Positions 1 to 35,149 of a DNA stretch of 35,149 bases are shown in pieces. The notes beneath the pieces were generated by a model. It was not told the origin of the DNA and did no database searches. It saw only the letters and a program-made list of their open reading frames with translations. Each line of letters begins with the position of its first letter. Position 1 is the stretch's first letter. A program made the position numbers and the translations under genes. Source of the stretch: Deltaproteobacteria bacterium (GTDB lineage: Bacteria; Desulfobacterota; DSM-4660; Desulfatiglandales; Desulfatiglandaceae); NCBI GenBank assembly GCA_003646815.1, contig QMLQ01000005.1:1-35149 (forward strand). The letters are read 5' to 3'.

Positions 1-55
1 CACAAGCTGACAATCCTCCGCCATGCGCTCGCAGGAGCGGGGAAATGAAATAATC

Positions 56-84
56 AGTATATAAGAGGTATCCCTTTTGTCAAG
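56..84 (-). promoter_or_regulatory. Sigma70-type promoter, leftward
   Basis: Read on the minus strand, TTGACA (79-84) is followed after exactly 17 bases by TATACT (56-61). This is close to the sigma70 consensus with ideal spacing. It would drive a gene lying to the left of the window, and a GGAGGA ribosome-binding sequence follows at 15-20. The call rests on sequence match alone. Confidence 0.6.
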
Positions 85-147
85 ACCGAAATGCTTCAGG
101 AGCACGGTAAATTTGTTCTAACCCGGAAATCCAACAAAAATCCGCAT

Positions 148-176
148 TTGCGACGAAGCTTCAATTGGAATATATT
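148..176 (+). promoter_or_regulatory. Candidate promoter of the stress-protein gene
   Basis: TTGCGA (148-153) and TATATT (171-176) are separated by 17 bases in an AT-rich stretch about 140 bases before the stress-protein start. The -35 box matches only moderately, so this is a candidate promoter and not a firm call. Confidence 0.35.
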
Positions 177-316
177 GAAATAACGAAGGTTTTCAGTTCA
201 ACATGTCCAAATGATCAGAATTTACCTAATGCCTTGTCTTTACAGGCTCTTGTGTGGAGAACAAAATCACCGTGAGTCTTTTGGTGGTGCGTCAATCAGG
301 AAAAAGGGAGGCCGTC

Positions 317-769
317 ATGCCAATAAAAAGGATAGTTTGTTGTACTGATTTTTCAAGGAATGCGGAGGCCGCATTTCTAACGGCCAGAGAAATGGCTGAA
401 AAATACACGGCAAAACTGTTTATACTGCATGTGCTGCCCCCATTGATAAATCCTCTCCTTACAGATGCTGAATGGGTGGTGCCTGCTGAGCCTGAAAAAT
501 CTCTGATCCTGAATATCGAAGAGCGCATGGAAAATGAATATGGGGCAAGGATTGGAGAGGAGACCGCGTTTGAACTCGTGGTTCGCGACGGCCATGTATC
601 CACGGAAATCTTGCGGTTCCTGGACGAAAACAGTATTGATCTGGTTGTAATGGGGTCCTATGGACTGTCTGGTGCCGGCCTGGTCTTTTTTGGAAGCGTG
701 GCAAAGCGCGTTGCCCATAAGGCGCCATGTTCAGTGATGATAGTGCGCCCTCGCGAAAAAAACACGTAA
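317..769 (+). CDS. Universal stress protein, UspA family
   Basis: A cytoplasmic nucleotide-binding stress protein of 150 residues, the normal size for a single-domain Usp. It opens with the typical beta strand KRIVCCTDFS. Near the C-terminus it carries the ATP-binding pattern G-x2-G-x9-G-S (GSYG, nine residues, GS), so it belongs to the ATP-binding Usp branch. The reading frame runs upstream to position 254, but the ATG at 317 is preferred because GGGAGG lies just before it and the Usp fold begins at once. The gene stands alone, 41 bases before the dehydrogenase gene, and could be co-transcribed with it. The exact stress signal cannot be read from the sequence. Confidence 0.88.
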   Translation: MPIKRIVCCTDFSRNAEAAFLTAREMAEKYTAKLFILHVLPPLINPLLTDAEWVVPAEPEKSLILNIEERMENEYGARIGEETAFELVVRDGHVSTEILRFLDENSIDLVVMGSYGLSGAGLVFFGSVAKRVAHKAPCSVMIVRPREKNT

Positions 770-810
770 ACTTCAACTGACAGAATAGAAGAACCGGAGG
801 AAGAAGAGCA

Positions 811-1662
811 ATGGAGATAAAAACAATTGGTGTGGTTGGCGCGGGTCAGATGGGGTCCGGCATAGCCCAGGTCGCGGCCATGCATGGTTATGAAGTGATC
901 ATGAACGATATTAGAGACGAATTCGTGGAAAGAGGGTTTGCAACCATTGAAAAAAGTCTGGGGAGGTTGGTTAAGAAAGAAGTCATAACCGACGCGCGGA
1001 AGGGAGAAATTCTCAGTGCAATTGAAGGCTCCACTTCCATGGAAGAGGATTTGGCCAAGGCAGATTTTGTCGTGGAAGCTGCAACCGAGAATGAGGCTCT
1101 CAAGTTGCAGATATTCAAGACACTGGATCAGACGTGCAGGGAGGAGGTGATTCTGTCGTCAAACACGTCCTCCATATCTATCACCAGGATTGCGGGGGCA
1201 ACAGCAAGGCCGGAATTGGTGATCGGCATGCACTTCATGAACCCGGTCCCCATGATGAAACTGGTGGAGATCATCAAGGGCCTTGCCACCTCCGACGCTA
1301 CCTTCGAAATCACCCAGAAACTGGCCTTGGACATGGGGAAAGCCCCTGTCCCTGCGAATGATTTTCCAGGCTTTATCAGCAACCGGATTCTTATGCCCAT
1401 GATAAATGAGGCCGTATACGCCCTGTTTGAAGGCGTGGGAACTCCTGAAGATATTGATCAGGTGATGAAACTGGGTATGAACCACCCCATGGGGCCTCTT
1501 GCCCTGGCCGACCTTATAGGACTTGATACCTGCCTTTCTATCATGCAGGTTCTGCAGGAGGGTTTTGGTGACAGCAAGTACCGGCCGTGCCCATTGCTGA
1601 AAAAATACGTTGATGCCGGATGGCTTGGGAGAAAGACCGGAAAGGGGTTCTATACTTACTAG
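811..1662 (+). CDS. hbd: 3-hydroxybutyryl-CoA dehydrogenase
   Basis: Catalyses NAD(P)-dependent interconversion of acetoacetyl-CoA and 3-hydroxybutyryl-CoA, a step of beta-oxidation, butyrate-type or aromatic-acid metabolism. The 283 residues match the usual single-function enzyme length. The N-terminal Rossmann fold shows [14 protein letters not shown]. The middle has the family's [15 protein letters not shown] stretch with its catalytic histidine. The C-terminal domain has [16 protein letters not shown] and ends with [19 protein letters not shown] before the ATG supports the start. The response-regulator gene begins 16 bases after its stop, so the two are probably co-transcribed. No partner thiolase or crotonase is present nearby, so the physiological direction is unknown. 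Confidence 0.92.
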
Positions 1663-1678
1663 AAAAGGAGACAAGATC

Positions 1679-2050
1679 ATGGCAAAATTGCTGATTGTGG
1701 ATGATGAGGAGCACATCCGGTATCTTTATACCGAGGAATTGAGTGAGGCAGGCTACGAAGTAGTTACCGCCGACAGCGGGTACAAGCTGCTTGAAAAAAT
1801 CGAAGAGGAAAAACCGGATCTGGTTGTTCTTGATATAAAAATGGTCGATTATAACGGCCTTGATTTACTGCAGGACATAAGAAATAAATTTTATGATTTG
1901 CCCGTGGTCCTGTGTACCGCCTATGACACGTTCAAAGAGGATATGAAATCCATTGCTGCGGATTTCTACGTGATAAAATCTTTTGACCTGACAGAGCTCA
2001 AAAACAAGATTGCAATGGCCCTGGAGGCGGGTAACCAGCAGGCGGAATAG
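1679..2050 (+). CDS. Stand-alone response regulator (receiver domain only)
   Basis: A CheY-like receiver domain of 123 residues without an output domain. The acidic pocket is D8-D9, the phospho-acceptor is D52 in VVLDIKM, a switch threonine lies in LCTAYD, and the conserved lysine is in VIKSFD. All residues needed for phosphorylation are therefore present. The ATG at 1679 follows AAAAGGAGA. The frame is open upstream into the dehydrogenase gene, but that stretch is not receiver-like. No histidine kinase is encoded nearby, so the partner must lie elsewhere. It could pass phosphate in a relay or act by protein contact. Its neighbour, the CoA dehydrogenase, gives no clear clue to the output. Confidence 0.88.
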   Translation: MAKLLIVDDEEHIRYLYTEELSEAGYEVVTADSGYKLLEKIEEEKPDLVVLDIKMVDYNGLDLLQDIRNKFYDLPVVLCTAYDTFKEDMKSIAADFYVIKSFDLTELKNKIAMALEAGNQQAE

Positions 2051-2110
2051 CAACCGTATGGAACTATTAGCCGTTAGCTGTTTAGCGATTAGATTAAGTT
2101 TTTGCTTTTT

Positions 2111-2522
2111 TCATTCTTCTCCAAAAACGGTATTTATTGGTAGGGCAGGGGAACGGGGTGTTCCCGGAGTGGCGTCATTTTACCGTGAAAATCCCCCCAG
2201 CGGCGGCCGAATATGCGGGCTCAATTTTCATATCCGGGGGTGGCTGGGCTTATTTTGGTCCAGCCATGCTGGTTTAGCCCTGGAACAGGACAGCGGAAGG
2301 GCTAAAACCGGGGACCCGCCGGAGGGTGGGGAGTCCAAGCGAAGCGCGGACAAACCCGCAGTGAGCGGAGCCAAGGAGGGCGGAGCGAACGTAGCGGAGG
2401 GAATATGCCGGTATCCTGCCCGTGAGTTCCAGATTGGCAACCTGGCTTCCAAGAGAGAATTTTAGGGGTGTAACCAATTAAAATCAGATTATGGGATGGC
2501 CAGGAACGCTTTTTTTGGACAG
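2111..2522 (+). repeat. Dispersed repeat, copy A (about 410 bp, short terminal inverted repeats)
   Basis: This stretch matches 18569-18840 read on the opposite strand over most of its length. Shared blocks include CCAAAAACGGTATTTATTG at the left, the GGGAAC...GTTCCC hairpin (2149-2165), GCAGTGAGCGGAGCCA, GCGAACGTAGCGGAGGG, and GTGTAACCAATT near the right end. The ends carry a short inverted repeat: TCCAAAAA at 2120 and TTTTTTTGGA ending at 2519. Copy A is longer than copy B because it has extra segments at about 2181-2277 and 2300-2350. The first of these contains a GGCTGG...CCAGCC hairpin (2242-2265). A long open frame crosses it (2010-2465), but the frame is not kept between the copies, so I treat it as non-coding. 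It fills most of the gap between the response regulator and rlmH. Confidence 0.8.
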
Positions 2523-2555
2523 CAATGGCTTTTTTAGCATTTTGGCAATACAAAA

Positions 2556-2575
2556 CAGACAAACGCTAAGAGCGT
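2556..2575 (-). terminator. Weak candidate terminator after rlmH
   Basis: On the minus strand ACGCT-CTT-AGCGT forms a small 5-bp stem (2563-2575) followed by a T-rich run (TTGTCTGTTTTGT). It lies about 30 bases past the rlmH stop. The stem is short, so this is only a weak call. Confidence 0.3.
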
Positions 2576-2606
2576 CCATCCGCAAATTGCTATTCGTGGC
2601 CGGGCA

Positions 2607-3074
2607 CTACTTATGATATTTCTCCCCGCGCAGGATAGTGAAGGCACGGTAAAGCTGCTCCAGGAGAAAAAGGCGTGCCATTTCATGGGTAAAGGTCAAT
2701 CGTGAAAGGGAGAGCGTTGCCTGAGCCCGTGTCAAGACCTTTTCTGAGAGCCCCAGCGTCCCCCCAACGACAAATACAATGCCCCCCTGTTCCATCAAGA
2801 TTTGCTCCACTTGCGAAGCCCATCCCTTCGAATCACAGGTCCTTCCCCTCTGATCCAGCGCGATAACATAGTCCCGGTCTTTGATATACCGGAGGATGGA
2901 AAGACCTTCCTCTTCCTTGATGAACTGTTCTCGGGTCTTTTTTATGGAGACCGGTTTTACTTCCAGCCAGTCGATTGTTGTGTAATGCTGGAGGCGATCC
3001 AGATAAAACTGTTGGCCATCAAAGAGGAACGGGAGTTTGGTCTGCCCTACAACGATGATTCTTATTCGCGGCAT
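2607..3074 (-). CDS. rlmH: 23S rRNA (pseudouridine1915-N3)-methyltransferase RlmH
   Basis: Methylates pseudouridine 1915 in helix 69 of 23S rRNA using S-adenosylmethionine. The 155 residues are the standard length of this SPOUT-class enzyme. Visible marks are the N-terminal RIRIIVVGQTK, the ALDQRGR block, the glycine-rich knot stretch IVFVVGGTLGLSEKV, SLSRLTFTHEMARLFLLEQLYRA, and the terminal GEKYHK. The start lies 11 bases after the threonine synthase stop with no good ribosome-binding sequence, which suggests translational coupling to that gene. The family is near-universal and single-copy, so the call is firm. Its place in a unit with threonine synthase is probably a matter of chromosome layout. 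Confidence 0.95.
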   Translation of the reverse strand: MPRIRIIVVGQTKLPFLFDGQQFYLDRLQHYTTIDWLEVKPVSIKKTREQFIKEEEGLSILRYIKDRDYVIALDQRGRTCDSKGWASQVEQILMEQGGIVFVVGGTLGLSEKVLTRAQATLSLSRLTFTHEMARLFLLEQLYRAFTILRGEKYHK

Positions 3075-3085
3075 TGGACTTTTGC

Positions 3086-4585
3086 CTATTTTTTTGTCAG
3101 GTTCAGGATGCTGGCGATTTTTCCGGCCATATGAGTGACAAATTGGTCCATTTCCTTTCCCTTAAGCGGCTTTCCCGGCTGCGGAGAAGGGCCCCTATTA
3201 TCCACGGACAATTCCACCGGTGCATTTCTGAGGGTTGGGTCGGGAATCACTTCAAAGTCTGGTTCAAAGGAGTCTTCAAAATACTTTTCCTGAAATGTGG
3301 CAAATTTGAGCATATGGGCGGTAGAATCAAGGACCCCGATCATCTTGGAATCCACAACACCTTCATTGAACGCCTTTTGGAGCCCTGCGAGGGATTCACC
3401 GCCCTGAGTGCAGGCGATATTCCCGTTTTGATTTGCCATGATCATGGAATCCATGATCTCCTGTTCCGTCACCTGCACAATATGAATGCGCTTTCCCCCT
3501 GCCAGTCCATTGTATTTTTCGGCCAACTCAATAACCCTGGGCATGGAGACAGGGTTGCCGATCATGGCGGCCTGGGCCACACTGGGTCGGACGTCAACGG
3601 GGATAAAATGCCGGTCCCCGGGTGTTTCTTCCCGGTAGTAGCGGTAAACCGGGTCAGCATGATCGGATTGAACCCCGATGATCCAGGGAAGGGCATCAAT
3701 AACGTCCGCCTCAAAAAATTTCAAAAAACCGCTCATAACTGCGGTGATATTTCCGGCGTTCCCGATGGGCAGTACTACCACCTTGTCCTCCACGCTGTAA
3801 TCAAAATCCTGGGCGACCTCAAAAGAAAAGGATTCCTGGCCGAGGATACGCCAGCTGTTTTTTGAGTTGAGGAGCGCAACGTTATAGTGCTCAGCGAGCA
3901 GTTCCACCACTTTCATGCAATCGTCGAAAACGCCGGGCATTTCCAGGACCCTTGCTCCGCTGCCCAGGGGTTGTGATAACTGCTGAGGGGTGACCTTTCC
4001 CTGTGGAAGCAGGACTGCAGATTTTACGATGTCTCGCAGGTAAGCACTGTAAAGAGCTGCGGAGGCCGAAGTGTCTCCGGTCGAGGCGCAGATGGCCAGG
4101 ATATCCGAAAGACCCTTTTCTCCCGCCAGGTATTGGAGATAGCTTAATGCGCATGCCATTCCCCGGTCTTTAAATGAAGCGCTGGGATTGAGGCCGTCAT
4201 TCTTATAGTAGAAATCCATCCCCACCATACTCCGTAGCCGATTGTTGGCACGCACCACCGGGGTGTGCCCCTCGCCGAGATACACGATCTGGTCCAGGGG
4301 AATTATAGGCGCTGTAAATTCATAGTAGCGGAAAATTCCTTTGAGGGGCTGCACGTTAAGCATTCGGCGATAGTCGAAGATCTTTCGCCAGATATTTCCG
4401 GGTATTTCCCGGTGAGAGACGTCCCTGTTTTCAAGGAGAAGCACTCCTCCGCACTTCACACAGGTATAAAGAAGCTCTCGAACATCGAACTCCGCACCGC
4501 ATTTCAAACAGCGGTAAAACATGTTTCCACGGGGTTGCGGAATCAGATAGGGCTGCATATCCTTTGGAAACTGATCGATTCTCAT
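3086..4585 (-). CDS. thrC: Threonine synthase
   Basis: A PLP enzyme that converts O-phosphohomoserine to threonine in the cytoplasm. The 499-residue protein begins with a rubredoxin-like zinc ribbon, C26-x2-C29 and C42-x2-C45, followed by the fold-type II PLP domain. The PLP lysine is expected at K139 in NPSASFKDRG, and the phosphate-binding loop is in LPIGNAGN. GEGHTPV at about 105-110 is also typical of the family. AAGGAAAA before the ATG supports the start. It lies 47 bases after the glpR-like gene on the same strand and 11 bases before rlmH, so all three may share a transcript. Cysteate synthase and other PLP relatives are possible alternatives, but threonine synthase is the best fit. Confidence 0.88.
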   Translation of the reverse strand: MRIDQFPKDMQPYLIPQPRGNMFYRCLKCGAEFDVRELLYTCVKCGGVLLLENRDVSHREIPGNIWRKIFDYRRMLNVQPLKGIFRYYEFTAPIIPLDQIVYLGEGHTPVVRANNRLRSMVGMDFYYKNDGLNPSASFKDRGMACALSYLQYLAGEKGLSDILAICASTGDTSASAALYSAYLRDIVKSAVLLPQGKVTPQQLSQPLGSGARVLEMPGVFDDCMKVVELLAEHYNVALLNSKNSWRILGQESFSFEVAQDFDYSVEDKVVVLPIGNAGNITAVMSGFLKFFEADVIDALPWIIGVQSDHADPVYRYYREETPGDRHFIPVDVRPSVAQAAMIGNPVSMPRVIELAEKYNGLAGGKRIHIVQVTEQEIMDSMIMANQNGNIACTQGGESLAGLQKAFNEGVVDSKMIGVLDSTAHMLKFATFQEKYFEDSFEPDFEVIPDPTLRNAPVELSVDNRGPSPQPGKPLKGKEMDQFVTHMAGKIASILNLTKK

Positions 4586-4632
4586 GGGTTTTCCTTTTTA
4601 TAGCCCTTCCTTTTCTTTCTGAGGTGATAGGA

Positions 4633-5490
4633 TCAATCTGTCCCGATTTCCGCGTCCGCTATAAAAACTTCAACCTGCGCCGCGGAAAGCAGGTTCGCCA
4701 TGGGTTGGGGCGGCGCCTGATCCGTAAAAAGTGCATCGACGTCAGTAATCTTGCAGATACGTACCATAGCGTCTCTACCGAACTTGGTATGATCGGCAGC
4801 GAGAAAGACCTTCCGGGAACGGGAGATGATTGCCTGGCCAACCCGCACTTCACTGTAATCAAAATCAAGGAGTGACCCTTCCGCATCTATTCCGCTGATA
4901 CTGATGATCCCGAAATCCACATTGAATTGGTTGATAAAATCAATGGTGGCTTCGCCGGTAATACCACGGTCACCGCTCCGGACGATCCCTCCTGTTACAA
5001 AAACTTCAAAGTCGCTTTTTTCACTTAAGGTGCAGGCAGCATTCAGGTTGTTGGTGATAATTCGGAGTCCTTTGTGCTCACAGAGGGCCTTGGCCACTTC
5101 TTCAGCGGTGGTTCCAATGTCGATAAAAAGAGAAGCCTCGTTCGGAATGTGTTTTGCCAGAGTCCTTGCGATGCGGACCTTGCCGGACGAACAGAACACC
5201 TTCCTGGCCTGATAGCCGAGATTTTCTACGCTGGATGGGAGCCCTGCACCACCATGATACCGGCGCAGCAAACCCTTTTTCGCCAGTTCATTGACGTCGC
5301 GTCGTATGGTTTGGGAGGTGACAGAAAAGTGTTTTGCCAGGGCTTCTATGGAGAGAAACCCCTGCGTTCGCACTAAATCGATAATTTCCTTTTTCCGATG
5401 AAGGGCCGAGGGATTGCGAGCCAGATTTTCATTTTCCAATCTGGAATATCCATTGACAAGGTCGTCCAGGAGATTGTTTGTTTCGGTCAT
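4633..5490 (-). CDS. glpR: DeoR-family transcriptional regulator, probable glycerol-3-phosphate repressor
   Basis: A DNA-binding repressor of 285 residues, about 30 longer than usual because of an N-terminal extension of roughly 28 residues. The winged helix is clear (LSIEALAKHFSVTSQTIRRD, then LAKKGLLRRYHGG). It is followed by the DeoR sugar-phosphate sensor domain with DIGTTAEEVAKAL, the NNLNAA and GGIVRSGDRGI stretches, and AADHTKFGRDA. It is divergent from glpA across a 408-base control region, the classic arrangement for a local regulator. From family knowledge the inducer is expected to be glycerol-3-phosphate; the sequence itself does not prove this. AAAAGGAAAAAGG precedes the ATG. Confidence 0.85.
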   Translation of the reverse strand: MTETNNLLDDLVNGYSRLENENLARNPSALHRKKEIIDLVRTQGFLSIEALAKHFSVTSQTIRRDVNELAKKGLLRRYHGGAGLPSSVENLGYQARKVFCSSGKVRIARTLAKHIPNEASLFIDIGTTAEEVAKALCEHKGLRIITNNLNAACTLSEKSDFEVFVTGGIVRSGDRGITGEATIDFINQFNVDFGIISISGIDAEGSLLDFDYSEVRVGQAIISRSRKVFLAADHTKFGRDAMVRICKITDVDALFTDQAPPQPMANLLSAAQVEVFIADAEIGTD

Positions 5491-5529
5491 CCTTTTTCCT
5501 TTTCATGCGAATATGTAGAGGGATGAATA

Positions 5530-5589
5530 ATACCGTGGTATCAGAGCATATGCTCGGCTATTAAATAGCATTCCCTGTGCTATTGCACA
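5530..5589. promoter_or_regulatory. Cluster of four short palindromes upstream of glpR
   Basis: Four inverted repeats follow one another within 60 bases: ATACC-GT-GGTAT (5530-5541), GAGCATATGCTC (5544-5555, perfect), GCTAT-TAA-ATAGC (5557-5569) and TGTGC-TATT-GCACA (5576-5589). They overlap the candidate glpR promoter. The four have unrelated arm sequences, so they are not copies of one operator. They may be sites for different regulators, or form a cruciform or RNA structure in the glpR leader. Confidence 0.5.
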
Positions 5590-5590
5590 A
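5562..5590 (-). promoter_or_regulatory. Candidate glpR promoter
   Basis: On the minus strand TTGTGC (5585-5590) and TATTTA (5562-5567) are 17 bases apart, about 70 bases before the glpR start. The boxes are moderate matches. Palindromes at 5557-5569 and 5576-5589 overlap them, which would suit autoregulation. Confidence 0.4.
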
Positions 5591-5632
5591 GAGAAACTTT
5601 GTTGTTGGATGCCTGAACGCTAAAAGAAAAAA

Positions 5633-5644
5633 TTCACAAGTGAA
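5633..5644. promoter_or_regulatory. Candidate operator palindrome TTCAC-AA-GTGAA
   Basis: A perfect 5-bp-arm inverted repeat 40 bases upstream of the glpA -35 box. The half-site GTGAAAA recurs at 5700-5706 inside the promoter spacer. That makes GTGAAAA a plausible half-site for the divergent DeoR regulator. There is no direct evidence of binding. Confidence 0.4.
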
Positions 5645-5683
5645 AATAAAACGAAAAAAAATGTTGTAATATGAAAATTATTC

Positions 5684-5713
5684 TTGACATCATTTGCGCG
5701 TGAAAACTAGATT
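5684..5713 (+). promoter_or_regulatory. Promoter of the glp operon
   Basis: TTGACA (5684-5689), an 18-base spacer and TAGATT (5708-5713) in an AT-rich region. It faces glpA and leaves a leader of about 180 bases before the glpA ATG. The spacer holds a GTGAAAA sequence shared with the upstream palindrome, so repressor binding there would block the promoter. Confidence 0.6.
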
Positions 5714-5845
5714 GTATGTGAGACAAGACATCATTGTTGAACACGAAGATAAATTCGATCAATCCTGCCCCGCGACAATAGATATGCCCATGGTCGGATG
5801 TCCAAGAGTGGTATGAGGGAGAAGTGAACTCCCGGAGAAGGCCCT

Positions 5846-5917
5846 ATGAACATGTTTGCTATTTCTGAGTTGATCAATTCTTTTGTAGGAAAGCGGCAAT
5901 GCGCACACAAGTGCTGA
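5846..5917 (+). CDS. Possible 23-residue leader peptide overlapping the glpA start
   Basis: An ATG at 5846 is preceded by GGAGAAGG (5834-5841), a better ribosome-binding sequence than the one in front of glpA (AGGA at 5887). The frame reads MNMFAISELINS... and ends with TGA at 5915-5917, overlapping the glpA start by 19 bases in another frame. Such an arrangement could couple translation of glpA to the leader or modulate it. No homologue is known to me, and a chance short frame is a real alternative. Confidence 0.35.
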   Translation: MNMFAISELINSFVGKRQCAHKC

Positions 5918-7449
5918 TTATCGGCGGAGGAGCAACGGGTACCGGACTAGCGAGGGACCTTGCTCTTCGCGGTATTCATTGCACTCTCGTTGAGAAAAGC
6001 CGCTTGAATGCAGGGGCCTCAGGAAGGAACCATGGTCTCCTTCATAGTGGTGCCCGCTATGTTGAAACTGATCCTGTTGCCGCCAAACAGTGCCACGAAG
6101 AAAATATTCTCCTCAAGAAGATCGCTCCCCAGTGTATCGAGGACACGAAAGGCCTGTTTGTTGCGGTGGAAGGGGATGATGAAAATTATGTAGCGGACTT
6201 TCCCCACCTGTGTGCCAAGTGCAATATCCCGGCTGAACCGGTCAGTATTGAAGACGCCATGCAGTTGGAACCCGCCCTTTCTCCCAGGCTCATTGCAGCG
6301 TACAAAGTTGACGATGCATCCGTAGAACCGTATCGACTTTGCGTGGAAAATATTTCCGAGGCCCAATCTCTGGGATCACAATTGTTGATCTCGACCAGGG
6401 TTACTGCCTTTACGAAACGGGCAAACCGTATTGTGACCACAACCCTTACGAATACGATGACAGGAAAAGTAAGGAAGGTAGAAGCTGATTTTGTGGTCAA
6501 TGCAGGCGGGGCGTGGACAGGAGAGATTGCAGAACTTGCCGGCATTCCAATCAAGATGCTCTATTCCAAGGGCAGCCTTATGGTGACGGGGCACCGATTT
6601 ACAAACCACGTTGTCAATCGGCTCAGGAAACCCGGAGACGGAGATATCGTCGTGCCCGGGGGTACCGTTTCCATACTCGGGACAACCTCGATCCGAGTAC
6701 AATCGCCGGAGGTGCTCTATCCAACCATAGAAGAGATGGATCATTTAGTAGAGGAAGGGGCTGCAATGCTTCCCTCTTTGCAGTATGCCCGCTTTATCAG
6801 GGCCTACGCCGGGATCAGGCCTCTCCTGGAGCTTGAGAGCCCAATGGACGATCGTTCCGTAAGCCGGAGCCTTGCCCTGATGGATCACTCGAAAAACGGT
6901 GTTGAAAATTTTCTGAGTGTGCCGGGCGGGAAATTGACCACCTATCGCCTTATGGCCGAAAAGGCCGCGGATTTTGTTTGTGAAAGGCTGGGAGTGCACG
7001 AGCCTTGCCGCACGAAATTCGACCCTTTGCCTCCAACGAGCGCTGGCGAGCTGAGTGAACCGGGACTGGGTCCCAAGGTTTGGGTCAAGAAAAACGATCC
7101 CGGTGATCGGGTGATTTGTGAATGTGAGATTCTTCCGGAGAGCCTTATCAGTACGATTATCAACTCTCTCAAAGTGGAACAGGAAAGGCCGAGTCTCCTC
7201 AATATCGCAGAGAAATCCAGAGTGGGGAAAGGGGCATGCCAGGGCACCTTTTGCGGAGCGGGGATTACCGCCTATCTCTACAACAGGGGAGATATTCACG
7301 GGAAAGAAGGGTTGGATGATCTTCGTGCCTTTTTGCAGGAACGATGGAAGGGTGAACGACCGGTTTTGTGGCGAAATCAGATGATCCAGGCTGAATTGAA
7401 GGAATCATTTTACTGCGGGCTCTGTGGACTGGAAAATGAGGGCGCGTAA
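5899..7449 (+). CDS. glpA: Anaerobic glycerol-3-phosphate dehydrogenase, subunit A
   Basis: Oxidises glycerol-3-phosphate to dihydroxyacetone phosphate with bound FAD. The 516 residues compare with about 540 in the Escherichia coli subunit. The N-terminus has the dinucleotide motif IIGGGATGTGLARD. It is followed by the DAO-type catalytic fold with SGRNHGLLHSGARYV and, near 340, PGGKLTTYRLMAE. The C-terminus keeps the BFD-like [2Fe-2S] domain with C407, C409, C447 and C452 (CEC and GACQGTFC), plus an extra C506-x2-C509 pair near the end. This C-terminal cysteine domain separates GlpA from aerobic GlpD. It is first in the operon, 28 bases before glpB. No glpC follows, so the route of electrons to the quinone pool is open. 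Confidence 0.93.
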   Translation: MRTQVLIIGGGATGTGLARDLALRGIHCTLVEKSRLNAGASGRNHGLLHSGARYVETDPVAAKQCHEENILLKKIAPQCIEDTKGLFVAVEGDDENYVADFPHLCAKCNIPAEPVSIEDAMQLEPALSPRLIAAYKVDDASVEPYRLCVENISEAQSLGSQLLISTRVTAFTKRANRIVTTTLTNTMTGKVRKVEADFVVNAGGAWTGEIAELAGIPIKMLYSKGSLMVTGHRFTNHVVNRLRKPGDGDIVVPGGTVSILGTTSIRVQSPEVLYPTIEEMDHLVEEGAAMLPSLQYARFIRAYAGIRPLLELESPMDDRSVSRSLALMDHSKNGVENFLSVPGGKLTTYRLMAEKAADFVCERLGVHEPCRTKFDPLPPTSAGELSEPGLGPKVWVKKNDPGDRVICECEILPESLISTIINSLKVEQERPSLLNIAEKSRVGKGACQGTFCGAGITAYLYNRGDIHGKEGLDDLRAFLQERWKGERPVLWRNQMIQAELKESFYCGLCGLENEGA

Positions 7450-7477
7450 ATAATAGTGAAAAAGAGGGTGATTCTTG

Positions 7478-8755
7478 GTGTCACTTACGCAGACCATTGA
7501 ATGTGACCTGACAATTGTCGGCAGAGGGATGGCCGGGATGGTGGCCGCTGTTTTTGCGGCCAACCGGGGTATTTCTACCGTGCAGGTCGGGGTGGACGGA
7601 GGGATTGTTTTTTCAAGCGGTCTGTTTGACTTGCTTTCAATCCACCCCATTGCAGCAGGGACTTCCTGGAAGGATCCCTGGGCGGGCATAGAGTCCCTGG
7701 TCAGCGACATGCCGGAACACCCCTACGGCCGTTTGAAGAGTGCGGATATTCGCGCTGCCTTTGAAGAAATACTGGACTTTTTTGAATCAGGAAAGTACCC
7801 CTACAAAAGAAGAGAGGGGCAAAATGTTGAGGTGATCACCCCTCTTGGCACCACAAAATACACTTATTGCGTCCCGGAGAGTATGTGGCAAGGCGTGTTG
7901 GCTTTTGAACAAAAACTTCCCTGCCTGCTGGTTGATTTTTCTGATATGAATGGGTTCAGTGCCCATGAGATTGTTTCCAATCTCCAAGATCAATGGCCCG
8001 GATTACGGCCTTTGAGTGTCCCTTTTCCGGGTGCTGCCAAGGGATCTCTGGTTGTGGGTGATGTCCTGGCGAGAAGCCTTGAACTGTCGCAGAACAGGGA
8101 AAAGCTGGGTCGGGAAATCCTACCCCATATTGGGGAAGCCAAGGCCGTGGGGCTTCCGGCTGTGCTTGGCCTGTCCCGGAGCCGGGAGGTAATTGCGGAC
8201 TTGACTGAACAAATCGGTGTGCCTCTTTTTGAAATTCCGACATTCTCTCTTTCTATTCCAGGATTGCGCCTGGTAGATGTCTTTGATCGGCAATTGCAAA
8301 AAAAAGGGGTTCTCCAGTTTCCTCAGGACCGGGTTTTGAAGGTGACTCGGGGGCAGGATGGGACATTCACCGCCGGTGCGGGCAACAAAAAGATCCAGTA
8401 CGAGATAAAGAGCAAGGGAATTGTACTGGCTACCGGCAGGTTTTGGGGCAGGGGCCTCTACGCCGACAGGAAACAAATCAGGGAATCTGTTTTCAACCTG
8501 CCCGTCACTCAACCTTCTGGAAGAACCGGGTGGCACAACGAGCAATTCCTGGACCCACGGGGGCATGCGGTAAACCAGGCGGGATTGGAAATTGATGACT
8601 CATTTCAACCGGTGGATGAAACGGGGGAACCGGTATTTGAAAACCTTTTTGCCGCAGGTTCGATTCTTGCCCATCAGGATTGGATGCGTATGAAATGCGG
8701 CTGCGGCATTGCCATAGCGACAGCATACGGGGCGGTAAATGGATTCTTGAATTAA
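7478..8755 (+). CDS. glpB: Anaerobic glycerol-3-phosphate dehydrogenase, subunit B
   Basis: The second flavoprotein subunit of the anaerobic dehydrogenase, which partners GlpA. The N-terminus carries LTIVGRGMAGMVAAV, a GxGxxG flavin-binding motif. The C-terminus has LFAAGSILAHQDWMRMKCGCGIAIATAYGAV, shown here only as landmarks (AAGSIL and CGCGIAIATAYG), typical of GlpB. About 425 residues is the normal length. Two adjacent start codons are possible, TTG 7475 and GTG 7478; GTG lies a better distance from the GAGGG at 7464. In E. coli GlpB is followed by GlpC, which anchors the enzyme, but here the next genes encode the ABC importer. The GlpAB pair may be soluble or use a different membrane partner. 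Confidence 0.9.
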   Translation: MSLTQTIECDLTIVGRGMAGMVAAVFAANRGISTVQVGVDGGIVFSSGLFDLLSIHPIAAGTSWKDPWAGIESLVSDMPEHPYGRLKSADIRAAFEEILDFFESGKYPYKRREGQNVEVITPLGTTKYTYCVPESMWQGVLAFEQKLPCLLVDFSDMNGFSAHEIVSNLQDQWPGLRPLSVPFPGAAKGSLVVGDVLARSLELSQNREKLGREILPHIGEAKAVGLPAVLGLSRSREVIADLTEQIGVPLFEIPTFSLSIPGLRLVDVFDRQLQKKGVLQFPQDRVLKVTRGQDGTFTAGAGNKKIQYEIKSKGIVLATGRFWGRGLYADRKQIRESVFNLPVTQPSGRTGWHNEQFLDPRGHAVNQAGLEIDDSFQPVDETGEPVFENLFAAGSILAHQDWMRMKCGCGIAIATAYGAVNGFLN

Positions 8756-8808
8756 TGGTTTTATCATTGGCGCAGGTGGGCAGATCATAGCCGTAAGGAG
8801 AAATCTCA

Positions 8809-9894
8809 ATGGGGCTGGTTCTTGACTCCATATCAAAAAAAGTAGGGAAAGACATTCATATCGACAAGGTGAGCCTCGAGTTTAAAACGGGATCACGCAA
8901 TATTCTCCTGGGGCGCACCCGGGCGGGTAAGACATCTCTTCTTCGACTGATGGCAGGATTGGACCGCCCTACTACGGGGCGAATACTTATCGATGGAGAA
9001 GATGTTACGGGGATGCCAGTCCGAAAACGAAGTGTTGCCATGGTCTATCAACAGTTCATTAATTACCCCTCTCTTACGGTTTATAAGAACATCGCTTCTC
9101 CGCTGAAAATGAGCAAGGTCAAAAAGGCTGAAATTGAGCGGCGAGTGCATGAAACAGCTTCCATGTTGCACATTGAGGATCTGCTTGAGCGCCTTCCTTC
9201 GGAGCTGAGCGGTGGGCAACAGCAGCGGGTGGCCATTGCCCGGGCTTTGGTCAAAGAAACCGATCTTCTCCTGATGGACGAGCCCCTGGTGAATCTGGAC
9301 TACAAACTGCGCGAGGAACTGCGAGTCGAACTGCAGGAAATTTTCAAAAAGGGGAAGGCTGTGGTTGTCTATACCACGACAGAACCGACCGAGGCCCTGA
9401 TGCTGGGAGGAAATATTGTCGTCCTTGATGAAGGCCGTGTCCTGCAGACCGGGCCGACTTCGCACGTATACCGGAATCCGGCAACCACCAAGGTAGCGGA
9501 AGTGTTCAGTGATCCGCCCATTAATTTTATGACAGGAACGGTTTTGTCAAGATCGGTGAGGCTGGGGCAGAACCTGGAAATCCCGCTGGGCGGGCACTTG
9601 GGTTCTCTGGCCGATGGGGGCTACACATTTGGTGTACGTTCAAATCATCTTTTTCTGTCCAGGAAAGGAAAAGAGGATGTGGAAATTCCGGCGAGAGTTG
9701 AGCTGACGGAAATAAACGGATCAGAGACGTTTATTCATGCCAACTATGACGGGTTTCGGCTGGTGATACAGGAAAAGGGGGTTCGTCCGGTCAAGATCGG
9801 GACTGGGATAAATATCTATGTCAACCCCTCCTGTTTTTTTGCCTATGATGGGAAAGGGACTCTTGTCGCCGCACCATCTGGGGAGAAATCTTGA
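8809..9894 (+). CDS. glpS: Glycerol ABC importer ATPase 1 (GlpS-type), H-loop histidine missing
   Basis: A 361-residue ATPase of the MalK/UgpC group with a C-terminal regulatory (TOBE-like) domain, expected to sit on the cytoplasmic face of the permeases. Walker A is G35-RTRAGKT, altered from the usual GPSGCGKT but keeping G-x4-GKT. The Q-loop glutamine is Q81, the signature LSGGQ (133-137) is perfect, and Walker B ends in D157-E158. Where the catalytic switch normally reads THDQTEA, it reads TTEPTEA, so T191 replaces the histidine. From memory, the rhizobial GlpS proteins share this change; I could not check that. AAGGAG supports the start. It should pair with the next ATPase, whose defects are complementary. 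The name should not be confused with other glp genes. Confidence 0.87.
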   Translation: MGLVLDSISKKVGKDIHIDKVSLEFKTGSRNILLGRTRAGKTSLLRLMAGLDRPTTGRILIDGEDVTGMPVRKRSVAMVYQQFINYPSLTVYKNIASPLKMSKVKKAEIERRVHETASMLHIEDLLERLPSELSGGQQQRVAIARALVKETDLLLMDEPLVNLDYKLREELRVELQEIFKKGKAVVVYTTTEPTEALMLGGNIVVLDEGRVLQTGPTSHVYRNPATTKVAEVFSDPPINFMTGTVLSRSVRLGQNLEIPLGGHLGSLADGGYTFGVRSNHLFLSRKGKEDVEIPARVELTEINGSETFIHANYDGFRLVIQEKGVRPVKIGTGINIYVNPSCFFAYDGKGTLVAAPSGEKS

Positions 9895-9917
9895 AAAAAG
9901 TGGGATAGGAGACTGAA

Positions 9918-11003
9918 ATGGCTCGTATCGAGTTACATGAGATCGCCCACAGTTATCATCGGGATCCAAAGGGACCGGAAGATTATGCCCTGAAACGCAT
10001 TCACAACGTGTGGGAAGACGGGGGCGCGTATGCCCTCCTGGGACCTTCCGGCTGTGGAAAGACCACATTGTTGAACATCATCTCAGGCCTGGTTGTTCCC
10101 ACAAAGGGAAAGGTACTCTATGACGGCAAGGACGTATCAAAGCTGCCGCCGGAAAAGCGCAACATTGCCCAGGTGTTCCAGTTTCCCGTCCTGTATGACA
10201 CCATGTCGGTGTTCAACAACCTGGCCTTTCCGTTACGCAACCGGGGGATGGACGAAGGCAGCATCAAGGCCCGCGTACTTGAAGTTGCCGAAATCCTTGA
10301 GCTGACCCCGTTTCTCAACAGGAGAGCAGCGGGACTGGCAGCGGACGGCAAACAGAAGATCTCTTTAGGCCGAGGACTGGTTCGGAGTGATGTGGCCGCC
10401 ATTCTTTTTGATGAGCCCTTGACAGTGATTGATCCGCAGATGAAGTGGGAGTTGCGGTGCAAGCTCAAAGAAATCCACGAACAACTGAAGTTGACTTTTA
10501 TCTACGTAACCCATGACCAGACCGAGGCGCTGACCTTTGCCGACAAAGTGGCGGTGATGTTTGAGGGTGAAATCGTGCAGATCGGTTCGCCACAGGATCT
10601 TTTCGAAAACCCAGAGCACCGTTTTGTTGGTTATTTTATCGGGAGTCCAGGTATGAATTTTCTCGAATGCACTCTCGAAGGAAACAGGGCGCTGATTGAT
10701 GGAGCGAGCATTGTCCTGGACGACGAAACAGCTGCAAAAGGGCGGGGTGCTCAAGGGAAACTGGAACTCGGCATTCGGCCAATGTATCTGGAAGTCAATC
10801 CTGAGCGTGGCAACAGCGCCGTAAAGGCAAGGGTCAAGGGGGTTGAAGACCTGGGCAGTTACCGGATCGTTACCCTGAATGTGGCCGGGAAAGTCCTGAA
10901 AGCCGCTGTGCCGGAAGGGAAGAATGTTCCTGAAAACGTGGCCTGGCTCTCATTTCCGCCGGAATGGATCAGGCTGTTTGCTGACGGCTGGCTGATTAAG
11001 TAG
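9918..11003 (+). CDS. glpT: Glycerol ABC importer ATPase 2 (GlpT-type), signature motif degenerate
   Basis: A second MalK-like ATPase of 361 residues. Walker A is perfect (GPSGCGKTT, 42-50), Q88 lies in the Q-loop, Walker B ends in D165-E166, and the switch histidine H199 is present in VTHDQTEA. The ABC signature is lost: where LSGGQQQR is expected it reads LAADGKQK (140-147). It can therefore bind and hydrolyse ATP in its own Walker site but cannot supply a normal signature to its partner. The stop of the first ATPase is 23 bases upstream and the first permease starts 14 bases downstream, with AGGAG before the ATG. The symbol follows rhizobial glpSTPQV usage and is unrelated to E. coli glpT, the glycerol-3-phosphate antiporter. 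Confidence 0.87.
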   Translation: MARIELHEIAHSYHRDPKGPEDYALKRIHNVWEDGGAYALLGPSGCGKTTLLNIISGLVVPTKGKVLYDGKDVSKLPPEKRNIAQVFQFPVLYDTMSVFNNLAFPLRNRGMDEGSIKARVLEVAEILELTPFLNRRAAGLAADGKQKISLGRGLVRSDVAAILFDEPLTVIDPQMKWELRCKLKEIHEQLKLTFIYVTHDQTEALTFADKVAVMFEGEIVQIGSPQDLFENPEHRFVGYFIGSPGMNFLECTLEGNRALIDGASIVLDDETAAKGRGAQGKLELGIRPMYLEVNPERGNSAVKARVKGVEDLGSYRIVTLNVAGKVLKAAVPEGKNVPENVAWLSFPPEWIRLFADGWLIK

Positions 11004-11017
11004 GAAGGAGCAGACGC

Positions 11018-11893
11018 ATGGAAAAATGGCCCGATAACAAGGCCTGGTTGCTGGTGTTGCCGGTCTTTGTCATTGTCGCTTTTAGCGCCATCATTCCCTT
11101 GTTGACCGTGATAAACTATTCGGTCCAGGATATTCTGGCGCCCGGCCAAAGTGTTTTCGTAGGTACGGATTGGTTCAAGGAGATGTTGCAGGATTATCGA
11201 CTGCACGACGCCCTCTGGCGTCAATTCCTGTTCTCCGGGCTCGTGCTGGTAATCGAAATGCCTCTTGGAATTCTGATTGCGCTGGCCCTGCCGAAACGCG
11301 GATGGGGCGTTTCTTTTTCCCTGGTAACCCTGGCCCTGCCGCTCCTGATACCATGGAATACCATTGGGACCATCTGGATTATTTTTACCCGGCCTGATAT
11401 CGGCCTCCTCGGCCATGGGATCCGCAGCCTTCTCGGTATCACGTTTGATCATACCGCGAGGCCGCTCGATGCCTGGATTACTTTGATGATGATGGAGGTC
11501 TGGCACTGGACTCCACTGGTCGCTCTGCTTGCGTATGCCGGGCTTCGAGCGATCCCCGAGGCCTATTATCAGGCAGCCAAGATTGACGGCGCATCTTCCT
11601 GGTCCACCTTCCTGTATGTCCAGCTTCCCAAGATGCGCGGCGTACTGACGATAGCGTTCTTGCTGCGCTTCATGGACAGTTTCTTGATTTATGCCGAGCC
11701 CTTCGTGCTGACTGGCGGCGGTCCGGGGAATTCGACTACATTTCTCTCCATTTATCTCGTTAAGATCGCACTTGGACAATTTGACCTTGGGCCGGGCGCC
11801 GCTTTTTCACTCATATATTTCGCGATTGTCCTGCTGTTCAGCTTTATCTTTTACCAGGCCCTCCAGAGAGTCGGACGAGGAGAAAAGGTATGA
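11018..11893 (+). CDS. glpP: Glycerol ABC importer permease 1
   Basis: An inner-membrane permease of 291 residues in the MalF-like binding-protein-dependent family. Several hydrophobic segments are clear, beginning with WLLVLPVFVIVAFSAIIPLL. The cytoplasmic EAA loop that docks the ATPases is EAYYQAAKIDGASS (from residue 181), followed by LPKM. AAGGAG lies before the ATG. Its last four bases overlap the start of permease 2 (ATGA), so the two are translationally coupled, as expected for a fixed-ratio heterodimer. The symbol follows rhizobial usage and is distinct from the antiterminator GlpP of Gram-positives. Confidence 0.88.
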   Translation: MEKWPDNKAWLLVLPVFVIVAFSAIIPLLTVINYSVQDILAPGQSVFVGTDWFKEMLQDYRLHDALWRQFLFSGLVLVIEMPLGILIALALPKRGWGVSFSLVTLALPLLIPWNTIGTIWIIFTRPDIGLLGHGIRSLLGITFDHTARPLDAWITLMMMEVWHWTPLVALLAYAGLRAIPEAYYQAAKIDGASSWSTFLYVQLPKMRGVLTIAFLLRFMDSFLIYAEPFVLTGGGPGNSTTFLSIYLVKIALGQFDLGPGAAFSLIYFAIVLLFSFIFYQALQRVGRGEKV

Positions 11894-12693
11894 GAGGAAA
11901 GAAAAAAATTATCGGCCTTGCATTCTATTTTTTGCTGCTGGCACTGCCAATCTACTGGATGCTCAATATGTCCCTGAGGACCAACGCCGACATTCTGGCA
12001 TCCTTTGCCCTGTTTCCCACTGATGCAACCTTGAAAAACTACATCAAGATTTTTACGGATGCATCGTGGTACATGGGATACGTGAATGCCATGATTTACG
12101 TGGCAATGAATACGGTTATCTCCTTGTCGGTGGCCCTTCCTGCTGCCTACGCTTTTTCACGGTATCAGTTTGTGGGCGATAAGCAGATGTTTTTTTGGCT
12201 GCTTACCAACCGTATGGCACCGGCGGCTGTTTTCGCGCTGCCTTTTTTCCAGCTCTATTCCACGGTCGGTCTCATGGACACGCACATCGCGGTGGCCCTG
12301 TCGCACTGCCTCTTCAATGTGCCGCTGGCGGTGTGGATCCTGGAGGGTTTCATGTCGGGGATCCCGCGTGAAATAGATGAAACCGCGTTTATTGATGGGT
12401 ACAGTCTTCCCCATTTCTTCATCACCGTCTTCATTCCCTTGATAAGGGCAGGCGTCGGGGTGACAGCCTTCTTCTGTTTCATGTTCAGCTGGGTGGAGCT
12501 GTTGCTCGCACGGACACTGACGGTGACCAATGCGAAACCCATCTCGGCAATTATGACACGGACCATAAGCGCGACCGGCCTTGACTATGGCCTGCTTGCC
12601 GCTGCGGGTATGCTGACCATTGTCCCGGGCGCGCTGGTGATCTGGTTCGTGCGCAATCATATGGCCAAGGGCTTTGCCCTGGGTCGCGTATAA
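11890..12693 (+). CDS. glpQ: Glycerol ABC importer permease 2
   Basis: The MalG-like partner permease, 267 residues. Hydrophobic segments begin at IIGLAFYFLLLALPIYWML. The docking EAA loop is EIDETAFIDGYS (161-172), followed by the hydrophobic FFITVFIPLIRAGV. It overlaps permease 1 by four bases and is followed 12 bases later by the DUF2160 gene. Together with permease 1 it should form the channel. The symbol follows the rhizobial transporter and does not imply the glycerophosphodiesterase of the same name. Confidence 0.88.
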   Translation: MRGKKKIIGLAFYFLLLALPIYWMLNMSLRTNADILASFALFPTDATLKNYIKIFTDASWYMGYVNAMIYVAMNTVISLSVALPAAYAFSRYQFVGDKQMFFWLLTNRMAPAAVFALPFFQLYSTVGLMDTHIAVALSHCLFNVPLAVWILEGFMSGIPREIDETAFIDGYSLPHFFITVFIPLIRAGVGVTAFFCFMFSWVELLLARTLTVTNAKPISAIMTRTISATGLDYGLLAAAGMLTIVPGALVIWFVRNHMAKGFALGRV

Positions 12694-12705
12694 GGGGGAA
12701 CGCGG

Positions 12706-12990
12706 ATGAAAATTACCTTGTCATGGATGATGTGGACCCTGCCCACGGCAATTTTCTGTGTTACCATTGCATCAATTGTGGTTGCCATGACCATCTGGCA
12801 AACCATCTCTCCTTCTTTGGAACGGAAGGGCTTTCTGCCTATTCCGACGACACCCGGAGACCGGTTCTTTATCGGAATCCTGACCAGTATTTATATCTTT
12901 CTCGCCTGGGTTGGTCTGACCAGCCTCAGCCTCTGGATTTTGCTTGTAATCGTGGTGTGCTGGATCATCGTTGTGATGTGTTGGGGGTAA
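12706..12990 (+). CDS. DUF2160 small membrane protein of the glycerol importer
   Basis: A 94-residue protein with about three hydrophobic segments (near 8-25, 55-72 and 75-92) and a central conserved stretch, RKGFLPI followed by TPGDRFFIG. I recognise this as the DUF2160 pattern, which is usually encoded between the permeases and the binding protein of glycerol-type ABC importers. It has no known biochemical role. Its position inside the operon, 12 bases after permease 2, argues for an accessory or stabilising subunit of the importer. GGGGGAACG precedes the ATG. The transmembrane count is by eye. Confidence 0.75.
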   Translation: MKITLSWMMWTLPTAIFCVTIASIVVAMTIWQTISPSLERKGFLPIPTTPGDRFFIGILTSIYIFLAWVGLTSLSLWILLVIVVCWIIVVMCWG

Positions 12991-13113
12991 ACAAGAAGCC
13001 GAAACGAATTTCCCCGGTATATGTTGCGAGGCGTTCATGGCCTTCACGCCGGCGGTATAGACCGGGAAAGAGAAACCAACAAGAGAAGGCCTGAAGGTGA
13101 AGGAGGAGTTCCT

Positions 13114-14835
13114 ATGAAAAGAATGTTGCAATTGTTGGGTGTTGTAGCCGTTCTGTTCGTGTTTTGCGTTGGTTCTGCGAGTGCGGACATGGCTGCAGCC
13201 AAGAAGTGGGTGGAAAGTGAATTCCAGCCCTCCACACTAACCAAGGCACAGCAGATGAAAGAGATGGAATGGTTCATCAATGCAGCCAAACCTTTCAAGG
13301 GGATGCAGATCAAGGTCGTTTCTGAGACTATCCCTACGCATGAGTACGAATCAAAAGTGCTCGCAAAGGCATTCGAAGAGATTACCGGGATCAAGGTTTC
13401 CCATGACCTCATCCAGGAAGGAGATGTTATTGAGAAACTTCAGACCCAGTGGGCCTCGGGCAAGAATATTTACGATGCCTACATCAATGACTCCGATCTC
13501 ATCGGCACGCACTGGCGCTATAATTTTGTGGTCCCCCTGAGTGACTTCATGGCGGGGGAAGGCAAAGACGTCACCCTTCCTACCCTGGATGTGGATGATT
13601 TTATCGGAAAATCCTTTACCACCGGCCCTGACGGGAAACTCTACCAGCTTCCTGATCAGCAGTTCGCAAACCTGTACTGGTTTCGGTATGACTGGTTCAA
13701 GCGACCCGATTTCAGGAAGCAGTTCAAGAAGCTGTATGGGTACGAACTGGGTGTGCCGGTGAACTGGTCGGCCTATGAAGACATTGCCGATTTTTTTACC
13801 AACCATGTGAAAGAGATCGACGGCAAGCGGGTGTATGGCCATAATGACTACGGCAAGAAGGCCCCTGACTTGGGGTGGCGTTTCACGGATGCCTGGCTCT
13901 CCATGGCCGGTTGCGGTGACAAGGGGATTCCGAACGGAAAGCCGGTGGATGAATGGGGCATTCGCGTTGACAAAAATGATCGCCCCGTGGGATCCAGCGT
14001 GTGCCGCGGTGGCGCTGCCAACAGCCCTGCTGCAAAGTATGCCCTCCGCAAGTACATGGAATGGCTGAGGAAATATGCTCCCCCCGGCTGCTTGGGAATG
14101 GATTTCTATACCTACCTGCCATTTCTGGCAAAGGGAAACGTAGCCCAGCAGATCTTCTGGTACACTGCTTTTACCGCGGACATGGTGAAACCAGGACCCA
14201 CGGTCAATGCCGATGGTACGCCGAAATGGCGCATGGCGCCGTCGCCCCATGGTCCATACTGGGAAAAGGGTATGAAACTGGGATACCAGGACTGCGGTTC
14301 CTGGACACTCTTTAAGAGCACGCCGCTCAAGCGACGCAAGGCAGCATGGCTTTATGCCCAGTTCTGCGTAGCCAAAACCACGTCCCTGAAAAAGAGTCAC
14401 GTTGGCCTGACCATTATCCGGGACAGCGATATCCGGGATGAATCCTTTACCAAGCGTGCACCTTACCTTGGTGGACTGGTAGAATTTTACCGCAGCCCGG
14501 CCCGTGTGGCTTGGACGCCTACCGGCACTAACGTGCCTGATTACCCGAAGCTGGCCCAGCTCTGGTGGCAGAATATCGGGGAAGCGGTTTCCGGTGAGGT
14601 AACTGTTGACCGGGCCATGGACAACCTTGCCCGGGAGCAGGATAAGGTAATGGCGCGCATCCAGCGTTCCGGTGTGCAGGGTGACAAAGGTCCGAAGCTG
14701 AACAAGTGCGTTGATCCTTCCTACTGGCTGAATAAGCCCGGCTCGCCAAAGGCAAAGGTCAATGAAAAGCCCAAGGGGCAGACCATTGATTACGACAAGC
14801 TTATTCAGGCATGGCGGGAAGGCCGAGCATTCTGA
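13114..14835 (+). CDS. glpV: Glycerol ABC importer periplasmic binding protein
   Basis: The solute-binding subunit that captures substrate in the periplasm, 573 residues. A signal peptide is clear: MKRM, a hydrophobic core, then ASA at residues 22-24 before DMAAAKKW. The mature protein has landmarks I recall from rhizobial GlpV, such as KVVSETIPTHEYESKV, YQLPDQQFANLYWFRYDWF, GYQDCGSWTL and PTGTNVPDYPKLAQLWW. The frame extends upstream to 13021, but the ATG at 13114 follows GGAGGAG at once and gives the signal peptide. It is the last gene before a strong terminator. The substrate is inferred as glycerol from family similarity and from glpA, glpB and glpK beside it; a related polyol is possible. 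Confidence 0.87.
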   Translation: MKRMLQLLGVVAVLFVFCVGSASADMAAAKKWVESEFQPSTLTKAQQMKEMEWFINAAKPFKGMQIKVVSETIPTHEYESKVLAKAFEEITGIKVSHDLIQEGDVIEKLQTQWASGKNIYDAYINDSDLIGTHWRYNFVVPLSDFMAGEGKDVTLPTLDVDDFIGKSFTTGPDGKLYQLPDQQFANLYWFRYDWFKRPDFRKQFKKLYGYELGVPVNWSAYEDIADFFTNHVKEIDGKRVYGHNDYGKKAPDLGWRFTDAWLSMAGCGDKGIPNGKPVDEWGIRVDKNDRPVGSSVCRGGAANSPAAKYALRKYMEWLRKYAPPGCLGMDFYTYLPFLAKGNVAQQIFWYTAFTADMVKPGPTVNADGTPKWRMAPSPHGPYWEKGMKLGYQDCGSWTLFKSTPLKRRKAAWLYAQFCVAKTTSLKKSHVGLTIIRDSDIRDESFTKRAPYLGGLVEFYRSPARVAWTPTGTNVPDYPKLAQLWWQNIGEAVSGEVTVDRAMDNLAREQDKVMARIQRSGVQGDKGPKLNKCVDPSYWLNKPGSPKAKVNEKPKGQTIDYDKLIQAWREGRAF

Positions 14836-14942
14836 TAGGTCTGTTTATTGCATTTGTTTTTTAACGGATTTCGCTTCTGCCTAATATCTCGGTGATGCTG
14901 GAGCATGGCACATTCGGGATGGCAGCGCGGTGCCCGAAAATG

Positions 14943-14978
14943 GAGGGGTTAAAGGGAAACCTTTGGCCCCTCTTTTTT
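14943..14978 (+). terminator. Rho-independent terminator of the glp operon
   Basis: GAGGGG-TT-AAAGG-GAAA-CCTTT-GG-CCCCTC followed by TTTTTT. The stem has 11 base pairs broken by one small internal bulge, a GAAA loop and a perfect T-run. It lies about 108 bases after the binding-protein stop and separates the importer operon from glpK. Confidence 0.9.
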
Positions 14979-15197
14979 GTTGATCCAAGGGGCCTGATAC
15001 TATAGATTCGGGATGTTGCAAGGATTTCTTGCTGGCGGTAATCAGAGAACGTGTATGTTGACAGGGACACCAACAGGGTAGATCGACGCATACTTCACTT
15101 GACGTGGTCATTTGATATTTGACGTCACTGCTTTTGGGCAAGAATGATTTGGGATTGAATTAACACAAAGAGTTTTTGCTGTATGGAGAGGAAAAAA
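14979..15197 (+). promoter_or_regulatory. glpK leader and probable promoter region
   Basis: This non-coding stretch must hold the glpK promoter, because a strong terminator lies upstream. TTGACA occurs at 15058-15063 with TAGATC at 15079-15084, but the spacing is only 15 bases. TTGACGT occurs twice, at 15099 and 15119, as a direct repeat. No single promoter stands out, and I see no copy of the TTCAC-AA-GTGAA palindrome found before glpA. Confidence 0.35.
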
Positions 15198-16724
15198 ATG
15201 GGGAAGAAATACATAGGCGCTGTTGACCAGGGCACAACAAGCAGTCGTTTCATCATCTTTGATCATGATGGACAGATCGTAAGTGTAGATCAAAAGGAGC
15301 ATGCACAGATTTTTGCGCAGCCCGGCTGGGTGGTGCATGATCCCATGGAAATCTGGGAAAACGTCCAGGAAGTAATCAGGGGGGCACTTGCGAAGGGGGA
15401 GAGCAGCGGGACTGACCTGGCTGCCATCGGGATCACGAACCAGCGCGAAACGACCGTGATATGGGACAGGAATACGGGGAAGCCGTTCGCCAACGCCATC
15501 GTCTGGCAGTGTACCCGCACGGACCGTATATGTGAGGAACTGACGCGCAAATATGGGCAGGACGGGTTCCGGGAAAAGACTGGATTGCCTATTGCCACCT
15601 ATTTCTCCGGGCCCAAGATAAAATGGATTCTGGATCACGTGCCCGAGGCGAGGAGGTCGGCTGACAAGGGTGAAGCCCTGTTCGGGACCATGGAAACCTG
15701 GGTGATCTGGTGGCTTACGGGCGGACCAAGGGGCGGGGCTCATGTGACAGATGTGACCAATGCAAGCCGCACGATGCTCATGAACCTGAACACCCTCCAG
15801 TGGGATGATGAGATCCTTGAAGCCCTGGATATCCCGCGCAGGGTTCTCCCCCGCATTGTGCCGTCCAGCGACAGTGCGGCTTGGGGCATGACCGATGAAA
15901 ACGGTCCTTTTGACACGGAGATTCCTGTTTGCGGGGCCCTCGGCGACCAGCAGGCCGCGCTGGTTGGCCAGACGTGTTTTGAAAAGGGTGAAGCAAAGAA
16001 CACCTACGGCACGGGTTGTTTCCTTTTGCTCAACACCGGTCACGAGGCCATGAGGTCCACGCACGGAATGATCAGCACGGTTGCCTATCAGATTGGAGGA
16101 CAGAAAGCGGTTTATGCCCTTGAGGGCTCTGTGGCGATTGCGGGAGCGCTGGTCCAGTGGGTGCGGGACAACCTGGGTCTCATTTCAGAGGCCCGGGAGA
16201 TCGAAGACCTTGCACGCACAGTTGAGAACAACGGGGGCATCTATTTTGTGCCTGCCTTTTCGGGACTTTTTGCGCCATATTGGCGTGTTGATGCGCGAGG
16301 TGCGATCGTGGGGTTGACGCGATATGTGAATAAAGGCCACCTTGCGCGGGCCGTATTGGAGGCGAACGCGTATCAGACGCGGGATATTGTGGAAGCAATG
16401 GAAAAGGACTCCGGCGTAGCGCTCAGCAGGTTAAAGGTTGACGGCGGCATGGTGGTCAATGAACTCCTCATGCAGTTTCAGGCGGACATCCTGGATTGCC
16501 CGGTTATACGGCCGAAGATCACGGAAACAACGGCATTGGGGGCGGCCTACGCGGCAGGGCTTGCTGTGGGGTTCTGGGGAGGATTGGATGAACTGCGGCA
16601 GAACTGGAAAGTTGACCGGACCTGGGATCCGAACATGAGCAAGGAAACAAGAGAAAAGGGTTGTAAAGAATGGAGGAAGGCCGTCACAAAGACATTTGAT
16701 TGGGTAGAAGCCGAAGACCGGTGA
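15198..16724 (+). CDS. glpK: Glycerol kinase
   Basis: Phosphorylates glycerol with ATP to glycerol-3-phosphate, which GlpA/GlpB then oxidise. The FGGY-family fold is complete: phosphate-1 loop [11 protein letters not shown], then [13 protein letters not shown] and the substrate-contact stretch WQCTRTD. It continues with [13 protein letters not shown] and the C-terminal [15 protein letters not shown]. At 508 residues it is full length. The frame opens at 15183, but GGAGAGG lies just after that codon and at the right distance before the ATG at 15198, where family members begin (MGKKYIGA). It has its own leader after the operon terminator, so it can be expressed separately. Trapping by phosphorylation would complete the import route. 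Confidence 0.95.
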
Positions 16725-16822
16725 GAGACTTCTCCGAATCGGGAATCTGGAGAATATAAATTAAGTGTCAAGGCTGGCCTTGAAACGGCCGATGGTGAAA
16801 CGGGGTGAATGGAGAAACGATA

Positions 16823-18538
16823 GTGGACAAATCAAAACAGAACGAACCCTACGCAGGTAAACTTGTTGACCTGCTTGTGAAGGAAGAAAGGAGGGCGGTG
16901 CTCCAGGAGATCGCACTGAGTCTTCCGGACATTGTTTTGAATGATCGGCAGCTCTGCGATCTTGAACTCCTTGCAACCGGGGCTTTTTCACCCCTGGAGG
17001 GGTTCCTGAACCGGGCGGACTACGAATCCGTCCTGGACCGGATGCGGCTCCAGAATGATACCCTCTGGCCCATACCTGTCTGCCTGGATGCATCTGAAAC
17101 CAGCGTGCGTAACCTTGAGGCAGGGCAGTCGGTATGCCTCCGCGACCCGGAAGGATTTCTCCTGGCAATCCTCCATGTGGAAGATATCTGGCCGCTGGAA
17201 CGGGAAAAGGAAGCAAAGGCGGTGTACGGCACCCTTGACCGCTCCCACCCTGGGGTTCGCTACCTGTTCGAGACGGGGAGAGACTATTATCTCGGAGGCA
17301 GGCTGGAAGTCTTGCACCTGCCGCTCCACTTTGATTTCAAGCAGTTCCGTTTGACCCCCCGTGAGGTTCGCGCACTTTACGACAAGCTGGGGTGGCATCG
17401 GGTTGTGGGATTCCAGACAAGAAATCCCATCCATCGGCCCCAGTTTGAGATGACCCTAATGGCCATGAGAGAAGCAAAGGCCAACCTCCTCCTTCTCCCC
17501 ATTGCGGGAATCACGAAAGATGACGACTTTGATCATTTTGCCCGTGCCCGGTGTTATGTCGCCGTTTCCCGACACTACCCTCCCGGGTCCCACGTTCTGA
17601 ACCTCCTGCCGCTGGCGGCAAGGATGGCAGGTCCGAGGGAGGCTGTATTGCATGCAATCATAGCTAAAAACTTCGGGTGCACGCATTTTATATTCGGGAG
17701 AGACCACGGGAGCCCGGGGCTCGATAAGGAAAACAGGCCGTTTTATCATCACGATGAGGCGTGCAGGAAAATAGAGAAACTGGGGGAAGAAATCGGCGTT
17801 TCGCCTCTCCTTTTTGAGGAGATAGTGTACCTCCCCTTTGAAGATGAATATCGGGCCGTAAGCCAGGTTCCTCCTGAAACCCAGACCTTGACCTTGTCGG
17901 GCACGGATATCCGCAACCGTATTAAGACAGGCCGGAAAATTCCTGAATGGGCTACCTTTCCCGAGGTCCTCGATGAACTCAAGAAAAGCTATCCCCGGCC
18001 CCGGCAGCAGGGGTTTACGGTATTTTTGACCGGTCTTTCTGGGGCTGGCAAATCAACCATTGCAAAAGTGCTGCTCTCCAAATTTCTTGAGTTGGGTGAC
18101 CGACCCGTGACGCTTCTTGATGGCGATATTGTGCGACAGAACCTGTCGAGCGAACTTGGCTTTTCCAAGGAACACCGGGATATCAATGTTCGACGTATCG
18201 GTTTCGTGGCAAGTGAAATCACCAAGAACCGTGGCATAGCCATTTGCGCCCCCATCGCCCCTTACGAAACCACACGCGAAGAGATCCGTGCATCCATTGA
18301 AAAATATGGAGGGTTTGTTGAAGTATATGTTGCAACTCCTTTAGAGGAATGTGAAAAACGGGACAGGAAAGGCATGTACGCCAAAGCAAGAGCAGGCCTG
18401 ATCAAGGGTTTTACCGGCGTTGATGATCCCTATGAGGAGCCACAACACCCGGAGGTCCGTATTGATACCACAGAGCTCGATCCGGATGAAGCGGCCCAGG
18501 AAGTGCTCTTGTTCCTTGGCCAGAAGAATTATATCTGA
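16823..18538 (+). CDS. sat-cysC: Bifunctional sulfate adenylyltransferase / adenylylsulfate kinase
   Basis: Activates sulfate to APS and then phosphorylates it to PAPS. Residues 1-390 form ATP sulfurylase, with QTRNPIH at 198-204 and GRDH at 292-295. Residues from about 395 form APS kinase, with P-loop GLSGAGKS (404-411) and LLDGDIVRQ. In the HxxH motif of the first domain the second histidine is Q207 (HRPQ), which may mark a subfamily or a weakened activity. GTG 16823 follows GGAGAAACG well and gives 571 residues; GTG 16805 is the alternative start. It lies about 100 bases after glpK with only a weak hairpin (16730-16754, no T-run) between them. The kinase fusion points to assimilation or sulfation, not energy metabolism. 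Confidence 0.88.
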   Translation: MDKSKQNEPYAGKLVDLLVKEERRAVLQEIALSLPDIVLNDRQLCDLELLATGAFSPLEGFLNRADYESVLDRMRLQNDTLWPIPVCLDASETSVRNLEAGQSVCLRDPEGFLLAILHVEDIWPLEREKEAKAVYGTLDRSHPGVRYLFETGRDYYLGGRLEVLHLPLHFDFKQFRLTPREVRALYDKLGWHRVVGFQTRNPIHRPQFEMTLMAMREAKANLLLLPIAGITKDDDFDHFARARCYVAVSRHYPPGSHVLNLLPLAARMAGPREAVLHAIIAKNFGCTHFIFGRDHGSPGLDKENRPFYHHDEACRKIEKLGEEIGVSPLLFEEIVYLPFEDEYRAVSQVPPETQTLTLSGTDIRNRIKTGRKIPEWATFPEVLDELKKSYPRPRQQGFTVFLTGLSGAGKSTIAKVLLSKFLELGDRPVTLLDGDIVRQNLSSELGFSKEHRDINVRRIGFVASEITKNRGIAICAPIAPYETTREEIRASIEKYGGFVEVYVATPLEECEKRDRKGMYAKARAGLIKGFTGVDDPYEEPQHPEVRIDTTELDPDEAAQEVLLFLGQKNYI

Positions 18539-18568
18539 GGGTAGATGCAATTCCATATGAGACCACTA

Positions 18569-18840
18569 CTGTCCAAAAGGAATCGTTCCTGGAGATCCCA
18601 TTATTTGATTTCAATTGGTTACACCGTGGAAATCCTCTCTTGAAAAACAGGTTGTCAATCTGGAACTCACGGACAGGAGACCGGCATATTCCCTCCGCTA
18701 CGTTCGCTTCGCCGTCCATGGCTCCGCTCACTGCGGATTTTGTCCTTTCCACTGTCCTGTTCCAGGGACAAAATGACGCCGCTCCGGGAACATCCCGTTC
18801 CCCTGTCCAACAATAAATACCGTTTTTGGATAAGAATGAT
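18569..18840 (-). repeat. Dispersed repeat, copy B (about 270 bp, inverted relative to copy A)
   Basis: Read on the minus strand, this stretch follows copy A (2111-2522) block by block: CCAAAAACGGTATTTATTG, a GGGAAC...GTTCCC hairpin with loop GGGAT in place of GGGGT, CCCTGGAACAGGACAG, GCAGTGAGCGGAGCCA, GCGAACGTAGCGGAGGG and GTGTAACCAATT. It ends in TTTTGGACAGT where copy A ends in TTTTTTTGGACAGC. The ends carry the same short inverted repeat (TCCAAAA). It lacks the two extra segments of copy A. It fills nearly the whole gap between sat-cysC and the VanZ-like gene and ends right at the start of the latter. Confidence 0.8.
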
Positions 18841-19254
18841 ATGAAGCGTCTGTACAACAACGAATATCACTATTTGGTTTACCGGGCTCTGGCCGTCTTG
18901 TGGATGGTAGTTATCTACTGGCTTTCTTCCAAACCAAGTCTCCCTGCCCCCGACCTGTTCTGGGGACAGGACAAAGTGGAACATGCGCTGGCTTTCGGTC
19001 TGCTGGGCTTCCTGGTTGCGTCGTCTTTCCGTGCAAGTCAACATGCGTCTTTTAAAAAACGGGTGAGCATCGTCACGGTGATTGTGGCGGGCTACGGTTT
19101 TTTTGACGAGGCGCACCAGTTCTTCGTGCCCGGCCGGGACGCCAGCTTCTGGGACCTTTTCGCTGATAGTACAGGCGGTTTCCTTACAGCATTTCTTTTC
19201 CTGCGGTATAAATCACGGAAATTTTCAGGGCAGGAAGCCAGCCCCCTTTCTTGA
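18841..19254 (+). CDS. VanZ-like membrane protein
   Basis: A small inner-membrane protein of about 137 residues with several hydrophobic segments and the VanZ-like landmarks DKVEHALAFGLLGFL, FFDEAHQFFVPGRDAS and DLFADSTGGF. Members of this family are widespread, and the only named role is low-level teicoplanin resistance for VanZ itself. Here the function is unknown. A TTG start at 18826 is in frame, but the ATG at 18841 is preferred. Neither has a good ribosome-binding sequence. The dispersed repeat ends at the start codon, so the repeat supplies the upstream region and may have displaced the original promoter. Confidence 0.75.
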   Translation: MKRLYNNEYHYLVYRALAVLWMVVIYWLSSKPSLPAPDLFWGQDKVEHALAFGLLGFLVASSFRASQHASFKKRVSIVTVIVAGYGFFDEAHQFFVPGRDASFWDLFADSTGGFLTAFLFLRYKSRKFSGQEASPLS

Positions 19255-19278
19255 CATTTTCAAAATACGAATTATTTA
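19251..19278 (+). promoter_or_regulatory. Candidate promoter of the hsp20 pair
   Basis: TTGACA (19251-19256) overlaps the VanZ-like stop codon. TATTTA (19273-19278) follows after 16 bases in an AT-rich run. This would give a leader of about 145 bases. I see no clear sigma32-type -10 (CCCCAT) and no CIRCE element, so heat regulation cannot be read from the DNA. Confidence 0.45.
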
Positions 19279-19415
19279 TTTGATACACACTGAATCACGG
19301 ACCGCGCGGCCGTATCTATGTGACTGGACTGAGAGCAAAAAGCCCGAGAGGCGCCAATCTGGTCATTTGGGCTGGAGTAAGCGATGCGGAAACCAGGAGT
19401 AAAGAGAAAATCTCA

Positions 19416-19428
19416 AAAGGAGGTGATC
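19416..19428 (+). promoter_or_regulatory. Extended ribosome-binding sequence of hsp20-1
   Basis: AAAGGAGGTGATC is complementary over 13 bases to the usual 3' end of bacterial 16S rRNA, far beyond the normal 5-6. It lies 2 bases before the ATG at 19431, with GGAGG seven bases away. It fixes the start codon. Confidence 0.85.
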
Positions 19429-19430
19429 AT

Positions 19431-19886
19431 ATGGCCATTTTGAGATGGAGAGATCCATTCGAAACCACAGCATTTACAGAATTAAACAGGTTGCAGGAAG
19501 AAATGAACATGCTTTTCGACCGGTTTTTCGGGGAAAGGACGCCGGTAAGGAATGCAGGAGTGTTCCCGGCCGTGAACGTAAGCCAGGATGATGATAACGT
19601 GTATATAACGGCGGAACTCCCGGGCATAGCAGGAAAGGACCTGGACATTACGGTGGAAGAGGATACGGTCCTGGTCAGGGGAGAACGCAAGGCCGAGCCT
19701 GAGGGTGAGGACGTCAGTTATCATCGCCGTGAAAGGGGGGAAGGAAAATTCAGCCGGACGGTAACGCTTCCCACCAGAATCGTGGCTGACAAGGCGACTG
19801 CTGAAACCAAGGATGGCATCCTGCGGCTGACATTGCCGAAGGCCGAGGAGGTCAAGCCCAAGAAAATCGAGATCAAAGTGGGCTGA
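19431..19886 (+). CDS. Hsp20-family small heat-shock protein 1
   Basis: An ATP-independent holdase chaperone of 151 residues. The N-terminal region has WRDPFETTAFTELNRLQEEMNMLFDRFF. The alpha-crystallin domain starts at about 45 with FPAVNVSQDDDNVYITAELPG. The conserved GILRLTLPK and a final KKIEIKV complete the family layout. The frame is open upstream to 19320, but the exceptional ribosome-binding sequence places the start at 19431. The second hsp20 starts 15 bases after its stop. Together they form a two-gene unit that ends in a hairpin terminator. Confidence 0.92.
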   Translation: MAILRWRDPFETTAFTELNRLQEEMNMLFDRFFGERTPVRNAGVFPAVNVSQDDDNVYITAELPGIAGKDLDITVEEDTVLVRGERKAEPEGEDVSYHRRERGEGKFSRTVTLPTRIVADKATAETKDGILRLTLPKAEEVKPKKIEIKVG

Positions 19887-19901
19887 AAGGGGGTGACTTC
19901 C

Positions 19902-20297
19902 ATGGAAAAAAATCTGGAATTGCGAGGAAAGAAAGAGATGGAATCAAAAGGTGAACTGACCCAGCGGCGTCCGGTGTTTATTCCCGCTGTTGATATTTTT
20001 GAAAATAAGGAAGCTTTAGTGCTTATTGCAGACATGCCGGGCGTAACAAATGATGGAGTCGAAATTCATCTTGAGGACAGCGAACTGACCATTCGTGGAA
20101 AAGTCGTGGAAGAGGAACAGACTGCCATGCCTGTCTATACGGAATACCGGTCAGGAGATTATTACCGGAGTTTTACGCTGAGCAATGTTATTGATCAGCA
20201 GAAGATTGAAGCGAGCATGAAGGACGGCGTGTTGAAAATCATATTACCAAAAGCGGAGACAGCGAAACCAAGACAAATTACTGTAAAAGCTGGTTGA
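19902..20297 (+). CDS. Hsp20-family small heat-shock protein 2
   Basis: A second holdase chaperone, 131 residues, only moderately similar to its neighbour. The alpha-crystallin domain begins at about residue 25 (FIPAVDIFENKEALVLIADMPGV) and ends with GVLKIILPKAETAKPRQITVK. Landmark YYRSFTLS is in the usual place. The ATG at 19902 is preferred over GTG 19893 because AAAGGGGGTGA sits upstream at the right distance. It probably forms mixed oligomers with, or a division of labour with, the first Hsp20; that is inference from pairing alone. Confidence 0.9.
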   Translation: MEKNLELRGKKEMESKGELTQRRPVFIPAVDIFENKEALVLIADMPGVTNDGVEIHLEDSELTIRGKVVEEEQTAMPVYTEYRSGDYYRSFTLSNVIDQQKIEASMKDGVLKIILPKAETAKPRQITVKAG

Positions 20298-20313
20298 GGA
20301 AAAAAGGAGAATA

Positions 20314-20350
20314 GGGACCCTTCGGCGGGGATAAAAAGCCGAAGGGCCCC
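20314..20350 (+). terminator. Hairpin terminator after the hsp20 pair
   Basis: GGGACCCTTCGGC and GCCGAAGGGCCCC form a GC-rich stem (core CCCTTCGGC 20318-20326 with GCCGAAGGG 20338-20346) about 20 bases after the stop. The T-rich stretch after it (TGCCGTTTTGGTTT) is interrupted, so efficiency is uncertain. It also lies before the 3' end of the convergent MFS gene. Confidence 0.65.
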
Positions 20351-20412
20351 TGCCGTTTTGGTTTATCAACCTCAGTGGTGCGAGGCTAATGCATCCATGA
20401 GAGAGAAAAGAA

Positions 20413-21624
20413 TCACTGTGCCGGTTGTTCGGGATTTTTGGACGTATGATGAATGAGATACAGGATAACTCCCACGAGGAATACTGAAACACCTCCCAGG
20501 ACCGGAAAAGTCGCTTCAATCCCAATATTCTTTTCCACAAATTCCACCATCTTTACCGAGAAGGATCCCACCCCGAAGGTCACCACGAATTTTGTCCCAA
20601 AGGCCGAGTGATGAAGGCGTTTCGGCGCAAAAAGGGCCACCAGGGTATTCTCTATGGGCTGCATGCCGATGAGGAAAAAGGTGTAAATAAAAACCAGAAT
20701 GAGCAAAGGGACATCATGAAAGAGACCCATGAGGAATGCGGCGGGCACTGTGATGGCGTGAAAAACCAGGTAAGAGTAGCGGGGTTCAAAACGGTTCCCG
20801 ATTCTGCCTCCCGCATATTGCCCCAGTATTCCGATGAAGAATATCAGGGAGGTGGTAAAAGTTGCCACCAGGTTGCCCGGGAGTTCTCTCCCAATCATCA
20901 TGGAAAAAAAATGTGTCACTCCCTGGTTTTTCAGTTCAAAGTAGGCGGGCATGACCACGGTTGCTCCCCGATAGGCGATTCCCCCCAGCATCATTGCAAC
21001 AAGCAATATGAGAAACGCGGAGAGGTTTCCGTTTTCTGATGTTTCCGTGGCTTCCTCGGTGGTTTCCGAAAGCAGCGTAATGGTCAGGAGGGCCGTCATG
21101 GCCGCACCTATCACATGCATTCCGCCAAGAAGAAGATACGCACCGGCAGGCCCCCATATCCAGTTGATGAGGCCGGTGAGGAGCGGTGCTGAAGCCAGCC
21201 CCACATTTCCGAACATGCCGTTGTACCCCATGGCAAGACTCACCTGCCGAATTTCCCGTGAGATCATTCCCAGTGCTATTGGATGATAAATACCTGAAAA
21301 CAGGCCGAGTGCCGCCAGGGAAATCGTGAGCGCGGAGGGGGAGTTGACATACCTGGCCGCTGCCATTGCGCTTACGGCGGAACCAATGTAAAAAAGGAAA
21401 AGCAAGAACCGGGGTCCCAATCGATCTGCAAGCATTCCCCACGGGAGAGAAGTGATACCGAAAAGAAGATACATCCAGAAAGAAATTCCCAGGACGGTTG
21501 ACATGTCCAGGTGCATTCGCGAAGCGAGGGGGAGGACAAGGGCGGGAAATACAAGCACATTGAAATGGCTCAGAAAGTGCCCGTAGCAGGTGACCGTGAG
21601 GATCCTTTGTTCGCGGTTGTCCAT
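20413..21624 (-). CDS. MFS transporter
   Basis: An inner-membrane permease of the major facilitator superfamily, 403 residues, with about 12 hydrophobic segments by eye. The loop 2-3 motif appears as GMLADRLGPRF, typical of MFS. The overall pattern (GHFLSHFNVLVFPALVLPLA at the start and GLFSGIYHPIALGMIS) resembles the fosmidomycin-resistance-like group, but the substrate cannot be named. The frame opens at 21675; the ATG at 21624 is chosen because AGGAG lies 10 bases before it on the minus strand. It is divergent from hrpA with 287 bases between starts. Confidence 0.8.
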   Translation of the reverse strand: MDNREQRILTVTCYGHFLSHFNVLVFPALVLPLASRMHLDMSTVLGISFWMYLLFGITSLPWGMLADRLGPRFLLFLFYIGSAVSAMAAARYVNSPSALTISLAALGLFSGIYHPIALGMISREIRQVSLAMGYNGMFGNVGLASAPLLTGLINWIWGPAGAYLLLGGMHVIGAAMTALLTITLLSETTEEATETSENGNLSAFLILLVAMMLGGIAYRGATVVMPAYFELKNQGVTHFFSMMIGRELPGNLVATFTTSLIFFIGILGQYAGGRIGNRFEPRYSYLVFHAITVPAAFLMGLFHDVPLLILVFIYTFFLIGMQPIENTLVALFAPKRLHHSAFGTKFVVTFGVGSFSVKMVEFVEKNIGIEATFPVLGGVSVFLVGVILYLIHHTSKNPEQPAQ

Positions 21625-21791
21625 TGTGTGGAGTTCTCCTGAAAAAGATTGCCGATTGGGGTGAAGAAGGGTCACACCATACAGGAATAGTCAGCCTGGA
21701 GACAAGCCAAAAAAAGGAGATGCCTGTATTACCCTATCCTTTTTATGTGCAGAGAGGGTTTGGGAAAGGCTGTATATTGCAAGGGAAGAGG

Positions 21792-21819
21792 TTGAGGTTG
21801 CAAATTCGTGTGCTATCAT
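21792..21819 (+). promoter_or_regulatory. Candidate hrpA promoter
   Basis: TTGAGG (21792-21797) and TATCAT (21814-21819), 16 bases apart, lie about 90 bases before the hrpA start in the gap shared with the divergent MFS gene. Match to consensus is fair at best. Confidence 0.35.
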
Positions 21820-21911
21820 TTACAGAAGTATTAGCCCGCAGATGGATATCTGAGATCAGATTAAACAGGAGAGGAATCATTCATGGTATCTGGAGGGAAG
21901 TGTTTCTCCCC

Positions 21912-24900
21912 ATGTCTCTAAAAAACCGCCTTCACAACATTCGCAAAAGAATTCCGCTGGCCATGTTCAGGGAGCAGGAGCATGTGGCAAGGCGCCTGAA
22001 GAACCTCGAAAAAAAACTTTTCCGGGAGGGAGGTCCCGACGAGGGATTTGACAGGGAAATTGCATTGCTTGAGCAGGAGCTTGACCGGTCTTTGCGGGAA
22101 CGGGCTCTGCGGGCGGCGCAAAGGCCCGCTCTTAGGTATCCAGAAACACTGCCGATTACGGCGAGGAAAGATGATATCATCGGTGCTCTTGCCGAGAACC
22201 AGGTGATCATTGTGTCCGGCGATACCGGATCAGGGAAAAGCACCCAACTCCCGAAAATGTGCCTGGAGGCCGGAAGAGGAATCGGTGGAAAAATCGGGTG
22301 TACTCAGCCCCGCAGGATAGCCGCCAGCACCATCGCGCACAGGATCGCCGAAGAGATGGGAGAATCCCTGGGCCGTTCAGTGGGATACAAGGTCCGTTTT
22401 CGGGACCGGACGTCGCGGACCGCCTATATAAAAATTCTGACCGACGGAATGCTCCTGGCGGAAACCCAGCGGGACCCGCATCTCACCCAGTATGATACCC
22501 TGATCATAGACGAAGCGCATGAGCGCACCATCAATATCGACTTTCTCCTGGGGATTCTTAAGACGCTGATCAGAAAACGGCATGAACTCAAGGTGATCAT
22601 CAGTTCAGCCACGATGGACACGGAAAAATTTTCGCTGTTTTTTGATGATGCTCCGGTGATAGAGGTAAGCGGGAGGACCTATCCGGTGGAAGTTGAGTAT
22701 CTTTCCGGAAACGGCGGAGACAGGAAAACCCATGAAATCGATTATATTGATGCAGCGGTAGCGGCCGTGGAAGAGATCATGGGGAGAAGGGACCGGGGTG
22801 ATATCCTGGTTTTTATGCCCACGGAGCAGGATATCGTTGAAACGTGTGAGAGACTGGAGGGAAGACAGTATCCGGGTACGGCTGTTTTGCCGCTTTTTGC
22901 CAGGCTCCCCTGGTCCCGACAGAAACAGGTGTACAGCGTGCGGGAGCGCAAGGTCGTGGTGGCTACCAATGTGGCGGAGACCTCCCTTACCATTCCCGGA
23001 ATCAGGTATGTGATTGATACGGGTCTTGCCCGTATCTCACGCTACATGCCCGGAACGCGAACCACTGCGCTGCCCATCAGCCTCATATCACAGGCAAGCG
23101 CTGATCAACGAAAAGGGCGCTGCGGCAGGGTGCAGAACGGAGTGTGCATCCGGCTCTATGATGAAGAGGATTTCCTTTCAAGGCCTGAGTTCACGCCTCC
23201 CGAGATTATACGTTCCAACCTGGCGGAAGTGATCCTGCGCATGATAGCGCTGAAGCTGGGTGATATCGCGCTATTTCCATTCCTGGATCGACCCGGACAG
23301 CGGAGCATTCATGACGGCTTTACCCTCCTGGAGGAGTTGGGGGCGGTTTCAGGCAGAGGCAAGGACCTGAGGCTCACAAAAAGGGGCCGCCTCATGGCAA
23401 AGATGCCCCTTGATCCGAGAATTTCCAGAATGATGATTGAGGCCCGTGCACGGAACTGTGTGGATGAGGTGGCGGTTATAGCTGCTGCACTCAGTATCCA
23501 GGATCCACGGGAACGGCCGGCGGAAAAAGCAGAGCTCGCTGCGCAGGCCCATGCCCCCTTCAGGGACGCGGGCTCAGACTTCATCACCCTCTTGAACATC
23601 TGGACCCAATACCAGCGGGCGCGGGAGGAGTTCAAGCCCCAAAGCAAGATGCGGGCATTCTGCAGGGAGTGCTTCCTTTCTTTTCCAAGGATGAGGGAAT
23701 GGGTCCATGTGCACGACCAGATCCTTTCCATCCTTGAGGAACAGAAGCAAAGGGACGTGTCATCAGGAGAACAGCCCGAAAGGGAGGGGATTTATGAGCG
23801 GATCCACAAGTCGATCCTCGCGGGATTTCTTTCCAATATTGCAATGAAGAAAGATAAAAATATGTACCTGGCGGCCAGAGGCAGGGAAGTCATGGTATTT
23901 CCGGGCTCAACACTTTTTAACAAGGGTGTCCCGTGGATCGTTGCGGCGGAGATGATTAAGACGTCCCGCCTTTTCGCCAGGACCACGGCAAGGATCGACC
24001 CGGGATGGCTGGAAGAACTCGGAGGGGGATTGTGCAAGTCAACCTATTCCGGTCCCCACTGGGAAAAGAGCCGGGGAGAGGTACGCGCCCTGGAGCAGGT
24101 GAGCCTTTTTGGTCTCATCATCGTGTCCGGGAGATCAGTCTCTTTCGGGAGGATTGAGCCCGAAGAGGCCCACCGGATATTTATTCGATCGGCCCTGGTG
24201 GAAGGTGAGGTAAAGGAATCCTTTCCTTTTCTCCGGCATAACCAGGAGCTTTTGGAGCGGGTGGCTAAAGTAGAGGAAAAGGTTCGGAGGAGAGGGTTTC
24301 TCGTGAGCGAGGATACGATGGCGGATTTCTATTCTCAACGGCTCCCCGGGATTTGCGATATCCGGGGCCTGAAAAGGTTGATCCGGAAAGCGGGAGGGGA
24401 TGATTTTCTCAGGATGAGTGAAGAGGACTTGCTCCGAGAAAAGCCGGATGAGGACGAACTTTCCCTTTTCCCGGACCAGATTGCTTTGGGAAACCGGGTG
24501 TTTCCATGCTCTTACAAATTTGCCCCGGGCAAGGAAGAGGATGGAGTAACTGTTTCGGTTCCCTCAGGGTTGTTGTCTGCTGTTTCACCCGAGCTCCTTG
24601 AGTGGGGCATGCCGGGGTTTTTCAGAGAAAAAATCACTGCGCTGGTGAGGGGGCTGCCCAAGCGATACCGGAAGCTACTGGTCCCGGTTTCAGCCACCGT
24701 AGATATCATTGAAAAGGAGATGAAGCAGGGGAAAGGGCCTCTGGTGACGGCCCTGGCAGGTTTTGTATTTGACCGTTTCGGGGTGGATATTCCCGCATCA
24801 GTGTGGGCCTCCGTTGAGATCCCGGAGCACCTGAAAATGCGTGTTTCAGTGGTTGATAACCAGGGCCGTGAGATTGATTCGGGCAGGAATGTGCGCCTCC

Positions 24901-25850
24901 TTTCCCCTCATATTCCCGATCAGGAGCCGGATGATACGAATCATGCATGGAAAGAGGCGAGCAGGCAATGGTCAAGGGAGGGGCTCACGGGGTGGGATTT
25001 CGGGGAGCTGCCCGAAAGCGTTCCTGTGGGCCCTGAAATGGTTGCCTACATAGGACTTGAGCCCCAAGAAAAGGCCGCTCGTATCAAACTCTTTCAATCC
25101 CGGGAAAAGGCGCTGGCAGCACATGTGCAGGGCGTTCGTCAGCTCTACATGCTCCATTTCAAGAAGGATCTCAGGTTCGTCAAACAGGATCTATCCCTGA
25201 AAGGAGAGCAGTGCCACGGCTGCGTGTATTTTGGCGGTAAAAAGGCGGTTGAAGGCGCCCTCTACAAGTGCGTTCTCAGGACGCTCTTTGAACACGATAT
25301 CCGCACACGAGAAGCATTTTTGAGTCATGCCGAGGTGGTCCGGTCCGGGATAACAGAGAAGGTTCGTGAGGTGAAGGGCCTGGCCCTGAAAGTGCTGGAG
25401 GCTTATCACCAGGTGCACGCGGCACTCCATCGGATCAAGAATGCAAATCCGGGAAACGCTCCCGTAGTTGAAATATGCACCGTGATCGAAAAGGAATTGA
25501 GGTCTCTGGTGCCCGAAACCTTTTTCGAGATATATTCGCTGGAACGTCTCTCGCATCTCCCGCGCTATCTGAGGGCCATGGAGATGCGTATGGAACGGGG
25601 AGCCTACGACCCCCTGAAACACCGGAGAAAGACGGCCGAAGTCGAAGTGTTTGAAAAAGAACTTGAGGCGTTGGTGAAGAGCCCTCTCATGGTACATTCT
25701 TCTCCGGAGAAAAAAGAGGGCGTGGAGGAACTCCGCTGGATGATCGAAGAATTCAAGGTGTCCCTCTTTGCACAGGAGCTCAAGACCGCCTACCCTGTTT
25801 CACCCAAGCGCCTTCAGAAGAAGATCGATGAAATAAAGCGAATAGTGTGA
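21912..25850 (+). CDS. hrpA: ATP-dependent RNA helicase HrpA
   Basis: A DEAH-box RNA helicase of 1312 residues, close to the 1300 of E. coli HrpA, which acts on mRNA and stalled ribosomes. Walker A is GDTGSGKS (103-110), the Walker B box is DEAH (200-203), motif III is SAT in ISSATMD, and motif VI is in QRKGRCGRV. The HA2 and OB-like regions follow, and the long C-terminal part corresponds to the DUF3418 region of HrpA. The frame is open from 21624, but that stretch is not HrpA-like; ATG 21912 gives the family start, with GGAGGGA somewhat far upstream. The following small gene starts 12 bases after its stop. Confidence 0.93.
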   Translation: MSLKNRLHNIRKRIPLAMFREQEHVARRLKNLEKKLFREGGPDEGFDREIALLEQELDRSLRERALRAAQRPALRYPETLPITARKDDIIGALAENQVIIVSGDTGSGKSTQLPKMCLEAGRGIGGKIGCTQPRRIAASTIAHRIAEEMGESLGRSVGYKVRFRDRTSRTAYIKILTDGMLLAETQRDPHLTQYDTLIIDEAHERTINIDFLLGILKTLIRKRHELKVIISSATMDTEKFSLFFDDAPVIEVSGRTYPVEVEYLSGNGGDRKTHEIDYIDAAVAAVEEIMGRRDRGDILVFMPTEQDIVETCERLEGRQYPGTAVLPLFARLPWSRQKQVYSVRERKVVVATNVAETSLTIPGIRYVIDTGLARISRYMPGTRTTALPISLISQASADQRKGRCGRVQNGVCIRLYDEEDFLSRPEFTPPEIIRSNLAEVILRMIALKLGDIALFPFLDRPGQRSIHDGFTLLEELGAVSGRGKDLRLTKRGRLMAKMPLDPRISRMMIEARARNCVDEVAVIAAALSIQDPRERPAEKAELAAQAHAPFRDAGSDFITLLNIWTQYQRAREEFKPQSKMRAFCRECFLSFPRMREWVHVHDQILSILEEQKQRDVSSGEQPEREGIYERIHKSILAGFLSNIAMKKDKNMYLAARGREVMVFPGSTLFNKGVPWIVAAEMIKTSRLFARTTARIDPGWLEELGGGLCKSTYSGPHWEKSRGEVRALEQVSLFGLIIVSGRSVSFGRIEPEEAHRIFIRSALVEGEVKESFPFLRHNQELLERVAKVEEKVRRRGFLVSEDTMADFYSQRLPGICDIRGLKRLIRKAGGDDFLRMSEEDLLREKPDEDELSLFPDQIALGNRVFPCSYKFAPGKEEDGVTVSVPSGLLSAVSPELLEWGMPGFFREKITALVRGLPKRYRKLLVPVSATVDIIEKEMKQGKGPLVTALAGFVFDRFGVDIPASVWASVEIPEHLKMRVSVVDNQGREIDSGRNVRLLSPHIPDQEPDDTNHAWKEASRQWSREGLTGWDFGELPESVPVGPEMVAYIGLEPQEKAARIKLFQSREKALAAHVQGVRQLYMLHFKKDLRFVKQDLSLKGEQCHGCVYFGGKKAVEGALYKCVLRTLFEHDIRTREAFLSHAEVVRSGITEKVREVKGLALKVLEAYHQVHAALHRIKNANPGNAPVVEICTVIEKELRSLVPETFFEIYSLERLSHLPRYLRAMEMRMERGAYDPLKHRRKTAEVEVFEKELEALVKSPLMVHSSPEKKEGVEELRWMIEEFKVSLFAQELKTAYPVSPKRLQKKIDEIKRIV

Positions 25851-25862
25851 GAGGAGTTTCTT

Positions 25863-26129
25863 ATGCAGGAACGACTGCTCAGCGCATACCTGGAACATCC
25901 GCACCCCATGGTGTGGAAGGGAATGTTCTCGCGGAAGCCCGGCGAATCATCCCGGGACGCCCTTGCGCGCTGTTACCCGCTTCTGTTCGTGTCACGCACC
26001 CGGTTATACCGGACATGTGCTCATGTCACCATAGGGTATAAGGATTTGCGGCGCAAGGGCTTCAGTGTCAAGGATTTTCTCGGCTTGATTGACGCCTTTC
26101 TCAGAAATTCACCCGGTCGAGCCCCTTGA
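25863..26129 (+). CDS. Small conserved-looking hypothetical protein after hrpA
   Basis: An 88-residue basic protein that I do not recognise. It starts with MQERLLSAYLEHPHPMVWKG and contains a patch rich in arginine and aromatic residues (SRTRLYRTCAHVTIGYKDLRRKG). It has no signal peptide or membrane segment and three cysteines or fewer. GAGGAG lies just before the ATG and the hrpA stop is 12 bases upstream, so it is probably translated with hrpA. Its last 29 bases overlap the 3' end of the convergent BKACE gene. The small size, high pI and coupling to an RNA helicase would suit a nucleic-acid or ribosome-linked role, but that is speculation. Confidence 0.6.
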   Translation: MQERLLSAYLEHPHPMVWKGMFSRKPGESSRDALARCYPLLFVSRTRLYRTCAHVTIGYKDLRRKGFSVKDFLGLIDAFLRNSPGRAP

Positions 26130-27036
26130 GGCCGAGTATCTTCCTTCCTTCTTCGGGCGTAGCAGGTTCCAGTTCCAGTTCCCTCGCAATGCGAATGATC
26201 TTTTCCACCTGCTCGGCGTTGCTTTTGGCCAGCACGCCTTTTGAGAGATACAGGTTGTCTTCCAGTCCCACGCGTGCGCTGCCGCCCAGGAGAAAGGACT
26301 GGGTGCCCATGGGAAATTGGTATCTGCCGGCAGCGCAGACCGAGAATTCAAAGTCTCCGATGGCCTTCCTCGCTGTGTCCACCAGAAATACCAGGTTCTG
26401 TGGAGTGGCAGGCATGCCTCCCAGGATGCCCAGGACGAATTGGAGATATACCGGTTTTTTGACCCATCCTGCCTGGATGGCAAAGGCTACATTGTTGATC
26501 ATGCCCACGTCATAAATTTCAAGCTCCGGCTTTGTGTTCGAGGCATTAAAAATCTCCAGGAATTGCCGCATGGTCTTGAAAGTGTTTGGAAAGATGAAAT
26601 CTTCCGTCAATTCGAGGTAGTGCTTTTCCCAGTCGTACTTCCAGCCTTTGAACTTGTCTTTAACATGGAAGAGGGCAAAATTGAGGGAGCCTGCATTCAG
26701 CGACGCAAGTTCAGGCCGGAGAGTGGAAACGACCTGTACCCTTTTTTCAACAGGTTCTCCGAGCCTGCCTCCGGTCGTGGTGCAGAGGATGATATCGCAG
26801 TGCTTCTTGACCTCGGTTGCTATCTCCATGAAGATATCCTGATCCGCGTTGGGCATGCCTGTCTCCGGGTCCCGCACGTGGAGATGGGCCACGGTTCCCC
26901 CGGCATCATGGACAGCCAGGATTTCGTCTATAAGCTGTTGCGGTGTTACAGGGAGATAGGGCGACATAGTTGGTGTGTGAATAGCCCCTGTGACGGCCGC
27001 GGTAACAATCACTTTGTTTTTCAATTCAGTTCTCAT
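26101..27036 (-). CDS. Beta-keto acid cleavage enzyme (BKACE, DUF849 family)
   Basis: Family members condense a beta-keto acid with acetyl-CoA and cleave it to acetoacetate and a new CoA ester; the founding member acts on 3-keto-5-aminohexanoate in lysine fermentation. The 311 residues hold the zinc-binding H51 and H53 in AHLHVRDPETG, the LCTTTGG loop, LGGMPATPQNL, and the C-terminal SARVGLEDNLYL with its conserved acidic residue. The start at 27036 follows GGAGGT on the minus strand; the open frame begins at 27105. It is the last gene of the unit with the TRAP transporter and the cyclase-family enzyme. The actual keto acid cannot be told from the sequence. Confidence 0.88.
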   Translation of the reverse strand: MRTELKNKVIVTAAVTGAIHTPTMSPYLPVTPQQLIDEILAVHDAGGTVAHLHVRDPETGMPNADQDIFMEIATEVKKHCDIILCTTTGGRLGEPVEKRVQVVSTLRPELASLNAGSLNFALFHVKDKFKGWKYDWEKHYLELTEDFIFPNTFKTMRQFLEIFNASNTKPELEIYDVGMINNVAFAIQAGWVKKPVYLQFVLGILGGMPATPQNLVFLVDTARKAIGDFEFSVCAAGRYQFPMGTQSFLLGGSARVGLEDNLYLSKGVLAKSNAEQVEKIIRIARELELEPATPEEGRKILGLKGLDRVNF

Positions 27037-27124
27037 CGGTATTTTGACCTCCATCATATGTTGAAGTTTTCGTTGCAAAGCAATCAAATCAGAGTCGGGC
27101 TGCAATGCCTGAGCTGCCTTTTTT

Positions 27125-28441
27125 TCATACCAGAATCAGGCTGATCTGGGGAAAGATAACAATCAGTGCCAGCACGAGTATCATGATGACGACGAACGGA
27201 AATGCACCTGCAAAGACATCGTTTAATGTAATGCTCTGATCATCAAGAGTGGATTTCACCACATAGGCCGCGATACCAAGCGGCGGGGTGATGAGACCCA
27301 CTTCAATGGCGATTACCGTTACCAATCCGAACCAGACAAAGTTTACCCCGAAAGGCTGAATGATCGGGTAAATAAGGGGAACAACGATCATAAGAATTGA
27401 TGTGGAATCGAGAATTGTTCCCATAAGCAATACGACTACCAGATAGATGATGAGGACAGGGTAGAGCCCCAATCCGGACTGCCCTATCCAGGTCCCGATA
27501 AAACCGGTAATACCCGACAGGGCGAGCATACGGCCGTATATATTTGCCGATATAATGAGAAACAGGATTGAGACCGTTACATGCCCGGTTTCAGTAAGGA
27601 CCTGCCACAATTTGGCCATAGTCATATTTCGCTTGCCGATAGCCAATACGAGCGCTCCTAAGGCCCCCACCGCCCCGGACTCGGTGGGGGTGAACCAGCC
27701 CGCATAAATGCCGCCAAGGACCAGGAATATGAGGAGTGCTATAGGAACGAGCTTGGCCACAGCACCGGCAAGACTGATTTTATTGTCTGCATCGTTTGCT
27801 TTTTTTGTACCCTGTGCATGCACGTATCCGGGAAAGCGGCAGGACATAACAAAGATGGCAGAGGAAAATCCCGCTGAAAGCACAATCCCGGGCAGGATAC
27901 CCGCCTTAAACAGGTCTCCTATAGATGTTTCAGTAAGCACCCCGAACAGGATGAGGAGCAGGCTTGGGGGAATGAGCATGCCGAGAACAGAGGAACCCGT
28001 TACGACCCCGACGGCAAACCTGGGCCTGTATCCCAGTCGCATCATTTCAGGGACAGCCACTTTTGTAAAAACAGCTGCTGAAGCAATGGAAATACCGGTC
28101 ACCGCCGCGAATACCGCATTTGCGGCCACCGTGGCGATGCCAAGGCCGCCCTCGAGCTTTCCAAAAAGCCGGTTTGCCACATCGAAAGTGTCTTTGCCGA
28201 TGCCTGATACAGAAATGAACATTCCCATGAGAACAAACAAGGGAACAACGCCGAATATATACCCGGAGATGCTGTCTGCTGCTGCCAGTGCCAGCATTTT
28301 ACTGGCAACGGCCAGGTTACTCCTGATAAGCCATACGCCCAGGAACGAGAGCAGGGAAAGTGCAATAGCAACATGCATGCCGGCATAGATTAGAAACAAG
28401 ATGCCGACTATGGAAAGCATGCCTATCTCAATACCGCTCAT
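27125..28441 (-). CDS. dctM: TRAP transporter large permease (DctM)
   Basis: The 438-residue integral membrane subunit that carries out sodium-coupled import in TRAP systems. It has many hydrophobic segments, and recognisable DctM stretches such as GGIYAGWFTPTESGAVG and LITPPLGIAAYVV. Its start overlaps the small permease stop by four bases (ATGA), so the two are coupled. It is about 90 bases upstream of the BKACE start. Confidence 0.92.
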   Translation of the reverse strand: MSGIEIGMLSIVGILFLIYAGMHVAIALSLLSFLGVWLIRSNLAVASKMLALAAADSISGYIFGVVPLFVLMGMFISVSGIGKDTFDVANRLFGKLEGGLGIATVAANAVFAAVTGISIASAAVFTKVAVPEMMRLGYRPRFAVGVVTGSSVLGMLIPPSLLLILFGVLTETSIGDLFKAGILPGIVLSAGFSSAIFVMSCRFPGYVHAQGTKKANDADNKISLAGAVAKLVPIALLIFLVLGGIYAGWFTPTESGAVGALGALVLAIGKRNMTMAKLWQVLTETGHVTVSILFLIISANIYGRMLALSGITGFIGTWIGQSGLGLYPVLIIYLVVVLLMGTILDSTSILMIVVPLIYPIIQPFGVNFVWFGLVTVIAIEVGLITPPLGIAAYVVKSTLDDQSITLNDVFAGAFPFVVIMILVLALIVIFPQISLILV

Positions 28442-28992
28442 GAGGCCTCACCATCCATGCCTGTCCCAATCATTTTAGGGAGCCTCATGGATTGAAAATC
28501 GTTCCAGGCAAGCAGGAAAAACTGAATCGCAGTGGCCGCACAACCAATGAGAATGATGAGCTTCACGGGCCAGGTCGGGGCCATGAAGTCACCCTCCGCT
28601 CCCACGTAGAGACCCATGCTCCATGCCTTTGAAAACAAGGGCAGGCTTGCTTTGAAGAGGATTACCATGATACCCGCTCCAACAAGGTGATAGATTGCTT
28701 GCAGAAAATGGCATACCCGGGGATGCCTTCTGTTCAGCCATTTCAAGAAAATATCGGAGCGGGTCAATCTTCCTACTTTCAGGGTGTGGGCAAGTTGAAG
28801 AAATACGCAGGCCACGATGGAAAGGGCCACGATCTCCGGGACCCCCCTGATGGGATGGTTGAAGATGGCCCTACCGCCGATGTCCAGGTTGATGATGACC
28901 AGCAATACGAACACCCAGCCAGTGCCGATGGAATTCATCACCGAGGTTATCGTGGTGTATTTGAGTTTCAGGTGTCGCGATTGTTTTTGCAT
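28438..28992 (-). CDS. dctQ: TRAP transporter small permease (DctQ)
   Basis: A 184-residue membrane protein with about four hydrophobic segments, the usual form of the TRAP Q subunit. Landmarks are VLLVIINLDIGGRAIFN, EIVALSIVACVFLQLA and the basic loop after it. It lies 38 bases after the binding-protein stop and overlaps dctM by four bases. It is needed for complex assembly with DctM by analogy with the family. Confidence 0.85.
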   Translation of the reverse strand: MQKQSRHLKLKYTTITSVMNSIGTGWVFVLLVIINLDIGGRAIFNHPIRGVPEIVALSIVACVFLQLAHTLKVGRLTRSDIFLKWLNRRHPRVCHFLQAIYHLVGAGIMVILFKASLPLFSKAWSMGLYVGAEGDFMAPTWPVKLIILIGCAATAIQFFLLAWNDFQSMRLPKMIGTGMDGEAS

Positions 28993-29030
28993 CTGTTTTA
29001 CCCGGAGACATCCCTGTTGCCGCGGTCAGG

Positions 29031-30104
29031 TTATCTGTCCCAATCCCGCACAAGAACCACCCCGCGCTTTCGCAATCCGTTCAGGTAGCCTTCAAGCACC
29101 TTTTTCCCGGGCAAGCCTTTCTTTTCCATAGCCCTGGCCCAGTTCATGGGCACATTGGGCAGCTTGTCGGCCCAGCGTTTTCGCTCGGCATCTGAGAGGA
29201 ATATTACTTTCGCTCCGGCCCTTTTCATCTTTTGCAATGCACCTTCTGCCTTGTCTGCCTGGGCTTGTGCCAGTTTTCTGGACCATTCGGCCCCCGCATC
29301 CTTGAATATTTTCTGCAGGTAAGGTGGAAAGGAATCAAACACATCCTTGTTTACACTGAGCCCCCCTGCAAACTGGGCTCCGAAGTTCACCATGCAGATA
29401 TACGGGGCCACTTCGTATACCTTGATGGCTGCGCCGGCGGTCATGAAGGTGAGGGTCCCTTCAAAGACCCCTGTTTTGATCCCGTTGTAATAAGTATTCA
29501 GGTTTGCAGCCACCGCTACTCCGCCCGTCCCTTTTATCCAGTTGGCTGAAGGCCCCGGAGCGGCTATCTTGTGGCCGTTTATATCATCAACTGTTTTCAC
29601 GGGAAAATTGGTCAGGAGGCCATAGGTGTCCAGCCCAACTCCTCCCAGGTACACCTGGTTATACTTTGTCCATTCTCTCGCGACCGCAGGGATTTTTGCC
29701 TGGAGCTCTTTTATGGTGTCTACTACCTTGAAAATATCCTTGGTGCCGAATGGAGTCATGTAGGTGACATTGTGAAGCGGCATCTTGGGGGCCTCGAAAA
29801 TGGTTCCCACAAACCCTACGTCAACAATCCCCTCCTCAACGGCTTCGAGGACCCCACCCAGCTTGGCCACGGTACCGCCGTATGCCTGGTTCCAGACTAT
29901 CTTGTCTTTGCCGCCGGCTGCAATCAATTGTCTGTTGACTTCGGGAATGAAGTAGTCCCTGGTGAGCGTTACCCATAGAAAAATGGGGGGGTGACCGGCG
30001 GCGGCGGTCAAGTGATAGGTCTTTGCCCGGGCGCGGGAGGTTGGCAGGGCCAGGAAAAGACTTGCCGCAATCGAAAGTACCAGAATAATTTTCCATGCCT
30101 TCAT
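29031..30104 (-). CDS. dctP: TRAP transporter solute-binding protein (DctP family)
   Basis: The periplasmic receptor of the TRAP system, 357 residues, with a signal peptide ending near ARAKTYH (cleavage at about 27). Fold landmarks are VGTIFEAPKMPL and LSVNKDVFDSFPPYLQ. The frame is open to 30308, but GGAGG on the minus strand lies 6 bases before ATG 30104. In most DctP proteins the stretch after the hinge reads K-I-R-x-P; here it reads KIAAPGP, with A181 at the arginine position. That arginine commonly binds the substrate carboxylate, so the ligand may be unusual. The alignment is by eye. Neighbouring cyclase and BKACE genes suggest the ligand is their substrate. Confidence 0.85.
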   Translation of the reverse strand: MKAWKIILVLSIAASLFLALPTSRARAKTYHLTAAAGHPPIFLWVTLTRDYFIPEVNRQLIAAGGKDKIVWNQAYGGTVAKLGGVLEAVEEGIVDVGFVGTIFEAPKMPLHNVTYMTPFGTKDIFKVVDTIKELQAKIPAVAREWTKYNQVYLGGVGLDTYGLLTNFPVKTVDDINGHKIAAPGPSANWIKGTGGVAVAANLNTYYNGIKTGVFEGTLTFMTAGAAIKVYEVAPYICMVNFGAQFAGGLSVNKDVFDSFPPYLQKIFKDAGAEWSRKLAQAQADKAEGALQKMKRAGAKVIFLSDAERKRWADKLPNVPMNWARAMEKKGLPGKKVLEGYLNGLRKRGVVLVRDWDR

Positions 30105-30226
30105 GTTCATCCTCCATTCTTGATTAAATTCTCGATTAAAGGGTTGACAAGCAGTGGTCGACAGCCTTCCCTGAAATCGCAGGTGCCTCGGCGGGAGCTT
30201 CAACCTGCAGGAGAAATACCAGGGAA

Positions 30227-31018
30227 TTACATTGCTTTTTCCTCTATGATGGCGACAGGTCTTACCCAGCCGGCGCTCGCCCCTTTTATCTTGGTGGGGA
30301 AGCAGCACACGGTAAAGCCGTGCGGCCTTCCAATCGCGGAGAGGTTGGCCATTTTTTCCATGTGGCAGTACCCGATTTCTATCCCGGCGAAGTGGGCTTC
30401 CCAGATGACCTTTGGATCCCCGGTTTTCTTGAATTCCTCAGCCAGGAAGGGCAGGGGCCGATCCCAGCTCCAGGCGTCTATGCCCACCACTCTGACTCCC
30501 TTTTCAGTCAGATAGAGAGTGCTTTCGCGATCCATGCCCGCACCCCTGACCAGGTATTCCTCGGTGCCCCATGCCTCATCCGCTCCGGTCTGGATGAGCA
30601 CGATGTCGAGCGGTTTGATCTTGTAACGAATTCGTTCAAGTTCCTTTTCCACGTCATCTGCGGTGATTCTTTCCCCGTCCTTCTTGTGACGAAAGTCAAG
30701 GAGCACACCGTCATTGAAACACCACTCCAGGGGAATCTGGTCGATGGTAAGGGAGGGTTTTCCGTTATCCATGGTTGGGTGGTAGTGGTACGGCGCATCC
30801 AGATGCGTACCGCTGTGGGTTGTCAAGGTCAGGAATTCAAGGGCCCAGCCCAGCCCTCCGGGCAACTGCTCTTTCGTGACGCCGGGAAAGAAGTCCTTCA
30901 TCTGCTCGGCCCCCTGGGTATGATTTACATAGTCGATCTTTGGGATCATGATAGGAGGATCACTGGGAAGATCAGGCTCAATGCTGATACTGAGATCTAC
31001 GAACCTATTTTTTGCCAT
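30227..31018 (-). CDS. Cyclase-family metal hydrolase (kynurenine formamidase-like)
   Basis: A 263-residue member of the Cyclase family (PF04199), whose best-known members hydrolyse N-formylkynurenine or related amides and imides with a bound metal. The metal motif HSGTHLDAPYH is at 68-78. AAAGGAG on the minus strand precedes the ATG. It is first in the unit that continues, after about 120 bases, into dctP. No tryptophan-pathway gene is nearby, so a formamidase role is not supported; an amide, lactam or ester hydrolase for the TRAP substrate is more likely. It contains no signal peptide, so it acts in the cytoplasm after import. Confidence 0.82.
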   Translation of the reverse strand: MAKNRFVDLSISIEPDLPSDPPIMIPKIDYVNHTQGAEQMKDFFPGVTKEQLPGGLGWALEFLTLTTHSGTHLDAPYHYHPTMDNGKPSLTIDQIPLEWCFNDGVLLDFRHKKDGERITADDVEKELERIRYKIKPLDIVLIQTGADEAWGTEEYLVRGAGMDRESTLYLTEKGVRVVGIDAWSWDRPLPFLAEEFKKTGDPKVIWEAHFAGIEIGYCHMEKMANLSAIGRPHGFTVCCFPTKIKGASAGWVRPVAIIEEKAM

Positions 31019-31101
31019 GCCGAGTCTCCTTTCTGTGCATGAAAGGTATTCTGAGAAAGATACCGGACAATACTATTTGCGCGAGATCATGTGCACGTTT
31101 C

Positions 31102-31130
31102 TTCATACCGATAATCCTCATTTGCTTCAA
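31102..31130 (-). promoter_or_regulatory. Candidate promoter of the cyclase-TRAP-BKACE unit
   Basis: On the minus strand TTGAAG (31125-31130) and TATGAA (31102-31107) are 17 bases apart, about 85 bases before the cyclase start. It would allow the unit to be read independently of the EamA gene upstream. Match quality is moderate. Confidence 0.4.
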
Positions 31131-31208
31131 GAGATTTCTGCAGATGTTCCGTTTATTGTGTCGGCAAGCTCCACGCGGCGCCCCGTTCCATAACTTATCA
31201 TCACCTGA

Positions 31209-32117
31209 TCATCCGGTTTCAGAGGGTTGTTTTGGATGGGCGCTGTTCAGGGCAAGAACGCTTGCGATGATCAATCCTCCGCCTACCCAGAAGTGCCAGG
31301 TGACTGGGTCGCCCAGGAAAAAGATTCCCACGACCGAGGTAAAAAGGGTTTCACTGCTCAGAAAGAGACCTCCTTCCCAGCTTTTGCAGTACTTGAATCC
31401 CTGATTCATGAGAAGTTGTGCAGCAAGAAAGATGAGGACCAGCAAGGCAACCAGAAAAATATCTCGTGGAGAAGCCGGGAGTCGTGGCTCGGCCATGAAT
31501 GGGGGAAAAGCGATGACCGTCCCAACGAGGCAGAAGTAAAGATAGATAGTCACCGGTCCGTTGGTTTCCCGCAGTTTCTTGATGAGGCACACAGCCATCC
31601 CAGCGAACATGCCGGCAAGCAGGCCGATGAATTGCCCAAGGGGATTTCCTGCCGGGCTGAAGTCGAGCAGGATTCCCACCCCCACCAGTGTGCCGATGAT
31701 ACAGGCAATCTGCAGGGTTGAAATTTGTTCACCGAAAATGATGGCCGAGAAAAGGGCGGCAAAGGCCGGGAAGGAATAGAGCAGCACGATAGCGGAAGAC
31801 AAAGGCAAGAGTTGAATTGCTCCCACCAACGCAAGAAAAGCAAGGGCGCCGGTGATACCTCTGACCACAAGAAGCCGCATGTTGTTTCCCTTAAACGGGT
31901 TCCCGAACCATCCCAAGAGGATGACGATCAGTATGATACCACCGCCAAAACGGAAAAATGCGATATCCCAGACCCTGAATGTGGGCCCGATGATTTTGAT
32001 GATGATATCCGTTGAAGCAAAGAGCAGGGCAGAGCCCAACATGAGCAAGGAGCCTTTGAGAGCAGAGGGGGAAAAACGTGTTTCGTATGGTGCTGAGATA
32101 CGGGAGTTTGAAGGCAT
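31209..32117 (-). CDS. EamA/DMT-family transporter
   Basis: An inner-membrane transporter of 302 residues with ten hydrophobic segments in two EamA repeats, the usual form of the drug/metabolite superfamily. Landmarks are SALLFASTDIIIKI at the start of repeat one and LFLSSETLFTSVVGIFFLGDP in repeat two. No substrate can be named; many relatives export amino acids or nucleosides. No clear ribosome-binding sequence lies before the chosen ATG. It lies about 190 bases upstream of the cyclase gene on the same strand, so it may belong with the catabolic unit, but a separate promoter candidate lies between them. Confidence 0.82.
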   Translation of the reverse strand: MPSNSRISAPYETRFSPSALKGSLLMLGSALLFASTDIIIKIIGPTFRVWDIAFFRFGGGIILIVILLGWFGNPFKGNNMRLLVVRGITGALAFLALVGAIQLLPLSSAIVLLYSFPAFAALFSAIIFGEQISTLQIACIIGTLVGVGILLDFSPAGNPLGQFIGLLAGMFAGMAVCLIKKLRETNGPVTIYLYFCLVGTVIAFPPFMAEPRLPASPRDIFLVALLVLIFLAAQLLMNQGFKYCKSWEGGLFLSSETLFTSVVGIFFLGDPVTWHFWVGGGLIIASVLALNSAHPKQPSETG

Positions 32118-32282
32118 AATTTTTGCAATTACAATTGTTATCAGTCTCGCAACGATCCGGGCGAATGCATGGCGTTAACCGTGAAAAAGAAGATCCATAA
32201 TCGGCTATGCGCGAAAAGAAGTCAAGGGCTTTGGCGGGGGCGGTGTTGAGGGGATTCGGCACAAGAACGGGGCAGAATTGGC

Positions 32283-32311
32283 TTGACTTGCCGTGGTGAT
32301 TATTTCAGAAT
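32283..32311 (+). promoter_or_regulatory. Candidate promoter of the DUF533 / AIM24 unit
   Basis: TTGACT (32283-32288), a 17-base spacer and CAGAAT (32306-32311), about 90 bases before the GTG start at 32403. The -10 box departs from consensus. Confidence 0.4.
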
Positions 32312-32402
32312 CCCGGTGGCATGACAGGAGCAAAATTGCCACAGATAATGTCTTTTTTGAACAGGTGGCAACAAGGTGGTTGAAACAGGGGGGAAGATAC
32401 GC

Positions 32403-33065
32403 GTGTTTAATCCGGAAAAACTGCTGGGTGGTATGTTGATGGGAGGAACTCGTCGCCGGGGCGGCTTAGGCGGTATGCTTTCGGGGGGCAGTGTGGCCCT
32501 CGGCCTTGTGGGAGTGGCCATGGCGGCTGTTGAACATTACACGGATAAATCTCATGCCTCAACAGGAGGCGCTGTACCACCCGTGCCGCCACCCGGCCGA
32601 CTTTCTGGAACTTTACCTCCACCACCTGTGCCGGGCGTTTCTCAGCCTCCCCCTCCTCTTCCGGAGAGAGAAGCACCGGCCGTTCCGCCAACAACGGGAA
32701 AATCGTCGACACACAAAGACGCAGTCTTGTTGATACGGGCAATGATTGCCGCGGCAAATGCAGACGGGGTCATTGATCAGGAGGAGCGGCACAAGATACT
32801 CAGTAAGCTGCAATCCGTTGATCTCAGCAGGGAGGAACACGCGTTTATTGCCAATGAGCTCCTGGCACCCAGGAACCTTGAAGAAATAATAAAGGAAGTG
32901 CAGTCTCAGGAGATGGCAAGAGAGGTATATGCTGTTTCCTTGATGGCCATTGAGGTTGATACGGAGGCCGAAAAAACATATATGAATACCCTGGCAAAGG
33001 GACTCGGCCTTTCTGACGCGGCTCTTGATGAAATTCATACAGAACTCGGGATTGGAAGGAGATAA
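32403..33065 (+). CDS. DUF533 / TerB-like protein
   Basis: A 220-residue protein of the DUF533 group. It starts MFNPEKLLGGMLMGG and has a glycine-rich, membrane-active-looking stretch. A proline-rich linker (about 60-90) follows, and then a helical TerB-like domain with an acidic region starting DAVLLIRAMIAAANADGVID. The frame opens at 32376, but GTG 32403 follows GGGGGGAAG and matches the family start. It has no catalytic motif I can see. Its stop lies 4 bases before the GYF-AIM24 gene, so the two are co-translated. A role at the membrane or in protein quality control is only a guess. Confidence 0.75.
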   Translation: MFNPEKLLGGMLMGGTRRRGGLGGMLSGGSVALGLVGVAMAAVEHYTDKSHASTGGAVPPVPPPGRLSGTLPPPPVPGVSQPPPPLPEREAPAVPPTTGKSSTHKDAVLLIRAMIAAANADGVIDQEERHKILSKLQSVDLSREEHAFIANELLAPRNLEEIIKEVQSQEMAREVYAVSLMAIEVDTEAEKTYMNTLAKGLGLSDAALDEIHTELGIGRR

Positions 33066-33069
33066 GAGA

Positions 33070-34059
33070 ATGACGCAATGGTATCTCAGCTATGACGGAA
33101 AACAGATCGGACCCATGGACCATAACCAGGCGATGGCGGAGGCCAAGAAAAACCAGAACGGTTTTGCCTGGCGAGAAGGTTTTGCCGACTGGCTTCCCAT
33201 TGCCCAGGTTGCGGAACTGAATCCATCTGCTGCGTCGGCGCCGGGACCTCCGCCTCAGGCAGGAAAAAGAGCGGACGAAATAGAATACAAGGTGCTGGGG
33301 ACTGAAATGCAGTTTGTAGAGGTTGAACTGGATCCGGGTGAGAGTGCTGTTGCTGAAGCCGGTGCCATGATGTACAAAGATGCCAGTATAAACATGGAGA
33401 CCATTTTCGGGGATGGGTCCGCGAGCAGCGGTGATGGTGGATTCATGGGAAAATTGCTGGGCGCGGGAAAGAGACTCCTTACCGGTGAGAGCCTTTTTAT
33501 GACCGTGTTTACGCATACGGGCCAGGGAAAGGCTCACGTGGCATTCGGCGCGCCCTATCCGGGAAATATTCTTCCGGTGCCCCTTGAAAGCGTGGGTGGC
33601 TGTCTTGTTTGCCAGAAAGACAGCTTTTTGTGTGCTGCAAAGGGGGTATCCATCGGTATTTATTTGCAGCGAAAGATCCTGACCGGCCTTTTCGGGGGAG
33701 AAGGATTTATTATGCAGAAACTGGAGGGCGACGGGCTCGTGTTTATTCACGCCGGGGGTACGGTGGTGGAGCGACAGCTTGAACCGGGGGAAGTCCTGCA
33801 CGTGGATACCGGCTGTGTGGTGGCGTTCGAACCGAGCGTCAATTTTGACATTCAGCAGGCAGGAGGCATCAAGACGGCCCTGTTCGGGGGAGAGGGGCTT
33901 TTTTTCGCCACTATGCAGGGGCCCGGAAAGATCTGGCTCCAGTCACTGCCCTTTTCGAGACTGGCGGGGAGAATGCTCCAGGCGGCACCGGAGAGAGGGG
34001 GCGGAAAAGGTGAAGGATCAATCCTCGGATCCCTGGGAGATTTTCTTGACGGGGATTAA
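33070..34059 (+). CDS. GYF domain - AIM24 (TIGR00266) fusion protein
   Basis: A 329-residue protein in two parts. Residues 1-50 form a GYF_2-type domain (WYLSYDGKQIGPMDHNQ and GFADWLPIAQVAEL), a proline-peptide-binding fold. Residues from about 75 form the AIM24 beta fold (VLGTEMQFVEVELDPGESAVAEAGAMMY, and ending LPFSRLAGRML). The start at 33070 follows AAGGAG. The N-terminal domain could bind the proline-rich linker of the DUF533 protein encoded just before it, which would explain the pairing; this is inference. No biochemical role is settled for the bacterial AIM24 proteins. Confidence 0.82.
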   Translation: MTQWYLSYDGKQIGPMDHNQAMAEAKKNQNGFAWREGFADWLPIAQVAELNPSAASAPGPPPQAGKRADEIEYKVLGTEMQFVEVELDPGESAVAEAGAMMYKDASINMETIFGDGSASSGDGGFMGKLLGAGKRLLTGESLFMTVFTHTGQGKAHVAFGAPYPGNILPVPLESVGGCLVCQKDSFLCAAKGVSIGIYLQRKILTGLFGGEGFIMQKLEGDGLVFIHAGGTVVERQLEPGEVLHVDTGCVVAFEPSVNFDIQQAGGIKTALFGGEGLFFATMQGPGKIWLQSLPFSRLAGRMLQAAPERGGGKGEGSILGSLGDFLDGD

Positions 34060-34121
34060 GATTCAGGCTTCTTGATGCCGGTTTCGACCTGCCGAGAGAA
34101 CAGGATGAACTTGGTGATTTC

Positions 34122-34466
34122 ATGGAAAAAATAAAGCATTTGAAGCCCCTGGGAATGGGACTGGCCTTTTTGCTCCTTTTTTCCGGTACGGCCATGGGTG
34201 CTAGCCTGGTTTGGGATCCGGTTTCGGGGGCCCAGGGCTACCGCGTTTATTGGGGCACTTCGCTCGGGAACTATCCCAACGACAGGGATGCGGGAAGCTC
34301 AACCCGCTATGACCTGGATAGCCTCCCGCTGGCAGACGATACGACTTACTACCTCACCGTTACCGCATACAATGCAGCCGGGGAGAGCGGTTACGCTACT
34401 CCTTTGAGCTATTCCCCCGGGGACAATACCCCTCCATTGCCTCCTCAGGCCGTCTGGGTTCAGTAA
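34122..34466 (+). CDS. Small secreted fibronectin type III protein
   Basis: A 114-residue protein with a signal peptide (MEKIKHLK, hydrophobic core, then TAMGASLVW, cleavage near 27) and a single Fn3 domain. The Fn3 fold is shown by LVWDPVSGAQGYRVYWG and YYLTVTAYNAAGESGYA. It ends in a proline-rich tail. It is 62 bases after the GYF-AIM24 gene and may be in the same transcript. The stand-alone Fn3 suggests an extracellular or periplasmic adhesion or carbohydrate-associated role; nothing more can be said. The ribosome-binding sequence is weak. Confidence 0.65.
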   Translation: MEKIKHLKPLGMGLAFLLLFSGTAMGASLVWDPVSGAQGYRVYWGTSLGNYPNDRDAGSSTRYDLDSLPLADDTTYYLTVTAYNAAGESGYATPLSYSPGDNTPPLPPQAVWVQ

Positions 34467-34535
34467 ATCAGTTGTTGCGCGATGACCTCCTGCACATCGG
34501 TATATGCCGGAAAAGAAGTTAATTTAATTTATATC

Positions 34536-34609
34536 AAATTATATAAAATGAACGCAATAGCTTGACACATTTGTATATTTCTGTATATCGTGTTGATAAA
34601 ATTATATAA
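34536..34609. repeat. Pair of identical AAATTATATAA repeats flanking a promoter
   Basis: The 11-base sequence AAATTATATAA occurs at 34536-34546 and 34599-34609, 63 bases apart. Each contains the palindrome TTATATAA. They flank the candidate promoter at 34562-34589. The region is very AT-rich, so chance recurrence is possible. Confidence 0.5.
34562..34589 (+). promoter_or_regulatory. Candidate promoter upstream of the gspF-like gene
   Basis: TTGACA (34562-34567), 16 bases, TATATC (34584-34589). It faces the gspF-like gene 210 bases downstream, but a palindromic element (34614-34760) lies between. A second TTGACA at 34619 lacks a matching -10. Confidence 0.5.
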
Positions 34610-34613
34610 CTAT

Positions 34614-34760
34614 TCATGATTGACAAACTCGTAAAAAGTCGAAAACCTGCCTTTTTTGTCATTCCGGCGAAAGCTGGAATCCAGCAATTTCAATAAGTTC
34701 TGGATGCCGGATCGAGTCCGGCATGACGGTTTTGGGACTTTTTAGCAGCCCATCATGATT
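34614..34760. repeat. Palindromic REP/MITE-like element
   Basis: Inverted arms at several levels: GTAAAAAGTC (34631-34640) against GGACTTTTTAG (34735-34745), and the inner pair ATTCCGGCGAAAGCTGGAATCCAG and CTGGATGCCGGATCGAGTCCGGCATGACG (34660-34728), cited by position because each is long. GTCATTCCGG and CCGGCATGAC are exact complements. The outer edges show TCATGAT and ATCATGA. From general knowledge, such elements are abundant in deltaproteobacterial genomes. It is inserted in the leader of the gspF-like gene. Confidence 0.75.
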
Positions 34761-34797
34761 AGTGTCTTTCACATATTTTGGAGGCGTTTCCCAGCCC

Positions 34798-35149
34798 ATG
34801 CCGAGCTTTCGTTGTAAATTGGCCACAACAGACGGCCGTGTCATCGAAAAGACCCTCATTGGCGACAACAGGTCGGCGCTAAAGGAGCACCTGGAACAGG
34901 AAGGGCACTTTGTCCTGGAGGTGCGACGGGTAGAGCAGGGATTTCGTGTTTTCCCCTGGAGAGGCAGTCGGAAGCGTTTCAAATCCAAGGATTTTATTAC
35001 CTTCAACCAGGAATTGGGTGTTCTTATCCGGGCCGGACTGCCGGTTCTTTCAGCACTGGATGCGATAATCGAAAAAATTGGAGAAGGTGAACTTACTGAT
35101 ATTTTGAGAGAAATAAGAGATGATATTGCATCAGGATCGTCTCTTTCCG
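34798..35149 (+). CDS. Type II secretion / type IV pilus inner-membrane protein, 5' part
   Basis: The first 117 codons of a gene cut by the window end. The translation starts MPSFRCKLATTDGRVIEKTL and contains FNQELGVLIRAGLPVLSALD and LREIRDDIASGSSLS, the hallmark stretch of the GspF/PilC family. These polytopic proteins sit at the core of type II secretion and type IV pilus machines. GGAGG lies at 34780, 13 bases before the ATG, a rather long gap. Neighbouring secretion or pilus genes would be expected to the right of the window. Whether it is GspF or PilC cannot be decided from this part. Confidence 0.85.
   Translation, partial: MPSFRCKLATTDGRVIEKTLIGDNRSALKEHLEQEGHFVLEVRRVEQGFRVFPWRGSRKRFKSKDFITFNQELGVLIRAGLPVLSALDAIIEKIGEGELTDILREIRDDIASGSSLS

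Follow-up and report, generated by a model that had tools for sequence, protein, structure and literature searches.

The closest described counterparts of the element reported here are the ERIC, NEMIS/Correia, YPAL, CIR and similar repeats, which are 100 to 200 bp long, non-autonomous and mostly equipped with inverted ends and target duplications (PMC2229807, accessible part). Transcripts of repeats of the ERIC/NEMIS type are said there to form stable structures, and for some of these repeats effects on adjacent mRNAs are reported. The same part of that source describes the folds as mainly long stem-loops in which the 5′ end pairs with the 3′ end, and for most of the repeats no transposase relative had been found (PMC2229807). 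A second point of comparison is the class of "mobile/repeat sequence candidates" (MRSC), for which 250 motifs were counted; MRSC-65-2 is described there as one long stem that contains a UYCCGG repeat (PMC11109978, accessible part).

The element analyzed here occurs twice in the window, by which we mean the whole 35,149-nucleotide stretch of DNA under analysis. Compared by description only, and with the accessible part of their account, it shares with ERIC, NEMIS, YPAL and CIR a small non-autonomous format, inverted ends, target duplications and structure, but differs in having a separate internal three-way-junction module, covariation across families, an IS partner and several types of ends. 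Like the MRSC motifs, as far as their account was accessible, its core is multicopy, structured, covarying and inconsistently oriented to genes. Unlike MRSC-65-2 as described there, the core has a three-way junction, and UYCCGG is missing from 54 of 94 copies and occurs no more than once in any copy. One of the 250 MRSC motifs could be identical to the core motif, the comparison having covered MRSC-65-2 alone, by its description in the accessible part.

Two kinds of insertion sequence are also relevant. The element has terminal repeats in common with an IS4-family IS (DUF4372 plus DDE_Tnp_1) of its own genome; unlike such an IS, it is a MITE without a transposase gene, and its interior does not match that of the IS. 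IS200/IS605-type elements associate with guide RNAs and resemble the present case in that a structured RNA is tied to a transposable element, but the present case differs in its DDE transposases, inverted ends and target duplications. A literature search, largely confined to openly accessible papers, returned no description of the element, nor of one covarying core across several transposon families. Taken by its parts, the element is a MITE whose interior is structured, and the sharing of the core among several families is the aspect that was not found described.

We consider it probable that the repeat is a non-autonomous transposon (MITE) whose ends correspond to those of an IS4-family (DUF4372) element in its own genome, and that the fold of some 135 nt conserved in its interior is formed by a single strand, most probably of RNA. 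The preliminary description had offered a non-autonomous mobile element or a structured RNA as alternatives. Both were borne out together, the former by further copies and by ends with target duplications, the latter by covariation.

Two copies of the element in the window

An earlier observation that about 410 bases match an inverted copy 16 kb away was confirmed by four inverted-repeat blocks of 165, 42, 35 and 29 nt, which are 83 to 97% complementary. Copy A spans positions 2112 to 2527 on the plus strand (416 bp); the ends first given for it, 2111 and 2522, located the copy correctly and are here shifted by a few bases. Copy B lies at 18564 to 18838 on the minus strand (275 bp), lacks two segments found in copy A, and has flanking 9-mers that match at 7 of 9 positions. 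After removal of its two extra segments copy A measures 274 nt and has the same base as copy B in 238 of 276 aligned columns. Copy B was recovered in two pieces with E values of 1.5e-53 and 3.0e-21, far beyond chance.

The left terminal inverted repeat of copy A (CATTCTTCTCCAAAA, 2112 to 2126, plus strand) and the right one (CATTGCTGTCCAAAA on the minus strand, 2513 to 2527) are 15 bp long and imperfect. The TCCAAAA inverted repeat noticed previously at both ends belongs to them. Immediately outside lies an exact 8-bp direct repeat, GCTTTTTT, at 2104 to 2111 and 2528 to 2535, which forms the target-site duplication of this copy; the corresponding duplications of sibling copies are 9 bp long. 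Copy A has a response-regulator gene on one side and a SPOUT methyltransferase gene on the other, and copy B comes after an ATP sulfurylase/APS kinase gene, with HSP20 also nearby. The open reading frames over both copies are uncharacterized, at most 151 amino acids long, and extend past the element; neither copy contains a transposase gene, as had already been noted.

IS4-type ends and a candidate transposase donor

The ends of copies A and B, referred to here as frame A, are the first of three kinds of transposon ends that were recognized around the core. Two IS4-type ends were present in 26 of 135 classified core copies. The flanking 9-mers of these 26 matched at all nine positions in 11 copies, at eight in 5 and at seven in 4; matches of at least 7/9 occurred in 20 of the 26, versus 1.8% of random places. 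For 45 of the 135 copies neither end fitted any of the three frames, and for 47 a single end did, some of these one-end calls being chance hits at the mismatch limit used. Contig ends, decay and further frames are the likely reasons why these 92 copies lack two recognized ends.

An end-pair scan of the own genome detected, on contig C156, two such ends separated by 1.4 kb with a transposase gene between them. This IS partner is 1,425 bp long (G000:C156:151-1575) and has the same ends as copies A and B. Its transposase matches DUF4372 (PF14294) and DDE_Tnp_1 (PF01609), both above cut-off, and scored 256 bits against the NCBIfam IS4 model NF033592 (cut-off, 115 bits), which places it in the IS4 family. 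The same ends also enclose two remnants, one of 64 bp with an exact 9-bp duplication and one of 41 bp. No target duplication was visible at the 1,425-bp copy, and no relative of its transposase was found in six of nine genomes searched, although five of these six carry the core.

The repeat thus has the features by which MITEs are recognized: it is short, has no transposase gene, carries terminal inverted repeats and a target-site duplication, and shares its ends with an autonomous element. The 1,425-bp IS4-family element is the probable transposase donor, and its transposase would mobilize the MITE in trans.

A conserved three-way-junction core

The structured core of copy A extends from 2143 to 2421 on the plus strand, including the two extra segments, and that of copy B from 18667 to 18811 on the minus strand, where it was matched by models R1 (162.9 bits) and R2 (145.5 bits). 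The core, of about 135 nt, is closed by stem P1 (about 20 bp). P1 is followed by a 3x3 internal loop rich in purines and by two G-C pairs, which lead to a three-way junction carrying the stems P2 and P3. By covariation, the 5′ strand of P1 in copy A occupies 2143 to 2165 and the 3′ strand 2399 to 2421; P2 (TTTAGCCC / GGGCTAAA) lies at 2273 to 2306 and P3, with G.A internal loops, at 2361 to 2390, all on the plus strand.

A first covariance model was built from an alignment of 25 cores from several genera and collected 95 copies. In these, 95.4% of the cells at the 43 pairs were paired, versus 85.0% after shuffling, a count made on the corrected structure that replaced a first one. Changes on both sides of a pair occurred at 34 of the 43 pairs and in 366 cells, versus a mean of 70.7 cells for shuffled alignments and at most 87 for slid structures. 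A second model, derived from 34 diverse cores, collected 94 copies that included two more families; here 92.1% of cells were paired versus 76.6% after shuffling, with 537 double-change cells versus 132.7. Covariation of the kind expected of a structured RNA thus exceeded both shuffled and slid controls. The tandem G.A/A.G pairs of P3 were nearly invariant (79 of 89, 81 of 87, 88 of 90 and 88 of 91), and one core from another family, in genome G387, folded by itself into exactly the consensus structure (z, −7.1).

The GGGAAC hairpin that the preliminary description found in both copies is a possible local fold. As a conserved structure, GGGAAC...GTTCCC was rejected: its arms sit in the long closing stem by covariation, and the G007:C40 and G387 copies keep P1 while losing the local hairpin. 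A 4-bp P3 hairpin and a CGT/ACG helix proposed by RNAalifold were likewise rejected, being broken in G387-type copies, and were replaced by an extended P2 and the G.A-rich P3. Rfam 15 gave no gathering match in the window and no match up to an E value of 1 in six loci, four of which carry the core, and the core adds a structured family missing from that release.

In G000, G011 and G460, P2 is exchanged for an unrelated hairpin at identical boundaries. The replacements are CAGGCACT...AGTGCCTG or CAGGCACC...GGTGCCTG hairpins and occur in genomes of different families (L021, L095, L097, L338 and L339). A small palindromic repeat, a hairpin of the CCTGCCTGC...GCAGGCAGG type, was inserted at the tip of P2 in several G387 and G007 cores (L181, L183, L184, L192 and L313 to L315).

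Constraint and distribution of the core

Constraint was compared in 13 chosen copies with both IS4-type ends, at most two per genome, which gave 73 pairs. The median identity between genomes was 0.74 for the core, 0.44 for the left arm, which is short, and 0.30 for the right arm, versus 0.20 for the shuffled right arm. Conservation between genomes is seen in the core but not in the filler of the transposon. Bacterial MITEs are usually seen as ends plus filler, with transcript structure as a by-product of palindromy; here, the interior is the best-conserved part.

With model 1, matches were obtained in 10 of 46 genomes of the family and in 8 of 395 of the phylum; model 2 matched 13 of these 395 and 14 of 85 class-set genomes, with up to 34 copies per genome. 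The carriers are bacteria of the sulfate-reducer type. Genomes free of matches often neighbor copy-rich ones, a pattern as for a mobile element. A scan of one genome per species across about 85,000 species returned 74 stretches, all titled Deltaproteobacteria, Desulfobacterales or Desulfobacteraceae, with an exact pattern that misses the more distant form of the core. The core pattern had no matches in IMG/VR viral contigs, and plasmid and phage collections gave no match to the core. The idea that the core is free of transposon ends in relatives was rejected, as the BLAST alignments had not extended to the ends. In G010, a GC-rich divergent core occurs two or three times in stretches of a few hundred bases, with repeated flanks (C96, C144, C165 and C30; L186 to L189).

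Strand sense and nature of the folded molecule

For the strand count, 149 matches were reduced to 96 by removing overlapping reverse-strand rows and the duplicate loci L032 and L151; the set of 95 copies used above results from a stricter E value and fewer sources. At paired positions in the 96 rows there were 276 G-T versus 55 A-C cells. Counted once per pair, genome and type, the numbers were 100 versus 44, and by pair 25 versus 10 with 8 ties (P = 0.017), an excess that is partly built in, since the folding and covariance programs allow G-U but not A-C. The excess points to a single strand that folds in the sense of the element, which is the plus strand in copy A. The reverse strand also folds better than its shuffles (z, −2.9, versus −4.4 for the sense strand).

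An excess of G-T does not separate RNA from single-stranded DNA. The fold could matter as single-stranded DNA, as a hairpin used in replication or transposition and retained in several transposons since it is helpful to their copying; both the G-T excess and single-strand folding are compatible with either molecule. In addition, GCGNAGC motifs, which form very stable DNA mini-hairpins, recur in the core. The transposases of the IS4 and IS1380 families act on double-stranded DNA, however, which speaks against this reading. So does the combination of a 3x3 GGA/GNA loop with tandem G.A pairs within a three-way junction, which in our judgment is RNA-like. Doubt as to whether the molecule is RNA or single-stranded DNA is also voiced by the authors of the MRSC survey, in its accessible part, on their own repeat motif (PMC11109978). 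Overall, we find a role as single-stranded DNA unlikely, and RNA somewhat more likely than not as the form in which the core acts. The core would then be transcribed and fold on the sense strand of the element.

Sharing of the core among transposon families

In G387, in two copies in G007 and, more weakly, in one copy in G460, the core lies between CCCA(A/G)ATTATGCG repeats (frame B, IS1380-type). Both of these ends were present in 13 of 135 copies, and the outer 5-mers were identical in 12 of the 13 (counted, like the 3-bp duplications of frame C, without a chance control). A partner for frame B was identified in G007, a 1.6-kb element with the same ends whose transposase gene is split in two frames. 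This transposase belongs to the IS1380 family (203 bits against NF033539, cut-off 180) and matches PF13701.

In frame C, found in family f30, GTGCTCC...AAATACGG ends enclose the core and are bordered by TNA on either side, and the duplications are only 3 bp long. Three f30 copies had both ends, and one G011 copy matched weakly. Elements of about 160 bp with frame-C ends carry a different core. Their interior (GTTGCATTCGAGCGCCGCTGCATCC...) is conserved and may represent a second structured core (L383, L384, L388, L389, L390, L395 and L397, in G347, G308 and G382).

One core is therefore shared by at least three kinds of transposon ends, namely, the IS4 type, the IS1380 type and the TNA-target type. 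At locus L402, a frame-A element with its core is inserted into a frame-B element, with a 9-bp duplication, ATATTGCAA. The tree of the cores was built from 94 rows obtained in a search of 91 loci, of which L402 and L193 were excluded, leaving 92. In it, the frame-B cores of G007 and G387, which belong to two families, grouped together (support, 0.99), away from the cores that these two genomes carry in frame A.

A tentative but plausible proposal is that the core is a portable RNA cassette, a three-way-junction RNA that was acquired by at least three unrelated transposon families and selected in each, and that would aid any carrier regardless of its transposase. Frames and cores would then mix freely and hairpin arms would be swapped. 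In a related reading, mobility would belong to the core itself, a selfish cassette of RNA or DNA that enters the frames or is swapped among them, the frames being mere vehicles. The occurrence of one core in three kinds of ends, the clustering of the frame-B cores of two families apart from frame-A cores, the other core in the frame-C copies of about 160 bp and the replacement of P2 at fixed boundaries could all be read in this way. However, no clean site empty of the entire core turned up, and short frame-A and frame-B copies resemble internal deletions. Recombination between nested transposons, as at L402, would also account for changes of frame without a new kind of mobility. We consider independent mobility of the core rather improbable.

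Gene context and possible role of the core

The orientation of the core was recorded for 71 named copies with a crude scan for open reading frames (ORFs), 50 of the copies being free of ORF overlap. Among these 50, the upstream gene was on the same strand in 16 cases and on the opposite strand in 19, and the downstream gene was on the same strand in 22 and on the opposite strand in 24, the remainder having no ORF there. Core orientation relative to neighboring genes thus looks random. As the core persists with unrelated ends and transposases and seems randomly oriented to its neighbors, it most likely serves the element rather than an adjacent gene and does so independently of the transposase.

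In the most likely version of such a role, still hypothetical, the structured RNA would bind a host factor or render insertions tolerable. The core of the MITE would in this case perform a generic task for its carrier, through host-factor binding or through tolerance of insertions in host transcripts. Transcript tolerance as its specific role is doubtful. With its well-conserved, covarying interior and the sharing of that interior between elements with different transposases, the element provides a testable case for a non-coding RNA as a selected transposon passenger.

That the element is structured and mostly intergenic would also fit a cis-regulatory leader or terminator of adjacent genes, duplicated along with them. 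A leader or terminator of a fixed gene was rejected on the near-even orientation of the 50 non-overlapped copies and on the differing gene neighbors of copies A and B in the window, and cis-regulation is very improbable. A simple local duplication of non-mobile sequence, to which the two copies within the window would by themselves conform, can be dismissed: matches lie on many contigs, target duplications are present, and copies occur in other genera and families.

Local duplication was the reading that the preliminary description would have drawn from an absence of further copies and of conserved ends. Its proposed checks instead yielded further copies in the own genome, in other genera and in other families, 15-bp terminal repeats with 9-bp duplications at intact copies, and strong covariation beyond controls in the folded consensus.

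Nested repeats in copy A

The own genome is a 3.47-Mb draft in 410 contigs. Searched with copy A, it gave a list of 55 pieces that formed three sets, and the base element was matched at 12 places, on many contigs. The two extra segments of copy A, previously taken as a hint of a modular build, are two other dispersed repeats of 94 and 48 bp. Siblings lack the 94-bp segment and some also the 48-bp segment, and both are found separately elsewhere. Copy A is thus a transposon that holds two other nested dispersed repeats, which is why it is longer than copy B, and a complex dispersed repeat can here be seen arising through the nesting of small ones.

The first nested repeat (94 bp, 2183 to 2276, plus strand) is missing from sibling copies of the element. 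A cleaner search of 46 genomes detected it 19 times in the own genome and twice in the sister species, along with 19 weak copies in a single further genome. In copy A, TTTA borders the repeat on either side; as most of its other copies carry TTTA too, we do not regard it as a target duplication. Another dispersed repeat (CCCGTGAGAAAAGCGGGC with a GCGCGCCTTGTA... arm) directly adjoins several of the 94-bp copies (L015, L016, L017, L022, L023 and L025).

The second nested repeat is a 48-bp unit at 2307 to 2354 on the plus strand, present in some siblings and lacking in others. It is a two-hairpin repeat (CCGGGGACCC...GCGGACAAA) that occurs alone or in tandem, at a spacing of about 46 to 49 bp, in several family genomes, including G010 and G004.
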